A stretch of 64,000 nucleotides of DNA from Agrobacterium fabrum str. C58 (GTDB lineage: Bacteria > Pseudomonadota > Alphaproteobacteria > Rhizobiales > Rhizobiaceae): contig NC_003062.2 of assembly GCF_000092025.1 (NCBI RefSeq), positions 1,238,001 to 1,302,000 of the forward strand. Reading direction: 5' to 3'. A program made the position numbers and the translations under genes. Each line of letters opens with the position of its first letter. Positions within the stretch are counted from its first letter, which is position 1. The notes under the pieces are model-generated. The model was not told the DNA's origin. It searched no databases and saw nothing but the letters and a program-made list of their open reading frames with translations. Below are positions 1-64,000 of this stretch, in pieces.

Positions 1-57
1 CCATCCGGCATGCAGCACCGCGCCCAGGAGCACCAGAAGAAGAATGTCAAATGTCAC
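1..57 (-). CDS. EamA/DMT-family transporter, 5' end only
   Basis: Read leftwards from a GTG at 57, the frame gives V/M-TFDILLLVLLGAVLHAGW and runs off the window edge. The hydrophobic first helix followed by an LLGA..LHAGW motif is how many EamA (drug/metabolite transporter) permeases begin, usually followed by N. A GAGCGAG sequence about 8 bases before the GTG could be the ribosome binding site. Only 19 codons are visible, so the substrate cannot be guessed and the family call rests on the N-terminal motif alone. Confidence 0.5.
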   Translation of the reverse strand, partial: MTFDILLLVLLGAVLHAGW

Positions 58-458
58 GATAGAGACTCGCTCGCCGGCTAATTTGGGCAACCTATACCAT
101 TGGTTTGCAAACCGGAATCGATTTCCCGCGGGCAACAAGCCTTTTCCGATTGCCCATGCACACGATTTTCGACCGCGCGAACCATGCGAGTGGGATGCGT
201 CTGCTGCAGATATTGCTACACGCGTAAAATTTGCGCTTTGTTCATGTCGTCGGAAGGCGGAATGATTTTGCGCGGGCTCGATGCAGGGTTCTGCTCAGGA
301 TTTCATCTGTCGGGCGCGGGCACCAGTGCTGGATGCACGGCTCGTCGTTCCGTCAAGGGGTGCATTTTGGGCCGGAAGCATGAACTGTTTCACTAAATGT
401 TCCCGCTGATCCTCTATGAGTATTTGAGCGAAGGTGTATCAATTCGCAGATGACATCT
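58..458. other. No supportable gene
   Basis: This stretch lies between the divergent EamA start and the promoter at 459. Open frames occur on the plus strand but their residue composition (many Cys, Arg and His) is unlike protein. I see no tRNA, no clear terminator and no repeat. It becomes AT-rich from about 400 onward, where promoter elements begin. Confidence 0.4.
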
Positions 459-488
459 TTGAAAATAAATTTCACAGATTCATATAAT
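459..488 (+). promoter_or_regulatory. Sigma70-type promoter
   Basis: TTGAAA at 459-464 and a perfect TATAAT at 483-488 are separated by 18 bases inside an AT-rich stretch. It points towards the small ORFs at 607 and 753 and the CoA-binding protein gene at 961, with a leader of roughly 110 bases. Confidence 0.5.
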
Positions 489-606
489 GACTAACTATAA
501 CGTTGCAGATCGGTATATTGATTGGTTTACGACATAACTTCTTGAAAATTAGATATGTCTAATTCAACTGCGAACGGAATGAAAACAAACAGGAGACGAA
601 CGGCGC

Positions 607-756
607 ATGAATTGCACGTCAATGTTGTTTGCGCCGATATCCAGGCCTGTCTCCACCACTTTTAAAAACTGGACAGAAATAGTCAATAAAATCCGAATTC
701 CCGTGTTTGGTGAAATCATTTTGCGTGGACAAAAAGCGACCGCTGCAGGACGATGA
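607..756 (+). CDS. Small hypothetical protein (49 aa)
   Basis: ATG at 607 is preceded by AGGAG about 11 bases upstream and lies downstream of the 459-488 promoter. The product begins MNCTSMLFAPISRPV and continues with a basic, partly amphipathic segment ending KATAAGR. Its stop overlaps the ATG of the next small ORF (ATGA at 753-756), which suggests translational coupling. The N-terminus is vaguely like that of DUF1127-family small proteins of rhizobia, but the conserved C-terminal part is absent from this frame. It may be a real small gene or a decayed one. Confidence 0.3.
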   Translation: MNCTSMLFAPISRPVSTTFKNWTEIVNKIRIPVFGEIILRGQKATAAGR

Positions 757-959
757 ACTTTCCGTGGCAGCGATTTTTGGCCGGGCAGGGGTTCAAGAGA
801 ACGGAGAGGCTTCCTAGATGGGAAGGGTGGGCGCAATCGCCGGCGTCAGGGATGTGTTCGCGAAATCATGCAGGAGACGCTATCCTGGCGGGGCTTTCGG
901 ATGGCGAACTTGCGCTGGCATTCTTCAAACCAGGTGACGTTCCAGAAGGGATAAGTTGA
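753..959 (+). CDS. Small hypothetical protein, DUF1127-like tail (68 aa)
   Basis: The ATG overlaps the previous stop as ATGA and has AGGA a few bases upstream. The C-terminal residues LAGLSDGELALAFFKPGDV recall the LSDRELADIGLxRGDI signature of DUF1127 proteins, but the central residues differ and the N-terminal half (Trp, Arg and Cys rich) looks unlike a folded protein. The stop is one base before the ATG of the CoA-binding gene. I infer either a divergent small regulator or, with the previous ORF, a frameshifted DUF1127 remnant. Confidence 0.3.
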   Translation: MNFPWQRFLAGQGFKRTERLPRWEGWAQSPASGMCSRNHAGDAILAGLSDGELALAFFKPGDVPEGIS

Positions 960-960
960 C

Positions 961-1395
961 ATGCAGCATGATACTTACGAGCCCGACTATCTCAGAAAAA
1001 TTCTGACTGACGTCAAAACCATCGCCCTGCTCGGTGCTTCACCCAATCCCGACAGGCCGAGCCACGGCGTGATGCGCTTTCTGCTGTCCAAGGGGTATCG
1101 CGTGTTTCCGGTCAATCCCGGCCAGGCGGGCAAGGAGATATTAGGGCAGAAGGTCTATGCCAGGCTTGCCGATATCCCTGAGGCGATCGACATGATCGAT
1201 GTTTTCCGCGCGCCGGAATATTTGTCGGCCATTGTCGAAGAGGCGATATTGCTGCCCGACCGACCATCGGTGATCTGGGGCCAGCTTTCGGTTCGTGACG
1301 ACAATGCCGCCGCCAAGGCGGAAGCCTATGGCATGGACGTGGTGATGGACCGTTGCCCGGCAATTGAGTATCCGCGTCTCAATATTGCGCGATAG
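961..1395 (+). CDS. CoA-binding protein, YccU-like
   Basis: The 144-residue product is a compact single Rossmann domain of the succinyl-CoA-synthetase-type CoA-binding family. The nucleotide-binding motif TIALLGASPNPDRPSHGVM lies near residues 20-38, followed by LSKGYRVFPVNPG and a DMIDVFRAPEYLS segment typical of YccU proteins. Members bind CoA but a reaction has not been assigned to the stand-alone family. The ATG follows a GAAGGGAT sequence. It lies 73 bases before the sulfhydrylase gene on the same strand, which has its own strong ribosome binding site. Confidence 0.85.
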   Translation: MQHDTYEPDYLRKILTDVKTIALLGASPNPDRPSHGVMRFLLSKGYRVFPVNPGQAGKEILGQKVYARLADIPEAIDMIDVFRAPEYLSAIVEEAILLPDRPSVIWGQLSVRDDNAAAKAEAYGMDVVMDRCPAIEYPRLNIAR

Positions 1396-1440
1396 TTGGT
1401 ACGGATTGCACTTATCATTTGACGCCAAGGCATTATGATC

Positions 1441-1461
1441 CCTCCAAAATTCCAATGGAGG
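1441..1461 (+). promoter_or_regulatory. Inverted repeat covering the metY ribosome binding site
   Basis: CCTCCA (1441-1446) is the exact complement of TGGAGG (1456-1461), with a 9-base loop. The right arm is the Shine-Dalgarno sequence, 7 bases before the ATG at 1469. If formed in the mRNA it would hide the ribosome binding site. I see no SAM-II riboswitch consensus around it. Confidence 0.35.
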
Positions 1462-1468
1462 AAACATA

Positions 1469-2752
1469 ATGTCGAGCAACAATCCCGGATTTTCGACGTT
1501 GGCCGTTCACGCCGGTGCGCAGCCTGATCCGACCACCGGCGCGCGCGCGACGCCGATTTATCAGACGACGGCCTATGCTTTCCGCGATGCCGATCACGCC
1601 GCCGCTTTGTTCGGATTGAAAGAGTTCGGCAATATCTACACCCGCATCATGAACCCCACCCAGGCAGTTCTGGAGGAGCGCGTGGCGGCGCTCGAAGGCG
1701 GCACGGCGGCGCTCGCTGTCGCTTCCGGTCACGCAGCACAATTGCTGGTTTTCCATACGCTCATGCAATCCGGTGATAATTTCGTCGCGGCCCGCCAGCT
1801 TTATGGCGGCTCGATCAACCAGTTCGGCCACGCCTTCAAGGGTTTCGACTGGCAGGTGCGCTGGGCGGACGCGGCAGACCCGGCGAGCTTCGAGGCGCAG
1901 ATCAATGAGCGCACGCGCGCCATCTTCATCGAAAGCCTCGCCAATCCCGGCGGCACCTTCGTCGATATTGCCGCGATTGCCGATGTCGCCCATCGTCACG
2001 GCCTGCCGCTTATCGTCGACAATACCATGGCGAGCCCCTATCTGCTGCGGCCGCTGGAACACGGCGCTGACATCGTGCTGCATTCGCTGACGAAATTCCT
2101 TGGCGGACACGGCAATTCCATGGGTGGCATCATTGTCGATGGCGGCACCTTCGACTGGTCGGCGACAGACAGATTTCCGGCGCTGTCGCAGCCGCGGCCG
2201 GAATATTCCGGCGTCCTGTTGCACCAGACCTTCGGCAATTTCGCCTTTGCCATCGCCTGCCGCGTTCTGGGATTGCGTGATCTCGGCCCGGCAATCTCGC
2301 CCTTCAACGCCTTCCTTATCCTGACCGGCATCGAGACGCTGCCGCTGCGCGTTCAGCGCCATTCCGACAATGCACTCGCCGTCGCGAAATGGCTGAAGGC
2401 ACATCCAAAGGTCGGCTGGGTGCATTATGCGGGCCTGGAGGACAGCGACAACCACGCCATCCAGCAGCATTATTCGCCGAAGGGGGCGGGCTCCGTCTTT
2501 ACCTTCGGCGTCAAGGGCGGTTATGCCGCCGGCAAGGCGCTGGTGGAGGGGCTGCAGCTTTTCTCCCATCTGGCCAATATCGGCGATACGCGCTCGCTCG
2601 TCATCCATCCGGCCTCCACCACCCACGCCCAGCTGACACCGGAACAGCAGACGGCAGCCGGCGCCGGGCCAGACGTGGTGCGCCTGTCGATCGGCATCGA
2701 AGACGTCAAGGACATCATCGCCGATCTCGAACAGTCATTTGCCAAGGTGTGA
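1469..2752 (+). CDS. metY: O-acetylhomoserine sulfhydrylase (PLP-dependent)
   Basis: This 427-residue enzyme makes homocysteine from O-acetyl- (or O-succinyl-) homoserine and sulfide, in the cytoplasm, as part of methionine synthesis. It is a full-length Cys/Met-metabolism PLP enzyme: the N-terminal substrate loop TRIMNPTQ is near residues 58-65, the ASGHAA cofactor segment near 85, IVDNTMASP near 182-190, and the Schiff-base lysine is K209 in HSLTKFLGGHG. The C-terminus carries VIHPASTTHAQL, usual for the acetylhomoserine-type enzymes. The length and that C-terminus favour MetY over cystathionine gamma-synthase; MetZ is the main alternative name. Start chosen for the GGAGG 7 bases upstream. 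Confidence 0.88.
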   Translation: MSSNNPGFSTLAVHAGAQPDPTTGARATPIYQTTAYAFRDADHAAALFGLKEFGNIYTRIMNPTQAVLEERVAALEGGTAALAVASGHAAQLLVFHTLMQSGDNFVAARQLYGGSINQFGHAFKGFDWQVRWADAADPASFEAQINERTRAIFIESLANPGGTFVDIAAIADVAHRHGLPLIVDNTMASPYLLRPLEHGADIVLHSLTKFLGGHGNSMGGIIVDGGTFDWSATDRFPALSQPRPEYSGVLLHQTFGNFAFAIACRVLGLRDLGPAISPFNAFLILTGIETLPLRVQRHSDNALAVAKWLKAHPKVGWVHYAGLEDSDNHAIQQHYSPKGAGSVFTFGVKGGYAAGKALVEGLQLFSHLANIGDTRSLVIHPASTTHAQLTPEQQTAAGAGPDVVRLSIGIEDVKDIIADLEQSFAKV

Positions 2753-2759
2753 GGAGTTT

Positions 2760-2785
2760 CGTCACGCACGTCTACCCGCGTGACG
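2760..2785 (+). other. Post-stop stem-loop of metY
   Basis: CGTCACGC (2760-2767) and GCGTGACG (2778-2785) form a perfect 8-bp stem with a 10-base loop, seven bases after the metY stop. No T-tract follows, so it is more likely a 3'-end stabiliser or Rho-dependent end than an intrinsic terminator. Confidence 0.35.
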
Positions 2786-2975
2786 GCCGACTTGTAACCA
2801 CGCAGCCGCCGGAAAGCCCCTTGAAAACAAGGTGTTTTCGGCAGCTGCGACCGTGCTCTTCCTGTTCATTATGATTGCGAAATTGGCGGGAAATTGAGGT
2901 TGCGCATAGTCGCTTCAAGCGCCGAATCCGCCTAAGACAGACGCTCTCGCATTCCCATCACGAAAGACGTGCAAT

Positions 2976-3491
2976 ATGGAAAACCGAACCAGACTGCTTC
3001 GAATTGTCAGCTTTTTCCTTGCGTTCGGAATTGCTGCTATGGCCGACGTGCCGGGCATTGCCCCGGTCCCGAAGGCGCAGGCCGAGGCGGAATATCTCCC
3101 GACCCAGCAGGATTTTGTCGGGAAATGGAAGCTCACCGGTGCGACCAGCCGCCCGCCGCGGGATATGAAGACGGCGCCAACGGCCCAGCAGGAAGCGGAC
3201 GCCACGCAGTTTCAGGAAACGGTAACGACTTTTTACTCCGCCTTCGACTATCTGGAGATCACGGCGGACGGACGTTACAATTTCCATCAAGCCGGTGATC
3301 CACCGTCCGCCGCATGCGTCTGGTGCGGGACATGGTCGTTTAATAAGAGTTCCTTATGGCTCAAGCTGGATACCGCGCCGAGGCTCGATATCTATGCGAA
3401 GGACGGCGATATGCAGATGACCTACACCGCCGAACCCGACAAGAAGTCGAAATACAAGTGGCTGGTGTTTGGCTGGACCAAGATGGAGTGA
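2976..3491 (+). CDS. Secreted hypothetical protein with lipocalin-like fold features
   Basis: The 171-residue product starts with a signal peptide (basic MENRTRLLR, hydrophobic core IVSFFLAFGIAAMA, small residues before AQAEAEY). The mature part has FVGKWKLTG near residues 49-57, a charged helix, then alternating strand-like segments (YLEITADGRYNF, CGTWSFNKSSLWLKLD) and a Trp-rich end (KWLVFGWTKME). The GxW motif and strand pattern resemble lipocalin-like secreted proteins that report on ligand or stress, but no family can be named safely. CVWC is a possible disulfide. Neighbours do not suggest a role. A short AGCCGG/CCGGCT hairpin follows the stop. Confidence 0.65.
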   Translation: MENRTRLLRIVSFFLAFGIAAMADVPGIAPVPKAQAEAEYLPTQQDFVGKWKLTGATSRPPRDMKTAPTAQQEADATQFQETVTTFYSAFDYLEITADGRYNFHQAGDPPSAACVWCGTWSFNKSSLWLKLDTAPRLDIYAKDGDMQMTYTAEPDKKSKYKWLVFGWTKME

Positions 3492-3665
3492 GCCGGACTT
3501 TTCCCGGCTGCGATAGCCCGCCGGGGCAAGGGATGCCAGGTAAGCATTCATCGTTGTCAAGTTGAAAAGCAATTTTAAGTTGTATATAGGGTTGAAGCCG
3601 TTTGACGAAGCGCTCACAATCGCGCAAAGCTATGGGACCAACCACATCTGACGGACCGGGATACC

Positions 3666-4007
3666 ATGACGAATTTTCTGTCTTTTGATGATGTCACCGC
3701 AGTGGAGCATGGCGCACCCGCGCCGGAAAGACTGATTTCCGGTGATCCCAGATTCACGACATGGAATCTCGAAGAGGCTTCCGGTGGTATCTATGCCGGC
3801 ATCTGGCAGTCCACGCCTGGAAAATGGCGGGTGGTCTATGATGAATGGGAGTATTTCAACATTCTCGAAGGCCATTCCATCCTGACCGAAGACGGCGGCG
3901 CACCGCGCGATCTGAGGCCGGGTGACCGCTTGGTCCTGCGCCCGGGCTTCACAGGCACCTGGGAAGTTTTGGAAACCACGCGGAAGGATTACGTCATCCG
4001 GCTTTGA
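3666..4007 (+). CDS. Cupin-domain protein (DUF861/EutQ-like)
   Basis: A 113-residue single cupin. The pattern WxS(T)PGKWRVVYDEWEYFNILEGHSIL followed by RPGDRLVLRPGFTGTWEVLE matches the Cupin_3 family, in which members bind small organic ligands or act as (S)-ureidoglycine-like or sugar-binding proteins. Metal-binding histidines of classic cupins are mostly missing, as is common in this family. It stands alone between a secreted protein gene and the converging arsR gene; the AT-rich 60 bases upstream (TTGAAA, TATATA) may hold its promoter. No specific substrate can be assigned. Confidence 0.75.
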   Translation: MTNFLSFDDVTAVEHGAPAPERLISGDPRFTTWNLEEASGGIYAGIWQSTPGKWRVVYDEWEYFNILEGHSILTEDGGAPRDLRPGDRLVLRPGFTGTWEVLETTRKDYVIRL

Positions 4008-4030
4008 GGCGGGATGACTGTTTGAAGCTG

Positions 4031-4345
4031 CTATTGCCCATCGAATTTGAGAATTGATGGAAGGAGCCCGGGAAAGCGGGCTTCCATATCCTCGAGACGG
4101 ACGACGCTGATATTTTCGACGCCCTGTTTGTGGGTGCGGATCAATCCGGCCTCACGCAGAATTCGCATATGGCTGGAGAGGGTTGAGCGCGGCATATCCT
4201 GACAGGGCGCTGCCGCGCCGCAATTTTGCCCGGACTCGGACCCCCATAATTTGCGGATGATGCCCATTCGTGCCGGCTCGCCGAGGGCAGCCAGCACGGC
4301 CGTGAGCGATATGTCCTCGCGAGCGGGATGAAAAAACTGAACCAT
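4031..4345 (-). CDS. ArsR-family transcriptional regulator
   Basis: 104 residues forming one winged helix-turn-helix. The segments LTAVLAALGEPARMGIIRKLWG, PRSTLSSHMRILREAGLI and a wing TRTHKQGVENISVV-like strand are the classic ArsR/SmtB arrangement. Cysteines occur only at SGQNCGAAAPC, outside the ArsR CxC position, so metal sensing is uncertain and it may sense an organic or redox signal. It is transcribed divergently from the SDR gene at 4448 and the shared upstream region holds a 27-bp palindrome. I infer that it represses itself and the SDR gene. Confidence 0.82.
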   Translation of the reverse strand: MVQFFHPAREDISLTAVLAALGEPARMGIIRKLWGSESGQNCGAAAPCQDMPRSTLSSHMRILREAGLIRTHKQGVENISVVRLEDMEARFPGLLPSILKFDGQ

Positions 4346-4393
4346 GGCTCGGCTCTAGCATATGGATTGACACGCTTCAATATTTTAATAAAA

Positions 4394-4420
4394 CCGAAAT
4401 ACCGAATTACGGTTATTCGG
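4394..4420. promoter_or_regulatory. Candidate ArsR operator (palindrome)
   Basis: CCGAA (4394-4398) and TTCGG (4416-4420) flank a nested CCG/CGG pair around AATTA, giving an imperfect 27-bp palindrome in the AT-rich gap between the divergent arsR and SDR genes. Size, symmetry and position suit an ArsR-family operator. A TTGACA lies at 4362-4367 on the plus strand. Confidence 0.5.
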
Positions 4421-4447
4421 AAATTTAGATATTTTATGGAGTTTTTA

Positions 4448-5206
4448 ATGTCTGGAATATTCAGCGGGCAAGTGGTCGTCGTCACGGGCGGATCGACCGG
4501 CATCGGCTTTTCAGTCGCCAAATTGTTTCTGGAAGGTGGGGCGTCTACGGTCTATGTGACGGGCCGCAATTCGGCCAATCTCGATGCCGCCGTCGCCAAA
4601 CTTGGGAAGGGGGCAATCGGCTTCGTTTCCGACGTTGCGAAGCTCTCCGACCTGGAGCAGCTCAAGAGCCGCTTAGAAGCAGACGGGCGGAAAGTGGATG
4701 TACTGGTCGCCAACGCCGGCATCGCGGAGAATAACGATCTTGGCGAGACCCACGAGGCACTTTACGACCGGATCTTCGATATCAACGTGAAGGGCGTATT
4801 CTACACGGTGCAGACTTTGTTGCCCGTGCTGCGCGACGGCGGTTCGATCGTATTGACGGGGTCGATCGTCGGCAACAAGGGCATGGAAAGGCTGAGTGCT
4901 TACAATGCCTCGAAAGCGGCGGTTCGGTCATTCGCCCGCAGCTTTGCCAATGACCTGAAGGGGCGTGGCATCCGCGTCAATACGGTCAGCCCGGGTGTTA
5001 CCCGCACGCCGATCATGGAAAATGGACTGAAGATGGACGATGAAAAGATCGCCGGTTTCAAGGCCTATCTGAAGGATGCGGCACCGATCGGCCGGATGGC
5101 CGACCCCGACGAAATTGCCGAGGCGGTGCTGTTTCTGGCGTCTTCCAAGGCCAGCTATATTACCGGTGTGGAACTTTCCGTCGATGGTGGGCTGGCGCAG
5201 ATCTAA
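4448..5206 (+). CDS. Short-chain dehydrogenase/reductase
   Basis: A 252-residue classical SDR. It shows the NAD(P)-binding TGGSTGIG motif, NAG motif (VLVANAGIAE), catalytic Ser in VLTGSIVGNKG, the YNASK active-site pair and a PGVTRTP segment, and ends with the family's VDGG sequence. It should oxidise or reduce a small alcohol or ketone with NAD(P)H in the cytoplasm. The frame is open upstream, but GGAG six bases before the ATG at 4448 fixes the start. Divergent from arsR across a palindrome, which suggests repression by that regulator. Substrate unknown. Confidence 0.87.
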   Translation: MSGIFSGQVVVVTGGSTGIGFSVAKLFLEGGASTVYVTGRNSANLDAAVAKLGKGAIGFVSDVAKLSDLEQLKSRLEADGRKVDVLVANAGIAENNDLGETHEALYDRIFDINVKGVFYTVQTLLPVLRDGGSIVLTGSIVGNKGMERLSAYNASKAAVRSFARSFANDLKGRGIRVNTVSPGVTRTPIMENGLKMDDEKIAGFKAYLKDAAPIGRMADPDEIAEAVLFLASSKASYITGVELSVDGGLAQI

Positions 5207-5229
5207 AGGCGAAGCTTCGTTACCCCGAT

Positions 5230-6477
5230 CTACCACGCCAGATCGAGCCGCTCCAGACCATGGAAATGATAGACGTCCTTCACCTTGGGCGGCTCGGCAA
5301 TCTTCAGGCCCGGCAGACGTTTGAAAAGCAGGGGCAGGGCGAGATTAAGCTCCAGTCTTGCAAGCGGCGCGCCGATGCAGAAATGGATGCCGGCGCCGAA
5401 GGAGACGTTGGCGCCCTCGTTCCGATCCGGCTGGAAGGCCAGAGGATCGGAAAATTTCGCCGGATCGAGGTTGGCAGCGGCCAGGATGAGACTGACTTTA
5501 TCGCCACGCTTGAACTGCACGCCGTCGATCTCGACCGGTTCGAGAACCCAGCGCTGGAAGATGTGGACCGGCGCGCAGATGCGAAGCGTTTCCTCGACCG
5601 TGCGTTCCGTGGCGGTCTCGTCATGGAACAGGGTCTTGGGGTCGAGGCCGCTTTCCAGAATGATGCGCACGGAATTACCGATCTGGTGCACCGTCGCCTC
5701 ATGACCGGCATTCAATAACACGATGGTAGTGGAGACCAGCTCGTCGTCGGTGAGGTACTGGCCCTTGTGCTCCGTATGGATCATGTGGCTCAGCAGATCG
5801 TCCTTGGGCTCCGCCCGCCGCTCGGCGATGACTCTGCGCACATAGTCTGAAAATTCCTGCGCGGCCTTGTCGGCCAGAAGCTCGTCTTCAGGCGTGCGCT
5901 TGAACATGTACATGCCGACATAGGCATGCGACCACTTCAAAAGCTGTGGCCCCATCTCTTCGGGAATGCCGATCATGCGGGCGATCATCGTCACCGGAAT
6001 GATGTCGGCATAGGAGGAGAGCAGCTCCGTCTCGCCATTCGCTTCAAAGGCCTCGATCAGGCGGTTGGCGAGTTCCTCGATTTCCGGCTTCATCTTATCG
6101 ACATGCCGCGAAACGAACGCGCGGTTGATCAGCGTGCGCAGCCGCGTGTGCTCCGGCGGCTCCAGCTCCAGGAGCGAATGCTGCTCGGCCAGGTCGAAAT
6201 GCTTCACATGCTCAAGCGGCTCCGGCAAGCCGATCTCTTCACGACTTGCGACATGCAATATCTGCCGCCCGAACCGGCGATCGCGCAGCAGGGTGCTGAC
6301 ATGGTCATAGCAGGTGAAAAACCATTGCCGCTGCTCTTCCCAGTAAAAGGTGGGACATTGTGCGTGCAGGGCGGCGTAAACCGGGTTCGGATCGTTGTAG
6401 AAGGCCGGATCGCGGGCGTTAAGGGAAACGCGGCGGGTGGCGGGGTCGATTTTGAGAAAGGGAAATGTCGCTGTCAT
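5230..6477 (-). CDS. Cytochrome P450
   Basis: A 415-residue soluble bacterial P450 of the CYP107/CYP105-like size class. Visible are the I-helix NAGHEAT oxygen-activation motif, the ExxR motif in EETLRICAP, and the haem loop FGAGIHFCIGAPLARLE with the ligand cysteine at about residue 367. There is no membrane anchor, so it needs a separate ferredoxin and reductase; none is encoded next to it. It converges on the SDR gene with 23 bases between them. An oxidising pair with the SDR is possible but only inferred from position. Confidence 0.92.
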   Translation of the reverse strand: MTATFPFLKIDPATRRVSLNARDPAFYNDPNPVYAALHAQCPTFYWEEQRQWFFTCYDHVSTLLRDRRFGRQILHVASREEIGLPEPLEHVKHFDLAEQHSLLELEPPEHTRLRTLINRAFVSRHVDKMKPEIEELANRLIEAFEANGETELLSSYADIIPVTMIARMIGIPEEMGPQLLKWSHAYVGMYMFKRTPEDELLADKAAQEFSDYVRRVIAERRAEPKDDLLSHMIHTEHKGQYLTDDELVSTTIVLLNAGHEATVHQIGNSVRIILESGLDPKTLFHDETATERTVEETLRICAPVHIFQRWVLEPVEIDGVQFKRGDKVSLILAAANLDPAKFSDPLAFQPDRNEGANVSFGAGIHFCIGAPLARLELNLALPLLFKRLPGLKIAEPPKVKDVYHFHGLERLDLAW

Positions 6478-6566
6478 GCTGATGGTTTAGTCCGCGTGTG
6501 GCGCTTTGGGAAGGGCGGGTAACGGCCAGTGCATTCGCCGTCATCTGTCGCTGTACGGTGACATCC

Positions 6567-7814
6567 TCACCGGCTGGCGATGGCGGATATACGGTTCAGT
6601 GCCGCGACCTGCCGGTCGGCATTGTTGTCCATCGGGTTTTCGTCCCGGTCCGGGGCGGGCACGACGACATTGGCCGAATTCACATGGATGACGGTCCGGT
6701 TGCGCCCCGCTTTCTTGGCGGCATAAAGTGCGCGGTCGGCCTCGGTCATCATCACGCTCAGGTCGGCATCCTTGATCATTGCTTCGGATATGCCGACGCT
6801 GGTCGTCACCTTGATGGCTTCGTTGCGTGCGGTGATCTTCGAGAGGCGCAGATTGCTACGGATGGCCTCCGCGAGTGTCACGGTGCTGGACGGGCTCTCG
6901 ACTTCGGCCACCAGCGCAAATTCCTCGCCGCCCATCCGGACGAAAAGGCCGCGCTCGCCGATCACGCGTTGTGCGATATTGCAGAAATGCACAAGCACGG
7001 CATCGCCAGACTGATGTCCGTATCTGTCATTGATCTTCTTGAAATGATCGATGTCGAAGAGAACCAGCGCCACGTAGCGGTCGGAGCCGTGCGAGCGCTT
7101 CTTGATGTGTTCGAATTCCTCCAGCAGACCGCGCCGGTTGAGGACACCGGTCAGGTGATCGGTCATGGCGAGCCGGTGGAGGCGGATCTCCGTGTCTTCC
7201 ATGATGATCTTGGCGCTGATCATGATGATGGCCGTAAAGCCGAGCATGCCGGAAATGGAGAGCGCCGATGTCATGGGGATGGCGTTGGGAACCGCGGCAT
7301 TGGCCGGGATGACGATGGAGGCGACGATCGCTCCGGCAAAGGCCTGCAGGATCAGGATCGTGGCCAGCACCTTTCGGCTGCGTGAAGCACGTGCCCTGCT
7401 GCCCAGAAGCACGCCGGCGAGCATGAAATATCCCGTGGCCGCGCTGGCATGATAAAGGAGGATGCGAGCGACCATGTCTTCAGGCACTGATGGCACGAAC
7501 ATTCCGGCGATCCACAATAGCGCCGGAATGGCGATCCAGCCGCCGAGTTTGCGCTGCTCCAGAGATAGCAGGCCCGCGAGCCAGAAACCGAAGGCGGAAA
7601 GTGCAAGCGTATTGCCGACCTGAATGGACAGAAAACTCGAAATATCCCCGCGAAGCGCCACCATGACGGTACCGAAGCCTGTGGCGAGGAAACCGGCGGC
7701 GAAATAGAGATTATGCCGGCGCGAAGGGCGGTGCAGCCACAGCGTTCCCAAAAGCACGGCAAGGGTGAACGTCTCCGCCGCCCACAGTAGCGTGCTCGTC
7801 TTTGCATCCAGCAT
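6567..7814 (-). CDS. Membrane-bound diguanylate cyclase (GGDEF)
   Basis: 415 residues. The first ~220 form six or seven hydrophobic helices, an integral sensor region; the C-terminal part is a GGDEF domain with LVLFDIDHFKKINDRYGH, the signature GGEEF (RMGGEEFALVAE) and a final ADRALYAAKKAGRN segment. It should make cyclic di-GMP from two GTP. The five-residue-upstream RxxD inhibitory site is missing (RGLF is there instead), so product inhibition through the I-site is not expected, unlike PleD further along. A disordered tail of ~40 residues follows. Signal sensed is unknown. Confidence 0.88.
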   Translation of the reverse strand: MLDAKTSTLLWAAETFTLAVLLGTLWLHRPSRRHNLYFAAGFLATGFGTVMVALRGDISSFLSIQVGNTLALSAFGFWLAGLLSLEQRKLGGWIAIPALLWIAGMFVPSVPEDMVARILLYHASAATGYFMLAGVLLGSRARASRSRKVLATILILQAFAGAIVASIVIPANAAVPNAIPMTSALSISGMLGFTAIIMISAKIIMEDTEIRLHRLAMTDHLTGVLNRRGLLEEFEHIKKRSHGSDRYVALVLFDIDHFKKINDRYGHQSGDAVLVHFCNIAQRVIGERGLFVRMGGEEFALVAEVESPSSTVTLAEAIRSNLRLSKITARNEAIKVTTSVGISEAMIKDADLSVMMTEADRALYAAKKAGRNRTVIHVNSANVVVPAPDRDENPMDNNADRQVAALNRISAIASR

Positions 7815-8165
7815 TGCAAAATCCTATCTGCGCCATCATGCGGTAAAAGCGGGACCTTTCGCACGAGGTGCGTTATGCCCGCTGGAATTGTTGAGCTGCC
7901 ATTTCACCCGGAAGGGCCCATTCCCTGACGGGAACCGGAAATTCGCCGGGCAATATCAGCAGCAAATACCTAACGAGTTCTTGCCGGTGAGAAGTTATAT
8001 CTGTGCATGGCAGGCAATTTTTGCCGTCGTTGCCCGGCATAGTAAAAAAATGGTGGCGGCAGGTGAAAGGGCCTCGGCAGGCCCCGTCCGGTTCAAAACC
8101 CTTGCCAGGCCGGGCCCGACGGCCTGCAAACGCTGTTGAGCCGTTAAGGATATGCGGCTTCGTGT
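7815..8165. other. Divergent intergenic region with two hairpins
   Basis: No gene is supportable between the cyclase start and the clpP promoter. Two compact stems occur: GGGCCT/AGGCCC at 8069-8084 with a 4-base loop and CAGGCCG/CGGCCTG at 8106-8126 with a 7-base loop. Neither has a T-tract. They could be transcription roadblocks or part of a longer clpP leader if transcription starts upstream. Confidence 0.4.
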
Positions 8166-8196
8166 CTTGAAGTGCGGGGCAGGGACACTCTATGTA
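8166..8196 (+). promoter_or_regulatory. Likely clpP promoter, heat-shock-like
   Basis: CTTGAA at 8166-8171 and TCTATGTA at 8189-8196 are spaced as in alphaproteobacterial RpoH promoters (CTTG...CYTAT) and also acceptable for sigma70 (TTGAAG-N18-TATGTA). It lies 70 bases before the clpP start. RpoH control of clpP is known in related bacteria; here it is inferred from the match. Confidence 0.4.
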
Positions 8197-8265
8197 GGGA
8201 GAATGAAGGTTAGAAGTGATTCCGGAGCGGTTATCCGCGAAGGGCAGAGTTGACAAAGGACGGAC

Positions 8266-8898
8266 ATGAAAAATCCAGTTGATACCGCCATGGCTCTGGT
8301 GCCGATGGTCGTTGAGCAGACCAATCGCGGCGAACGCTCCTACGACATATTTTCCCGTCTTCTCAAGGAACGCATCATTTTCCTCACCGGACCGGTGGAA
8401 GACCAGATGGCCTCGCTCGTCTGCGCGCAGCTGCTTTTCCTCGAGGCTGAAAACCCGAAGAAGGAAATCGCGCTTTACATCAATTCGCCGGGTGGCGTCG
8501 TGACCGCCGGCATGGCGATCTATGATACGATGCAGTTCATCCGCCCCGCGGTTTCGACGCTGTGCGTCGGTCAGGCCGCATCGATGGGTTCGCTGCTTCT
8601 GGCCGCCGGTGAAAAGGGCATGCGTTTCGCCACCCCGAACGCCCGCATCATGGTGCACCAGCCTTCCGGCGGTTTCCAGGGGCAGGCTTCGGATATCGAA
8701 CGTCACGCTCGTGACATCATCAAGATGAAGCGTCGCCTCAATGAAGTCTACGTGAAGCACACCGGCCGCACGCTCGAAGAGGTTGAAAAAACCCTTGATC
8801 GCGACCATTTCATGGATGCAGACGAGGCGAAGGACTGGGGCGTGATCGACAAGATCCTGACCTCGCGCCAGGAAATGGAAGGCGCCGTCGCGAATTGA
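8266..8898 (+). CDS. clpP: ATP-dependent Clp protease proteolytic subunit
   Basis: ClpP forms the double heptameric chamber that degrades proteins unfolded by ClpX or ClpA. At 210 residues it is full length, with the catalytic triad visible: S106 in GQAASMGS, H131 in IMVHQPSGG and D180 in DRDHFM. The N-terminal [17 protein letters not shown] is the usual propeptide-like start followed by the [19 protein letters not shown] axial-loop region. AAAGGACGGAC gives the ribosome binding site. It is followed 291 bases later by clpX on the same strand, the common partner order. Confidence 0.97.
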
Positions 8899-9189
8899 GG
8901 CGCGCCGCTCTCTGACGTTTGTTTGACTCCGCAAAAGTAATTTCGGGGCTTTCAACCGCAACAGAAAGCGATATTAGTATATATAAAGGCTATGTTGAGT
9001 TTTTATGACGTAGCCTTGTTTGATGGGGAATTCGTTGCAGCCGGTGGTCAGCTCATGTATCTGATACCGGTTAGTACCCCGGGAAACGAGGCGGATACGG
9101 CGATGCACCCCAAGGCGAGCCGTATCGGCGGGCGGTAAGTTGACCGCGATCCGTTTGGCGGACCTGCGGCGTGCTGGAAGGAAAGTGAT
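8899..9189 (+). promoter_or_regulatory. clpP-clpX spacer: structured clpX leader
   Basis: No ORF is supportable here. A TATATAAA sequence (8980-8987) could be a -10 element, though its -35 is weak. Just downstream are two stems: AAGGCTATG (8986-8994) with CGTAGCCTT (9009-9017), and GATACGGC (9094-9101) with GCCGTATC (9119-9126), the second perfect over 8 bp. Together they suggest a separately transcribed clpX mRNA with a folded 5' leader. Confidence 0.4.
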
Positions 9190-10467
9190 ATGAGCAAAGT
9201 CAGCGGCAGCAACGGCGGCGACTCTAAGAATACACTCTATTGTTCATTCTGCGGCAAGAGCCAGCACGAAGTCCGGAAACTCATTGCCGGACCGACGGTA
9301 TTCATCTGCGATGAATGCGTCGAATTGTGCATGGACATCATCCGCGAGGAGAACAAGACGTCGATGGTGAAGTCGCGCGAGGGTGTTCCCACCCCGCAGG
9401 ACATCATCAAGATCCTCGACGAATATGTCATCGGTCAGAAGCAGGCGAAGAAAATCCTGTCGGTGGCCGTTCACAACCATTACAAGCGCCTCGCGCACGC
9501 CTCCAAGAACGGCGATGTCGAGCTTGCGAAGTCGAACATCATGCTCGTCGGTCCGACGGGTTGCGGCAAGACTTATCTTGCCCAGACGCTCGCCCGCATC
9601 ATCGACGTTCCCTTCACCATGGCGGACGCAACGACGCTGACCGAAGCCGGTTATGTCGGCGAGGACGTGGAAAACATCATCCTGAAGCTGCTGCAGGCTG
9701 CGGATTACAATGTCGAACGCGCCCAGCGCGGTATCGTCTATATCGACGAAGTCGACAAGATTTCCCGCAAGTCGGACAACCCGTCCATCACGCGCGACGT
9801 GTCGGGCGAGGGCGTTCAGCAGGCGCTTCTGAAGATCATGGAAGGCACGGTCGCTTCCGTTCCGCCGCAGGGTGGCCGTAAGCATCCGCAGCAGGAATTC
9901 CTGCAGGTGGATACGACCAACATCCTGTTCATCTGCGGCGGCGCTTTTGCCGGCCTCGACAAGATCATCTCGGCCCGTGGTGAAAAGACCTCGATCGGCT
10001 TCGGTGCGACCGTCAAGGCGGAAGACGATCGTCGTGTGGGCGAGGTGCTGCGTGAACTGGAGCCGGAAGATCTGGTGAAGTTCGGTCTTATTCCGGAATT
10101 CATCGGCCGTCTGCCCGTTCTCGCGACGCTGGAAGACCTTGATGAAGATGCGCTGATCCAGATTCTGTCTGAGCCGAAGAATGCGCTGGTCAAGCAGTAT
10201 CAGCGCCTGTTCGAGATGGAAGATGTGGAGCTGACATTCCACGAGGACGCGCTGCGCGAGATTGCCCGCCGGGCGATCACCCGCAAGACGGGTGCCCGCG
10301 GTCTGCGCTCGATCATGGAAAAGATCCTTCTGGATACCATGTTCGAACTGCCGACGCTGGAAGGCGTACGCGAAGTGGTGATCTCCAACGATGTCGTCAG
10401 CGGCGTCGCTCGTCCGCTCTACATCTATGCGGACCGCCAGGAAGAAAAGGCCAACGTTTCGGCCTGA
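9190..10467 (+). CDS. clpX: ATP-dependent Clp protease ATP-binding subunit ClpX
   Basis: ClpX is the hexameric AAA+ unfoldase that selects substrates and feeds ClpP; in alphaproteobacteria it also drives cell-cycle proteolysis. The 425-residue product has the N-terminal zinc-binding domain (CSFCGKS and [10 protein letters not shown]), Walker [13 protein letters not shown], Walker [11 protein letters not shown], the GYVGEDVE pore-region loop, an RKHPQQEF stretch and the ClpP-docking tripeptide region near SIGFGA. Length and domain order are standard. GGAAGGAAAGTGAT precedes the ATG. A strong terminator follows 30 bases after the stop. Confidence 0.97.
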
Positions 10468-10497
10468 TCGGCTGATCCGCCGCGTTGACGAATTTCG

Positions 10498-10526
10498 AAG
10501 GCCCGCATCCGTGCGGGCCTTTTTTA
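10498..10526 (+). terminator. Intrinsic terminator of clpX
   Basis: AAGGCCCGCA (10498-10507) and TGCGGGCCTT (10512-10521) form a perfect 10-bp stem with a TCCG loop and a run of seven T from 10520. Confidence 0.93.
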
Positions 10527-10770
10527 TTATGTCCGGTTGCGAAACTTGCGCCTAACTTGGCGTTATCCGATTTTGCGTTTGGAGCGGATTGCGCTTTGCT
10601 GATAAAGTCTTACAACTGATTTGCAGCGCGATATGACGGAAATGTGAATTACCGTCGGCGACCCGGTTCCTGGCCTTCAAGGATAACCGGAAATGTCGGG
10701 AGTATAGCCGGCGCTGGGTTTTGTTGAATTTCACGGTTCTGCCGGTGCGCGGGACCGTCTCTTCCGGCGA
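10527..10770. other. Spacer before lon, no gene seen
   Basis: This is the start of a 354-base gap between the clpX terminator and the lon start. Frames on both strands look non-coding. No tRNA or strong hairpin was found. Confidence 0.4.
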
Positions 10771-10799
10771 CTTGAAATCGGTGTTTCGAAACTCCACTT
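10771..10799 (+). promoter_or_regulatory. Candidate heat-shock promoter of lon
   Basis: CTTGAA (10771-10776), 17 bases, CCACTT (10794-10799) resembles the RpoH promoter pattern. It lies about 80 bases before the lon ATG and lon is a known heat-shock gene family. The -10 match is partial. Confidence 0.35.
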
Positions 10800-10880
10800 T
10801 CAGTCTCGAGAAATGAATGTGCCGGATGCCCCCAAGATGTCCGGCAAAGTGTCCCGAAAGGGACCAGGAAAGGAAATGAT

Positions 10881-13298
10881 ATGACGAACATCACGTCTGC
10901 GGCATCTGGCGGTACCTATCCGGTACTTCCCCTGCGCGACATTGTCGTTTTCCCGCATATGATCGTTCCCCTGTTCGTCGGGCGGGAAAAATCCATTCGT
11001 GCGCTCGAGGAAGTCATGGGCTCGGACAAGCAGATCATGCTTGTCACCCAGATCAACGCCAGCGATGACGATCCGGCTCCCGAGGCCATCCACAAGGTTG
11101 GCACGGTCGCCAATGTGCTGCAGCTTCTGAAGCTTCCTGATGGCACCGTGAAGGTGCTGGTGGAAGGCAAGGGCCGCGCCCAGATCGACAGCTATACCGG
11201 CCGCGAGGATTTCTACGAAGCCTCCGCTACACCGCTGCAGGAACCCGCTGAAGATCCGGTCGAGATCGAGGCGCTGTCGCGTTCGGTCGTTTCGGAATTC
11301 GAGAGCTATGTGAAGCTCAACAAGAAGATTTCGCCCGAGGTTGTCGGCGCTGCCGGCCAGATCGACGATTATTCGAAGCTGGCCGATACGGTTGCTTCGC
11401 ACCTGTCGATCAAGATCACCGAAAAGCAGGAAATGCTTGAAACCGTCAGCGTGAAGCAGCGGCTTGAAAAGGCGCTCGGCTTCATGGAAGGCGAAATTTC
11501 CGTGCTTCAGGTCGAAAAGCGCATCCGCTCGCGCGTCAAGCGCCAGATGGAGAAGACCCAGCGCGAATATTATCTGAACGAGCAGATGAAGGCGATCCAG
11601 AAGGAACTCGGCGACGGCGAAGACGGCCGTGACGAGATGGCCGAACTGGAAGAGCGCATCGCCAAGACCAAGCTTTCCAAGGAGGCTAAGGAAAAGGCCG
11701 ACGCGGAAATGAAGAAGCTGCGCCAGATGAGCCCGATGTCTGCCGAAGCGACCGTCGTGCGCAACTATCTGGACTGGTTGCTTGGCCTGCCCTGGGGCAA
11801 GAAGTCGAAGATCAAGACCGATCTCAATGCCGCCGAGACGATCCTCGATCAGGATCACTTCGGTCTGGACAAGGTCAAGGAACGAATCGTCGAGTATCTG
11901 GCGGTCCAGGCGCGCGCGACCAAGATTCGCGGACCTATCCTGTGCCTCGTTGGTCCTCCCGGCGTCGGCAAGACCTCGCTCGCCAAGTCGATCGCCAAGG
12001 CGACCGGCCGCGAATATGTGCGTATGGCGCTCGGTGGCGTGCGTGACGAAGCGGAAATCCGTGGTCACCGTCGCACCTATATCGGCTCCATGCCGGGCAA
12101 GATTGTCCAGTCGATGAAGAAGGCCAAGAAGGCGAACCCGCTCTTCCTGCTCGATGAAATCGACAAGATGGGCATGGATTTCCGTGGCGACCCGTCATCT
12201 GCGCTTCTGGAGGTTCTCGATCCGGAACAGAACTCCACCTTCATGGACCACTACCTTGAAGTGGAGTACGACCTGTCCGACGTGATGTTCGTGACCACGG
12301 CCAACACGCTGAACATTCCGGGTCCCCTGATGGACCGTATGGAAGTGATCCGCATCGCCGGCTACACCGAAGACGAAAAGCGCGAAATCGCCAAGCGTCA
12401 TCTGTTGCCAAAGGCGATCAAGGAACATGCCCTGCGTCCGGAAGAGTTCTCGGTCAGCGACGATGCCCTGATGGCCATCAGCCAGCAGTACACCCGTGAA
12501 GCCGGTGTTCGTAATTTTGAACGCGAACTGATGAAGCTTGCCCGCAAGGCGGTGACCGAGATCATCAAGGGTAAATCCACGTCGGTTGCGGTCACCGCTG
12601 CAAACATCGAGGATTATCTGGGCATTCCGCGGTTCCGCCACGGCGAGGCCGAACGCGAGGATCAGGTTGGTGTCGTCACCGGTCTGGCGTGGACGGAAGT
12701 CGGCGGTGAGCTGCTCACCATCGAAGGCGTGATGATGCCGGGCAAGGGCCGCATGACGGTCACCGGCAACCTCAAGGAAGTGATGAAGGAATCCATTTCC
12801 GCGGCGGCATCCTATGTCCGTTCGCGCGCCGTGGACTTCGGCATCGAGCCGCCGCGCTTCGACAAGAGCGACATCCACGTTCACGTTCCCGAAGGCGCAA
12901 CCCCGAAGGACGGACCGTCCGCCGGTGTTGCCATGGCAACCGCCATCGTCTCCATCATGACCGGTATTCCGGTCTCGAAGGATGTGGCGATGACAGGCGA
13001 GATCACACTGCGTGGTCGCGTGCTGCCGATCGGCGGCCTGAAGGAAAAGCTGCTTGCGGCCCTGCGCGGCGGCATCAAGAAGGTGCTGATTCCGGAAGAA
13101 AACGCCAAGGATCTGGCGGAGATTCCGGACAATGTGAAGAACGAGATGGAAATCATCCCGGTTTCGCGCATGGGCGAGGTTATCAAGCACGCTCTCATTC
13201 GCCAGCCGGAACCCATCGAGTGGGATGGCAGCATTGAGACGCCTGTTATAGCAACGGTCGAAGGTGTCGACGACGGCAACCAGACGATCGCGCATTGA
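10881..13298 (+). CDS. lon: ATP-dependent protease La (Lon)
   Basis: Lon degrades misfolded and short-lived regulatory proteins in the cytoplasm. The 805-residue chain has the N-terminal substrate domain ([21 protein letters not shown]), the coiled linker around residues 200-260, Walker [14 protein letters not shown], Walker [11 protein letters not shown], and the C-terminal protease domain with catalytic S680 ([11 protein letters not shown]) and the lysine near 723 in GGLKEKLL. Length is standard. The ATG follows AGGAAAGGAAATGAT. It is monocistronic, with its own terminator at 13432, and leads to hupB as in many Proteobacteria. Confidence 0.97.
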
Positions 13299-13431
13299 TG
13301 GTGCGCATCGTCGCGGGGGCGAGAATCGCCTTTCGCGATGGGCAGTGCATAGAATCAATGCGTTAGGTGTCAGAGCGCGTGCGCGGCGCTCAGCTCCGCG
13401 CAACTGATGCCAAATTGGCACGAATATGTGG

Positions 13432-13459
13432 AAGGCCGGCAGAAATGTCGGCCTTTTTT
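13432..13459 (+). terminator. Intrinsic terminator of lon
   Basis: AAGGCCGGCA (13432-13441) pairs with TGTCGGCCTT (13446-13455, one G-T pair) around a GAAA tetraloop, followed by six T. It lies 133 bases after the lon stop. Confidence 0.88.
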
Positions 13460-13511
13460 GTGAAAAAAATCTCAGACCCCTTGTTTTTCAGGCGATTCCA
13501 GCGCTTTTGAG

Positions 13512-13539
13512 TTGCTGTGCGCGGATGCAAATGTATTCT
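13512..13539 (+). promoter_or_regulatory. hupB: Candidate hupB promoter
   Basis: TTGCTG (13512-13517) and TATTCT (13534-13539) with 16 bases between, about 50 bases before the hupB start and downstream of the lon terminator, so hupB must start its own transcript in this gap. Confidence 0.35.
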
Positions 13540-13587
13540 GCGCCGGCTTAATTTTAGTCGTTTCAAACCATTGAAAGGGGTGGAAAC

Positions 13588-13863
13588 ATGAACAAGAACG
13601 AGCTCGTCTCTGCTGTTGCCGAAAAGGCTGGTCTCACGAAGGCAGATGCTGCTTCCGCTGTTGATGCCGTATTCGAAACCGTACAGGGCGAACTGAAGAA
13701 CGGTGGCGACATCCGTCTCGCCGGCTTCGGCAGCTTCTCCGTAAGCCGTCGTGAAGCCTCCAAGGGCCGTAACCCTTCCACGGGTGCTGAAGTCGATATC
13801 CCGGCTCGCAACGTGCCGAAGTTCTCCGCAGGCAAGGGCCTGAAGGACGCCGTCAACTCGTAA
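13588..13863 (+). CDS. hupB: DNA-binding protein HU
   Basis: HU is a small dimeric histone-like protein that bends and compacts DNA. The 91-residue product starts MNKNELVSAVAEKAGLTKADA, has the GFGSFSVSRREA strand and the RNPSTGAEVDIPARNVPKFSAGKGLKD arm with the intercalating proline in NPSTG. Length and all signature residues are normal. A GAAAGGGGTGG sequence precedes the ATG. The codon use (few rare codons) suggests high expression. The lon-hupB order is common. Confidence 0.96.
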   Translation: MNKNELVSAVAEKAGLTKADAASAVDAVFETVQGELKNGGDIRLAGFGSFSVSRREASKGRNPSTGAEVDIPARNVPKFSAGKGLKDAVNS

Positions 13864-14093
13864 GGTTTCCGGAAAGTTGCGATGTCCGGCGGCGGGCATG
13901 CGGCTTTTTCAGGCTCACGAGGAAACATGTTTTGACGCGCTCATGCCATTATCAGGTGTGAGGTGGCCTTCGAAAGCTCTTTCGGGCGGCCCGGTTTCAC
14001 CCCTTATGGTGTGGATTGAAAGTCTCGAGGCGCCTGTGTAGCTTCCATTCGGACACACGGCGTTTCGAAAAGCGGAATGTGCGCATAAACACG

Positions 14094-14122
14094 AAAGCCC
14101 GGCCTCCATGGCCGGGCTTTTT
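14094..14122 (+). terminator. Intrinsic terminator downstream of hupB
   Basis: AAAGCCCGGCC (14094-14104) and GGCCGGGCTTT (14110-14120) form a perfect 11-bp stem with a 5-base loop, followed by T. It is 230 bases after the hupB stop, so the transcript either has a long 3' UTR or an unseen small RNA lies between; I see no ORF there. Confidence 0.88.
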
Positions 14123-14138
14123 GATTCTCCGCCATAAA

Positions 14139-14167
14139 ATGTCATGCCACTGTCACGTCTTTGACGC
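14139..14167 (+). promoter_or_regulatory. PHO box (PhoB binding site)
   Basis: ATGTCAT (14139-14145) and CTGTCAC (14150-14156) repeat at exactly 11-bp spacing, followed by a weaker third unit TTGACGC at 14161-14167. This matches the rhizobial PHO box pattern CTGTCAT-N4-CTGTCAT. It sits 40 bases before the phytase-like gene, at promoter distance, so phosphate-starvation induction is expected. Confidence 0.75.
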
Positions 14168-14206
14168 AGAAGCCATGGGGTGTTTCTGGATCCAAGGGGG
14201 ATTAAA

Positions 14207-16405
14207 ATGGCGTTCCGATTTTCTCATGTGGCTTTGACCGCGGCATTGCTCACATCCGCTGCCTTTCCGGCCGCTGCCGAACCGGTTTTCAACCGCATCG
14301 CGTCTTTCCCGGTAGCGAAGAACCTGCCCGCGGACCAGGACGCCAAGTCCGTCACCTCGGCTGAAATCGTCACCGCCAGTGAAGATGGCAAGACGCTGAT
14401 CTATTCGGACAGCCCGCTTGGCGGCATCGGTTTCATCGACATCACCGACGCAAAAGCCCCGAAGGCCGGCGGCGCATTGCTGCTGCAGGGCGAGCCGACC
14501 TCGGTTGCCGTTGCCGGTGCGAAGGTTCTGGCCGGCGTCAACACGTCGGAAAACCGTGCCAAGCCCTCGGGTAAGCTGGTAACGGTCGATATCGCCACCA
14601 AGAAGATCGAAGCGAGCTGTGATCTCGGCGGCCAGCCCGATTCCGTTGCCGTTTCTCCAGACAAGACCTTTGTCGCCATCGCGATCGAAAACGAGCGCGA
14701 TGAAGAAGTGAATGAAGGCGCACTGCCGCAGATGCCGGCCGGTTATCTGGTAACGGTTGGCCTGAAAGACGGCGCGGCCGATTGCGCGACGCTGAAGAAG
14801 ATCGACGTCACCGGTCTTTCTGAAATTTCCCCTGAGGATCCAGAGCCGGAATTCGTCTCGATCAACGCCAATGGCGAGATCGCGCTCACGATGCAGGAGA
14901 ACAACCATATCGTCATTATCGACGGCAAGACCGGCACGGTGAAGACGCATTTCTCCGCCGGCACCGTCAATCTGGAAGGCATCGACACCAAGACCGATGG
15001 CCAGCTGAAGTTCACCGACAAGCAGGAAGGCCGCAAGCGCGAGCCGGATGCCGTGAAGTGGCTGGACAATGACCGTATCGTCATCGCCAATGAGGGCGAC
15101 TGGCAGGGCGGATCGCGTGGCTTCACCATTTTCGACAAGACCGGTAAGCTTCTTTATGAAGCCGGTGCTTCGCTCGAGCATGCGGTTGCGGCCATCGGCC
15201 ACTATCCGGAAAAGCGCTCCAAGGCCAAGGGCATCGAGCCGGAAGGTCTGGAGGCGGCAACCTTCGATGGCCAGAAGTACTTCTTCGTTCTTGCCGAGCG
15301 CGCCTCGGTCGTTGCCGTTTACAAGGATACCGGCGCAGAACCGCAGCTGACGCAGCTTCTGCCTTCGGGAATTTCGCCGGAAGGTGCTGTTGCCATTCCC
15401 TCGCGCAACCTTCTCGTCACGGCTAACGAGGCCGATCTGGCCGAGGGTGGCGGTGCTCGTTCGCACGTCATGCTCTATGAACGTGCGGAAGGCCAAGCGG
15501 CCTATCCGCAGCTCGTCTCCGCCACCGTCGATGGTGCGCCGATCGGCTGGGGTGCTCTTTCGGGTCTGGTTAGCGATGCCGAAAAGCCAGGCATTCTCTA
15601 CGCCGTGTCCGACTCGGTCTATGGCAACCAGCCGTCGATCTATACCATCGACGCCACGAAGAAGCCCGCCGCCATCACCAGCGTTCTGCGTGTGAAGCGT
15701 GACGGCATCGCGGCCCAGAAACTCGATATCGAAGGCATTACCCTCGATGGCAAGGGCGGCTTCTGGCTGGCCTCTGAGGGCGACAGCGCCAAGCTCGTCC
15801 CGCACGCGCTCTACAACGTCAACGCCAAGGGTGAAATCAAGGCTGAGATCGCGCTGCCTAAGGAACTGCTTGCCGGTGATACCCGCTTCGGTTTCGAAGG
15901 CGTGACCATGGTCGGCAAGGGCGATGACGCCACGCTGTGGATGGCCGTGCAGCGCGAATGGGGCACGGATGAGAAGGGCTTCGTCAAGCTCGTCTCCTAT
16001 AACCCGAAGTCCAAGGAGTGGGGCGCCGTGCGTTACCCGCTCGACAAGACCGAGGCCGGCTGGGTCGGCCTTTCTGAAATCACCGCGCAGGGCGATAATG
16101 TCTATATCGTCGAACGCGACAACCAGATCGGCGACAAGGCCAAGATCAAGAAGCTCTACCGCGTCGCGATCGCCGACCTGAAGCCGGGCAAGATCGGTGG
16201 CGAGCTGCCGCTGGTGGCCAAGCAGGAAGCGCATGATTTCCTGCCCGATCTCAAGGCGCAGACCAACGGTTACGTCGTCGACAAGCTTGAAGGCTTCACC
16301 TTCGACAAGGCGGGAACAGCGTATGCCGTGACCGACAATGACGGTGTGGACGATTCTTCTGGCGAGACGCTGTTCTTCACCGTCAATCTGAAAGCCATCA
16401 ACTGA
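14207..16405 (+). CDS. Exported phytase/esterase-like beta-propeller protein
   Basis: A 732-residue exported protein. The signal peptide is MAFRFSHVALTAALLTSAAF with a PAAAEP cleavage region. The N-terminal half resembles a repeat-type propeller (LIYSDSPLGGIGFIDITDAKAP, GKLVTVDIATKKIEASCDLGGQPDSVAVSPD), and the C-terminal half matches the esterase-like activity of phytase family (GAEPQLTQLLPSGISPEGAV, LDIEGITLDGKGGFWLASEGD, GFEGVTMVGKGDDATLWMAVQ, DKLEGFTF). It probably acts in the periplasm on organic phosphate, an inference strengthened by the PHO box upstream. An in-frame ATG exists at 14180, but AAGGGGGATT just before 14207 and the signal peptide decide the start. Confidence 0.85.
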   Translation: MAFRFSHVALTAALLTSAAFPAAAEPVFNRIASFPVAKNLPADQDAKSVTSAEIVTASEDGKTLIYSDSPLGGIGFIDITDAKAPKAGGALLLQGEPTSVAVAGAKVLAGVNTSENRAKPSGKLVTVDIATKKIEASCDLGGQPDSVAVSPDKTFVAIAIENERDEEVNEGALPQMPAGYLVTVGLKDGAADCATLKKIDVTGLSEISPEDPEPEFVSINANGEIALTMQENNHIVIIDGKTGTVKTHFSAGTVNLEGIDTKTDGQLKFTDKQEGRKREPDAVKWLDNDRIVIANEGDWQGGSRGFTIFDKTGKLLYEAGASLEHAVAAIGHYPEKRSKAKGIEPEGLEAATFDGQKYFFVLAERASVVAVYKDTGAEPQLTQLLPSGISPEGAVAIPSRNLLVTANEADLAEGGGARSHVMLYERAEGQAAYPQLVSATVDGAPIGWGALSGLVSDAEKPGILYAVSDSVYGNQPSIYTIDATKKPAAITSVLRVKRDGIAAQKLDIEGITLDGKGGFWLASEGDSAKLVPHALYNVNAKGEIKAEIALPKELLAGDTRFGFEGVTMVGKGDDATLWMAVQREWGTDEKGFVKLVSYNPKSKEWGAVRYPLDKTEAGWVGLSEITAQGDNVYIVERDNQIGDKAKIKKLYRVAIADLKPGKIGGELPLVAKQEAHDFLPDLKAQTNGYVVDKLEGFTFDKAGTAYAVTDNDGVDDSSGETLFFTVNLKAIN

Positions 16406-16431
16406 TCGTGCCGAGTGGCGTTACAAATGAG

Positions 16432-16458
16432 AAAAGCCGGGCATAGCCCGGCTTTTTT
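16432..16458 (+). terminator. Intrinsic terminator, probably bidirectional
   Basis: AAAAGCCGGGC (16432-16442) and GCCCGGCTTTT (16446-16456) form a perfect 11-bp stem with a 3-base loop and T-tract. The A-run on the left arm gives a T-run on the other strand, so it can also end the leftward small gene at 16611. Confidence 0.92.
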
Positions 16459-16610
16459 GTATCGCCAAGAGACCCATGGGCGGTATCGCCAATCTTGCAC
16501 GATGCGTGACGAGGCAAGCCGCAACATCGGCATTGCTCGTTAGGTATAGGATCTTTGAGGATTTCGTCCGGAGACTCGCCGGGAAAATGCCGCGGACCGA
16601 TCCTGATGGA

Positions 16611-16736
16611 TCAACGTCCCGGGGAACTGCGGCTTTTGGGAGTATCTTCTTTTTCCGAGTCCTGCTGAACCCAGCGGAAAAAAATATAAACAGGCAGCGC
16701 AATAAGCGCGAGAGTTACAAACGCGTCGATCGACAT
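16611..16736 (-). CDS. Small single-span membrane protein (41 aa)
   Basis: This short frame begins MSIDAFVTLALIALPVYIFF, a single hydrophobic helix, continues RWVQQDSEKED and ends with a basic-polar tail TPKSRSSPGR. The composition (Asp at the N-terminus, aromatic helix end, Arg-Trp boundary, charged cytoplasmic tail) is that of a genuine small membrane protein. GGATG lies 4-9 bases before the ATG; an in-frame ATG four codons upstream (16748) is the alternative. It converges on the phytase-like gene, sharing the terminator at 16432. Function unknown. Confidence 0.6.
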   Translation of the reverse strand: MSIDAFVTLALIALPVYIFFRWVQQDSEKEDTPKSRSSPGR

Positions 16737-16748
16737 GGTTTCATCCAT

Positions 16749-17068
16749 CAGTTCAGCCGTTCATCATGAAACGGTACGCAAATAATGCCCGAAATCTCTT
16801 TAAAAAGTCTGAATCTGCTTATTTTTCGGTATGTTACGGAGTGGAACACAGATTCGGCCCAGTTGTCGGAAACCGGAACAGGAGTCCCGATTTGGAATAG
16901 ATGAGGGTGGGAAAAAACGATTGCCGCCGTTCCGGAGTACGAAACCCGTCCTCTAGCGCAAAATCGGGGAGGGCTGTCTGATTCCCGTACGGGAAATTAA
17001 AGATGAAGTGCTTAGCGATGCGCAAAGCAATCGTCTTGGAGAACGTATATCAGGAGGTTTTAAGAAAA
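16749..17068. other. AT-rich spacer, no gene seen
   Basis: Between the small membrane protein gene and tRNA-Val. It is likely to carry the leftward promoter of the small gene. No ORF with protein-like composition, repeat or hairpin was found. Confidence 0.35.
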
Positions 17069-17144
17069 TGGTGGGCGATGAGAGACTCGAACTCCCGACA
17101 TCCTCGGTGTAAACGAGGCGCTCTACCAACTGAGCTAATCGCCC
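17069..17144 (-). tRNA. tRNA-Val (UAC)
   Basis: Read leftwards: acceptor GGGCGAT pairs with ATCGCCC, D-arm GCTCAGTTGGTAGAGC, anticodon stem CCTCG/CGAGG with loop TTTACAC giving anticodon UAC, and T-arm GGGAGTTCGAGTCTCTC. The discriminator A is followed by an encoded CCA. It decodes GUA and related valine codons. Confidence 0.96.
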
Positions 17145-17498
17145 TTCGCGTCTTGCGGATCATGTCCGCCGCGTCGGTGGCCGTGATGTATGCGGATCGG
17201 AAAAAAACCGCAAGAGCTTTTGTGAAGTTTTTTTGTTTTTTTTCCGGGCAACTTTTCCCGTCGCGAAAGGCGAGGGGCAAAAAGCCGGGAACTGCGGGCT
17301 TTTTGGCAAAACCCGGCCTCGGCGACGCCCTTACGGCTTTATAGAAAACCTGCGCTGGAGGCCTGCGGCTGTGGACAAGTTTTTTGTTTTCGTTGTGTAA
17401 AGCCCGGAAAACAGGGGCTTTGCAGCAATCGTGTTTAAAGGTCTTCCGGTTTTTCCCGATCAAAATGAAGAAGCTTATTCTTTTGTCGTGAAACCTGC
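17145..17498. other. tRNA-flanking spacer, no gene seen
   Basis: The region between the divergent tRNA-Val and tRNA-Asp genes. T-rich runs near 17220-17245 and paired GGGCTTT-type sequences are present but no convincing ORF or folded RNA could be supported. Confidence 0.35.
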
Positions 17499-17527
17499 TT
17501 GACACCCCCGCACGAACGCCGTAGTTA
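17499..17527 (+). promoter_or_regulatory. Strong promoter of the tRNA-Asp genes
   Basis: CTTGACA with TTGACA at 17499-17504, 17 bases, then TAGTTA at 17522-17527. This is the pattern used by stable-RNA promoters in rhizobia. The first tRNA-Asp begins 62 bases downstream. Confidence 0.65.
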
Positions 17528-17589
17528 GCCGCTCAACGAACAGCCGAGGCTGGTTCGTACGGCGGGACAAGCTCCTGTCGTCAGGATAA

Positions 17590-17666
17590 GCGGGTGTAGC
17601 TCAGTTGGTTAGAGTGCCGGCCTGTCACGCCGGAGGTCGCGGGTTCGAGCCCCGTCACTCGCGCCA
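17590..17666 (+). tRNA. tRNA-Asp (GUC), copy 1
   Basis: Acceptor GCGGGTG pairs with CACTCGC, the anticodon stem CCGGC/GCCGG holds CTGTCAC (anticodon GUC), the T-loop has GGTTCGAGCC, and discriminator G is followed by encoded CCA. Transcribed from the 17499-17527 promoter. Confidence 0.97.
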
Positions 17667-17707
17667 TCCTGTTCCTCGGAAAATACGCAGACGAATGTCT
17701 GTGGAGC

Positions 17708-17784
17708 GCGGGTGTAGCTCAGTCGGTTAGAGTGCCGGCCTGTCACGCCGGAGGTCGCGGGTTCGAGCCCCGTCACTCGCGCCA
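17708..17784 (+). tRNA. tRNA-Asp (GUC), copy 2
   Basis: Identical to the first copy except for one D-loop base (AGTCGG instead of AGTTGG). It lies 41 bases after copy 1, on the same strand, so the two probably share one precursor transcript. Confidence 0.97.
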
Positions 17785-18219
17785 TTTCTCTCTCATGAAA
17801 TGTCTCCAAAAAACGAAGCAGACGCCTCGAGCGCCCACTTTGGTGTCGGTGTTTCTGGTGGCTGATTCCAGCCTTAATATGCGCGTTTTTTCCTGCATTT
17901 TACAGTCAAGTTTCGATTCCCAGAAACCGTCACTTCACCACCATTCCGACTTAAAATTCGTGTGACTTTTTTGCGGTTGCGTCCTTCAATCGATTATTAT
18001 TGTATTTGAGGGGCTTAGGCCGGAATTGTGGCCCAAATTTGCGTCAATTCCGGCAATATTGTTGCCAATCAATGCGGCAGGTGTCTTGAAATGGTGCCTA
18101 AACTCTTGCAGAGAGGGCGCGGCTGCGCTAACCACTTTGGCGTTGCAACATATTTGTCCGCTCTTTGAGACTCCGGTCACAAAGGCAGGTCCGGCACCCG
18201 GCCGGGCAAGGAAGAGACC
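17785..18219. other. Spacer and promoter region before nuoA
   Basis: No gene is supportable. The nuo operon promoter must lie here or the operon is read from the tRNAs. T-rich (17961-18010) and AT-rich tracts are present but no -35/-10 pair stands out. No clear terminator for the tRNA-Asp transcript was found. Confidence 0.4.
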
Positions 18220-18585
18220 ATGACTGAACTCCTCAGTTCCTACATTCCGATCGCAATTTTCATCGGTATCGCTCTCGTCATCGGCCTGGCGCTTCTCATT
18301 GCGCCTTTCGCTGTCGCCTATAAGGCACCGGACCCCGAAAAGCTCTCCGCTTTCGAGTGCGGTTTCAATGCCTTTGACGACGCCCGCATGAAGTTCGATA
18401 TCCGTTTTTATCTTGTATCGATCCTCTTCATCATCTTCGATCTGGAAGTCGCCTTCCTGTTTCCCTGGGCGGTGTCTTTCGGCGAGATGGGTTGGTTCGG
18501 TTTCTGGTCGATGATGGTGTTCCTCGCGGTCCTCACCATCGGCTTTATCTATGAGTGGAAGAAGGGAGCGCTGGAATGGGCATGA
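18220..18585 (+). CDS. nuoA: NADH-quinone oxidoreductase subunit A
   Basis: First gene of the complex I operon. The 121-residue protein has three membrane helices ([67 protein letters not shown]) and the conserved loop [23 protein letters not shown] between helices one and two, which lines the quinone-site region and carries the cysteine typical of ND3/NuoA. AGAGACC precedes the ATG. The stop overlaps the nuoB start region. Confidence 0.97.
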
Positions 18586-19160
18586 GCCAGAACAACAGCA
18601 CGCTCGTTGCGCCGCAGCCGAAGGGGATCATCGATCCCGCAACCGGCAAGCCGGTTGGCAGCAACGACGCCTACTTCACGGAAATCAATGACGAGCTGGC
18701 CGACAAGGGCTTTCTCGTCACCTCGACCGACGAGCTGATCACCTGGGCGCGCACCGGCTCGCTGATGTGGATGCAGTTCGGTCTCGCCTGCTGCGCCGTT
18801 GAAGGCCTGATGCAGGCTTCCGGACCGCGTTATGATATGGAGCGCTTCGGTGTCGCCCCGCGCGCCTCACCGCGCCAGTCGGACGTCATGATCGTTGCCG
18901 GCACGCTGACCAACAAGATGGCGCCCGCTCTGCGCAAGGTCTATGACCAGATGCCTGAGCCGCGTTACGTCATCTCCATGGGCTCCTGCGCCAATGGCGG
19001 CGGTTATTACCATTATTCCTACGCCGTGGTGCGTGGCTGTGACCGCGTTGTGCCGGTGGATATCTACGTTCCGGGCTGTCCCCCCACGGCGGAGGCGCTG
19101 CTTTACGGCGTGCTTCTGCTGCAAAAGAAAATTCGTCGTACCGGTACGATCGAGCGCTAA
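18576..19160 (+). CDS. nuoB: NADH-quinone oxidoreductase subunit B
   Basis: NuoB carries cluster N2, the last iron-sulfur centre before quinone. In about 194 residues it shows the tandem cysteines [35 protein letters not shown] and [15 protein letters not shown], together the four N2 ligands. The N-terminal ~40 residues are a polar extension usual in rhizobia. The ATG at 18576 is 7 bases after GGGAG; ATG 18582, overlapping the nuoA stop as ATGA, and a GTG at 18555 are alternatives. Located on the inner membrane's cytoplasmic arm. Confidence 0.95.
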
Positions 19161-19181
19161 GGGCAAAGGACGGATTTCGGA

Positions 19182-19784
19182 ATGAGCGAAGCTCTCAATG
19201 ATCTTGCTGCTTACGTCAAGGAAGCGCGTGGTTCTCTCGTGGTATCGGCCGATATCGCCTATGGCGAGCTGACGCTGAATACCACGCCTGAAAACGTGAT
19301 CGCGCTTTTGACCTTCCTGCGCGACGACGTGCAGTGCGGCTTCGTCAACATCATCGATATTTGCGGCGTAGACTGGCCGCAGCGCGAGAAGCGTTTCGAT
19401 GTCGTCTACCATCTGCTGTCGCCACGCCAGAACCTGCGCGTGCGCATCAAGCTGCAGGTCGCGGAAGACGAAGGCGTGCCTTCTTCGACACCTGTTTACA
19501 TGGGCGCGGAATGGTTCGAGCGCGAAGCCTGGGATATGTATGGCATTCCTTTCGAGGGCCACAAGGACCTGCGCCGCATCCTCACGGATTACGGTTTCGA
19601 AGGCCACCCGCTGCGCAAGGATTTTCCGGTTACCGGCTTTGTGGAAGTGCGTTACGATGACGTGCTGAAGCGGGTTCTTTATGAACCGGTCGAATTGAAG
19701 CAGGAATTCCGCAATTTCGATTTCCTTTCCCCGTGGGAAGGAACGGAATATGTTCTCCCGGGTGACGAAAAGGCCAAGCAATGA
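19182..19784 (+). CDS. nuoC: NADH-quinone oxidoreductase subunit C
   Basis: A 200-residue hydrophilic subunit of the connecting arm of complex I. The family signature [37 protein letters not shown] lies near residues 107-145 and [26 protein letters not shown] residues precede it. It is a separate protein here, not a NuoCD fusion. The stop overlaps the ATG of the following GFA gene by four bases (ATGA), which couples an unrelated gene into the operon. Confidence 0.96.
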
Positions 19785-20209
19785 GCGAAGCCCCCGCGAC
19801 AGAGCATGGACAATGTCTTTGCGGCGCCGTTGGCTTCACAGCCACGCTCGGTGCCCGCGAATTCGGCGTCTGCCATTGCTCCATGTGCCGCCGCTGGTCC
19901 GGTGGTGCGTTCATGGCTGTCGAATGCACTGATATCGCCTTTGAAAACGAGCAAAGACTCGGCGTCTATTCTTCGTCGAAGTGGGGCGAGCGTTGCTTCT
20001 GCAAGAACTGCGGCAGCACGCTGGTGTGGCGCTCCAAGGATGGCAAACATTTTGCCGTTTCGCTGCAGGCGTTCGACAAGCCGTCCAGCTTCACCTTCGT
20101 GCAGCAGATTTTCACGGATGAAAAGCCTTCGAGCTATTCGTTCGCGCAGACCACGCAAAACATGACCGGCCCCGAATTCATCGCCATGATCACCTCGGCG
20201 GAGCACTAG
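19781..20209 (+). CDS. GFA-family (CENP-V/Gfa) zinc protein inside the nuo operon
   Basis: A 142-residue protein of the glutathione-dependent formaldehyde-activating family. Zinc-ligand motifs are complete: [10 protein letters not shown] near residue 11, [13 protein letters not shown] near 30 and [10 protein letters not shown] near 72. Some members catalyse formation of S-hydroxymethylglutathione; most are uncharacterised zinc-binding proteins. It overlaps nuoC by ATGA and ends one base before the nuoD ATG, so it is fully embedded between two core complex I genes. No link between this family and complex I is known to me; co-expression is certain, functional coupling is inference. Confidence 0.9.
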
Positions 20210-20210
20210 A

Positions 20211-21401
20211 ATGACTGAGCATAACGTCCGCAATTTCACGATCAACTTCGGTCCGGAACACCCTTCCGCGCACGGCGTGCTGCGTCTGGTTCTGGAACTG
20301 GACGGCGAAATCGTCGAGCGTGTCGATCCGCATATCGGTCTTCTGCATCGCGGCACCGAAAAGCTGATCGAGACCAAGACCTATCTCCAGGCCGTTCCTT
20401 ACTTCGACCGCCTCGATTACGTCGCGCCGATGAACCAGGAACACGCTTTCGCGCTTGCCGTCGAAAAGCTGCTTGGCCTTGAAATCCCGATGCGCGGCCA
20501 GCTGATCCGCGTTCTCTATTCGGAAATCGGCCGCATCCTGTCGCACATCATGAACGTGACGACGCAGGCCATGGACGTCGGCGCGATGACGCCGCCCGTC
20601 TGGGGCTTCGAAGAGCGCGAAAAGCTGATGGTGTTCTATGAGCGCGCCTGCGGCGCCCGCATGCACTCGGCTTATGTCCGTCCGGGCGGCGTGCACCAGG
20701 ATCTGCCGCCGGAACTGGTGGACGATATCGGCAAGTGGTGCGATCCGTTCCTCACCGTTCTCGACAACATCGAAGGTCTTCTGACCGACAACCGTATCTA
20801 CAAGCAGCGTAACGTCGATATCGGCGTCGTGTCGCTGGAAGATGCGTTTGCCTGGGGCTTCACGGGCGTGATGGTGCGCGGTTCGGGCGCTGCCTGGGAT
20901 CTGCGCCGTTCGCAGCCCTATGAATGTTATTCCGATCTGGAATTCGACATTCCCGTTGGCAAGAACGGCGACTGCTATGACCGTTACCTGATCCGCATGC
21001 AGGAAATGCGCGAATCGGTAAAGATCATGAAGCAGTGCGTCGATCGTCTGTCCGGCAAACACCGCATCGGCCCGGTCTCTTCGCTTGACGGCAAGGTTGT
21101 TCCGCCCAAGCGTGGCGAAATGAAGCGTTCGATGGAAGCTCTGATCCATCACTTCAAGCTCTACACCGAAGGTTACCACGTTCCGGCCGGCGAAGTTTAC
21201 GCCGCCGTCGAGGCGCCGAAGGGCGAGTTCGGCGTTTACGTGGTTGCCGACGGTTCCAACAAGCCCTACCGCTGCAAGATCCGCGCGCCGGGTTATGCAC
21301 ACCTGCAGGCGATGGATTTCCTGTGCAAGGGCCATCAGCTTGCCGACGTTACAGCCGTGCTCGGCTCTCTCGACATCGTGTTCGGGGAGGTCGACCGCTG
21401 A
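20211..21401 (+). CDS. nuoD: NADH-quinone oxidoreductase subunit D
   Basis: NuoD (396 residues) forms the quinone-binding cavity with NuoB and derives from the [NiFe]-hydrogenase large subunit. Signatures are [18 protein letters not shown] at the N-terminus, [32 protein letters not shown], and [19 protein letters not shown] near the C-terminus; the histidine of GPEHPSAHG is the quinone-site residue. The hydrogenase metal cysteines are absent, as expected. Stop TGA overlaps the next ATG by one base (TGATG). Confidence 0.97.
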
Positions 21402-21661
21402 TGCGTCTGCCGCTGGCCATACCGGCTTTTCTCGCTGCGATGTCCACCCCCGTTCTCGCCCAGACGGCGACGGACGAGGGCGGTGTATCGCTGTCGGGCG
21501 GCGGCTCTTCGACCATCAAGCAGCTTCTGTCTTCGGGATACGAGATCAAGGCCTCGGTTCCCAATGGCAGCAAGTTCATCGTGTTCATGCAAAAAGACAA
21601 GGCGGCTTACGCCTGCGAATTCGTCACGGTGGCGAGATCGCGTTGTGAGACGTTAAACTGA
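21401..21661 (+). CDS. Small exported protein within the nuo operon (86 aa)
   Basis: Translation starts on the ATG that shares a base with the nuoD stop. The first 20 residues, [20 protein letters not shown], form a signal peptide with a clean A-x-A-like end before QTATDEGG. The mature ~65 residues contain STIKQLLSSGYEIKASVP and a strand pair FIVFMQKDKAAYACEFV, with two cysteines that could bridge. It looks like a small periplasmic protein. No family is recognised. Its place between nuoD and nuoE is unusual because complex I has no periplasmic peripheral subunit encoded there. Confidence 0.75.
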   Translation: MRLPLAIPAFLAAMSTPVLAQTATDEGGVSLSGGGSSTIKQLLSSGYEIKASVPNGSKFIVFMQKDKAAYACEFVTVARSRCETLN

Positions 21662-21677
21662 AAAGGCGTGAGGAAGT

Positions 21678-22787
21678 ATGTCCGTTCGTCGACTAGCCGA
21701 AGATCAGTTCCAGCCCGTGGCATTTGCCTTCAATGCGGATAATACCGCATGGGCGGAAAAGACGATCCAGAAATACCCCGCGGGACGCCAGCAATCGGCG
21801 GTTATCCCGCTGCTCATGCGCGCGCAGGAGCAGGACGGCTGGGTTACCCGCGCCGCCATCGAAAAAGTCGCAGACATGCTGGATATGGCCTATATCCGTG
21901 TTCTTGAGGTGGCGACCTTCTATACCCAGTTCCAGCTGAAGCCGGTTGGCACGCGTGCCCACGTTCAGGTTTGCGGCACCACGCCCTGCATGCTGCGCGG
22001 TTCCGAAGCGCTGATGGATGTCTGCCGCAAGAAGATCCACCACGATCCGCTGCATACCAATGACAGCGGCACGCTGTCCTGGGAAGAGGTGGAATGTCAG
22101 GGCGCCTGCGTCAACGCGCCGATGGTCATCATCTTCAAGGATGCCTATGAGGACCTGACGCCCGAGCGTCTGGAAGAGATCATCGACACATTCGAGGCCG
22201 GCAAGGGCGACACGGTCAAGACCGGACCGCAGATCGACCGTCACGAGTCGGTCCCGGTCGGCGGCCTGACGACGCTGACGGAAGAGATCAAGCCCGATCG
22301 TTCCAATCTCGACAAGCCGGCTGAACCGCCGGCTGAGGCGGCACCCGTTCCCCCGTCTAATGCCGCCAAGCCGAAGACCGACGCACCGGAAACCGATCCG
22401 AAGCTGAAAACGCCGGTCACGGAACCGAAGGCTGCTGCGGAAAACGCAAAGGCCGGAGAAAAAGAATCGGCCGGAAAGGAAGCGGTTGCATCGAAGCCGT
22501 CGCTCGAGTCCGCTGATCGTCCCGCTGGCATCGACAAGCCGGCGACCCCAGATGACCTGAAGCTTATTTCCGGCGTTGGCCCGAAGATCGAAGGCACGCT
22601 GAACGGGCTCGGCATCTTCACCTATGCGCAGATCGCCGCCTGGAAACAGGCTGAATGCGACTGGGTGGATGGATATCTGAATTTCAAAGGCCGTATCGGC
22701 CGTGATGACTGGGTCAAACAGGCCGAGGCGCTCGCCAAGGGTGGTGAAGCCGAGTATATCAGGGTCTTCGGCAAGAAGCCGCGGTAA
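21678..22787 (+). CDS. nuoE: NADH-quinone oxidoreductase subunit E with C-terminal extension
   Basis: Residues 1-170 are a standard thioredoxin-like NuoE domain with the [2Fe-2S] ligands C99, C104, C140 and C144. The protein then continues to 369 residues, about twice the E. coli length: residues ~180-290 are a Pro/Ala/Lys/Glu-rich linker, and residues ~292-369 form a helix-hairpin-helix domain (DDLKLISGVGPKIEGTLNGLG, then WVDGYLNFKGRIGRDDWVKQA). Such tails are seen in alphaproteobacterial NuoE and also in some L21 proteins; their role is unknown to me. Electron entry side of complex I. Confidence 0.93.
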   Translation: MSVRRLAEDQFQPVAFAFNADNTAWAEKTIQKYPAGRQQSAVIPLLMRAQEQDGWVTRAAIEKVADMLDMAYIRVLEVATFYTQFQLKPVGTRAHVQVCGTTPCMLRGSEALMDVCRKKIHHDPLHTNDSGTLSWEEVECQGACVNAPMVIIFKDAYEDLTPERLEEIIDTFEAGKGDTVKTGPQIDRHESVPVGGLTTLTEEIKPDRSNLDKPAEPPAEAAPVPPSNAAKPKTDAPETDPKLKTPVTEPKAAAENAKAGEKESAGKEAVASKPSLESADRPAGIDKPATPDDLKLISGVGPKIEGTLNGLGIFTYAQIAAWKQAECDWVDGYLNFKGRIGRDDWVKQAEALAKGGEAEYIRVFGKKPR

Positions 22788-22797
22788 AGGGTGAAGC

Positions 22798-24102
22798 ATG
22801 TTAAAAGATCAGGATCGCATCTTTACCAATCTCTACGGCCTCAAGGACAAGTCCCTGAAGGGCGTGATGGCGCGCGGCCACTGGGACGGCACCAAGCAGA
22901 TCATCGAAAAGGGCCGTGACTGGATCATCAACGAGATGAAGGCTTCCGGCCTTCGCGGTCGCGGCGGCGCTGGCTTCCCGACGGGTCTCAAATGGTCCTT
23001 CATGCCGAAGGAAAATGACGGCCGTCCGCATTACCTCGTCGTCAACGCCGACGAATCCGAACCCGGCACCTGCAAGGACCGCGAAATCCTGCGCAACGAT
23101 CCGCATACGCTGATCGAAGGCTGCGTGATCGCCGGTTTCGCCATGGGCGCGCACACCGCTTACATTTATGTGCGCGGCGAATATATGCGCGAACGTGAAG
23201 CGCTGCAGGCAGCTATCGACGAATGTTACGATGCCGGCCTGCTCGGCAAGAACAACAAGAACGGCTGGGACTACGACATCTACGTCCATCATGGCGCGGG
23301 TGCCTATATCTGCGGCGAAGAGACGGCGCTGCTCGAAAGCCTCGAGGGCAAGAAGGGCCAGCCACGTCTGAAACCGCCGTTCCCGGCCAATATGGGTCTC
23401 TATGGCTGCCCGACGACCGTCAACAACGTCGAATCGATCGCCGTTGCGCCAACCATCCTGCGCCGCGGTGCATCCTGGTTCTCGTCCATCGGCCGTCCGA
23501 ACAATGTCGGCACCAAGCTGTTCATGGTGTCCGGTCATGTCGAGCGTCCATGCACCTTCGAAGATGCGCTGGGCCTGTCCTTCCGCGAGCTGATCGAGCA
23601 CCATTGCGGTGGCATTCGCGGCGGCTGGGACAATCTGCTCGGCGTCATCCCGGGCGGCGCTTCCTGCCCCATCGTTCGCGGTGAGGACATGAAGGACGCC
23701 ATCATGGACTTTGACGGCATGCGCGAAGTGAAGTCTTCCTTCGGCACCGGCGGCATGATCGTCATGGACAAGTCCACTGACGTCATCAAGGCGATTGCGC
23801 GCATCGCGGCCTTCTTCAAGCACGAAAGCTGTGGCCAGTGCACGCCGTGCCGTGAAGGCACCGGCTGGATGTGGCGCGTGCTGGAACGCATGGTCAAGGG
23901 TAACGCCCAGAAGCGTGAAATCGACATGCTGTTCGAGGTGACCAAGCAGATCGAGGGCCACACCATCTGTGCGCTCGGCGACGCCGCCGCATGGCCGGTA
24001 CAGGCGCTGATCCGCAATTTCCGTCCGGAAATCGAAAAGCGCATCGACCAATATACCTACAGGGCCATGGATGATGGCGCTGTTCTGGAAGCCGCTGAAT
24101 AA
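22798..24102 (+). CDS. nuoF: NADH-quinone oxidoreductase subunit F
   Basis: NuoF binds NADH and FMN and carries cluster N3. The 434-residue sequence shows [17 protein letters not shown] (NADH-binding glycine loop), [14 protein letters not shown] (FMN region), [19 protein letters not shown] and the cluster motif [12 protein letters not shown] with a further downstream cysteine in [15 protein letters not shown]. All ligands are present and the length is normal. GGTGAAGC just before ATG is a modest ribosome binding site. Confidence 0.97.
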
Positions 24103-24123
24103 GCATTGAAGGCTTCGAGCGGA

Positions 24124-24139
24124 GCCGGGAGTTTCCGGC
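24124..24139 (+). other. Stem-loop in the nuoF-nuoG gap
   Basis: GCCGG (24124-24128) and CCGGC (24135-24139) form a short stem, with further G-C pairs possible outside a mismatch, inside the 149-base nuoF-nuoG gap. No T-tract follows. It may mark an mRNA processing or attenuation point within the operon. Confidence 0.3.
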
Positions 24140-24251
24140 CCCGCAACACCATGAAGCGCCTGGCGAAACTCTGGATGCCTGGCGTGATTAAGGATTTGTT
24201 GCGGACCGTGTGAGACATGGGACGAACAGGCAACAGGACGTAAGTAGAACC

Positions 24252-26333
24252 ATGGCAAAGCTCAAGGTTGACGGTAAAGAGATCGAGGTTCCGGATCATT
24301 TCACGCTGTTGCAGGCGTGCGAGGAGGCTGGTGCCGAAGTTCCGCGCTTTTGTTTTCATGAGCGCTTGTCGGTCGCGGGTAACTGCCGCATGTGTCTCAT
24401 CGAGGTGAAGGGCGGACCACCGAAGCCGGCCGCCTCCTGCGCCATGGGCGTGCGCGATGTTCGCGGCGGCCCGAATGGCGAATTGCCTGAGGTTTTCACC
24501 AACACACCGATGGTCAAAAAGGCCCGCGAAGGTGTGATGGAGTTCCTGCTCATCAACCACCCGCTCGATTGCCCGATCTGCGACCAGGGCGGCGAATGCG
24601 ACCTGCAGGACCAGGCCATGGCCTTCGGTATCGCCGGTTCGCGTTACGCGGAAAACAAGCGCGCGGTTGAAGACAAATATATCGGCCCGCTCGTCAAGAC
24701 GGTCATGAACCGCTGCATTCACTGCACGCGCTGCGTCCGTTTCACCACGGAAGTGGCCGGCATTGCCGAACTCGGCCTCATCGGCCGCGGCGAAGATGCC
24801 GAAATCACCACCTATCTCGAACAGGCCATGACGTCTGAGCTTCAGGGCAACGTCGTCGACCTTTGCCCGGTTGGTGCGCTCACTTCCAAGCCATTCGCTT
24901 TCACCGCCCGTCCGTGGGAACTGAACAAGACCGAAACCATCGACGTGATGGACGCGCTCGGTTCGGCCATCCGCGTCGATACCCGTGGCCGCGAAGTCAT
25001 GCGCGTCATGCCGCGTGTCAACGAGGCGATCAACGAAGAGTGGATTTCCGACAAGAGCCGCTTCATCTGGGACGGCCTGAAGACGCAGCGCCTCGACCGG
25101 CCTTACGTCCGCAAGGATGGCCGGCTGCAGCCCGCCACTTGGGGCGAAGCCTTTGGCGCCATCAAGCAGGCTGTAGCCGCAACGTCGGGTTCGAAAATTG
25201 GCGCAATCGCCGGCGATCTGTCCTCCGTCGAAGAGATGTTCGCGCTGAAGTCGCTGCTCGCTTCGCTCGGCTCGGCCAATGTCGATTGCCGTCAGGATGG
25301 CGCAGCGCTTGATCCGTCTTTGGGTCGTGCCAGCTATATCTTCAATTCCACTATTGAAGGCATCGAACACGCCGACGCTCTGCTGATCGTTGGTTCCAAC
25401 CCGCGCTTCGAAGCGGCCGTGCTCAACGCCCGCATCCGCAAGCGCTGGCGTCGCGGCGGTTTCCCGATCGGTGTGATCGGTGAGGCCGGTGAGCTGCGCT
25501 ACAATTACGAATATCTCGGCTCGGGCGCGGAAACGCTTTCCGATCTCGCCAATGGCTCGCACAGCTTCATCGACAAGCTGAAATCCGCCAAGAACCCACT
25601 GATCATCATCGGTCAGGGCGCTCTGGCACGTGCCGATGGTGCTGCCGTTCTCGCGGCTGCTGCAAAACTTGCCGTTTCGGTTGGCGCTGTCACCGAAGAG
25701 TGGAATGGCTTCTCGGTGTTGCACACTGCGGCTGCCCGCGTCGGCGGTCTCGATATCGGCTTCGTGCCGGGCGAGGGCGCTGTTGCTGCCGCCGAGATGG
25801 TGACGTCCATGGACGTCCTGTTCCTACTCGGCGCCGATGAAATTGACCTGTCCAACAAGGGCGCCAAGTTCACCGTCTATATCGGCAGCCACGGCGATCA
25901 GGGCGCGATGAACGCCGACGTCATCCTTCCGGGTGCGGCCTATACCGAAAAATCCGGTATCTGGGTCAACACCGAAGGCCGTGTTCAGGTGGGCAACCGC
26001 GCCGGTTTCGCGCCGGGCGAAGCCCGTGAAGACTGGGCGATCCTGCGCGCGCTGTCCGACGTGCTCGGCAAAAAGCTGCCGTTCGATTCGCTGTCTGCCC
26101 TGCGCGGCCAGCTTTATGTCGCGCATCCGCATCTGGCGGAAACCGACGAGATCGTTGCCGGCAAGGCCACGGATATCGAGGCGCTGGCTGGTAAAACCGG
26201 CTCGCTCACGAAGTCGGCGTTTGCCTCGCCGGTAAAAGACTTTTATTTGACGAACCCGATTGCGCGCGCCTCAGCTGTGATGGCCGAGTGCTCCGCATTG
26301 GCCCGCAACAATTTCCAGGCTGCGGCAGAGTAA
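24252..26333 (+). CDS. nuoG: NADH-quinone oxidoreductase subunit G
   Basis: The largest hydrophilic subunit (693 residues). The N-terminal ferredoxin-like part has [19 protein letters not shown] ([2Fe-2S] N1b), then [18 protein letters not shown] and [10 protein letters not shown] ([4Fe-4S] clusters), followed by a molybdopterin-oxidoreductase-like domain without the cofactor. The start at 24252 gives [20 protein letters not shown], the family N-terminus; an in-frame ATG 14 codons upstream lacks conservation. It conveys electrons through the cytoplasmic arm. Confidence 0.96.
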
Positions 26334-26346
26334 GGGTAGGGGATTT

Positions 26347-27393
26347 ATGGAACAGTTTTTCTGGAGCTACGTCTGGCCCGCGCTGATCATGGTCGGCCAG
26401 TCCCTGCTGCTTCTCGTTTGCCTTCTGGTGGCCATCGCCTTCCTGCTGCTTGCCGACCGTAAGGTCTGGGCAGCCGTGCAGCTGCGCCGTGGTCCGAACG
26501 TCGTTGGTCCCTTCGGTCTCTTCCAGTCCTTCGCCGACCTCTTGAAGTTCATCCTGAAGGAGCCCGTCATTCCGGCCGGCGCCAACAAGGCGGTCTTCCT
26601 TCTGGCGCCGCTGGTTGCCGTGACGCTGGCGCTCGCTACCTATGCCGTTATTCCGTTTGCGGATGGCTGGGTCGTCGCCAATATCAATGTCGGCATTCTC
26701 TACATCTTCGCGATTTCCTCGCTTGAAGTGTACGGCATCATCATGGGCGGCTGGGCTTCGAACTCGAAGTATCCGTTCCTTGGCGCGCTGCGTTCGGCCG
26801 CGCAGATGGTGTCCTACGAAGTGTCGATCGGTCTCGTCATCGTTACCGTTCTGCTCTGCGTCGGCTCGCTGAACCTGACGGACATCGTTCTTGCCCAGCG
26901 CACCGGGCTCGGCACCATGATGGGTCTGCCGGCCTCGTTCCTCGACTGGCACTGGCTGTCGCTGTTCCCGATGTTCATCGTGTTCTTCATTTCCGGCCTT
27001 GCCGAAACCAACCGTCCGCCCTTCGATCTTCCGGAAGCGGAATCGGAACTGGTCGCCGGTCACATGGTCGAATATGGCTCGACGCCTTACATGATGTTCA
27101 TGCTCGGCGAATATGCTGCGATCGTCCTGATCTGCTGCCTGACGACGATCCTGTTCCTCGGCGGCTGGCTGCCGATCGTGGATGTGTGGTTCCTGAACTG
27201 GGTTCCGGGCATTGTCTGGTTCGCGTTGAAGGGCTGCATGGTCTTCTTCATGATCGCGCTCACCAAGGCTTTCGTTCCGCGTTACCGTTATGACCAGCTC
27301 ATGCGCCTTGGCTGGAAGGTCTTCCTGCCGCTGTCGCTCGCCATGGTCGTTATTGTTGCATTCGTATTGAAGCTGACGGGGTGGGCCGGTTGA
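26347..27393 (+). CDS. nuoH: NADH-quinone oxidoreductase subunit H
   Basis: A 348-residue membrane subunit (ND1 type) with eight or so helices at the quinone entry. Signatures: [29 protein letters not shown] in the first loop, [30 protein letters not shown], and [35 protein letters not shown] ribosome binding site precedes the ATG. Position after nuoG is the usual order. Confidence 0.97.
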
Positions 27394-27429
27394 TGTCTGT
27401 ATTCCCCGCGCAGAAATCTGGAGACTGAG

Positions 27430-27921
27430 ATGGCAAGCCTCTCCCAAGCCGTCAACTCGCTGTTCCTGAAGGAATTCGTAGGCGCGATCTTCCTGACCAT
27501 GCGCCATTTCTTCAAGCAGAAGGCGACGATCAATTATCCGTTTGAAAAGGGTCCGGTGTCTCCGCGCTTCCGCGGCGAACATGCGTTGCGCCGTTATCCG
27601 AACGGTGAAGAACGCTGCATCGCCTGCAAGCTGTGTGAAGCGATCTGTCCTGCTCAGGCGATCACCATCGAAGCCGGCCCGCGCCGCAATGACGGCACCC
27701 GCCGCACGGTGCGTTACGACATCGACATGGTGAAGTGCATCTATTGCGGTTTCTGCCAGGAAGCCTGCCCGGTGGATGCAATCGTCGAGGGTCCGAACTT
27801 CGAATTCGCGACGGAAACCCGCGAGGAGCTTTATTTCGACAAGCAGAGGCTTCTCGACAATGGCGACCGCTGGGAGCGTGAAATCGCACGCAACCTCGCA
27901 CTGGATGCACCTTATCGCTGA
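27430..27921 (+). CDS. nuoI: NADH-quinone oxidoreductase subunit I
   Basis: A 163-residue protein with two [4Fe-4S] motifs, [18 protein letters not shown] and [20 protein letters not shown], that hold clusters N6a and N6b near NuoB. The N-terminal amphipathic helix [20 protein letters not shown] segment ([19 protein letters not shown]) anchors it to the membrane arm. A 137-base gap with a strong hairpin separates it from nuoJ. Confidence 0.97.
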
Positions 27922-27932
27922 GGCGCAACCGT

Positions 27933-27956
27933 CTTTCCGGGGGAGACCCCGGAAAG
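27933..27956 (+). other. Perfect 10-bp stem-loop between nuoI and nuoJ
   Basis: CTTTCCGGGG (27933-27942) and CCCCGGAAAG (27947-27956) form a perfect stem capped by GAGA, 12 bases after the nuoI stop. No T-tract follows. Inside a long operon this suggests an RNA-stability or processing element dividing hydrophilic-arm genes from most membrane-arm genes. Confidence 0.6.
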
Positions 27957-28058
27957 CGATGAAAAAGTAAAATGCCTGCGCGGTTTCCGCCGGCGGGGAC
28001 GAAACGGGTGAGGGGCCTTCGAGCCATCTTCGCCCGATGAGGACAAGAAGGCACCAAG

Positions 28059-28673
28059 ATGGGTCTGCACGCTGTATTCTTTTATATATTCGCTTTCGTC
28101 GCCGTGGCGTCTGCGTTCATGGTCATTGCATCGAAGAACCCTGTTCATTCGGTGCTCTTCCTGATTTTGACCTTCTTCAACGCAGCCGCGCTGTTCCTGC
28201 TGACGGGAGCCGAGTTCCTCGCCATGATCCTGCTTGTGGTCTATGTCGGCGCTGTCGCGGTGCTTTTCCTCTTCGTCGTCATGATGCTGGATGTGGACTT
28301 TGCCGAGCTTCGTTCCGGCGTGTTGCAATATGCCCCGATCGGCGCGCTGATCGGCGTCATTCTGGCGGCTGAGCTGATCGTCGTGGTTGGCGGCAGCATG
28401 CTGAACCCGATTGCGGCTAAATCGATCACCATGCCGATCCCGCCGGCCGCCGAGCGGACCAATACGGCAGCGCTCGGCGATGTGCTCTATACCAATTACG
28501 TCTACTTCTTCCAGCTTGCCGGTCTCGTGCTGCTGGTGGCCATGATCGGCGCCATCGTGCTGACGCTGCGTCATCGCACCGATATCAAGCGGCAGGATAT
28601 CTCCACGCAGGTTGGCCGCGACCCGAAGACCGCCGTAACAACGGTCAAGGTCAAGCCGGGCCAGGGCATCTGA
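28059..28673 (+). CDS. nuoJ: NADH-quinone oxidoreductase subunit J
   Basis: A 204-residue, five-helix membrane subunit (ND6 type). The conserved helix [30 protein letters not shown] with the pi-bulge glycine and [17 protein letters not shown] are present. The C-terminal ~40 residues are polar ([16 protein letters not shown]), slightly longer than in E. coli. Start chosen for GGCACCAAG upstream; next gene nuoK follows after 29 bases. Confidence 0.95.
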
Positions 28674-28702
28674 AGGCGCGAACGGATTCAAGGAAACACA
28701 AT

Positions 28703-29011
28703 ATGGTAATCGGTCTTTCCCACTACCTGACGGTCAGCGCCATCCTCTTTACGATCGGCGTCTTCGGCATCTTCCTCAACCGGAAGAACGTCATCGTCAT
28801 CCTGATGTCGATCGAGCTTATCCTGCTGGCGGTCAACATCAACATGGTGGCGTTCTCGGCCTTCCTGAACGATATCGTCGGCCAGGTCTTCGCTTTGTTC
28901 ATTCTGACCGTTGCAGCCGCCGAAGCGGCCATCGGTCTTGCAATACTCGTTGTCTTCTACCGCAACCGCGGATCGATCGCCGTCGAAGACGTCAATATGA
29001 TGAAGGGCTGA
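28703..29011 (+). CDS. nuoK: NADH-quinone oxidoreductase subunit K
   Basis: A 102-residue three-helix subunit (ND4L type). The two conserved glutamates for proton transfer are in [16 protein letters not shown] and [26 protein letters not shown] precedes the ATG. It lies 7 bases before nuoL. Confidence 0.97.
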
Positions 29012-29018
29012 TAAGGCT

Positions 29019-31016
29019 ATGATCTACAAGGCTATCGTCTTTCTTCCACTGATCGGCTTCCTGATCGCCGGCCTGTTCGGCCGCTCTATCGGCGCCAAGG
29101 CCTCGGAATATGTCACCACCGGTCTGATGATCGTGGTCGCCATCCTGTCGTGGATCGTTTTCTTTAACGTGGCACTCGCCCATGGCGAGCCGGGCGAGGT
29201 GATCAAGGTCACTGTTTTGCGCTGGATCCAGTCCGGCGGCATCGACGTCGAATGGGCGTTCCGCATCGATACACTGACGGCCGTCATGTTCGTCGTCGTC
29301 AACACGGTCTCGACGCTGGTGCACCTTTATTCGATCGGATACATGCACCACGATCCGCATCGTCCGCGCTTCTTTGCCTATCTGTCGCTCTTCACTTTCG
29401 CCATGCTGATGCTGGTCACCTCCGACAACCTGCTGCAGATGTTCTTCGGCTGGGAAGGCGTGGGGCTGGCGTCCTATCTGCTGATCGGCTTCTGGTTCAA
29501 GAAGCCTTCCGCATCGGCCGCCGCCATGAAGGCGTTCATCGTCAACCGCGTCGGTGACTTCGGCTTCATCCTCGGCATCTCGGGCGTCTTCGTGCTGTTC
29601 GGCTCGATCAACCTCGAAACTGTCTTCGCTGCCGCCAGCACCTATCTGCCGGCCGAAGGTGCCGCTTCCACCGGAACCGTCATCAACCTGTTCGGCATGC
29701 AGCTGGACAAGGCCAATGCGATAACGGGCGTCTGCCTGCTGCTCTTCATGGGCGCCATGGGTAAGTCGGCGCAGTTCCTGCTGCACACCTGGCTGCCGGA
29801 CGCGATGGAAGGCCCGACCCCGGTTTCGGCCCTCATTCATGCCGCAACCATGGTCACCGCCGGCGTCTTCCTTGTCGCCCGCATGTCGCCTTTGTTCGAA
29901 CTGTCGCCGGATGCGCTCACCGTCGTGACGCTGATCGGTGCGATCACCGCCTTCTTCGCGGCGACTGTGGGTCTGGTGCAGAACGACATCAAACGCGTGA
30001 TTGCCTATTCGACCTGCTCGCAGCTCGGTTACATGTTCGTGGCGCTTGGCGTCGGCGCTTATGGTGCTGCCGTGTTCCACCTCTTCACGCACGCCTTCTT
30101 CAAGGCCCTGTTGTTCCTGTGCGCCGGCTCGGTCATCCATGCCGTCGATGGCGAGCAGGACATGCGGTACATGGGAGGCCTGCGCAAGCATATCCCCATC
30201 ACCTTCTGGACCATGACCGTTGGCACGCTGGCGCTCACCGGCGTCGGTATTCCGGGCACGATGATCGGTTTTGCCGGCTTCTTCTCGAAGGACGTCATCA
30301 TCGAATCCGCTTATGCGTCCCATTCGGTTCTCTCCGGTTTCGCCTTCACGCTGCTGGTCATCGCCGCGCTGTTCACCAGCTTCTATTCCTGGCGCCTGGC
30401 CTTCATGACCTTCTTCGGCAAGCCGCGCGCTTCGGCTGACGTGATGCACCACGTGCATGAATCGCCGATGGTCATGCTGATCCCGCTTTTCATCCTCACG
30501 GTTGGCGCGATCTTTGCCGGCGTCCTTTTCGAAGGTCATTTCTTCGGTGAAGAATATGTCGAATTCTGGAAGGGCGCGCTGTTCATGCTTCCGGAAAACG
30601 AGATCCTCGAGGAGTTCCACCACGTTCCGCTGTGGGTGAAATGGAGCCCGTTCTTTGCGATGGCGCTTGGTTTCGTGACCGCATGGTACATGTACATCAA
30701 GTCGCCGGAGACCCCGAAGCGTCTGGCGGCGACCCATCGTGGCCTCTACCAGTTCCTCTTGAACAAGTGGTACTTCGACGAACTCTATGACTTCCTCTTC
30801 GTGCGTTCCGCAAAGGCGCTTGGCCGCTTCCTGTGGAAGAAGGGTGACGTGGCCGTCATCGACCATTATGGACCGAACGGCATTGCAGCGCGTGTGGTTG
30901 ACGTGACCAACCGCATGGTCCGCCTGCAATCCGGTTACCTTTATCATTATGCCTTTGCGATGCTGATCGGCATCGCGGCGCTTGTCACCTGGATGATGCT
31001 CGGGAGTGCCCTCTGA
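29019..31016 (+). CDS. nuoL: NADH-quinone oxidoreductase subunit L
   Basis: The 665-residue distal antiporter-like proton pump subunit (ND5 type) with the long lateral helix at its C-terminus. Signatures: [43 protein letters not shown] (helix with the key Glu), [32 protein letters not shown] (conserved Lys), and [18 protein letters not shown]. The stop and the nuoM start share one base (TGATG). Confidence 0.97.
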
Positions 31017-32527
31017 TGACCGATTGGCCTATTCTTTCAACGGTCACCTTTCTGCCGCTCGTCGGCGTGGTGCTCCTGCTTCTGACAAATGAGAACGGCC
31101 CCTATGGTCGCCGCAACATTCTCAACGTCTCGCTGCTGACGACCGTCTTCACTTTCATCGTGTCGCTGTTCGTCTGGATCGGTTTCGACAACTCGAACCC
31201 CGGCTTCCAGATGGTCGAAAAACACGCCTGGTTTGGCAAGATCGCCGCCTATCATCTCGGCGTCGACGGCATCTCCATGCTGTTCGTCATCCTCACCACT
31301 TTCCTCATGCCGTTCTGCGTGCTGGCAAGCTGGAATTCGATTGAAAAGCGCGTCAAGGAATACATGATTGCCTTCCTGCTTCTGGAAGTCGTCATGGTCG
31401 GCGTCTTCGTGGCGCTGGATACGGTTCTTTTCTACGTCTTCTTCGAAGCGACGCTGATCCCGATGTTCATCATCATCGGCGTCTGGGGCGGCAAGGATCG
31501 CGTCTACGCATCCTACAAGTTCTTCCTCTACACGCTGCTCGGCTCGGTCCTGACCATGCTCGCCATCATGGCGATGTACTGGCAGTCCGGCACGACCGAC
31601 ATGACCGAACTGCTGAAATACGGCTTCCCGGCCGGCATGCAGACCTGGCTCTGGCTTGCCTGTTTCGCCGCCTTCTCGGTCAAGATGCCGATGTGGCCGG
31701 TGCACACCTGGCTGCCGGATGCGCACGTTCAGGCGCCAACCGCAGGCTCCGTCATTCTTGCCGGCGTCATGCTGAAGCTCGGCGGTTACGGTTTCATCCG
31801 TTTCTCGCTGTCGATGTTCCCGCTGGCGTCGGATTATTTCGCACCCTTCGTCTTCACCCTGTCGGTTCTCGCCATCATCTACACCTCGCTGGTGGCGATG
31901 ATGCAGGACGACATCAAGAAGCTGATCGCCTATTCGTCGGTCGCCCACATGGGTTACGTGACCATGGGCATCTTCGCCGCCAATGTGCAGGGCGTGCAGG
32001 GCGCAATCTTCCAGATGCTGTCGCACGGCATCGTGTCGGGCGCGCTGTTCCTTTGCGTCGGCGTTGTCTATGACCGGCTGCACACCCGCGAGATTTCCGC
32101 CTATGGCGGTCTCGTCAACAACATGCCGAAATATGCCGTCGCCTTCATGATTTTCACCATGGCCAATGTCGGTCTGCCCGGCACCTCAGGCTTCGTCGGT
32201 GAATTCCTGACGTTGATCGGCGTCTTCCGCGCCAACACGTTGGTCGCCCTGTTTGCGGCAACCGGCGTCATCCTCTCGGCCGCTTATGCGCTGTGGCTTT
32301 ACCGCCGCGTGATCTTCGGCGCGCTCGAGAAGGAAAGCCTGAAATCGATGCTCGATCTGTCGACCCGCGAAAAGGTCATCCTTTATCCGCTGGTTGCACT
32401 GACGATCTTCTTCGGCGTCTATCCGGCTCCGGTGTTCGATGCGACAGCCGCATCGGTCGATCTTCTGGTAAACAACTATACGGCTGCATTGCAGGCGGCG
32501 CAAAATGTTGCGCTCACTATGAATTGA
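31016..32527 (+). CDS. nuoM: NADH-quinone oxidoreductase subunit M
   Basis: The 503-residue antiporter-like subunit (ND4 type). [18 protein letters not shown] contains the proton-channel glutamate, and [37 protein letters not shown] plus [17 protein letters not shown] are family blocks with the central lysines. About 14 membrane helices. Translationally coupled to nuoL. Confidence 0.97.
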
Positions 32528-32545
32528 CGACAGGACCCGTTGGAC

Positions 32546-33988
32546 ATGACCGCTGAAATCCTTTTTGCCAGTCTGCACATCGCGACGCCCGAGCTGATCC
32601 TTGCGGTCGGCGCGCTGGCGCTGCTCATGATTGGCGTCTTCTCGGGCGACAAGTCGACAACGACGGTGACCGGCCTTGCCGTTGCCCTCCTGCTCGTCGT
32701 CGGTCTCTGGATCATCTTTGCCCCCGCATCGGGCGTGGCCTTCGGCGGTGTTTACATCGCCGATGCATTCGGCAATTTCATGAAGGTGCTGGCGCTGATC
32801 GGCTCCATCACCGCCATGATCCTCGCCGTCGGCCAGGGCCGTTTCGAGCCGATCGGTCGTTTCGAATATCCGGTGCTGCTGGTTCTGGCCACTCTCGGCA
32901 TCTTGCTGATGATCTCGGCCAACAACATGATCTCGCTCTACATGGCGCTAGAACTGCAGTCGCTGGCCCTCTACGTCGTCTGCGCCATCAACCGCGAGAG
33001 CCTGCGCTCCACGGAAGCTGGCCTGAAATACTTCGTTCTCGGCGCGCTCTCCTCCGGCATGCTGCTTTACGGCATGTCGCTGGTTTACGGCTTCACCGGC
33101 AATACCGGCTTCACCGAAATCGCGCAGGTTCTGGCGTCGGAAACGCGCTCGCTCGGCCTCGTCTTTGGTCTGGTCTTCGTTCTCGCCGGTCTTGCGTTCA
33201 AGATTTCCGCCGTGCCGTTCCACATGTGGACGCCTGATGTTTATGAAGGTGCGCCGACCCCAGTCACCGCCTTCCTGTCGGCTGCACCGAAGATCGGCGC
33301 CATGGCGATCCTCGTGCGTATCGTCGTCGAGGCTTTCCAGCCGGTCTTTGCCGACTGGCAGCAGATCGTCGTCTTCATCTCCATCGCTTCGATGCTGCTC
33401 GGCTCCTTCGCAGCAATCGGCCAGAAGAACATCAAGCGCCTGATGGCCTATTCCTCCATCGGTCACATGGGTTATGCGCTGGTCGGTCTTGCGGCCGGCA
33501 CCGAAGCCGGTATTTCGGGCGTCATTCTTTACATGACCATCTACATGGTCATGACGCTTGGCACCTTCGCCTGCATTCTCTCCATGCGCCGCAAGGAAAT
33601 CGGCAATGTCGAAAATGTTGAGGATCTTGCCGGGCTTTCCTCCACCAATCCCTTCATGGCGGTTGTGTTGACGATCCTGATGTTCTCGCTTGCCGGTATT
33701 CCGCCGCTCGCCGGCTTCTTCGGCAAATATTACGTCTTCCTTGCCGCCATCGAAGCGAAGCTTTATCCGCTCGCCATCATCGGTGTGATCGGCTCGGTTG
33801 TCGGCGCCTATTATTATATCCGCGTCGTCAAGGTCATGTGGTTCGATGAGGCCAAGGACAAGTTCGAACGTCCGGCCGGTGAACTGAAAGTCGTTTATGC
33901 GCTTTCGGCCCTGTTCGTTGTCGCCTTCGTCGTCTTTGGCGGTGCACTTGGCAACGCGGTGACTGTTGCGGCGAAGACCTTCTTTTGA
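32546..33988 (+). CDS. nuoN: NADH-quinone oxidoreductase subunit N
   Basis: The 480-residue antiporter-like subunit (ND2 type), last of the complex I operon. [51 protein letters not shown] and [21 protein letters not shown] are the conserved channel blocks. ATG 32546 has AGGA 10 bases upstream; a TTG two codons earlier is a weaker alternative. Its stop overlaps the birA TTG start, extending the transcription unit into non-complex I genes. Confidence 0.95.
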
Positions 33989-34755
33989 GCAGCACACACA
34001 AGCATACGGGCCGGATGTCCATTGATGACTTCCGGCACGAGGCGATGGCGGAGACGCCATCGACCAATCTGGAATGTTTCGCCCGGGCACGGGCGGGTGA
34101 TGGCGGCAACCTCTGGGTTACCGCCATCCGCCAGACCGGGGGGCGCGGCCGTCGCGGCCGGCCGTGGGTATCTGAACCCGGCAATCTCTATGCCTCGCTT
34201 CTTCTGATCGATCCCGCGCCTGTTGAGCGTATCGGCTCCCTGCCGCTTGCTTTTGCGCTTGCCGTCTATCGCGCCATTCGCGCCGTGTTGCCGACAGCTG
34301 GTGAGCCGCTCGAAATCAAATGGCCGAACGACGTGCTGATCGGTCGCCGCAAGACCTGCGGTATCCTGATGGAGGCAGAGCTTCTGCCCGACGGGCGACG
34401 CGCCATCGTCATCGGCATCGGCATCAATATCGCCCATAAGCCGGACAATCCGCTTTATCCCGTCACCATGCTCTCCGAGCACGGTGCGTCCTGTTCGCCC
34501 GATGAGTTGTTCGCCCATCTCTTTCGCGAGACGGCGGAGGTTCTGCGGAACTGGGATGAGGGCAGGGGCGTTTCCGGCATCATGACTGGCTGGAGGGCGG
34601 CGGCCTGCGGTATTGGCGAACATATCACCGTCAATTTCCCGGACCGTTCGATCGGTGGGCGTTTTGTCGGCATTGATGATAATGGTTATCTGCTGCTGGA
34701 TGAGGACGAGGGCGCAAGGCGTTCCATTGCCGCCGGCGACGTGTTTTTCGGATGA
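33985..34755 (+). CDS. birA: Biotin--[acetyl-CoA-carboxylase] ligase
   Basis: Attaches biotin to carboxylase carrier domains. The ~256-residue protein is the short class without the N-terminal DNA-binding domain, so it does not act as the biotin repressor. ETPSTNLE, the biotin/ATP loop [10 protein letters not shown], and [22 protein letters not shown] with the catalytic lysine are visible. The TTG start at 33985 overlaps the nuoN stop; ATG 34015 is an alternative that keeps the whole catalytic domain. Downstream of nuo as in other rhizobia. Confidence 0.9.
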
Positions 34756-34958
34756 GGTGAACGGTGCGGCCCAGGAACCCGCGCCGAACCGGATCCCACA
34801 GGTTGGAGCTTCCTGCAGCTCATGAAATGCAGGGTGACAAACCGGTTCCGCATCGGCCCGGTCGATCAGATGGTTCAACAGGTCCGATGCTGGATAAAGG
34901 TGGCGGGCGCGGCAAATTGTCGTCGCCTGAGCGCTTTCGTGAATGGACAAGAAAAACA

Positions 34959-36626
34959 ATGGCTAAACAGGACGAACTGGTCTTTGTGCCGCTTGGCGGC
35001 GTTGGTGAAATCGGCATGAATCTGGCGCTTTACGGTTATGGGCCGGAGAGCAAGCGCCAATGGATCATGGTGGATTGCGGCGTGACTTTCGCCGGCCCGG
35101 ACCTGCCGGGCGTCGATCTTGTGCTGCCTGACATCAGCTACATCGCCGAGCAGAAAAAGAACCTCAAGGGCATCATCATCACCCACGCCCATGAGGACCA
35201 TTATGGTGCAATGAACGATCTCTGGCCGGGTCTCAATGTGCCGGTCTATGCCTCGCCTTTCACCGCCGGCATGCTGGAAGCCAAGCGCGCCTATGAGGGT
35301 ACCCGTGCCGAAATCCCGGTGACGATTTTCAAGGCCGGCGACCGCATCAATGTCGGGCCGTTCGAAATCGAGGCTGTTGGCGTCAACCACTCCATTCCGG
35401 AGCCGATGTCGCTGATCATTCGCACGCCGCTTGGCAATGTCATCCACACCGGCGACTGGAAGATCGACGAGGCCCCGTCGCTTGGGCCGTTGACGGATGA
35501 AGCCCGTTTCCGCGCGATCGGTGAAGAGGGCGTGCTGGCGCTGATGTGCGACAGCACCAACGCGCTGCGCGACGGCGTGTCGCCCTCCGAGCATGAGGTT
35601 TCCGAAGGCCTGCGCCAGATCATCGAAAGTGCCGAAGGCCGCGTGGCCGTCACCACTTTCTCCTCCAATGTCGGGCGCATCCGCTCGATTGCGCAAGCGG
35701 CGGAGGCGGCCGGCCGCGAGGTATTGCTGCTCGGCTCTTCGCTGAAGCGTGTCGTGAATGTCTCGCAGGATCTTGGCATCATGGAAGGCATCAAGCCGTT
35801 CCTCGCCGAAGACGAATATGGTTATATTCCGCGCGACCGTGTGGTGGTGATCCTGACCGGTTCGCAGGGCGAACCGCGCGCAGCGCTCGCCAAGCTTTCC
35901 CGCGACGAGATGCGCAATGTGGCGCTCGCTTCGGGAGATACCGTCGTCTTTTCCTCACGCGCCATTCCCGGCAACGAAAAGGCGATCATCGAGATCAAGA
36001 ACGGCCTGATCGAACAGGGCGTTCACATCGTGACCGACAATGAAGCTCTGGTGCATGTCTCGGGCCATCCGCGCCGCAACGAGCTTTTGCGGATGTATGA
36101 GTGGACGAAGCCGCAGATCCTGGTGCCTGTCCACGGCGAGGCGGCGCATCTGGTGGCGCAGAAGGAACTGGCCGAGCAGGCCGGCATCTCGCAGGTGCCG
36201 AAGGTGCGCAACGGCAATGTTCTGCGCCTGGCACCCGGCCCGGCGGAAGTCATCAACGATGTGCCGCATGGACGCGTCTTCAAGGACGGTAATCTCGTCG
36301 GCGATATGGACGAGATGGGCATCAGCAATCGCCGCAAACTGTCCTTCGCCGGCCATGTCGCTGTCAACGTCGTGCTGGACAGCCGTTACGACTTCCTCGG
36401 CGATCCCGATGTCGTGCCGTTCGGCCTGCCGGAATTTGATGACGAGGACGAGGCGATGGAGGACACGCTTTATGACGCCGTACTCGGCGCCGTCGAGAGC
36501 ATTCCGCGCGCCCGCCGCAAGGACCTGGCACTGCTGCGCGAATCGGTGCGCCGCGCCGTGCGCGCCGCTGCCAACCAGAGCTGGGGCAAGAAGCCGATCG
36601 TCACGGTTTTCGTAACGAAGGTCTGA
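34959..36626 (+). CDS. rnj: Ribonuclease J
   Basis: A 555-residue metallo-beta-lactamase/beta-CASP RNase that performs 5'-3' exonucleolytic and endonucleolytic RNA decay and rRNA maturation. The zinc motif HAHEDHYGA, then NHSIPEPMSLIIRT, HTGDWKID, MCDSTNAL, the beta-CASP block TFSSNVGRIRSIAQAA, SGHPRRNELLRMYEWTKPQILVPVHGE are all present. The frame is open 65 codons upstream, but that segment is low-complexity in Arg and Gly; MAKQDELVFVPLGGVGEIGMN is the family N-terminus. Confidence 0.95.
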   Translation: MAKQDELVFVPLGGVGEIGMNLALYGYGPESKRQWIMVDCGVTFAGPDLPGVDLVLPDISYIAEQKKNLKGIIITHAHEDHYGAMNDLWPGLNVPVYASPFTAGMLEAKRAYEGTRAEIPVTIFKAGDRINVGPFEIEAVGVNHSIPEPMSLIIRTPLGNVIHTGDWKIDEAPSLGPLTDEARFRAIGEEGVLALMCDSTNALRDGVSPSEHEVSEGLRQIIESAEGRVAVTTFSSNVGRIRSIAQAAEAAGREVLLLGSSLKRVVNVSQDLGIMEGIKPFLAEDEYGYIPRDRVVVILTGSQGEPRAALAKLSRDEMRNVALASGDTVVFSSRAIPGNEKAIIEIKNGLIEQGVHIVTDNEALVHVSGHPRRNELLRMYEWTKPQILVPVHGEAAHLVAQKELAEQAGISQVPKVRNGNVLRLAPGPAEVINDVPHGRVFKDGNLVGDMDEMGISNRRKLSFAGHVAVNVVLDSRYDFLGDPDVVPFGLPEFDDEDEAMEDTLYDAVLGAVESIPRARRKDLALLRESVRRAVRAAANQSWGKKPIVTVFVTKV

Positions 36627-36682
36627 TCCGGGAGGTGAGGGTGGGGCTTACGAATCCTCCGTCGCCGCTTCGTTGAATTAGG

Positions 36683-36712
36683 GGGCCGTGCCGAAAAGCG
36701 CGGCCCTCTTTG
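36683..36712 (+). terminator. Intrinsic terminator of the nuo-birA-rnj unit
   Basis: GGGCCGTGC (36683-36691) pairs with GCGCGGCCC (36698-36706, one G-T) around CGAAAA, followed by TCTTTGTTTC. It lies 57 bases after the rnj stop. Confidence 0.75.
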
Positions 36713-36802
36713 TTTCTTTGTGGCTTTTTGCGCTTCTTGCCGAGAATTGATTCCGGTTCGCCGATGAATGCGTTACAAGGACGCATTGTGCAGGAGGATC
36801 AC

Positions 36803-37072
36803 ATGCCGCTTCTTTCGGTCTTCGCCGTTTATTTCATCGTCTGGTGGACGGTGCTTTTCATCGTGCTTCCGATCGGCCTGCGCACCCAGGACGAGGAAGG
36901 CGATGTGGCACTGGGCACGGTCGCCAGCGCGCCAACCACATTCAAAGGCGGGCGGATCGTTCTGTGGACGACCCTGATCTCGGCGCTGATCTGTGGGCTT
37001 TGGTACGGCGCAACCTGGTGGTTCGGCTTCAGCCTTGATGACCTGCCGAGAATTATCCCGGTTTTCGATTGA
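36803..37072 (+). CDS. DUF1467-family membrane protein
   Basis: An 89-residue protein with two membrane helices (MPLLSVFAVYFIVWWTVLFI and RIVLWTTLISALICGLWYGA) and a loop PIGLRTQDEEGDVALGTVASAP, the hallmark of DUF1467 proteins, which follow rnj in many rhizobia. GGAGGATCAC before the ATG decides the start over upstream frames. Function unknown. Confidence 0.87.
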   Translation: MPLLSVFAVYFIVWWTVLFIVLPIGLRTQDEEGDVALGTVASAPTTFKGGRIVLWTTLISALICGLWYGATWWFGFSLDDLPRIIPVFD

Positions 37073-37180
37073 AAAGGCGCTGACGATGTCGGCCGCGCCT
37101 GCATCCGTGCACTCAGCCTGACGGCAATCCGAAGTCTCTGCCCATGCATGTGGCAATTTCCGGCAAACCTGGCTGAGGCC

Positions 37181-37199
37181 ATGTCATATGGATGTCATA
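37181..37199 (+). promoter_or_regulatory. Candidate PHO box with no gene downstream
   Basis: ATGTCAT (37181-37187) and ATGTCAT (37192-37198) repeat with exactly four bases between them, as in a PhoB operator. The next gene in this direction is proS, 540 bases away, beyond a strong terminator at 37301. A -10 element is not obvious (CACACA near 37210). Confidence 0.45.
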
Positions 37200-37211
37200 T
37201 CTATCGTGCAC

Positions 37212-37328
37212 ACAGCAGCAACGTGGCCGCTTGCGTGATTCATCGCCGTATTCTTACTGGAATGATGGCCGGGAGCGGGGGGGGGCGTGCAAAAGCAAAA
37301 AAAAACAAGGCATTTCAGCCTTGTTTTT
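37212..37328 (+). ncRNA. Candidate small RNA between a PHO box and a terminator
   Basis: A transcript starting just after the PHO box would be about 110-120 bases and end in the intrinsic terminator at 37301-37328. No protein-like ORF exists in the interval. The interval includes a run of nine G (37277-37285). This is inference from the flanking signals only; the 5' end is a guess. Confidence 0.25.
37301..37328 (+). terminator. Strong intrinsic terminator
   Basis: AAAAACAAGGC (37301-37311) and GCCTTGTTTTT (37318-37328) form a perfect 11-bp stem with a 6-base loop. The A-run gives it a T-run on the other strand too. It is 230 bases after the DUF1467 stop. Confidence 0.9.
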
Positions 37329-37737
37329 CAGGTTTCGCGTGATCTGTAACCGTTGCCGGGGCAGCGACGAGCGCGCCTAAGATCTGATCCTCCCAAGACT
37401 GACCGCGAAAATGACAAGAATTTAAACTTCCTGCCTCTTTTGTAAGCTAAAGCTAGCCCAAACCCCCATGCTTGTCATCTCATTTTTTGCATATTTGTTA
37501 CAGTCGGCAAAAAATTCTCTGTGGTGCATTATGTCGCACCCAATCAAGAATATTATTCCGGCCAAAGCGTTTTGACGCGAATTAGCTATCGCGAAAATAC
37601 CTTGAAATCGCCTTTATCACTCTTTTCATGCCGGGTTTTCTTCTTGGCGGGAAACGGCTATATCCGGCGCCAATATCCCTCTATTCGGGGCGATTCCCGC
37701 GCTTATGGCGCTGTCGTCCGTATCAATGGAAGCCGTC
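37329..37737. other. AT-rich leader before proS
   Basis: No ORF is supportable. The stretch is AT-rich and must hold the proS promoter; TTGACG with AAATAC 17 bases later (around 37573-37601) is one weak candidate. Confidence 0.35.
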
Positions 37738-39060
37738 ATGCGTCTTAGCCGTTATTTCCTGCCCATCCTGAAGGAAAACCCCAAGGAAGCCGAGATTGTT
37801 TCTCACCGCCTCATGCTGCGCGCCGGCATGATCCGGCAGCAATCGGCTGGCATCTATTCCTGGTTGCCGCTCGGCAAGCGCGTGCTTGATAAGGTCAACA
37901 AGATCATCCGCGAGGAGCAGAACCGTGCCGGCGCCATCGAGCTTCTGATGCCGACGCTGCAAACGGCCGAACTCTGGCAGGAAAGCGGTCGTTACGACGA
38001 TTACGGCAAGGAAATGCTGCGTATCAAGGACCGCCAGGACCGCCAGATGCTCTACGGCCCCACCAATGAGGAGATGATCACTGACATCTTCCGTTCCTAT
38101 GTGAAGTCCTACAAGAACCTGCCGCTGAACCTCTATCATATCCAGCTAAAGTTCCGCGACGAGGTGCGTCCGCGTTTCGGCACCATGCGCTCGCGTGAGT
38201 TCCTGATGAAGGATGCTTATTCCTTCGACCTGACCAAGGAAGACGCGATCCATTCCTATAACAAGATGTTCGTGGCCTATCTGCGCACCTTCGAGCGCCT
38301 TGGCCTGCGCGCTATTCCGATGCGCGCCGATACCGGTCCGATCGGCGGCAACCACAGCCATGAATTCATCATTCTGGCCGATACCGGCGAATCCGAAGTC
38401 TTCTGCCACAAGAGCTTCCTTGACCGCGCCATCCCGGCCGAAAGCACCGATTTCGACGATGTCGCGGCGCTGCAGGGCGTGTTCGACGAGTGGACGGCCG
38501 ATTACGCCGCGACGTCTGAAATGCACGACGATGCTGCCTACGATGCCATTCCCGAAGGCGAGCGCCTTTCCGCGCGCGGCATCGAGGTTGGCCACATCTT
38601 CTATTTCGGCACCAAATATTCCGAGCCGATGGGCGCGAAAGTGCAGGGCAAGGATGGCAAGGAACACCCTGTCCACATGGGTTCCTATGGCATTGGACCG
38701 ACACGCCTTGTTCCCGCCATCATTGAAGCATCGCATGACGAGAATGGAATCATCTGGCCGGCCTCGGTCGCTCCTTTCGATGTCGTGATCATCAACATGA
38801 AGGCTGGCGATGCGGCCTGCGATGCGGCTTGTGAAAAGCTGTATTATCAGCTCTCCAACGCCGGCAAGGATGTTCTCTACGACGATACCGACGACCGTGC
38901 AGGCCAGAAATTCGCCACAGCCGATCTGATCGGTGTGCCGGTGCAGATCATCGTCGGCCCGCGTTCTGTTGCGAACGGCGAAGTCGAAGTGAAGGACCGC
39001 AAGACCGGCGAACGTGAAACCGTCACAATCGAGGCGGCAATGAACAAGGCGCTTGGCTAA
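37738..39060 (+). CDS. proS: Prolyl-tRNA synthetase
   Basis: A 440-residue class II synthetase of the short alphaproteobacterial type, lacking the ~180-residue editing insertion found in E. coli ProRS. Motif 1 region [17 protein letters not shown], motif 2 [26 protein letters not shown], proline pocket [12 protein letters not shown], and motif 3 [12 protein letters not shown] are visible, with the anticodon domain at the C-terminus ([23 protein letters not shown]). An in-frame start 11 codons upstream lacks conservation. Misacylated Ala-tRNA(Pro) would need a separate editing protein. Confidence 0.95.
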
Positions 39061-39077
39061 GCGCAAAGGGAAAGATG

Positions 39078-39111
39078 GGAGCGGCCTTCATGCGAAGACC
39101 GCTCCGGTTTT
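39078..39111 (+). terminator. Terminator after proS
   Basis: GGAGCGG and CTTC (39078-39089) pair with GAAG and CCGCTCC (39094-39105) across one mismatch, loop ATGC, followed by GGTTTTA. It lies 17 bases after the proS stop. Confidence 0.7.
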
Positions 39112-39187
39112 ATGGCGCAGGCGCTGCTACGATTGGGACCGATCTTTGGAAAAGACCGATCCTGCAAATTGAGATCAGGGAGACGAC

Positions 39188-40495
39188 ATGGCAAAAGCCG
39201 ATGCTGACAAGGGTGCGGCTCCTTCCGCCCGGGAAAGGACCGCCCGGCCTTTTTCCGCTTTTGAACGCATGGTGGCCTGGCGTTATCTGCGGTCGCGGCG
39301 CAAGGAAGCCTTCATTTCCGTCATCGCCGGTTTTTCTTTCGTCGGCATCATGCTGGGTGTGGCGACGCTGATCATCGTCATGGCTGTCATGAACGGTTTC
39401 CGCACCGAACTGATTTCCCGCATTCTCGGCATTAACGGTCACATGATCGTGCAGCCGATCGATCAACCGTTTAACAATTACGATGAACTGGCGAAGAAGT
39501 TTTCAGCCGTGCCGGGTGTCACCATGGCCTTGCCGCTGGTGGAGGGCCAGACGCTTGCCTCCGGCCGTGGCGGTGCAGGCTCCGGCGCGCTGGTGCGTGG
39601 TGTGCGCCAGGAGGACATCGACAAGATCAAGGAAGTCGCCACCAACATCAAGACCGGCGATCTCGTCGGCTTCATGGCAGGTGACGGCGTTCTCGTCGGT
39701 TCACGGCTCGCCTCCCAACTGGGCGTGACGGCGGGCGACGATATCACCCTCATTTCGCCGGAAGGCGACGTGACGCCCATGGGCATCAATCCACGTGTTA
39801 AATCCTACAAGATATCAGGCGTCTTCGAGATCGGCATGTCGGAATATGACGCATCGATGATCTATATGCCGCTGTCCGAGGCGCAGCTTTATTTCAATGC
39901 CAACGGCATTGTGCAATCCATCGAGCTTTACGTCAGCCGGCCTGATGATGTCGACGGCATCCGACCGCTGGTGGAGCAGGCCGCCGAACGGCAGATCTAT
40001 ATCACCGACTGGCGACAGCGGAACCAGACCTTCTTCTCCGCTCTGCAGGTGGAACGGAACGTGATGTTCATGATCCTCACCCTCATCGTTCTGGTGGCGG
40101 CGCTCAACATCATCTCCGGCCTCATCATGCTGGTGAAGGACAAGGGCAGCGATATCGCCATCCTTCGCACCATGGGCGCAAGCTCGGGCGCGGTGATGCG
40201 CATCTTCTTCATGACCGGGGCCGCCATCGGCACCGTCGGCACCTTTGCCGGCGTCGCACTCGGCGTCCTTGTCTGCCTCAACGTGGAATCCATCCGACAG
40301 TTCTTCTCCTGGGTATCGGGCACGGTGCTGTTTGATCCGCAGCTCTATTTCCTGAGCCAGCTTCCCGCCGAAATGGATTTGAGCGAGACCATCACCGTCG
40401 TCATCATGGCGCTGACGCTTTCTTTCCTGGCAACGATCTTTCCGGCCTGGCGGGCTTCCAAGCTCGATCCGGTGCAGGCCCTGCGTTACGAATAA
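39188..40495 (+). CDS. lolC: Lipoprotein-releasing ABC transporter permease (LolC/LolE)
   Basis: A 435-residue inner-membrane permease that extracts lipoproteins for transfer to LolA. Helix 1 (FISVIAGFSFVGIMLGVATLIIVMAVMNGFR) is followed by a ~230-residue periplasmic domain, then three helices of the FtsX domain (FMILTLIVLVAALNIISGL, IFFMTGAAIGTVGTFAGVALGV, ETITVVIMALTLSFLATIFP) and the ending AWRASKLDPVQALRYE. Many alphaproteobacteria have one such permease (LolF-like) in place of LolC plus LolE, which seems so here since lolD follows directly. Confidence 0.92.
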   Translation: MAKADADKGAAPSARERTARPFSAFERMVAWRYLRSRRKEAFISVIAGFSFVGIMLGVATLIIVMAVMNGFRTELISRILGINGHMIVQPIDQPFNNYDELAKKFSAVPGVTMALPLVEGQTLASGRGGAGSGALVRGVRQEDIDKIKEVATNIKTGDLVGFMAGDGVLVGSRLASQLGVTAGDDITLISPEGDVTPMGINPRVKSYKISGVFEIGMSEYDASMIYMPLSEAQLYFNANGIVQSIELYVSRPDDVDGIRPLVEQAAERQIYITDWRQRNQTFFSALQVERNVMFMILTLIVLVAALNIISGLIMLVKDKGSDIAILRTMGASSGAVMRIFFMTGAAIGTVGTFAGVALGVLVCLNVESIRQFFSWVSGTVLFDPQLYFLSQLPAEMDLSETITVVIMALTLSFLATIFPAWRASKLDPVQALRYE

Positions 40496-40510
40496 GGACC
40501 GCTTCGCAAT

Positions 40511-41194
40511 ATGGCAAAAAAAACAGTGCTGCGGCTTACCGGTGTCGAGAGAACCTATGGTCAGGGCGAGACATCGCTTTCAATTTTGCGCAAGGCCGAT
40601 TTTGAATTGAAGAGCGGTGAGATGGTGGCGCTGGTCGCCCCATCGGGCACCGGCAAATCGACGCTGCTGCATCTGGCGGGGCTTCTGGAGCATCCTGATG
40701 CGGGTGAGGTGCTCATCAACGGTGCGCCCTGCAACGGCCTGCCGGATGAAGCGCGCACCGCGATCCGCCGTAGCGATATCGGTTTCGTTTATCAGTTCCA
40801 TCACCTCCTGCCGGAATTCACCGCGGTGGAAAATGTGATGATGCCGCAGCTCATCGCCGGCCTCACGCAGGCGGAGGCACGCAAGCGGGCAAGCGCGCTG
40901 CTCGATTATATGCGGGTGGGCCATCGTGGTGAGCACCGTCCGGCCGAACTTTCGGGCGGTGAGCAGCAGCGTGTCGCCATTGCCCGCGCCGTTGCCAATG
41001 CGCCGCTGCTGCTGCTGGCCGACGAGCCGACTGGCAATCTCGATCCGGAAACCGCGCATTATGTTTTCGATGCGCTGGAGGCGCTGGTGCGTCAATCCGG
41101 CCTCGCGGCGCTGATCGCGACCCACAATCACGATCTTGCCAACCGCATGGATCGCCGCGTGACGCTCGCCGACGGCAAGATCGTCGATTTTTAA
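40511..41194 (+). CDS. lolD: Lipoprotein-releasing ABC transporter ATPase
   Basis: A 227-residue ABC ATPase paired with the permease 15 bases upstream. Walker [14 protein letters not shown]-loop [17 protein letters not shown] (with the LolD/MacB family motif FQxxxLLPEFTA), signature [14 protein letters not shown], Walker [13 protein letters not shown] and switch histidine in ATHNHDLA. All are intact. A strong terminator at 41337 ends the operon. Confidence 0.95.
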
Positions 41195-41336
41195 AGCGCT
41201 TTGCCGAGCGAGGCCTATCCCCGCGCATCGGGTGTCTTCCTTTTATGAGACGGACCCGGAACTGCATGTCGCGAGAAACCGCCCCCTTGGGTGCGCCTTG
41301 AGCACACCCGCTCTCCATATTTTGAATCTTTCTCGG

Positions 41337-41367
41337 ACCCGGAGGTGTTTTCACCTCCGGGTTTTTT
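41337..41367 (+). terminator. Intrinsic terminator of lolCD
   Basis: ACCCGGAGGTG (41337-41347) and CACCTCCGGGT (41352-41362) form a perfect 11-bp stem with a TTTT loop and six further T. It cleanly separates lolD from the SOS-box region. Confidence 0.93.
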
Positions 41368-41455
41368 CTCTTTGGAGTCAGCGGCTTGCCATTTGCCCGG
41401 ACGGAACCGAAGGCGATTCTCGAACATTAGCAATAGCAATATCAGCAGAACCCTG

Positions 41456-41490
41456 TTGACAATCGAACAAAATGAGAACAAAGTTGGAAC
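41456..41490 (+). promoter_or_regulatory. Promoter overlapped by tandem LexA (SOS) boxes
   Basis: GAAC occurs at 41465-41468, 41476-41479 and 41487-41490, each pair separated by exactly seven bases, giving two overlapping GAAC-N7-GAAC sites (the alphaproteobacterial LexA operator, GTTC-N7-GTTC on the other strand). The first, GAACAAAATGAGAAC, fits the extended form GTTCTNNNTTTGTTC on its complement. A TTGACA -35 element lies at 41456-41461, so LexA bound here would block the promoter of the 28-codon gene. Confidence 0.75.
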
Positions 41491-41511
41491 ATAACGAGTA
41501 AGGAGAGACCA

Positions 41512-41598
41512 ATGACTGATTTCATCCGTGACGTTGCCGCTTTCGCCTCCATCGCTGTCTTTGTTGCCAGCTTCTCGGTGATCCTCACCGCCCTGTGA
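41512..41598 (+). CDS. SOS-controlled small membrane peptide (28 aa)
   Basis: ATG at 41512 follows AAGGAGAGACCA, a strong ribosome binding site. The 28-residue product starts MTDFIRDVAAF and ends FASFSVILTAL-like (VASFSVILTAL): a short charged N-terminus with two Asp and one Arg, then one ~20-residue hydrophobic helix. It has no signal cleavage site and should sit in the inner membrane. The promoter carries tandem LexA boxes and dnaE follows 105 bases downstream without an intervening terminator. Layout and size resemble SidA, the 29-residue SOS-induced division inhibitor of Caulobacter; that comparison is by context, not sequence. Confidence 0.7.
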   Translation: MTDFIRDVAAFASIAVFVASFSVILTAL

Positions 41599-41703
41599 AG
41601 AAGACACCGGCGCAGAAGACTGTATGGACGCCGCAAACTGGTGGACATTGAGCGCCGGAAATCGGAAAATCGCCCCCTCGATTCAGAATGACAGGAAGAC
41701 GAT

Positions 41704-44700
41704 ATGGGCGATACGGTTGTGCGTGGAGAGACCTCTGGTGAAACGCTGAAGACCCCCGGTTTCGTCCATCTTCGGGTTCATTCCGCTTATTCCCTGCTTG
41801 AGGGGGCGTTGCCCCTCAAGAAGATCATGTCCAAGGCCGTTGGGGACGGCCAGCCGGCCATTGCCATTACCGATACCAACAACCTCTTCGTTGCGCTGGA
41901 ATTTTCCGAAAAGGCGCGGGACGAAGGTCTGCAGCCGATTATCGGCTGCCAATTGTCCATCGACATGCAGGATGCGGCGGAGGATCGCCGCAACCACAAC
42001 AGCCATCTGCAGAAACTTCCCGCCATCGTTCTCCTTGCCGCCAATGCGGAAGGATATGAGCGGCTGGTGGATCTCGTCAGCCGTGCCTATCTGGACGGTG
42101 AGGGGGGCAGCCATTCCGTGCACATTACCCGTGCATGGCTTGAGGAAGCCTCCAATGCCGGTCTCATTGCGCTGACAGGCGCTTCCGGCGGCCCCGTCGA
42201 TATGGCGCTGAAGGAAGGCCACGCCGCGCAGGCGAAAGAGCGGCTGCTGACGCTGAAGTCACTTTTCGGTGACAGGCTTTATATCGAATTGCAGCGCCAG
42301 TCCGGTTACGACCGCTCCCATGAGCGGCGCTTGATTGGTCTCGCTTATGAACACGATATCCCCCTCGTTGCCACCAACGAGGCGTTTTTCCCGTCCAAGG
42401 CGGACTATGAGGCACATGATGCACTGATGGCGGTGGCACATAACGCCATCGTTTCCGATGACAGCCGGTTCCGCCTGACACCCGATCATTACCTCAAGAG
42501 CCGTGACGAGATGACGGCGCTGTTTGCCGATCTTCCCGAGGCACTGGAGAACACCGTCGAGATCGCGCTCCGTTGCTCGTATGTGCTGAAAAAACGCGGG
42601 CCGATCCTGCCGCGTTTCACCGGCGCCAGCGACGATCCGGAAGCGGCGGAACGGGCCGAAACCGAGGAACTGCGCCGACAGGCTGTCGAGGGGCTGGATC
42701 AGCGGCTTTCCGCGCTTGGCATGGCGCCCGGTTATACGGAACAGGATTATCGCGAGAGACTGGATTTCGAACTCGGCGTGATCTCGCGCATGAAGTTTCC
42801 CGGTTACTTCCTGATCGTTGCCGACTTCATCAAGTGGGCCAAGCAGCAGGATATTCCGGTCGGCCCGGGCCGTGGTTCGGGTGCCGGCTCTCTCGTCGCC
42901 TATGCGCTGACCATTACCGATGTCGATCCGCTGCGCTTCTCGCTGCTGTTCGAACGCTTTCTCAATCCCGAACGCGTTTCGATGCCCGACTTCGATATCG
43001 ACTTTTGCCAGGATCGCCGCGAAGAGGTGATCCGCTACGTGCAGCGCAAATATGGGCGCGAGCAGGTGGCGCAGATCATCACCTTCGGTTCGTTGCAGGC
43101 GCGCGCGGCCCTGCGCGACGTCGGCCGTGTGCTGGAAATGCCCTATGGCCAGGTGGACAAGATCTGCAAGCTGGTGCCCAACAACCCGGCCAACCCGACG
43201 CCGCTGTCCAAGGCGATCGAGGAGGAGCCGCGCCTGCAGGAGGAGGCGGACAAGGAGCCGGTCGTCGCCCGCCTGCTGGATATCGCCCAGAAGATCGAAG
43301 GACTTTACCGCCACGCCTCCACCCATGCCGCCGGTATCGTCATCGGCGACCGCCCGCTCTCCAAGCTGGTGCCGATGTATCGCGATCCGCGATCCGATAT
43401 GCCGGTTACCCAGTTCAACATGAAATGGGTGGAAAGCGCTGGCCTCGTCAAATTCGACTTTCTCGGCCTGAAGACGCTGACGGTGCTGAAAGTGGCCGTC
43501 GATTTTGTTGCCAAGCGCGGCATCAAGGTCGATCTCGCGGCCATTCCGCTCGAGGACGCCAAGACCTACGAGATGTTGTCGCGTGGTGAAACCATCGGCG
43601 TCTTCCAGGTGGAAAGTGCGGGCATGCGCAAGGCGCTGATCGGCATGCGTCCGGACTGTATCGAGGACATCATCGCGCTGGTGGCGCTTTACCGCCCCGG
43701 CCCGATGGAAAACATCCCGGTCTATAATGCCCGCAAACATGGCGAGGAGGAGCTGGAATCGATCCATCCGACCATCGACCATCTCCTCAAGGAAACACAG
43801 GGCGTTATCGTCTATCAGGAACAGGTGATGCAGATCGCCCAGGTCCTGTCAGGATATTCGCTCGGCGAAGCCGATCTTCTGCGCCGCGCCATGGGCAAGA
43901 AGATCAAGGAGGAGATGGACCAGCAGCGCGAGCGTTTCGTCGATGGCGCCATTAAAAACGGTGTGTCGAAACCGCAGGCCAACACCATCTTCGACCTTCT
44001 GGCGAAATTCGCCAATTACGGCTTCAACAAGAGCCATGCTGCAGCCTACGCCATCGTGTCCTACCAGACCGCCTATATGAAGGCGCATTATCCGGTGGAG
44101 TTCCTCGCGGCCTCCATGACACTCGATATGGCCAACACGGAAAAGCTGAACGATTTCCGTCAGGATGCCGGTCGTCTCGGCATCGAGGTCGTCGCACCCT
44201 CGGTACAGACCTCCTTCCGCCAGTTTGAGACGGGCGAAAACCGCATCTATTATTCGCTGGCCGCCATCAAGGGCGTGGGTGAGGGGGCGGTGGAACACAT
44301 CGTCCAGGTGCGTGGCGAAAAGCCATTTACGAGCCTTGAGGATTTCTGCCTGCGCATCGATCCCAAGCAGATCAACCGGCGTGTGCTGGAAAGCCTGATC
44401 AATGCCGGCGCTTTCGATTGTTTCGGCCGTGACCGCGCCGAGCTGATCGGTGGACTGGACCGCATCATCGGTTATGCCCAGATGGCCCAGAACAACCGCA
44501 CCATCGGTCAGTCGGACATGTTCGGCTCCGGCGGCGGGACAGGCCCGGAAAAGCTCATTTTGCCGGCGTTCCAATCCTGGCTGCCATCGGAAAAGCTGAT
44601 ACGCGAATATCAGGTGCTCGGTTTTTACCTTACGGCCCATCCGCTGGATACTTACCGGCCACTGCTGGAGAAATTACGGGTGCAGAATTTCGCCGATTTT

Positions 44701-45207
44701 TCCGCAGCGGTTAAGCAGGGCGCGTCCACCGTCGGGCGTCTGGCCGGTACCGTCACGGGCAAGCAGGAGCGTAAGACCCGTACCGGCAACAAGATGGGCA
44801 TCGTTACTTTTTCCGATGCATCGGGCCAGTATGAGGCGGTGCTGTTTTCCGAAGGGCTTGCCCAGTTCCGTGATCTGCTCGAGGTCGGCAAATCGCTGGT
44901 CATCAACGTCCAGGCGGAAGAACGCCCGGAAGGCATCGGTCTGCGTATCCAGACGGCTCAGTCGCTGGAAGAAAAATCCGTGCAGATGCAGAAGGCGCTT
45001 CGGGTTTATGTACGCGATTCCGGCCCGCTGAAGACGGTGGCCCGTCATCTCAACACAAAGGGCGACGGATCGGTTTATTTCATCGTCATCAAGGATGAAG
45101 GCAGCCGCGAGATCGAGGTGGAACTGACGGAGAAATACCGCATTTCACCTGAAATCGCCGCCGCATTGCGGTCCGCACCCGGCGTCGTTGATGTGGAACT
45201 GGTGTAA
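41704..45207 (+). CDS. dnaE: DNA polymerase III subunit alpha
   Basis: The 1167-residue replicative polymerase catalytic subunit. N-terminal PHP domain begins FVHLRVHSAYSLLEGALPL (residues ~20-38); the polymerase palm has VGPGRGSGAGSLVAYAL and PDFDIDFCQDRR with catalytic D429 and D431; TLKVAVDF.., EGLYRHASTHAAGIVIG and the C-terminal OB fold (ASTVGRLAGTVTGKQERKT) follow. The length and intact PHP region identify DnaE1 rather than the damage-inducible DnaE2 (ImuC). It is downstream of an SOS-box gene, so partial SOS control is possible. Confidence 0.95.
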   Translation: MGDTVVRGETSGETLKTPGFVHLRVHSAYSLLEGALPLKKIMSKAVGDGQPAIAITDTNNLFVALEFSEKARDEGLQPIIGCQLSIDMQDAAEDRRNHNSHLQKLPAIVLLAANAEGYERLVDLVSRAYLDGEGGSHSVHITRAWLEEASNAGLIALTGASGGPVDMALKEGHAAQAKERLLTLKSLFGDRLYIELQRQSGYDRSHERRLIGLAYEHDIPLVATNEAFFPSKADYEAHDALMAVAHNAIVSDDSRFRLTPDHYLKSRDEMTALFADLPEALENTVEIALRCSYVLKKRGPILPRFTGASDDPEAAERAETEELRRQAVEGLDQRLSALGMAPGYTEQDYRERLDFELGVISRMKFPGYFLIVADFIKWAKQQDIPVGPGRGSGAGSLVAYALTITDVDPLRFSLLFERFLNPERVSMPDFDIDFCQDRREEVIRYVQRKYGREQVAQIITFGSLQARAALRDVGRVLEMPYGQVDKICKLVPNNPANPTPLSKAIEEEPRLQEEADKEPVVARLLDIAQKIEGLYRHASTHAAGIVIGDRPLSKLVPMYRDPRSDMPVTQFNMKWVESAGLVKFDFLGLKTLTVLKVAVDFVAKRGIKVDLAAIPLEDAKTYEMLSRGETIGVFQVESAGMRKALIGMRPDCIEDIIALVALYRPGPMENIPVYNARKHGEEELESIHPTIDHLLKETQGVIVYQEQVMQIAQVLSGYSLGEADLLRRAMGKKIKEEMDQQRERFVDGAIKNGVSKPQANTIFDLLAKFANYGFNKSHAAAYAIVSYQTAYMKAHYPVEFLAASMTLDMANTEKLNDFRQDAGRLGIEVVAPSVQTSFRQFETGENRIYYSLAAIKGVGEGAVEHIVQVRGEKPFTSLEDFCLRIDPKQINRRVLESLINAGAFDCFGRDRAELIGGLDRIIGYAQMAQNNRTIGQSDMFGSGGGTGPEKLILPAFQSWLPSEKLIREYQVLGFYLTAHPLDTYRPLLEKLRVQNFADFSAAVKQGASTVGRLAGTVTGKQERKTRTGNKMGIVTFSDASGQYEAVLFSEGLAQFRDLLEVGKSLVINVQAEERPEGIGLRIQTAQSLEEKSVQMQKALRVYVRDSGPLKTVARHLNTKGDGSVYFIVIKDEGSREIEVELTEKYRISPEIAAALRSAPGVVDVELV

Positions 45208-45218
45208 GGCGTAAGCCC

Positions 45219-46457
45219 TCACACCGGGCCCTCTTTCGTGACCGTGATGAAGTCGGTCCCGGTCCCTGTCTCCATCTGGTGACTGATATCGGAAACGGTG
45301 ATCGAGCTTCCGCTTGAAAGCTCCTGCTCGATCCGGTGGCGTATCTCCGCTGGGATTTCGAGACGGCTGAGCACGCCGCTCAACTGGTCGAAGCCGCCGG
45401 GCGCTTCGGTAACGGTAATGCCAAGCCGCTTGCGGGCAGCGGCCGGCAGATGATTTTCGAGCGTCACGCCGTTCCATTCGGCGGTTCCGGCAGCGCGGTC
45501 TACGGAAACGGCTTCGAGGAAATGGGTTCCGAGCGCCACTTCCGGATCCTTGATATCGATGGCCGCTTCGAACAGCGGCTTGAAGTCCTGCCGCACCATG
45601 ATCTGGCCATTCGGCGGATGATCCTCATCGGCAGAGGCGTAGAGCGCCGTCACAAAGGCGTCGGTCAGAAGCGGCCCGGTGGTTTTCAGCCCTTTCCAGC
45701 GCTTGAACCCGTTGATGGCGTTCACCGTCATCTCGCCGGCATAACCATCGGCAGAACCGGCATCGAAGCCAAGGCGTGTCAGCGCGGCCTGGATATCCAT
45801 TACCTTTTCCCGCTCGCCACGACGCGTAATGAGAATGCGCAGCGGCGAGGAGGCTTTGGTCTTTGCCGCCGGTTTGATGGCCTGCGTTTTTTCATTGACG
45901 GCAACCTCGACCGCACCCAATGCTGCATCGAAGGTCGCCGGGCGCAACTCCACATCCGACAGAAGCAGCTTGCCGTCATCGGCATCGTCGCGCGGCGCAA
46001 ACAGCGCTGGATGCTCTACGAAACGCAGGGAAACCGGGCGATCGGTGATGATGACATGCACACCGGCCCGCGTGTCTCCGAAAAGTGACTTCGCGAATTT
46101 CGAGGGCAGGCGCACGCAGCCATGCGAGGCTGGATAATTCGGCACCTTGCCCTCGTGTAGCGCGATGCCGGACCATGTCAGCCTTTGCATGAACGGCATG
46201 GGCGCGGCCGAATAGATATTCGACTCGTGGTATTTCCGCTTTTCCAGAATGGAGAAGATGCCACTCGGCGTCTCGTGCCCGGCCTTGCCGGTGGAGACTT
46301 TCGAGGTAGCGATGATCTCACCATTCTCATAAAGCGAGAGCGACTGGTCGCTTTTGGACACCAGTATCTGCAGCGACCGGCTGTCGGCGGCAAGTGCCGG
46401 AAAGGCAAGAATGCTGGCCGACAGCATGCCGGTCAGAAGACGGAGGCGAAGGGACAT
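45219..46457 (-). CDS. L,D-transpeptidase (YkuD) with peptidoglycan-binding domain
   Basis: Exported enzyme of about 412 residues. Signal peptide MSLRLRLLTGMLSASILAF ends PALAADS. The YkuD domain (residues ~25-150) has IALHEGKVPNYPASHGCVRLP with the catalytic cysteine in SHGCVRLPS. After a linker, a peptidoglycan-binding_1-type repeat DIQAALTRLGFDAGSADGYAGEMTVNAINGFKRW lies near residues 220-255. It should cross-link peptidoglycan 3-3 or attach outer-membrane proteins in the periplasm. In-frame GTG and TTG starts up to 46496 are possible; AGGGAAG precedes them, so the exact start is unsure. Downstream of dinB on the same strand. Confidence 0.88.
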   Translation of the reverse strand: MSLRLRLLTGMLSASILAFPALAADSRSLQILVSKSDQSLSLYENGEIIATSKVSTGKAGHETPSGIFSILEKRKYHESNIYSAAPMPFMQRLTWSGIALHEGKVPNYPASHGCVRLPSKFAKSLFGDTRAGVHVIITDRPVSLRFVEHPALFAPRDDADDGKLLLSDVELRPATFDAALGAVEVAVNEKTQAIKPAAKTKASSPLRILITRRGEREKVMDIQAALTRLGFDAGSADGYAGEMTVNAINGFKRWKGLKTTGPLLTDAFVTALYASADEDHPPNGQIMVRQDFKPLFEAAIDIKDPEVALGTHFLEAVSVDRAAGTAEWNGVTLENHLPAAARKRLGITVTEAPGGFDQLSGVLSRLEIPAEIRHRIEQELSSGSSITVSDISHQMETGTGTDFITVTKEGPV

Positions 46458-46613
46458 GACGCAATACACCACATGCACAAAACTTCCCTCACTCAACCAC
46501 GCGAAGTTTAATGAAGTTTAAGGAAGCGGCGACGGCAACATCACTAATTTGTGTAAAATCTAAAATACATTGCGCACGTTGGTGGGAAGGTCCGCATGGT
46601 CGCCTTCAGTTCT

Positions 46614-47897
46614 CTATTTGCGGGTGCGGAAGGTGTAGCCAGTCTCGACGCTGCCCTTGCCGAACTTATCGCGCAGCTTGTCCATTGCCGCCTCCGCCGC
46701 GGCCCGCCGCGTGGCCTGTCTGTCAACGAGATCGGGCGGATCGGCAAGACCGGCATCGCGCAGATCGCTGACGCCGATGCCGATGAGGCGGAATTTCGTG
46801 CCGTCGGTTTCTTTTTCCAGCAGGGCAAGGCCGGTGCGGAATATGCGGTCGGCAAGCTGAGTGGGGTCATCAAGCCTGCGGTTGCGGGTGCGGCTCTTGA
46901 AGTCCGCCGTTTTCATCTTCAGCACCACGGTCTGGCCGGCAATACCGCTTTTCTTTAACCGCCAGGCAACTTTTTCGGAGAGTGACCGCAGGATTGGAAC
47001 GAGGTCCTCATGGCGGGAAATATCGTGGAAGAAGGTGGTTTCGGACGATACGCTTTTGACCGGATCGTTATTATGCACATGCCGCTCGTCAATGCCGCGT
47101 GCGAGCCGGAACAGCCGCTGCCCCATCACGCCGTAACGGCGCATCAGCTCGCTCTCCTCCATCTCCTGCAATTGCGCGATCATGCGGATGCCATCCGCCT
47201 CCAGCGTCGCTGCAAAGGCCTTTCCCACGCCCCAGATCGTCGTGACCGGGCGCGCTGCCAGAAAGGACAGCGCCTCCGCTTCGCCGACAACAGAAAAGCC
47301 GCGTGGCTTTTGCAGGTCCGACGCGACCTTGGCGAGAAACTTGCAATAGGAAAGCCCTGCCGAAACACTCACCCCCACCTCTTTTTCAACGCGTCCGGTG
47401 AACTTCGCCAGCACCCGCGCCGGCGGATCGTGATGCAGCTTCTCGGTACCTGAAAGATCGAGAAACGCCTCGTCGATGGAAAGCGGCTGCACTAGCGGCG
47501 TCAATTCCTGCATCATGGTCCGGATTTCACGGCCGACACGACTGTATTTTTCCATATCCGGCTTGATGACGACCGCATCCGGGCAGGCTTCCAGTGCCTT
47601 GAACATGGGCATGGCGGAGCGCACGCCGTGGATGCGGGCGATATAACAGGCGGTGGAAACCACCCCGCGCTTGCCGCCGCCAACGATCACAGGTTTATCG
47701 GCCAGTTCCGGATTGTCGCGCTTTTCGACAGAGGCATAAAAGGCATCGCAATCGATATGGGCGATGCTCAGATCGTAGAGTTCGGAATGATAGAGAAGAC
47801 GCGGGCTGCCACAGGCGCGGCAACGCCTCAACCCTTCTGGCTGGCCAGCCAGGCAGTCGCGGCAAAAACCGGGATCATAGCGGTGCGACGTGGACAT
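46614..47897 (-). CDS. dinB: DNA polymerase IV (DinB) with N-terminal zinc motif
   Basis: Y-family translesion polymerase, about 427 residues. [52 protein letters not shown] and [15 protein letters not shown] hold the catalytic acids; [21 protein letters not shown] and the little-finger domain follow. Before the polymerase core are four cysteines, C12, C15, C26 and C29 (FCRDC, CRACG), a zinc-ribbon-like addition absent from E. coli DinB. The start is placed at the ATG 47897; no good ribosome binding site is seen and an in-frame TTG lies ten codons upstream. A LexA-like site overlaps the start region. Confidence 0.92.
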
Positions 47898-47904
47898 GGG
47901 TCGA

Positions 47905-47919
47905 AAACAAAACCAGAAC
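47905..47919 (-). promoter_or_regulatory. LexA-like site at the dinB start
   Basis: Read leftwards, GTTC-TGGTTTT-GTTT (47919 to 47905) differs from the GTTC-N7-GTTC operator by its final base. It lies 8-22 bases before the chosen dinB ATG. SOS control of dinB is common in related bacteria; the one mismatch keeps this a candidate. Confidence 0.45.
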
Positions 47920-47966
47920 GTAGCCAACCATACTCCGGCTGTGGTGGCCGCTCAAGGGGCGTCCCG

Positions 47967-48275
47967 TCAATACACACCTGAATCCAGTCCCGGCCCGGAA
48001 AAATGGTGCCAGGCGGCGGCCACCGTTTCGGGGGGTGTATCGGTGGCGGCGCAGAACGCCATCAGGTCCGGCTCGTGGCTCATCAGGAAATCCGTCAGCC
48101 CCGCCAGAAAGCCGGGATCATTGACGGCCTGGCGCAGCATATTGGCCTGTAACCCGCTCAAGGCCAGAAAACGCGACAGCATGTCCGGTTCGTTTGCCAG
48201 CCAGCCAAGTATGGCGGCCGCTGTTTCTTGCGGATCCTGGCCGGCATTGCCTTTGTTTTTTGTCTCGCGCAGCAT
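47967..48275 (-). CDS. DUF3572-family protein
   Basis: A 102-residue all-helical protein. AAAILGWLANEPDMLSRFLALSG and DPGFLAGLTDFLMSHEPDLMAFCAATD match the DUF3572 family found next to divK in rhizobia. It is divergent from divK and ends 70 bases upstream of dinB on the same strand. Function unknown. Confidence 0.85.
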   Translation of the reverse strand: MLRETKNKGNAGQDPQETAAAILGWLANEPDMLSRFLALSGLQANMLRQAVNDPGFLAGLTDFLMSHEPDLMAFCAATDTPPETVAAAWHHFSGPGLDSGVY

Positions 48276-48406
48276 TTCTTCCCCGAAGTTACCTATTTTG
48301 AAACCAAATCCCTCTAGCCTTGCGCAACGAATGGACGATGGAATCGGTTCTCTGGCAACTTATATGTCTGGATGAAGGTTTCAAAGCGAAACGGGGACTG
48401 CCCACC

Positions 48407-48778
48407 ATGCCCAAGCAGGTCATGATAGTCGAAGACAACGAGCTGAACATGAAGCTCTTTCGCGACCTGATCGAGGCGTCTGGTTATACCACCATACAGA
48501 CGCGTAACGGCATGGAGGCGCTCGATCTCGCCCGCAAGCACCGCCCGGACCTCATCCTCATGGATATCCAGCTGCCGGAGGTTTCTGGGCTGGAAGTGAC
48601 GAAGTGGCTGAAGGAAGATGACGAGTTACACGTCATCCCGGTCATCGCGGTCACGGCCTTTGCCATGAAGGGTGACGAGGAGCGCATTCGCCAGGGCGGA
48701 TGTGAGGCCTATGTGTCCAAACCGATTTCCGTTCCGAAATTCATCGAAATCATCAAGACCTATCTTGGCGATGCGTAA
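48407..48778 (+). CDS. divK: Cell-cycle response regulator DivK
   Basis: A 123-residue single-domain response regulator. Phospho-acceptor D53 in [13 protein letters not shown], acidic pair E9/D10, T/S and K residues in [27 protein letters not shown] are intact, and there is no output domain. In Caulobacter and Agrobacterium DivK controls the CtrA pathway through DivJ, PleC and DivL. Upstream in-frame ATGs are not conserved; [18 protein letters not shown] is the family start. pleD follows 18 bases after the stop. Confidence 0.95.
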
Positions 48779-48796
48779 GGCGGTTGGGGAACTGTT

Positions 48797-50167
48797 ATGA
48801 CGGCGAGAGTTCTGGTTGTTGACGACATACCCGCAAACGTGAAGCTTCTCGAGGCTCGGCTTGTGGCGGAATATTTCGACGTCGTCACCGCAGAGGATGG
48901 TTTCAAGGCGCTGGCGATCTGCGATGAAGAGCAGGTCGACATCATTCTGCTCGATATCATGATGCCGGGCATGGATGGTTTCGAAGTCTGTGAAAGGCTG
49001 AAGGCCAATCCAAACACCGCCCATATTCCGGTTGTCATGGTCACCGCGCTCGATCAGCCGTCGGACCGTGTACGCGGCCTGAAGGCCGGCGCCGACGATT
49101 TTCTCACGAAACCGGTCAACGATCTTCAGCTGATCGCCCGTGTCAAAAGCCTGGTTCGTCTGAAGGCCGTGAGTGACGAGTTGCGGCTGCGTGCGGAAAC
49201 TGCGCGGCAGATCGGCATCGAGGAGATGCTGCGGAGCGACGGCCTGATGCAGACGCCGGGCCGCGTGCTGGTTGCGGATGGTCGCGCCAGCTCGCAGGAA
49301 CGCATCATCCGGGCGCTGAAGCCGGTCGCGGAGGTCGATGCCGTCACGGAGCCGCAGGCGGCTCTGCTCAAGGCGGCGAGCAGCCCCTTCGAGCTCGTCA
49401 TCGTCAATTCCAATTTCGAGGACTACGATCCGCTGAGACTGTGTTCGCAGTTTCGCTCGCTGGAGCGCACCCGTTTTCTGCCGTTGCTTCTGGTGGCGGA
49501 GCAGGGGGCGGATGAGATGGTGGCGCGTGCGCTCGATCTTGGGGTGAACGATTATATTCTCCGCCCGATCGATCCGAATGAACTCGTCGCCCGTTCGCTG
49601 ACGCAGATCAGGCGCAAGCGCTATAATGAACATCTGCGGCTCAATCTGCAGCATACGATGGAGCTTGCGATTGTAGACGGGCTGACGGGCCTCAACAATC
49701 GTCGTTATCTCGATAGTCACCTGAAGATACTTTTCGACCGGGCTGCCGTGCGTGGTCGCCCGATCTCCATCTGCATGACCGATATAGACCGCTTCAAGCT
49801 GGTCAATGACACCTATGGCCACGATGTCGGCGATGAGGTGCTACGGGAATTTGCAGCACGCATCCGCAGCACGGTGCGCGGCGCGGATCTCGCCTGCCGT
49901 TATGGCGGAGAGGAATTCGTCGTCGTCATGCCGGATACGCCCATCGAGCTTGCGGCAAGCGTCGCCGAGCGCCTGCGGGCAATCGTGGAAGACAAGCCCT
50001 TTTATGTTCGTTCCATCGATCGGGAACTGAGCATCACCGCCTCCCTCGGCATCGCCACCAGCAGTGGCGCCTTCGGCGCGCCGGACGAAATATTGAAGCA
50101 GGCCGACAAGGCGCTTTACGAGGCGAAACATGCCGGACGCAACCGCGTCGTGGCCGCCGCGGCCTGA
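48797..50167 (+). CDS. pleD: Response regulator diguanylate cyclase PleD
   Basis: 456 residues: receiver domain 1 with D53 in IILLDIMMPGMDG, a degenerate second receiver (~150-270) used as a dimer adaptor, and a C-terminal GGDEF domain with MTDIDRFKLVNDTYGHDVGDEV and CRYGGEEFVVVMP. The I-site RxxD is present as RGAD five residues before GGEEF, so the enzyme should be inhibited by its product c-di-GMP. It acts with DivK in polar development and surface attachment. A perfect CCGCGGCC/GGCCGCGG hairpin overlaps the stop. Confidence 0.96.
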   Translation: MTARVLVVDDIPANVKLLEARLVAEYFDVVTAEDGFKALAICDEEQVDIILLDIMMPGMDGFEVCERLKANPNTAHIPVVMVTALDQPSDRVRGLKAGADDFLTKPVNDLQLIARVKSLVRLKAVSDELRLRAETARQIGIEEMLRSDGLMQTPGRVLVADGRASSQERIIRALKPVAEVDAVTEPQAALLKAASSPFELVIVNSNFEDYDPLRLCSQFRSLERTRFLPLLLVAEQGADEMVARALDLGVNDYILRPIDPNELVARSLTQIRRKRYNEHLRLNLQHTMELAIVDGLTGLNNRRYLDSHLKILFDRAAVRGRPISICMTDIDRFKLVNDTYGHDVGDEVLREFAARIRSTVRGADLACRYGGEEFVVVMPDTPIELAASVAERLRAIVEDKPFYVRSIDRELSITASLGIATSSGAFGAPDEILKQADKALYEAKHAGRNRVVAAAA

Positions 50168-50178
50168 GCCGGCCGCGG
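50157..50178 (+). terminator. GC-rich hairpin at the pleD stop
   Basis: CCGCGGCC (50157-50164) and GGCCGCGG (50171-50178) form a perfect 8-bp stem whose loop contains the stop codon. There is no T-tract, so termination here is likely factor-assisted. Confidence 0.4.
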
Positions 50179-50588
50179 GCAATTAACCACGACTGTTTGC
50201 GCAGCCTCTCCGGCATATCCCGGCGAAATAGCTATTCGCAAATCGAAGCCGACGTCGCGAGACCGCAAGCCATTGACCCCAGATGTATTTTATCTCTTTA
50301 CAATGAAGGGATGAAATCGGGTGGCATTAATAGAGTTCAAGTTGAAAAATACGTTGAATTCAATCTCGTAGAGAACTATAGTGTGCCAGCTTGGTATATT
50401 TAACCATGTTTCTCAGGGAATGTATCTCTGGCTTAAGAATTTGTTGATTTTTATTTTACTTCTGCGCACACTCACAATCGAGAGTAACAGTTCTTCCGGC
50501 GGTTTGTCGGTCTTGCGATGATGGAATGATGGCGGCTTTTGCCGTTTCGATTTCGCTCGTCAGGGGCTGGTATTGCGTAGTTTGAATG
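50179..50588. other. AT-rich non-coding stretch after pleD
   Basis: Base composition drops to AT-rich from about 50270 to 50480, unlike the neighbours. One short frame (50311-50403; starts MKSGGINRVQV) has AAGGG next to its ATG but uses AT-rich codons and has no recognisable family. I do not support a gene here. Confidence 0.4.
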
Positions 50589-50691
50589 CCCCATGATGCT
50601 CAGGTCCGCCGCATCTCCTGAATCGTGGGGTCGGTCGGCTGACGATGTCCGAATCGGTTCCTCGTGCCGTAATCACATCGTTGGCCGACCG
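50589..50691. other. Two adjacent long hairpins (structured element)
   Basis: First: CCCCATGAT (50589-50597) with ATCGTGGGG (50622-50630) encloses TCAGG/CCTGA (50600-50604 and 50617-50621). Second: 17-base arms at 50632-50648 and 50675-50691 match at 15 positions around a 26-base loop. The two lie back to back, with one base between, in a gap without genes. Structured RNA, a protein-binding element or a miniature repeat are all possible; the transcribed strand is not known. Confidence 0.45.
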
Positions 50692-51024
50692 CCTTCTTCC
50701 CGAAAAAGCCTGTTGGTGGCGTTCGTATTGCGAGGCGCCGGTTCTTGTGCCGATTTCTGGCATGGCCGTGCGACGTCGGTAAAGGGGCAGGGGCGGATAT
50801 AGGCACGGGGGTGCTTGCAGCAGCCTTCGTGAATGCCTGCGGATATTTTGGCGATTTGTTTATTGAGCGGGCGGCAGGCTCTTGCCCGTCAGTGCCTTCA
50901 CGCGTGCTTTGCCAATGGCGGCAGCAATTCCGCGGGCGTGTGGGGAGGCTCTGCCTTTATTTCCACGATTGGGAAGCCTGTGGAAGCGAAGAACGTCGGA
51001 GTGGCTTCTTTCCTGCAGCACAAA
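50692..51024. other. No supportable gene
   Basis: GC-rich like coding DNA, but frames on both strands have implausible products (Cys, Arg and Trp rich). It could be an old pseudogene whose family I cannot recognise. Confidence 0.35.
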
Positions 51025-51048
51025 CAAAAAACGCGCCCATTGGGCGCG
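51025..51048 (-). terminator. Intrinsic terminator of rpmG
   Basis: Read leftwards, CGCGCCC (51048-51042) pairs with GGGCGCG (51038-51032) around a 3-base loop and is followed by a run of T (51031-51025). It is 27 bases after the rpmG stop. Confidence 0.88.
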
Positions 51049-51075
51049 CTATTTGCCGGAGAACCGATCAAGACA

Positions 51076-51243
51076 TTACTTGATCTTGGTTTCCTTGAAT
51101 TCGACGTGCTTGCGTACGACCGGGTCGTACTTCGTCTTCGTCATCTTGTCCGTGAACGTACGGCTGTTCTTGGTGGTGACGTAGAAGGTACCGGTGTCGG
51201 CTGTCGACAGCAGCTTGATCTTGATTGTTGTAGCTTTCGCCAT
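51076..51243 (-). CDS. rpmG: 50S ribosomal protein L33
   Basis: A 55-residue protein starting [20 protein letters not shown] and ending with [12 protein letters not shown]; the [10 protein letters not shown] and KYDPVVRKH blocks are typical. It lacks the CxxC pairs of zinc-binding L33, so it is the zinc-independent form. The longer frame to 51264 lacks conservation. It has its own promoter (51309-51336) and terminator. Confidence 0.95.
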
Positions 51244-51302
51244 GGTCGTCCTGCCTTTAAACAAATGAGAAGCCGCAGGCGCTTCTCACCTCGGCTAAAT
51301 CT

Positions 51303-51336
51303 GGCGCGAAACTACGTATCGCGCCCAAAAAGTCAA
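51303..51336 (-). promoter_or_regulatory. rpmG promoter with overlapping inverted repeat
   Basis: Read leftwards, TTGACT (51336-51331), 16 bases, TAGTTT (51314-51309), the stable-RNA/ribosomal-gene promoter type. GGCGCGA (51303-51309) and TCGCGCC (51319-51325) form a perfect 7-bp inverted repeat straddling the -10. It may be an operator or the end of the MFS transcript. Confidence 0.55.
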
Positions 51337-52508
51337 GCCTGTTTTGCCCGGAAAACAAAACGGAACCCATAAAGCACCACGTAAAGCCCGAAAAATACGG
51401 CAAGCGCCCAGGCGAAACCGTCAGTGCCCGCAACATCCATGGAAATGCCGACGGCCTGCGGTCCGGCGATCGTACCCATGGCGTAACAGAAGATAAAGGC
51501 GGCATTGGCGGAGACCAGATCGGCCCCCTTGAGTCGTGAACCGAGATGGGTCAGGCCGACCGTGTACATGCCGGAGACGAGGCCACCCCAGAAGAGCAGC
51601 AGCGCCGCCACCAATATCCAGCTATCCACCAGGAGCGGCAATGCCAGTGTCCCGCAAACGCCCGCAAAGGCCATCAGGGCGAGCAGGGTGCGCCGATCCT
51701 TCAGCCGGTCGGAAAGCAGGCCGATCGGTATCTGGAAGACCATGTTGCCGATCCCCATCACCGTCAGCAGAAGGGCTGCCTGCGATTCGTTGAAACCTTC
51801 ACGGGTGGCGTAGATGGGAAAGAGCGACAGGCCACCTGCCTGCACCGAACCGAACACGAAAGCTGCAGCCGATGCCATCGGCACCAGCCAGACGTAACGG
51901 ATGAAATGGTGATTGGGGTGCTCGTCCAGTTCCGGGCTTTCGCCGCGCGCCATGAAGATGGGGATGGCGGCCAGAAGGATGATCGCGGCGCCGACGATAA
52001 AGGGCAGGATGCCTTCGCTGCCGACGACGGAGAACAGCAACGGACCAACGGCGAAACCGACCGCAAGGCCGGTGGCATAGATGCCGAGCACCATGCCGCG
52101 TTTTTTCGGCGGCGCGGTCGTGTTGATCCAGTATTCGGACAGTATGAACAGTGTGGTGGTGGCGCCGTGGAAAACGATTCGCAGCGGAAACCACATCCAG
52201 AAGGCATCAGCGAAATAGAAGCAGAGCGCACTCAGCGCCGAAATGACCACGGCCAGCAGCATGGTTCGCGCCACGCCGAAATCATGGGCGATCTTGGTGG
52301 TGACCGGAGCCGCCATCATGGCCGCAACGCCGGCCATCGCCGAATTCACCCCGATCATGGTCGAGGAGATGCCGCGCTTTTCAAGAATGATCGATAGCAG
52401 CGGCAGCCCAAGGCCGATGGCGACACCGACTGCACTGATGGCGGAAATTGCGGCGATCAGTGAGGGCCAGTGGATGGCATCCGCTTCTTCGCATTTCATT
52501 TGTGACAT
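51333..52508 (-). CDS. MFS transporter
   Basis: A 391-residue major facilitator with about 12 helices. The loop after helix 2 has MIGVNSAMAGVAAMMAAP followed by FGVARTMLL; GLLSDRLKDRRTLLALMAF in the second half is the repeated signature loop. YWINTTAPPKKRGMVLGIYATG is typical of YfkF/UMF-like sugar or drug efflux carriers. Substrate unknown. It lies 8 bases after the nudix gene, apparently the last gene of the topA unit. Confidence 0.85.
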   Translation of the reverse strand: MSQMKCEEADAIHWPSLIAAISAISAVGVAIGLGLPLLSIILEKRGISSTMIGVNSAMAGVAAMMAAPVTTKIAHDFGVARTMLLAVVISALSALCFYFADAFWMWFPLRIVFHGATTTLFILSEYWINTTAPPKKRGMVLGIYATGLAVGFAVGPLLFSVVGSEGILPFIVGAAIILLAAIPIFMARGESPELDEHPNHHFIRYVWLVPMASAAAFVFGSVQAGGLSLFPIYATREGFNESQAALLLTVMGIGNMVFQIPIGLLSDRLKDRRTLLALMAFAGVCGTLALPLLVDSWILVAALLLFWGGLVSGMYTVGLTHLGSRLKGADLVSANAAFIFCYAMGTIAGPQAVGISMDVAGTDGFAWALAVFFGLYVVLYGFRFVFRAKQA

Positions 52509-52516
52509 GACGGCCT

Positions 52517-53155
52517 TTATACAAACTCTCGAATGAACCGGCCGTGGCGCGTGACGTAGAGCCGCGCGGGGCTTTCAAAGGGCAGTGAGGGATCACCTAT
52601 CATGAGTTTTGTGACATCTTCGAGAACCGTGCGTGTGATTTTGGGCATGTTCAGACCGGAAAGGTCTGTCATGTCAAGCCATTGCACGTTGGAGAGTTCA
52701 TCGGAATCACGGGTTAGCCGGACATCGAGCCCCAACTCGTCGCTATAACAGCAGAAGAACCGCGTGTCGTAGCGCCGCACATTGCCGGGCGGCGTGATGG
52801 CGCGTGCAACATATCTGAAACGGGAAAGATCCGGACCTCCGGCGCCCAATCCGAGATCCACGCCCGTTTCCTCGAAAAGCTCACGCGCAGCCGCAAGCGC
52901 CAGAGCTCTTGCACCGGCGGCGCTGAGACGGCGCGCCGCGGAAGCGGTGAGGCTGCGGAGGACGGCGGGATGCAGATCGCCGGAAAAGGGCAGCGCATGG
53001 TCGCGCGGATCGCGTTTGCCGCCCGGAAACACGTAAGCGCCCGGCATGAAGACATGGGCGTTGCTGCGCTGACCCATCAGCACCCTGAGCTGCGGGCCGG
53101 AACGGTCGAACAGGATGAGTGAGGCGGCATCGCGCGGCCGCAGGGGCGCGTTCAC
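52517..53155 (-). CDS. NUDIX hydrolase
   Basis: About 212 residues. The Nudix box is recognisable but modified: FPGGKRDPRD, then after an insertion AARELFEETGVDLG (REXXEEXG core as RELFEETG). Such insert-bearing proteins include NudL/Nudt8-like CoA pyrophosphatases. The start is uncertain: GTG at 53155 is chosen as first plausible start before NAPLRPRDAASLILFD; a TTG at 53191 is possible and further upstream lies the DUF983 stop. Member of the topA-rnr-DUF983 run. Confidence 0.8.
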   Translation of the reverse strand: MNAPLRPRDAASLILFDRSGPQLRVLMGQRSNAHVFMPGAYVFPGGKRDPRDHALPFSGDLHPAVLRSLTASAARRLSAAGARALALAAARELFEETGVDLGLGAGGPDLSRFRYVARAITPPGNVRRYDTRFFCCYSDELGLDVRLTRDSDELSNVQWLDMTDLSGLNMPKITRTVLEDVTKLMIGDPSLPFESPARLYVTRHGRFIREFV

Positions 53156-53205
53156 CGTCTCGGCATCCCGGGCGCGCTGAGGTTCATGCAAAGTCCGGCC
53201 CACGG

Positions 53206-53649
53206 TCAGTGAGAAGAGCCGTCTATCTGCACTTTTGGTTGTTTTCGGTCGAAGCCGTGCATCCGCAGCGCCCATTGCAGGCCGATGACGCCGCCCTTGA
53301 TGGGCTGCAACGTCAAAAGTGCAGCCAGAATGGTGATCGGCACCCAGATGGCAAAATGCGCCCACATGGGAATGTTCAGGATCATATCCGTCATCATGAA
53401 GCCGCCAACGGCGATATGGCCGATGATGACGATGGAGATATAAGGCGGCAGGTCGTCCGAACGGTGATGATGCATTTCTTCACCGCAGGCCGCGCAGGCA
53501 TCCACCGGCTTCAGGAATGCCCGGAACAGGCGGCCGCTGCCGCAGGCCGGGCAGCGGTTAGCCATGCCCCGCATGATCGAGCGGCCAAGCGGCCTCTCCG
53601 CGCTGCTGTCTCCGAAGGTGACCGTTTCCGAGCCCTGATGTGCACTCAT
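53206..53649 (-). CDS. DUF983-family membrane protein
   Basis: A 147-residue protein: an N-terminal zinc-ribbon NRCPACGSGRLFRAFLKPVDACAACGEEM followed by two helices (YISIVIIGHIAVGGFMM and FAIWVPITILAALLTL) and a basic tail. This domain order defines DUF983, common in alphaproteobacteria, often beside rnr. Function unknown. It starts 43 bases after the rnr stop. Confidence 0.9.
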   Translation of the reverse strand: MSAHQGSETVTFGDSSAERPLGRSIMRGMANRCPACGSGRLFRAFLKPVDACAACGEEMHHHRSDDLPPYISIVIIGHIAVGGFMMTDMILNIPMWAHFAIWVPITILAALLTLQPIKGGVIGLQWALRMHGFDRKQPKVQIDGSSH

Positions 53650-53691
53650 CCTTAAGTCCTTCTCCCGTTCTTGAACCGCTTCGCGGTCTTG

Positions 53692-56046
53692 TTAGCGTCG
53701 TCCTCTCGGCGGCCGCGTCCCGGGCTTCGCGCCAGGACGCGATGTCCGCCGGCCCGCCTTGTGGAACGACCGCGAGCCGACCGGCATCTTACGCCCCGGG
53801 CTCAGCATTTCAAAACGCAATGCGCCTGCAAGAGGCACCGCTTCCGCAAGCCGTACCTGAACCGTGTCGCCAAGCTGATAACCGAGACCGGTCTTTTCCC
53901 CCGTCAGAGCCTGATGGGCTTCATCATAGAAGAAATAATCGGTTCCGAGTGTAGATATAGGAACAAATCCATCAGCGCCAAACTGCGGCAGCGCGACAAA
54001 TAGTCCCGCCTTGGTGACACCGCCGACGCGGCCCTCGAATTCCTCGCCCACACGTTCCGACAGATGATGCGCAATCAGCCGATTGACGGTATCGCGCTCG
54101 GCCGCCATGGCGCGGCGCTCGAAGGTCGAGATTTCCGCGGCGATATCGTCCAGCGTGGCCTCTTCCTGCGGCGTGATGCCGCCTTCGCCTAGCCCCAGCG
54201 AGCCCACCAGTGCGCGATGCACGATCAGATCGGCATAACGGCGGATCGGCGAGGTGAAATGCGCGTATTTCATCAGGTTGAGGCCGAAATGGCCGATATT
54301 TTCCGGGCTGTAAATCGCCTGACTCTGGCTGCGCAGCACCATCTCGTTGACCATGATCTGGTGCGGCGTGTCGAGCGCGCGTGCCAGAATGCCGTTGAAG
54401 GAATTGGCGCGCATTGCCACACCCTTGGCCATGGAAATGCCGATGGTGCCAAGGAATTCGCGCAGCACCTCCTGCTTGGAGAGCGTCGGGGCGTCGTGCA
54501 CGCGGTAGACCAGCCGCTGCTTTTTCGTTTCCAGCGTTTCGGCGGCGGCAACATTCGCCTGGATCATCATTTCCTCGATCAGCTTATGCGCATCGAGGCG
54601 TTCGGGAATGACGACCTTGTCCACCGTGCCATCGGGCCGCAGCTGGATCTTGCGCTCCGGCATGTCGAGTTCCAGCGGCTGGCGGCGGTCGCGGCCGCGT
54701 TTCATCACTTCATAGGCATGCCACAGCGGCTTGAGGATCGGCTCCAGCAGCGTGCCGGTCTTGTCGTCAGGGTTGCCGTCGATCGCCGCCTGCGCCTGCT
54801 GGTAGGAGAGCTTGGCGGCACTTTTCATCATGATGCGATGGAAAGTGTGGCTCGCCTTGCGGCCTTCCTTCGAGAACGTCATCCGCACGGCAAGGGCAGG
54901 ACGGTCGACGCCTTCCTTCAGCGAGCAGAGATCATTGGAGATGCGTTCCGGCAGCATCGGCACGACACGGTCGGGGAAATAGACCGAGTTGCCACGCTTC
55001 AGCGCCTCGCGGTCGAGTGGCGCGCCCGGCCGCACATACCAGGAGACATCGGCAATGGCGACGGTGACGATGACACCGTCAGGATTGTCGGGCGAGGGGT
55101 CCAGTTCGGCATAGACCGCATCGTCATGGTCCTTGGCGTCGGCCGGATCGATGGTGATGAGCGGCAGGTCGCGCCAGTCCTCGCGGTGCGACATGGTCGC
55201 GGCCTTGGCCGCATCCGCTTCCGCCAAGACATTTGGCGGGAAGATATGCGGAATGCCATGCGCATAAATGGCGATCATCGAGATCGCCTTTTCCGAGGCG
55301 ACCGAACCGACGACGGACAGAACCTTTGCCCGCGTCAGGCCGTAACGGCCGCTATTGCGCGAGGTTTCCACCTCGATCAGATCGCCGTCCTTGGCATCGC
55401 CGACGCCATCGGGATCGATGACCATTTCTTCGCCGCGCCGGTCGATCGGCATCAGCCGTCCGCCGCCGCCTTCCGTCTGCTTGAACACGCCGAGCAGCGC
55501 GTTCTGGCGACGGTCGATCAGTTTCACGACACGGGCCGTATAGGCCGGGCCAACGGTGTCCTTGGAAGGGAAAATCTTAGCCAGAATGCGGTCACCGAGA
55601 CCGGCGGCGGGAGCCTTCTTGCCGCGATCCTGCGAAGACTGGCGGATCAGCACGGCCGGTGCCGCGCCCATATCCTCCGGCCATTCCGCCGGGCGGCCGA
55701 TCAACTCGCCGTCCTTGTCACGGGTGGTGATGTCGAGAACCGTCACGGGCGGCAGGCCGCCCGGCCGCGTCAGCGACTTTCGGCTCTTGTGCACCATGCC
55801 ATCGACTTCGAGTTCCTTCAGCAGGGCTTTCAGAACGATGCGGTTTTCGCCCTTCAGCCCGAAAGCCTTGGCGATTTCGCGCTTGGAGGCCTGCTGCGGA
55901 TGGTCCGCGATGAATTTCAGCAGCACTTCGCGGGAAGGCACCTCGCCATGGATGATGCCTTCACCTTCGCTCACCCGCTTGCCGCGCCCGGTGCGTCCGA
56001 AACCGTCACTGGCGGAACCCTGTCTCTGACGTGGCGCCTTGCTCAC
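53692..56046 (-). CDS. rnr: Ribonuclease R
   Basis: A 784-residue 3'-5' exoribonuclease that degrades structured RNA. After a winged-helix N-terminus (REVLLKFIADHPQQASKREIAKAFGLKG) come cold-shock folds, the RNB catalytic block ITIDPADAKDHDDAVYAELD with its aspartates, YFPDRVVPMLPERISNDLCSL, HFTSPIRRYADLIVHR and an S1 domain near VGGVTKAGLFVALPQFGADG, ending in a basic tail. Its ATG overlaps the topA stop by four bases, so the two are co-translated. Confidence 0.95.
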   Translation of the reverse strand: MSKAPRQRQGSASDGFGRTGRGKRVSEGEGIIHGEVPSREVLLKFIADHPQQASKREIAKAFGLKGENRIVLKALLKELEVDGMVHKSRKSLTRPGGLPPVTVLDITTRDKDGELIGRPAEWPEDMGAAPAVLIRQSSQDRGKKAPAAGLGDRILAKIFPSKDTVGPAYTARVVKLIDRRQNALLGVFKQTEGGGGRLMPIDRRGEEMVIDPDGVGDAKDGDLIEVETSRNSGRYGLTRAKVLSVVGSVASEKAISMIAIYAHGIPHIFPPNVLAEADAAKAATMSHREDWRDLPLITIDPADAKDHDDAVYAELDPSPDNPDGVIVTVAIADVSWYVRPGAPLDREALKRGNSVYFPDRVVPMLPERISNDLCSLKEGVDRPALAVRMTFSKEGRKASHTFHRIMMKSAAKLSYQQAQAAIDGNPDDKTGTLLEPILKPLWHAYEVMKRGRDRRQPLELDMPERKIQLRPDGTVDKVVIPERLDAHKLIEEMMIQANVAAAETLETKKQRLVYRVHDAPTLSKQEVLREFLGTIGISMAKGVAMRANSFNGILARALDTPHQIMVNEMVLRSQSQAIYSPENIGHFGLNLMKYAHFTSPIRRYADLIVHRALVGSLGLGEGGITPQEEATLDDIAAEISTFERRAMAAERDTVNRLIAHHLSERVGEEFEGRVGGVTKAGLFVALPQFGADGFVPISTLGTDYFFYDEAHQALTGEKTGLGYQLGDTVQVRLAEAVPLAGALRFEMLSPGRKMPVGSRSFHKAGRRTSRPGAKPGTRPPRGRR

Positions 56047-58721
56047 TCTGCTGCCTTCTTGGTTTTGGCCGCTGCCTTCGGCTTGGCGGCCGCCTTGCTC
56101 TTGGTTGCCGCCTTGGCCTTGGTGGCTTTCGGCTTTGCCGCTGCCTCACCATCGGCCTTCTTAGCGGTGGTCTTCTTGGCCTTGGCGGGCTTGCCGCCGG
56201 TGCCGGTCTTGGCGATGCGCTCGGCGATCAGCACCAGCGACTCGTCCAGAGTCACTGAGGCCGGGTCCTGCCCCTTCGGAATGGTGGCATTGACCTTGCC
56301 CCAGTTGACGTAAGCGCCATAACGCCCGTCGCGGACGGTGATGGCACCGCCATCGGGATGGTCGCCCAGTTCTTTCAGCGCCGCCGGCGTGCCGCTGCGG
56401 CCCGGTCCCTTGGCTTGCTTTTCGGCAATGACGGTCACGGCGCGGTTGAGGCCGATCGAGAACACGTCTTCGATGCTTTCGAGGTTCGCATAGGAACCGT
56501 CATGCAGAAGGAAGGGTCCGTAACGGCCGAGACCGGCAGAGATCATTTTGCCAGTTTCCGGATGCTTGCCGATATCGCGCGGCAGGTTGATGAGCGCCAG
56601 CGCCTTTTCGTGGTCGATATCCTCAGGCTTCCAACCCTTGGGCAGCGATGAACGCTTGGCTTCCTTGCCGTCGCCGCGCTGGATATAGGGTCCGAAACGG
56701 CCGGAGCGAAGCGTGAGCTCCTCGCCGGTCATCGGATCGGCACCGAGTGCTTTCGGCTCGTTAGAGGCCGCAGCATCCGCTTCCGCACCATCGGAGGTGA
56801 GCTGGCGGGTGTAATTGCATTCCGGATAGTTGGAGCAACCGACGAAAGCGCCGTATTTGCCGAGCTTCAGCGAAAGATTGCCGGTGCCGCAAACCTGACA
56901 GATGCGCGGATCCGATCCATCCTCGCGCTTGGGGAAGACCAGCGGTGCCAGAACCTCGTTCAACGCGTCGAGCACGTTGGTGACGCGCAGTTCCTTGGTA
57001 TCTTCGATCTGCGCGAAGAAATCCTTCCAGAAATCGCGCAGCACCTGCTTCCAGTCCAGCTCGCCGGCGGAAATGCGGTCGAGCTTTTCTTCGAGTGCTG
57101 CGGTGAAATCGTATTCGACATATTTGGTGAAAAAGCTCTCCAGGAAAGCCGTCACCAGTCGTCCGCGTGAATGCGGGATAAGCTTGCGCTTGTCTATGAC
57201 GATATATTCGCGGTCGCTCAGCGTCTTCAGCGTCGCGGCATAGGTGGAAGGGCGGCCGATGCCGAGCTCTTCCATCTTCTTGATCAGCGAGGCTTCCGAA
57301 TAACGCGGCGGCGGTTCGGTGAAATGCTGGCTGGCATTGATCTTCTGCTTGGCGAGATTTTCGCGCGCATTGATCTGCGGCAGACGGCCTTCATCGTCAC
57401 CATCGTCGCTCTGCTCGCCATCTTCCTTCTGGTCGGTATAGGCGGCAATGAAGCCGTCGAACCGGATGACGGAACCGACGGCGCGCAGGCCGGCCTTTTC
57501 ACCGTTCTTGTCCGCGAGGATTTCGACCGTTGTTCGCTCGATCTCTGCGGACGCCATCTGGCTGGCAATACCGCGCTTCCAGATCAGGTCGTAAAGGCGC
57601 AGCTGGTCGGCATCGAGATAACGCTTCACCTGGTCCGGTGTGCGCGTGAAATCAGTCGGGCGGATCGCTTCGTGCGCTTCCTGGGCGTTCTTGGCCTTGG
57701 TGGAGTAGAAACGCGCCTTTTCCGGCACGTAACGCTCACCGAACTGCTCGCCGATGGCGAGGCGGGCGGCATCGATCGCCTCCGGTGCTATCTGTACGCC
57801 GTCGGTACGCATATAGGTGATAAGGCCGACGGTTTCTCCGCCGATATCGATGCCTTCATAAAGCTTCTGCGCCACCTGCATCGTCCGCGAGGCACCAAAG
57901 CCCATGCGCGAAGACGCAGCCTGCTGAAGCGTCGAGGTGGTGAAGGGCGGGCCGGGATTACGCTTGACGGGCTTCGCCTCGACCGTGTCGACAACATAGG
58001 TCGCGCCTTCCAGCAGCGCCTTCAGCCGGTTTGCATCTTCGCCGGTCTTGATCCCGCGGCTTTGCAGCCGCTTGCCGTCGGCCGAAACCAGCTTCGCCTC
58101 GAACTCGTCACCGCGCGGTGTCTTCAAAAGCGCGCTGATGTTCCAATATTCTTCGGAGACGAAACGCTCGATCTCGGATTCACGGTCGCAGACAAGACGC
58201 AGCGCAACCGACTGCACACGGCCGGCGGAACGCGCGCCCGGCAGCTTGCGCCACAGAACGGGAGAGAGGTTGAAACCGACGAGATAATCGAGTGCACGGC
58301 GGGCGAGATAGGCGTCGACCAGCGGCACGTCGATGTCGCGCGGGTTCGCCATGGCGTCCAGAACCGCCTTCTTGGTGATGGCGTTGAAGACCACGCGCTT
58401 CACCGGCTTGTCGCCGAGAACGCGCTTCTTCTTCAAAAGATCGAGAACGTGCCAGGAAATGGCCTCACCTTCGCGATCAGGGTCGGTTGCGAGAAAAAGG
58501 CCATCAGAGGATTTTACCGCATCGGCAATATCCTTCATGCGTTTGGCAGATGCGCTGTCGACTTCCCAGGACATTTCGAAATCCTGGTCGGGCAGCACCG
58601 ATCCGTCCTTGGCGGGAAGGTCTCTGACGTGACCAAAGGATGCAAGAACCTTATAGCCTGAACCAAGATACTTGTTGATCGTCTTGGCTTTGGCAGGAGA
58701 TTCTACGACAACGACATTCAT
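56043..58721 (-). CDS. topA: DNA topoisomerase I
   Basis: An 892-residue type IA topoisomerase that relaxes negative supercoils. MNVVVVESPAKAKTINKYLG opens the TOPRIM domain (ATDPDREGEAISWH), the active-site tyrosine is Y303 in GLITYMRTDG, and a zinc motif CQVCGTGNLSLKLGKYGAFVGCSNYPEC plus further Topo-C repeats follow. The last ~50 residues are a Lys/Ala-rich tail (KPKATKAKAATKSKAAAKPK), a DNA-binding feature seen in actinobacterial and alphaproteobacterial TopA. First gene of the leftward topA-rnr unit. Confidence 0.96.
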   Translation of the reverse strand: MNVVVVESPAKAKTINKYLGSGYKVLASFGHVRDLPAKDGSVLPDQDFEMSWEVDSASAKRMKDIADAVKSSDGLFLATDPDREGEAISWHVLDLLKKKRVLGDKPVKRVVFNAITKKAVLDAMANPRDIDVPLVDAYLARRALDYLVGFNLSPVLWRKLPGARSAGRVQSVALRLVCDRESEIERFVSEEYWNISALLKTPRGDEFEAKLVSADGKRLQSRGIKTGEDANRLKALLEGATYVVDTVEAKPVKRNPGPPFTTSTLQQAASSRMGFGASRTMQVAQKLYEGIDIGGETVGLITYMRTDGVQIAPEAIDAARLAIGEQFGERYVPEKARFYSTKAKNAQEAHEAIRPTDFTRTPDQVKRYLDADQLRLYDLIWKRGIASQMASAEIERTTVEILADKNGEKAGLRAVGSVIRFDGFIAAYTDQKEDGEQSDDGDDEGRLPQINARENLAKQKINASQHFTEPPPRYSEASLIKKMEELGIGRPSTYAATLKTLSDREYIVIDKRKLIPHSRGRLVTAFLESFFTKYVEYDFTAALEEKLDRISAGELDWKQVLRDFWKDFFAQIEDTKELRVTNVLDALNEVLAPLVFPKREDGSDPRICQVCGTGNLSLKLGKYGAFVGCSNYPECNYTRQLTSDGAEADAAASNEPKALGADPMTGEELTLRSGRFGPYIQRGDGKEAKRSSLPKGWKPEDIDHEKALALINLPRDIGKHPETGKMISAGLGRYGPFLLHDGSYANLESIEDVFSIGLNRAVTVIAEKQAKGPGRSGTPAALKELGDHPDGGAITVRDGRYGAYVNWGKVNATIPKGQDPASVTLDESLVLIAERIAKTGTGGKPAKAKKTTAKKADGEAAAKPKATKAKAATKSKAAAKPKAAAKTKKAAE

Positions 58722-58889
58722 ATTGTTCTTCTCTGGAACTGGTCCGTTAACGTGGCCCCGGTCGCGGCGCGGTGCCGCAATTGGCCTTCTTTATAATTCG
58801 ACATGGACAGGTAATGCCCGCGGGTCAAGAGGCAAGCCCGAATTTATCGCATCCAGGCGATTGCAACCTATGGATAATCTATCGTTGTA

Positions 58890-58917
58890 TTGCAATCTTT
58901 GGTAAATTGGTTATGAT
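58890..58917 (+). promoter_or_regulatory. Sigma70-type promoter
   Basis: TTGCAA (58890-58895), 16 bases, TATGAT (58912-58917), about 60 bases before the small gene at 58981 and facing away from topA. Confidence 0.5.
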
Positions 58918-58980
58918 GGGCAACATCATTTGAACAGACTTAATGCTTCCCGTTTCAGGCTGACTTTCCAGGATAAATAT

Positions 58981-59214
58981 ATGGTCCCGAACGCAACAAA
59001 CAATAATGCCGATAATGAAGGGACCAAAGAGAGCTTGGCTTACATTCGCCAGATGCTGGCGGAGCTGCGCCAGGTCGCCAGCCGCGAGGGCGCCGACATG
59101 CTATGTTACCTGATCGAGATGGCCTATGTCGAAGTCGGCGATATCCAGAGCGGGCGACGCAAACTGTCAATCCGCGACGAACAGCGAAACACGCCCCCCG
59201 GCATGCCGGTTTAG
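58981..59214 (+). CDS. Conserved small protein of rhizobia (77 aa)
   Basis: Begins MVPNATNNNADNEGTKESLA and continues YIRQMLAELRQVASREGADM, then LCYLIEMAYVEVGDIQSGRR. It is a helical, soluble protein of a kind I recognise from rhizobial genomes without a known function. AGGA 7 bases before the ATG decides the start; the frame is open 17 codons further upstream from a TTG. Its last 48 bases overlap the end of dprA on the other strand. Confidence 0.75.
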   Translation: MVPNATNNNADNEGTKESLAYIRQMLAELRQVASREGADMLCYLIEMAYVEVGDIQSGRRKLSIRDEQRNTPPGMPV

Positions 59215-60309
59215 ACGCCCGGCTATATCGAGCTCCAGCAGTACCAGATGAACCGCGGCCGCGGAAAAGCCCGTATGGCGGATGATGTCGTCAATCTCGA
59301 CGGGCGAGGGGCCGAGTGCGGAAGCGATGACGCTGCGCTCATCATCTCCGGGCGGTGACATTTCTTCGTCGGAGCGCGGTTCCTCGATCTTGCAGTCATA
59401 GGGCAATTGCGGCTCCATCAGTGGTCGCAGTGCTTCGAGAATATCGGCAGCGCCCGTGGTCAGCATGGCGCCTTCCTTGATCAGCCGGTTGGTACCTTCG
59501 CAGCGTGCATCGAGCGGGGAGCCGGGCACGGCAAAAACCAGACGACCCGCTTCGCCGGCAAGCCGCGCCGTAATCAGCGAACCCGAACGCTCTGCCGCCT
59601 CCACGATGACGACGCCGAGCGAAACGCCCGCGATCAACCGGTTGCGGCGCGGGAAATCGCGGGCGCGCGGTTCCCAGCCAAAGGGCATTTCGCTGATCGT
59701 CGCGCCGCCCTGATCGTATATGTCCTGCAAAAGCCCGAAATTTTCCTGCGGGTAGGGGCGGTCGAGACCGCCGGCCAGCATCGCCACCGTGCCGGTTGCA
59801 AGGCTTGCCCGGTGCGCGGCCGCATCGATGCCGCGCGCCAGTCCTGATGCGATTGAATAACCGGCACGCCCACAGTCGCGTGCCAGCATGGCGGCGAATT
59901 TCGCGCCGTTGATGGACGCGTTGCGCGAACCGACGATGCCGACGCAGGCTCTTGTCGCCGCATCCGCCGATCCCTTCATGGCGATCAGCGGCGGCGCGCC
60001 ATCCATCTGCCGCAGGGCAGGCGGATAATCCGGTTCGCCGATACCGATGAAACGCGCACCGAATTTTTCGGCCGTTTCGATTTCACCTTCCGCCTCCGAC
60101 GGCGTGGCGATCCGCAAGCGGCGCGAAGAGCCGCCGTGCTTTGAAAGCTCGGGCAGGGCATCCAGCGCCTTTTCGGCGCTGCCGAAATGATTGATGAGTT
60201 CGCGGAAGGTAACGGGGCCGATATTGTCGCTGCGAATGAGCCTCAGCCATGCGACCCGCTGCCGCGCGGAAAGCTCTATGCCCTGCCGTGTCGTTTCCTC
60301 ATGCGGCAT
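59167..60309 (-). CDS. dprA: DNA-processing protein DprA
   Basis: A 380-residue protein that loads RecA on single-stranded DNA taken up in transformation. The N-terminal SAM/HhH segment (WLRLIRSDNIGPVTFRELINHFGSAEKALDALPEL) precedes the Rossmann core with CVGIVGSRNASINGAKFAAMLARDCGRAGYSIASGLARGIDAAAH, GGLDRPYPQEN and EAAERSGSLITARLAGEAGR, and a C-terminal winged helix (IDDIIRHTGFSAAAVHLVLLELDIAG). All parts are intact. It lies 21 bases downstream of plsY. Confidence 0.93.
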   Translation of the reverse strand: MPHEETTRQGIELSARQRVAWLRLIRSDNIGPVTFRELINHFGSAEKALDALPELSKHGGSSRRLRIATPSEAEGEIETAEKFGARFIGIGEPDYPPALRQMDGAPPLIAMKGSADAATRACVGIVGSRNASINGAKFAAMLARDCGRAGYSIASGLARGIDAAAHRASLATGTVAMLAGGLDRPYPQENFGLLQDIYDQGGATISEMPFGWEPRARDFPRRNRLIAGVSLGVVIVEAAERSGSLITARLAGEAGRLVFAVPGSPLDARCEGTNRLIKEGAMLTTGAADILEALRPLMEPQLPYDCKIEEPRSDEEMSPPGDDERSVIASALGPSPVEIDDIIRHTGFSAAAVHLVLLELDIAGRLNRHAGGRVSLFVAD

Positions 60310-60330
60310 GGCATATCCTCAAGATGGGGT

Positions 60331-60948
60331 TCAGCCCTTTTGACCGATCCTGCTTTCGGTGCCGGCCATAAGACGCCTGATATTTTCGCGATGTTTCCAC
60401 CAGGAAATCACGCTGAGCAGCGTCACCAGCATCGCCGTCTTTTCAGGTCCGAGCACCCAGAGCGCGACGGGAATGATCAGCATGGCCAGCAGCGCCGACA
60501 GCGAGGAGTAGCGGGTGATGAACGCGGTTGCGAGCCAGATCAGCGCGAAGGCCAGCATCATCAGCGGTGCCGCGCCAAGCAGGACGCCGATATAGACGGC
60601 GACGCCCTTGCCGCCCTTGAAGCCGAGCCACACCGGAAACAGGTGGCCGAGAAAGGCAAAGAAACCCGCGACCAGCGAGGCCTCGTAACCCCAGAGCGCA
60701 TTGGCGACCAGAACCGCCGCCGTGCCCTTGAGTGCGTCGAGGAGCAGGGTCGCGGCGGCGAGTTTCTTGTTGCCGGTGCGCAGCACATTGGTGGCGCCGA
60801 TATTGCCCGAACCGATCTTGCGCACGTCGCCCAGCCCCGCCATGCGGGTGAGGATGAGGCCGAAGGGGATGGAGCCAAGCAGATAGCCGATCAGCGCTGC
60901 CAGCGCGAGAAGGGCAGGCGCCGTCTGCCAGTCAGTCAAAGCACTCAT
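60331..60948 (-). CDS. plsY: Acyl-phosphate glycerol-3-phosphate acyltransferase
   Basis: A 205-residue inner-membrane enzyme that makes lysophosphatidic acid from acyl phosphate and glycerol-3-phosphate, the first step in phospholipid synthesis. [18 protein letters not shown], the [16 protein letters not shown] phosphate loop and the [23 protein letters not shown] loop are the three conserved PlsY motifs. Five membrane helices. Pairs with dprA downstream, a frequent order. Confidence 0.95.
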
Positions 60949-60996
60949 TGAAATGTCCCCTCTGTCGCGCCGTCCGCGTGATCTCTTGCCGTGATC

Positions 60997-62289
60997 TTAT
61001 GCCAAGGAATGAACGGCTTTGCCAGCCACATAAGTGGCCACAGCACGGCCGCTGAAGCGGGCATCCTCGAACGGCGTATTCTTGGATTTCGACACCAGTT
61101 GGTCGCGTGCCACGAGCCATGGCTCATCGAGATCGATCAGCGTGATATCGGCCTTCGCACCGGCTTTAAGCGTTCCAGCGTCGAGACCGAATATCTTCGC
61201 CGGGCGGGTGGAAAGCGCATCGATCAGCCGCATCAGCGGAACTTCGCCACTGTGGTAGAGGCGCAGCGCCGCCGCCAGCATGGTTTCCAGCCCCACCGCG
61301 CCGCTCGCCGCATCCGAAAACGGCAGGCGCTTGGTATCGACATCCTGCGGGTCATGCGAAGAAACTATGATATCGATCGTGCCGTCCTTCAGCGCCTCCA
61401 CCATCGCCTTGCGGTCGTCTTCGGCGCGCAGCGGCGGCGAGAGCTTAAAGAAGGTACGGTATTCGCCGATATCGTTTTCGTTGAGCGTCAGATGATTAAT
61501 GGAAATGCCACAAGTGGCTTTCACACCCCGCTGCCGGGCGATACGGATCGCCTCTGCCGATTCCGGTACGGAAATCTTGGCGGCGTGGTAGATCGCCTGC
61601 GTCAGGCCGGCAATGCGCAGGTCACGCTCCAGCGGAATGATCTCGGCTTCCTTCGGAACACCTGACAGCCCGAGCCAGCTTGCAAAAAGCCCCTCGTTCA
61701 TATCACCACCGCCGATATATTTATCGCGGGTCTCCAGCGCGATCACAGCCCCCAGTTCGCGGGCATAGGTCATGGCGCGGCGCAGCACCAGCGTGTCGGA
61801 AAGCGCCTTGCGGCCATTGGTGAAGGCCACCGCACCGGCTTCCTTCAACATGCCGAACTCGGTCATTTCCTCGCCGCGGAGGCCCTTGGTCAGGGCCGCT
61901 GCCGGGTGGACATTGACGATTGCCTTGTCGCGGGCCGTCTTCTTCACATATTCGACCAGCGCGATGTCATCGATTACAGGATCGGTGTCCGGCATCACGA
62001 TGATGCTGGTGACACCGCCGGCCGCTGCCGCGCGCGAGGCGGATTCGATGGTCTCGCGGTGTTCGCCGCCGGGTTCGCCGACAAAGACGCGGGCATCCAC
62101 CAGACCGGGAACGGCCACGATACCCGTGCAGTCGCGCACCGTCGCACCATCAGGCGCGCCTTGATTGTGCGCATCCTTGCCGGCGGCGAGAATGGTGCCA
62201 TCGGCTCCGATGACGATACTGCCGGTCTCATCCAGATTGCGGGAGGGGTCGACGATTCGGAGGTTCTTGAGAACGGTAACGGCACTCAT
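60997..62289 (-). CDS. pyrC: Dihydroorotase-like protein lacking the metal site (PyrC')
   Basis: A 430-residue amidohydrolase-fold protein overlapping pyrB by four bases. The hallmark GLVDxHxHLREPG is here [16 protein letters not shown]: both metal-binding histidines are replaced (R67, F69). The usual IxTDHAPH near the C-terminus reads [11 protein letters not shown], losing the catalytic Asp. It matches inactive PyrC' proteins of Pseudomonas, which assemble with PyrB aspartate carbamoyltransferase as a structural partner. A working dihydroorotase should be elsewhere in the genome. The name pyrC follows custom; function is inferred. Confidence 0.87.
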
Positions 62290-63227
62290 ACGCGCTCACC
62301 CTGGTTTTGCGAGACAAGCAGGGTTTCCATGACGGCCATGCGCACGGCAACCCCCATTTCCACCTGGCTTTCGATGACGCTCTGCGGACCGTCCGCCACT
62401 TCGGAGGCGATTTCCACGCCACGGTTCATCGGACCGGGATGCATGACCAGCGCATCTTCCTTCGCCGCTTTCAGCTTTTCGGCGTCGAGACCGTAATAGT
62501 GGAAATATTCGCGCACCGAAGGCACGAAGGAGCCGGACATGCGCTCACGCTGCAGGCGCAGCATCATCACCACATCGGCATTCTTCAGCCCTTCCTTCAT
62601 GTCGTTGAAGACTTCCACGCTCATGTCGCGGATACCGGAGGGAAGAAGCGTGGCGGGGGCGACGACCCGCACGCGCGCACCCATCTGGTTGAGCAGAATG
62701 ATATTGGAGCGGGCGACGCGCGAATGCAGCACGTCACCGCAGATCGCCACCGTGATACCCGAAAGCTCGCCCTTGGCGCGGCGGATGGTCAGCGCATCCA
62801 GCAGCGCCTGTGTCGGGTGCTCATGCTGGCCGTCCCCGGCATTGACCACGGAGCAGGCGACCTTTTGTGCCAGCAGCGCTGCGGCACCTGCCGACGAATG
62901 GCGAACCACCAGCACATCCGGGCGCATGGCGTTCAGCGTCATCGCGGTATCGATCAGCGTTTCGCCCTTCTTCACCGAGGAATTGCCGACCGACATATTC
63001 ATCACGTCTGCGCCGAGGCGCTTTCCGGCCAGCTCGAAGGAGGATTGCGTGCGCGTCGAGGCTTCAAAGAACAGGTTGATCTGCGTCAGGCCTCGCAGCG
63101 TCGAGGTCTTTTTCTCGCGCTGACGGCTGATTTTCACCGCCTCGTCGGCTTTATCGAGAAGCAGGGTGATATCCTGATGGGAAAGCCCCTTGATGCCGAG
63201 GAGATGGCGATGGGGGAAGAAGACCAT
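62286..63227 (-). CDS. pyrB: Aspartate carbamoyltransferase catalytic subunit
   Basis: Makes carbamoyl aspartate from carbamoyl phosphate and aspartate, the committed step of pyrimidine synthesis. The 313-residue chain has [25 protein letters not shown] (carbamoyl-phosphate loop), the [14 protein letters not shown] motif and [17 protein letters not shown] lies 8 bases before the ATG at 63227; longer frames to 63380 are not conserved. It overlaps the PyrC' gene by ATGA, implying a PyrB-PyrC' complex, and has no pyrI regulatory subunit nearby. Confidence 0.95.
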
Positions 63228-63351
63228 GCGGTTTGCCTCCTGACGGGCGCCGCATTTTCCCGTGAAAATGCCCGGAACGCCCGAATGCTGATCCGTGCGC
63301 TCCATTCGCTGTGAACACGCCTCAGGAGTGCCGCGGAATTCGGTCCTGCGC

Positions 63352-63380
63352 TCTATAGAGATTGCAGGGTCGCGGGGCAA
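63352..63380 (-). promoter_or_regulatory. pyrB: pyrB promoter
   Basis: Read leftwards, TTGCCC (63380-63375), 17 bases, TATAGA (63357-63352). It gives a leader of about 118 bases before the pyrB ATG. Confidence 0.55.
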
Positions 63381-63457
63381 GCGCCTGCAACCGCTGAAAT
63401 GAAAACACGGTGCTGTTTCCTCAATCCGGCAAAGATGGTGTCCATCGTTCTGGACCG

Positions 63458-63889
63458 TCAGGCAATACCGTGTTCCTTCAGGAGCGCCTGCTCGTCACCC
63501 GATACCCAGCCGAAAACCTTCGGTTCGCCATCCAGTGTCTGAACGAAATAATGAACGTCGAAATCGATTGCGACATTCGATTGGCCTTTTCGGGTAAAGT
63601 TCGCTGTCCAGGACACATGCGCAATACAATGATGGTCATCGATGGCGGAAATGCGGATATCGCGGATACGTATTCCCTCCGTTCCTATGACCCGATAACG
63701 CTCATAAGCCTTCGTCATGGCCTCCTTGAGGTTGTCATCGTTTTTTCCGGTCATGACACCGGCTGGGGAAGCGGTGATGAAGTCGGATGCATAAAGGGAT
63801 CCGATCTCCTCCGCATTCATGTCACCTTTGAGAGATGTGTTGAAAAATCGTTCATATCGCTCGAAGAGCTTCTTCGCACTCGCCTCCAT
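63458..63889 (-). CDS. SnoaL/NTF2-like protein
   Basis: A 143-residue protein with the alpha+beta cone pattern of the SnoaL-like/ketosteroid-isomerase superfamily: N-terminal helix [35 protein letters not shown], a [18 protein letters not shown] helix and strands [23 protein letters not shown] and [24 protein letters not shown]. No catalytic residues typical of isomerases can be placed, so it may only bind a ligand. Its start (MEASAKK) is preceded by AGGAGGAAACC. It is transcribed leftwards towards pyrB. Confidence 0.72.
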
Positions 63890-64000
63890 GGTTTCCTCCT
63901 GTGCAGGCTTTCAGCATGTGGCGAACCAAAAAAGCCTGTGGCAGGTTCCACATCAGGTGGTGGATTAAGCGGAATGCGCGCGATGGCACGCAAACAACCG
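63890..64000. other. Window end, nothing seen
   Basis: Probable promoter region of the SnoaL-like gene. A GTGGCAGGTTCCACATCAGG segment has weak dyad symmetry. No gene is visible before the window ends. Confidence 0.3.

What the first reader, a model, noticed from the sequence alone, without database searches (positions are those of the whole stretch)
41456..41598. Tandem SOS boxes driving a 28-residue membrane peptide just upstream of dnaE
Seen in sequence: three GAAC half-sites at exact 11-bp period over a TTGACA promoter, a strong ribosome binding site, and a 28-codon frame encoding a charged N-terminus plus one membrane helix. Known: alphaproteobacterial LexA binds GTTC-N7-GTTC, and Caulobacter makes SidA, a 29-residue SOS-induced inner-membrane division inhibitor. 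Inference: this is a rhizobial damage-induced checkpoint peptide, possibly linked to DNA polymerase III levels because dnaE follows without a terminator.
Basis: partly seen in the sequence, partly recalled or inferred. Interest (0 to 1): 0.85.

Follow-up and report, generated by a model that had tools for sequence, protein, structure and literature searches.

The report
SidA-like SOS division-brake peptide in rhizobia
A tiny gene in an Agrobacterium-type chromosome, sitting behind DNA-damage switches just before the replication polymerase gene, codes for a conserved one-helix membrane peptide that looks like a distant relative of the Caulobacter peptide SidA, which stops cells dividing while their DNA is broken.

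Summary
In detail: GAAC half-sites at 41465, 41476 and 41487, TTGACA at 41456, AAGGAG, and a 28-codon frame at 41512-41598. The triple box occurs once in the 5.67 Mb genome. The frame is a real gene: of the 30 best-scoring loci in its family (window included), 29 have a 28-codon version and all 30 lie by dnaE; codons look selected, and 27 of 29 have a LexA-type box within 75 nt. The evidence goes further: Caulobacter SidA (recognised by NCBIfam NF033228) lies in the same place and aligns without gaps over columns 1-19 (hhalign 90.8%; 0 of 300 full column permutations as good). NF033228 recognises none of 28 Rhizobiaceae peptides, so I call this a diverged SidA-like variant. In 6 of 16 weaker-scoring loci, boxed peptides have no dnaE within the roughly 1 kb read, which argues against a mere dnaE leader. 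Prior art: Sinorhizobium meliloti sORF25, translated, in the dnaE1 5'-UTR (PMC10117765); strain Ak57 carries this peptide and a triple box there. Division arrest through FtsW is inferred.

The parts
40511..41194 (+). lolD (lipoprotein-releasing ABC ATPase), upstream neighbour
   Evidence: best NCBIfam hit LolD (253.2 bits), below that model's cut-off of 307.75
41335..41364 (+). intrinsic terminator that probably closes the lolD transcript
   Evidence: 13-pair stem, T-rich tail
41456..41461 (+). -35 element TTGACA
   Evidence: TTGAC within 75 nt in 25 of 29 loci
41465..41479 (+). LexA-type box A, GAACAAAATGAGAAC
   Evidence: a box within 75 nt in 27 of 29 loci
41476..41490 (+). LexA-type box B, GAACAAAGTTGGAAC, sharing a half-site with box A; the triple is unique in the genome
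41479..41484 (+). probable -10 element (CAAAGT, 17-bp spacing), overlapped by the boxes
   Evidence: comparison of 25 loci; inference
41500..41505 (+). ribosome binding site AAGGAG
   Evidence: GGAG-type site in 25 of 29 loci
41512..41598 (+). 28-codon gene, SidA-like single-helix membrane peptide MTDFIRDVAAFASIAVFVASFSVILTAL
41642..41670 (+). promoter-like site that could serve dnaE alone
   Evidence: 9 of 12 consensus matches; weak evidence
41704..45207 (+). dnaE (DNA polymerase III alpha, best TIGR00594 match of this genome), no terminator found between it and the peptide gene

Best explanation
This is a LexA-repressed gene for a 28-residue inner-membrane peptide, a diverged relative of Caulobacter SidA. 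Undamaged: LexA sits on two overlapping GAACN7GAAC sites covering the spacer and -10, so the promoter is mostly shut. DNA damage: RecA-stimulated LexA cleavage opens it, the peptide is made and inserts as one helix. By analogy with SidA it meets the late divisome complex FtsW/FtsI/FtsN and holds it inactive, delaying division until repair. The same transcript can run on into dnaE, so replicative polymerase may rise in the same pulse. Shown here: operator, promoter layout, conserved coding frame, common position and sequence relation with SidA, unchanged FtsW suppressor positions. Inferred: LexA binding, damage induction, membrane insertion, FtsW target, division arrest, dnaE read-through.
For: Coding: of 30 fetched loci (the window's own included) 29 have a 28-codon frame and all 30 have dnaE beside it; pooled pS 0.66 against pN 0.26; site entropy 0.95/0.32/1.38 for codon positions 1/2/3. 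Operator: box within 75 nt in 27 of 29; shuffles 0.36%, flanking windows 3 of 290; same motif at lexA, uvrA-ssb and comM/YifB in this genome. SidA link: two genomes whose DnaN is 100% identical to PDB 5wce carry a 29-aa peptide before dnaE, and NF033228 SidA recognises it (72.3 bits, cut-off 35). Profile alignment is ungapped over columns 1-19 at 90.8%, better than 300 of 300 permutations of all columns and 299 of 300 of columns 8-29; register 0 scores 25.1, the next best of shifts -6 to 6 scores 3.9. A LolD match lies in 20 of 35 Caulobacteraceae loci. A profile trained on both families finds 31 of 155 dnaE upstream regions at E<=0.01, against 0 of 155 reversed and 0 of 155 shuffled; 18 of 142 without 13 named loci close to the training set. 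FtsW positions A31, F145 and A246, where C. crescentus mutations suppress SidA and/or DidA (PMC4211646 passages), hold the same residues here. Boxed peptides persist without dnaE nearby in 6 of 16. An sORF at the S. meliloti equivalent position is translated (PMC10117765; peptide in strain Ak57).
Against: NF033228 recognises none of 28 Rhizobiaceae peptides even at E<=10; the alignment covers only columns 1-19. The tryptophan at position 19, nearly invariant in Caulobacteraceae, is alanine here. Within the helix alone the match is modest (p 0.013 for columns 8-28; 1 of 300). 56 of 121 family genomes have no match at E<=10, and none of the sampled Mesorhizobium, Bartonella, Rhodobacteraceae, Sphingomonas or Acetobacteraceae regions before dnaE reached E<=0.01. 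Outside the two training families many boxed hydrophobic frames do not fit the profile: 8 of 17 in the order set and 1 of 5 in the class set pass E<=0.01. S. meliloti sORF25 was seen translated in cultures not described as damaged, so repression would be leaky. The FtsW positions may be kept for FtsW's own sake. No expression, localisation or division data exist here.
Confidence: 0.7

Rival explanations
1. The frame is an upstream ORF or leader peptide whose translation tunes dnaE expression; the peptide itself does nothing.
For: Its equivalent position in S. meliloti was listed among possible uORFs (PMC10117765); it precedes dnaE in 30 of 30 top-scoring loci; no terminator was found between them.
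Against: Residue-level conservation with the second codon position the most constant; the estimated gap to dnaE varies from 82 to 650 nt in 29 loci; no unusual RNA fold (z 0.27); boxed peptides stay without dnaE within about 1 kb in 6 of 16 weaker-scoring loci (dnaE further off cannot be excluded); the related Caulobacter peptide is SidA, an acting protein.
Confidence: 0.1
2. A LexA-regulated membrane peptide with a different target, for example one that disturbs the membrane itself, of the DinQ or TisB type.
For: One-helix SOS peptides in other bacteria act on the membrane (TisB recalled; DinQ from an abstract start in the listing); the C-terminal half differs from SidA.
Against: Register-exact similarity to SidA including R6, D7, S13 and F17, and the same locus; unchanged FtsW suppressor positions.
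Confidence: 0.15
3. The resemblance to SidA is convergence: two unrelated SOS membrane peptides that arose at the same SOS-controlled place before dnaE. (This does not exclude a division-inhibiting function.)
For: 28-29 residues is little signal; helix-only permutation p is about 0.01; the equivalog model fails.
Against: Same register, nearly the same length, same lolD-peptide-dnaE order, intermediate-looking peptides in Roseibium and Devosia, and weak NF033228 hits in Roseibium (E 0.0062) and L097 (E 0.067). Devosia and five other intermediates gave no NF033228 hit.
Confidence: 0.12
4. Chance: neither a gene nor an operator.
For: Single GAACN7GAAC sites are common by chance.
Confidence: 0.01

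Closest known systems
SidA of Caulobacter crescentus (NCBIfam NF033228, div_inhib_SidA)
   Same: 28-29 residues, one hydrophobic helix, GAACN7GAAC box, gene just upstream of dnaE (with a LolD match nearby in 20 of 35 Caulobacteraceae loci), ungapped alignment with shared R6, D/E7, A10, S13, F17, V18
   Different: Not recognised by NF033228; no W19; C-terminal half unlike; here the half-sites form one overlapping run with period 11; function untested
sORF25 of Sinorhizobium meliloti 2011 (PMC10117765)
   Same: In the 5'-UTR of dnaE1, translated by Ribo-seq; S. meliloti Ak57 carries a 28-aa relative with a triple box just before dnaE
   Different: Discussed with possible uORFs; the text I read (section 24 and find passages; 'SidA' 0 occurrences) does not link it to SidA or an SOS box. 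I did not see the sORF25 sequence, so identity rests on position
DidA of C. crescentus
   Same: Small one-helix inhibitor acting on the FtsW/I/N complex (PMC4211646 passages)
   Different: 71 aa, SOS-independent, binds FtsN
YneA (Bacillus) and SosA (Staphylococcus)
   Same: SOS-induced membrane division inhibitors (abstract starts in listings, PMC13396833 and PMC6851548); YneA interacts with FtsW (title)
   Different: Longer, with extracellular parts (recalled); no sequence relation tested

Membership tests
SidA equivalog NF033228 | Score above the curated cut-off (35 bits) | tested here: not met
   no hit for the window peptide at E<=10; 0 of 28 Rhizobiaceae peptides
SidA-like family in the wider sense | About 28-36 aa, single hydrophobic stretch with short charged N-terminus | tested here: met
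   28 aa with D3, R6, D7 before an uncharged stretch (read by eye; hydropathy of the window peptide not computed)
SidA-like family in the wider sense | Alpha-type LexA box over the promoter | tested here: met
   operator type checked at lexA, uvrA-ssb, comM/YifB
SidA-like family in the wider sense | Gene directly upstream of dnaE | tested here: met
   window; 30 of 30 top-scoring loci, and 28 of 30 Caulobacteraceae dnaE loci carry the peptide; not met in 6 of 16 weaker-scoring loci
SidA-like family in the wider sense | Sequence homology to SidA | tested here: met
   moderate strength, columns 1-19
SidA-like family in the wider sense | Tryptophan at position 19 (nearly invariant in the 22 Caulobacteraceae peptides) | tested here: not met
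   against the window peptide (A19)
SOS regulon (LexA) | LexA binding and damage induction | not testable with these tools
   needs EMSA/ChIP and expression data
FtsW-directed division inhibitor | Binds FtsW/FtsN and blocks division | not testable with these tools
   only unchanged target positions seen: A31, F145, A246
uORF/leader peptide of dnaE | Stays coupled to dnaE | tested here: not met
   6 of 16 weaker-scoring loci without dnaE within about 1 kb

The most novel reading that the evidence does not exclude
SidA is not a Caulobacter speciality but the best-known member of an ancient alphaproteobacterial family. A lexA-controlled sidA-dnaE unit was present in the ancestor of Hyphomicrobiales and Caulobacterales, coupling division arrest and supply of the replicative polymerase in one damage-induced transcript. 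Temperate phages of rhizobia have since captured the peptide and carry it without the SOS box.
Probability: 0.45. Interest if true: 0.75.

Novelty: new variant of a known kind. Interest (0 to 1): 0.63.

Why it matters
None of the paper listings that I obtained pointed to an SOS division inhibitor of rhizobia or Agrobacterium (listings only, open PMC papers). If the reading is right, the damage checkpoint of these bacteria becomes directly testable with one 28-codon gene, a translated sORF discussed as a possible uORF gains a function, and SidA becomes a broad family whose sequence spread shows which residues of a 28-aa inhibitor matter. It would also be a case where a division brake and the replicative polymerase gene share a promoter across orders.

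Tried and rejected
Rejected: chance box (unique triple); non-coding; RNA element (4 Rfam matches, all far below gathering score; z 0.27); Pfam family (none for 28 peptides); PHROG family (5 peptides, only one weak hit, E 0.26, for SidA). Led nowhere: the A1 profile on 385 class genomes gave 104 with a match at E<=1, mostly fragments at noise level; its two best hits outside the own genome were checked and had neither dnaE nor a box (L061, L062). The guess that one of 15 class genomes was Caulobacter failed (at most 60% DnaN identity), so Caulobacteraceae were found through DnaN. The related-loci query was by mistake the C-terminal 400 aa of the matched DnaE region; the 3-kb flanks still covered the region upstream of dnaE in most loci, and loci with at least 400 bases there were used (75 of 80). 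In one search thirteen named loci are close to the training set (L215-L224, L255, L277, L280; some of their peptides were in it); without them 18 of 142 regions remain at E<=0.01. Box counts (strict motif within 90 nt of the longest start): profile hits at E<=0.1 with box 8 of 12 (order), 2 of 2 (class), 12 of 21 (named); regions without such a hit but with a box 9 of 28, 3 of 38, 5 of 54. The 30 loci are the best-scoring matches, not a random sample; 16 of the other 35 matched genomes were read.

Full report
What is there. The window is G000:C1:1238001-1302000 of a 5,674,258-base genome in 4 contigs; the sizes fit Agrobacterium fabrum C58 (recalled, not looked up). Genomes of the same family (f1) are called Rhizobiaceae here: two of them match Sinorhizobium plasmid records (G057 at 100%, G071 at 95%). 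Between lolD and dnaE lie a terminator (41335-41364), then TTGACA (41456), three GAAC half-sites at 41465, 41476 and 41487, AAGGAG (41500) and ATG 41512 - TGA 41598, coding MTDFIRDVAAFASIAVFVASFSVILTAL. dnaE starts at 41704. No terminator was found between the frame and dnaE; a weak promoter-like site at 41642-41670 might serve dnaE alone.

Is the operator real? GAACN7GAAC alone is frequent by chance in 64 kb. In the genome it is twice as common as its reversed control (188 against 91), and among the sites I looked at some stand before lexA (L339), between uvrA and ssb (L341) and before a comM/YifB gene (L009) (19 sites looked at; protein names from NCBIfam, UvrA as a fragment below cut-off). 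Most of the other 16 sites showed no gene that I recognised as SOS-related. The run of three half-sites is the only one in the genome. Among 29 loci with a 28-codon frame (the window's own included), 27 have the box within 75 nt of the start codon, 7 the exact triple, and 21 a triple with one outer half-site relaxed. Mono-nucleotide shuffles give 0.36%, flanking windows 3 of 290. TTGAC is kept in 25 of 29, and 17 bases on, the commonest bases are C-A-A-A-A-T in those 25. The second half-site runs into that hexamer, so bound LexA would cover spacer and -10 (inference).

Is the frame a gene? A search of 121 family genomes found a match in 65 at E<=10 and none in 56. Of the 30 best loci (window included), 30 have dnaE beside it and 29 have exactly 28 codons; the thirtieth, L052, is a 27-codon frame. 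Pooled over pairs, pS is 0.66 and pN 0.26 (synonymous sites near saturation); codon-position entropies are 0.95, 0.32 and 1.38. Twenty further regions were read from weaker matches: 16 first copies (16 of the 35 remaining matched genomes) and 4 second copies. Of the 16, 15 have a strict box; 10 have dnaE in the roughly 1 kb read on that side, 6 do not (L326, L330, L331, L332, L333, L334, whose matches had E 0.03-0.38). In L326, L330 and L332 a LolD-like frame still lies upstream (judged by eye against the window's LolD). So the boxed peptide gene seems to survive where dnaE is not beside it, which a pure dnaE leader would not.

The SidA link. PMC1839093 (passages) gives C. crescentus dnaE as CC1926 and PMC11034885 (one passage) gives sidA as CCNA_02004; that sidA is CC1927 next to dnaE is recalled. 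To test it I found Caulobacteraceae through DnaN (PDB 5wce taken as C. crescentus from memory). In the two genomes with 100% identical DnaN that gave a dnaE locus (L297, L298; a third, G729, gave none), and in three close ones (L295, L296, L299), a 29-residue peptide such as [29 protein letters not shown] lies just before dnaE with the box GAACATCTTGTGAAC. NCBIfam names it SidA (NF033228, 72.3 bits, cut-off 35), and all 22 Caulobacteraceae peptides of alignment A2 hit that model at E<=10 (single scores not shown for the others). 28 of 30 Caulobacteraceae dnaE loci carry such a frame, 15 of the 28 with a strict box nearby. Rhizobiaceae and Caulobacteraceae profiles align without a gap over columns 1-19 at 90.8%; 0 of 300 permutations of all columns after the first and 1 of 300 of columns 8-29 score as well. 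A simpler column test gives p 5.5e-5 for columns 2-28, 0.013 for 8-28 and 0.006 for 8-20, and register 0 scores 25.1 against 3.9 for the next of the shifts tried. A LolD match lies in 20 of 35 Caulobacteraceae loci. None of 28 Rhizobiaceae peptides hits NF033228. Of ten further peptides, one Caulobacteraceae control scored 33 bits, Roseibium (E 0.0062) and L097 (E 0.067) hit weakly, and the other seven did not hit it. W19, nearly invariant in Caulobacteraceae, is A19 here. Hence 'SidA-like, diverged', not 'member of the SidA equivalog'.

Breadth. A profile trained on 27 Rhizobiaceae and 22 Caulobacteraceae peptides was run on 155 regions upstream of dnaE (40 of the 149 order genomes with dnaE, 40 of the 191 class genomes, 75 of 80 named loci): 31 hits at E<=0.01, against 0 reversed and 0 shuffled; 18 of 142 when 13 named loci close to the training set are left out. 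With a simple filter in the order set, 17 of 19 regions with a box have a hydrophobic 20-60 aa frame with a ribosome site after it, and 4 of 21 without a box have such a frame (counted); of those 17 boxed frames, 8 also pass the profile at E<=0.01. In the class set the five regions with a GAACN7GAAC box all have such a frame, but only one (L133) passes E<=0.01. So beyond the two families the pattern box-plus-small-hydrophobic-frame is clearer than the sequence likeness. Named carriers or 63 include Caulobacter, Brevundimonas, Phenylobacterium, Roseibium, Pseudovibrio, Devosia, Aureimonas, Neorhizobium and Rhizobium tropici; the sampled Mesorhizobium, Bartonella, Rhodobacteraceae, Sphingomonas and Acetobacteraceae regions had no hit at E<=0.01 before dnaE.

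Prior evidence of expression. PMC10117765 (section 24 read; passages) reports S. meliloti sORF25, translated by Ribo-seq, in the 5'-UTR of dnaE1, and suggests that some such sORFs act as uORFs. I could not see its sequence. S. meliloti Ak57 has, between the ABC ATPase and dnaE, MADFVRDLAAFASMSLFIVSISVIALGL with the triple GAACGGAAATAGAACAAAAAGGGAAC; the PLSDB gene table, which is incomplete, lists no gene there. So sORF25 is probably the same gene, cotranscribed with dnaE1 and translated also without deliberate damage.

Mechanism. In Caulobacter, SidA is a 29-aa inner-membrane protein that interacts with FtsW and FtsN and is the primary SOS division inhibitor; FtsW mutations F145L and A246T suppress both SidA and DidA, and A31K is among further suppressors (PMC4211646 passages); lexA mutants filament because of sidA (PMC12700426 passages). 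Between the FtsW of a Caulobacter genome (L301) and of this genome (L304), 183 of 390 aligned positions are identical, and A31, F145 and A246 hold the same residue. This makes the same target plausible but proves nothing, as FtsW is conserved anyway. I therefore commit to LexA-controlled, SidA-like division arrest at 0.7, with LexA control itself nearer 0.9 and the FtsW-complex target nearer 0.6.

Literature limits. Searches covered open PMC papers only, and several listings were capped; no listed title or abstract start links SidA with rhizobia or Agrobacterium. The founding SidA paper (Modell 2011, recalled) and Erill 2004 were not held, so a remark on wider conservation there cannot be excluded.

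Noticed in passing
L318, L321, L323, L325; IMG/VR loci L348-L353: Second SidA-like peptides (MRDLL.D..SF..VSTFIATFAVWA type, 29-32 aa) without a strict SOS box. Of 5 neighbouring proteins (from L318, L321, L325) 4 match PHROG families, among them an exonuclease and repressors. A degenerate pattern found 6 viral contigs with the frame, two pairs alike, one of them with the contig length of L321's. A tblastn of the peptide against 50,697 phage records found nothing. Temperate phages of rhizobia may carry SidA-like peptides.
   Followed up: partly
L326, L330, L331, L332, L333, L334: Boxed peptide gene present without dnaE in the roughly 1 kb read; a LolD-like frame still upstream in three of them, so dnaE and the peptide seem to have been parted in several lineages.
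   Followed up: partly
CP090106.1 (S. meliloti Ak57): A 3.7-Mb record labelled plasmid pSymB carries dnaE and looks like the chromosome, so the label is probably wrong.
   Followed up: no
L295-L299, upstream of Caulobacter sidA: Besides the strict box GAACATCTTGTGAAC there are near-boxes in tandem (GAACAAAA..GGAAT, GAACAAAACAAGAAA), so tandem operators may be a shared feature of sidA-type promoters.
   Followed up: no
G000 (whole genome): Four DnaE-family matches at E<=1e-100 in this genome: the copy in the window, its best match, and three others, presumably DnaE2-type.
   Followed up: no
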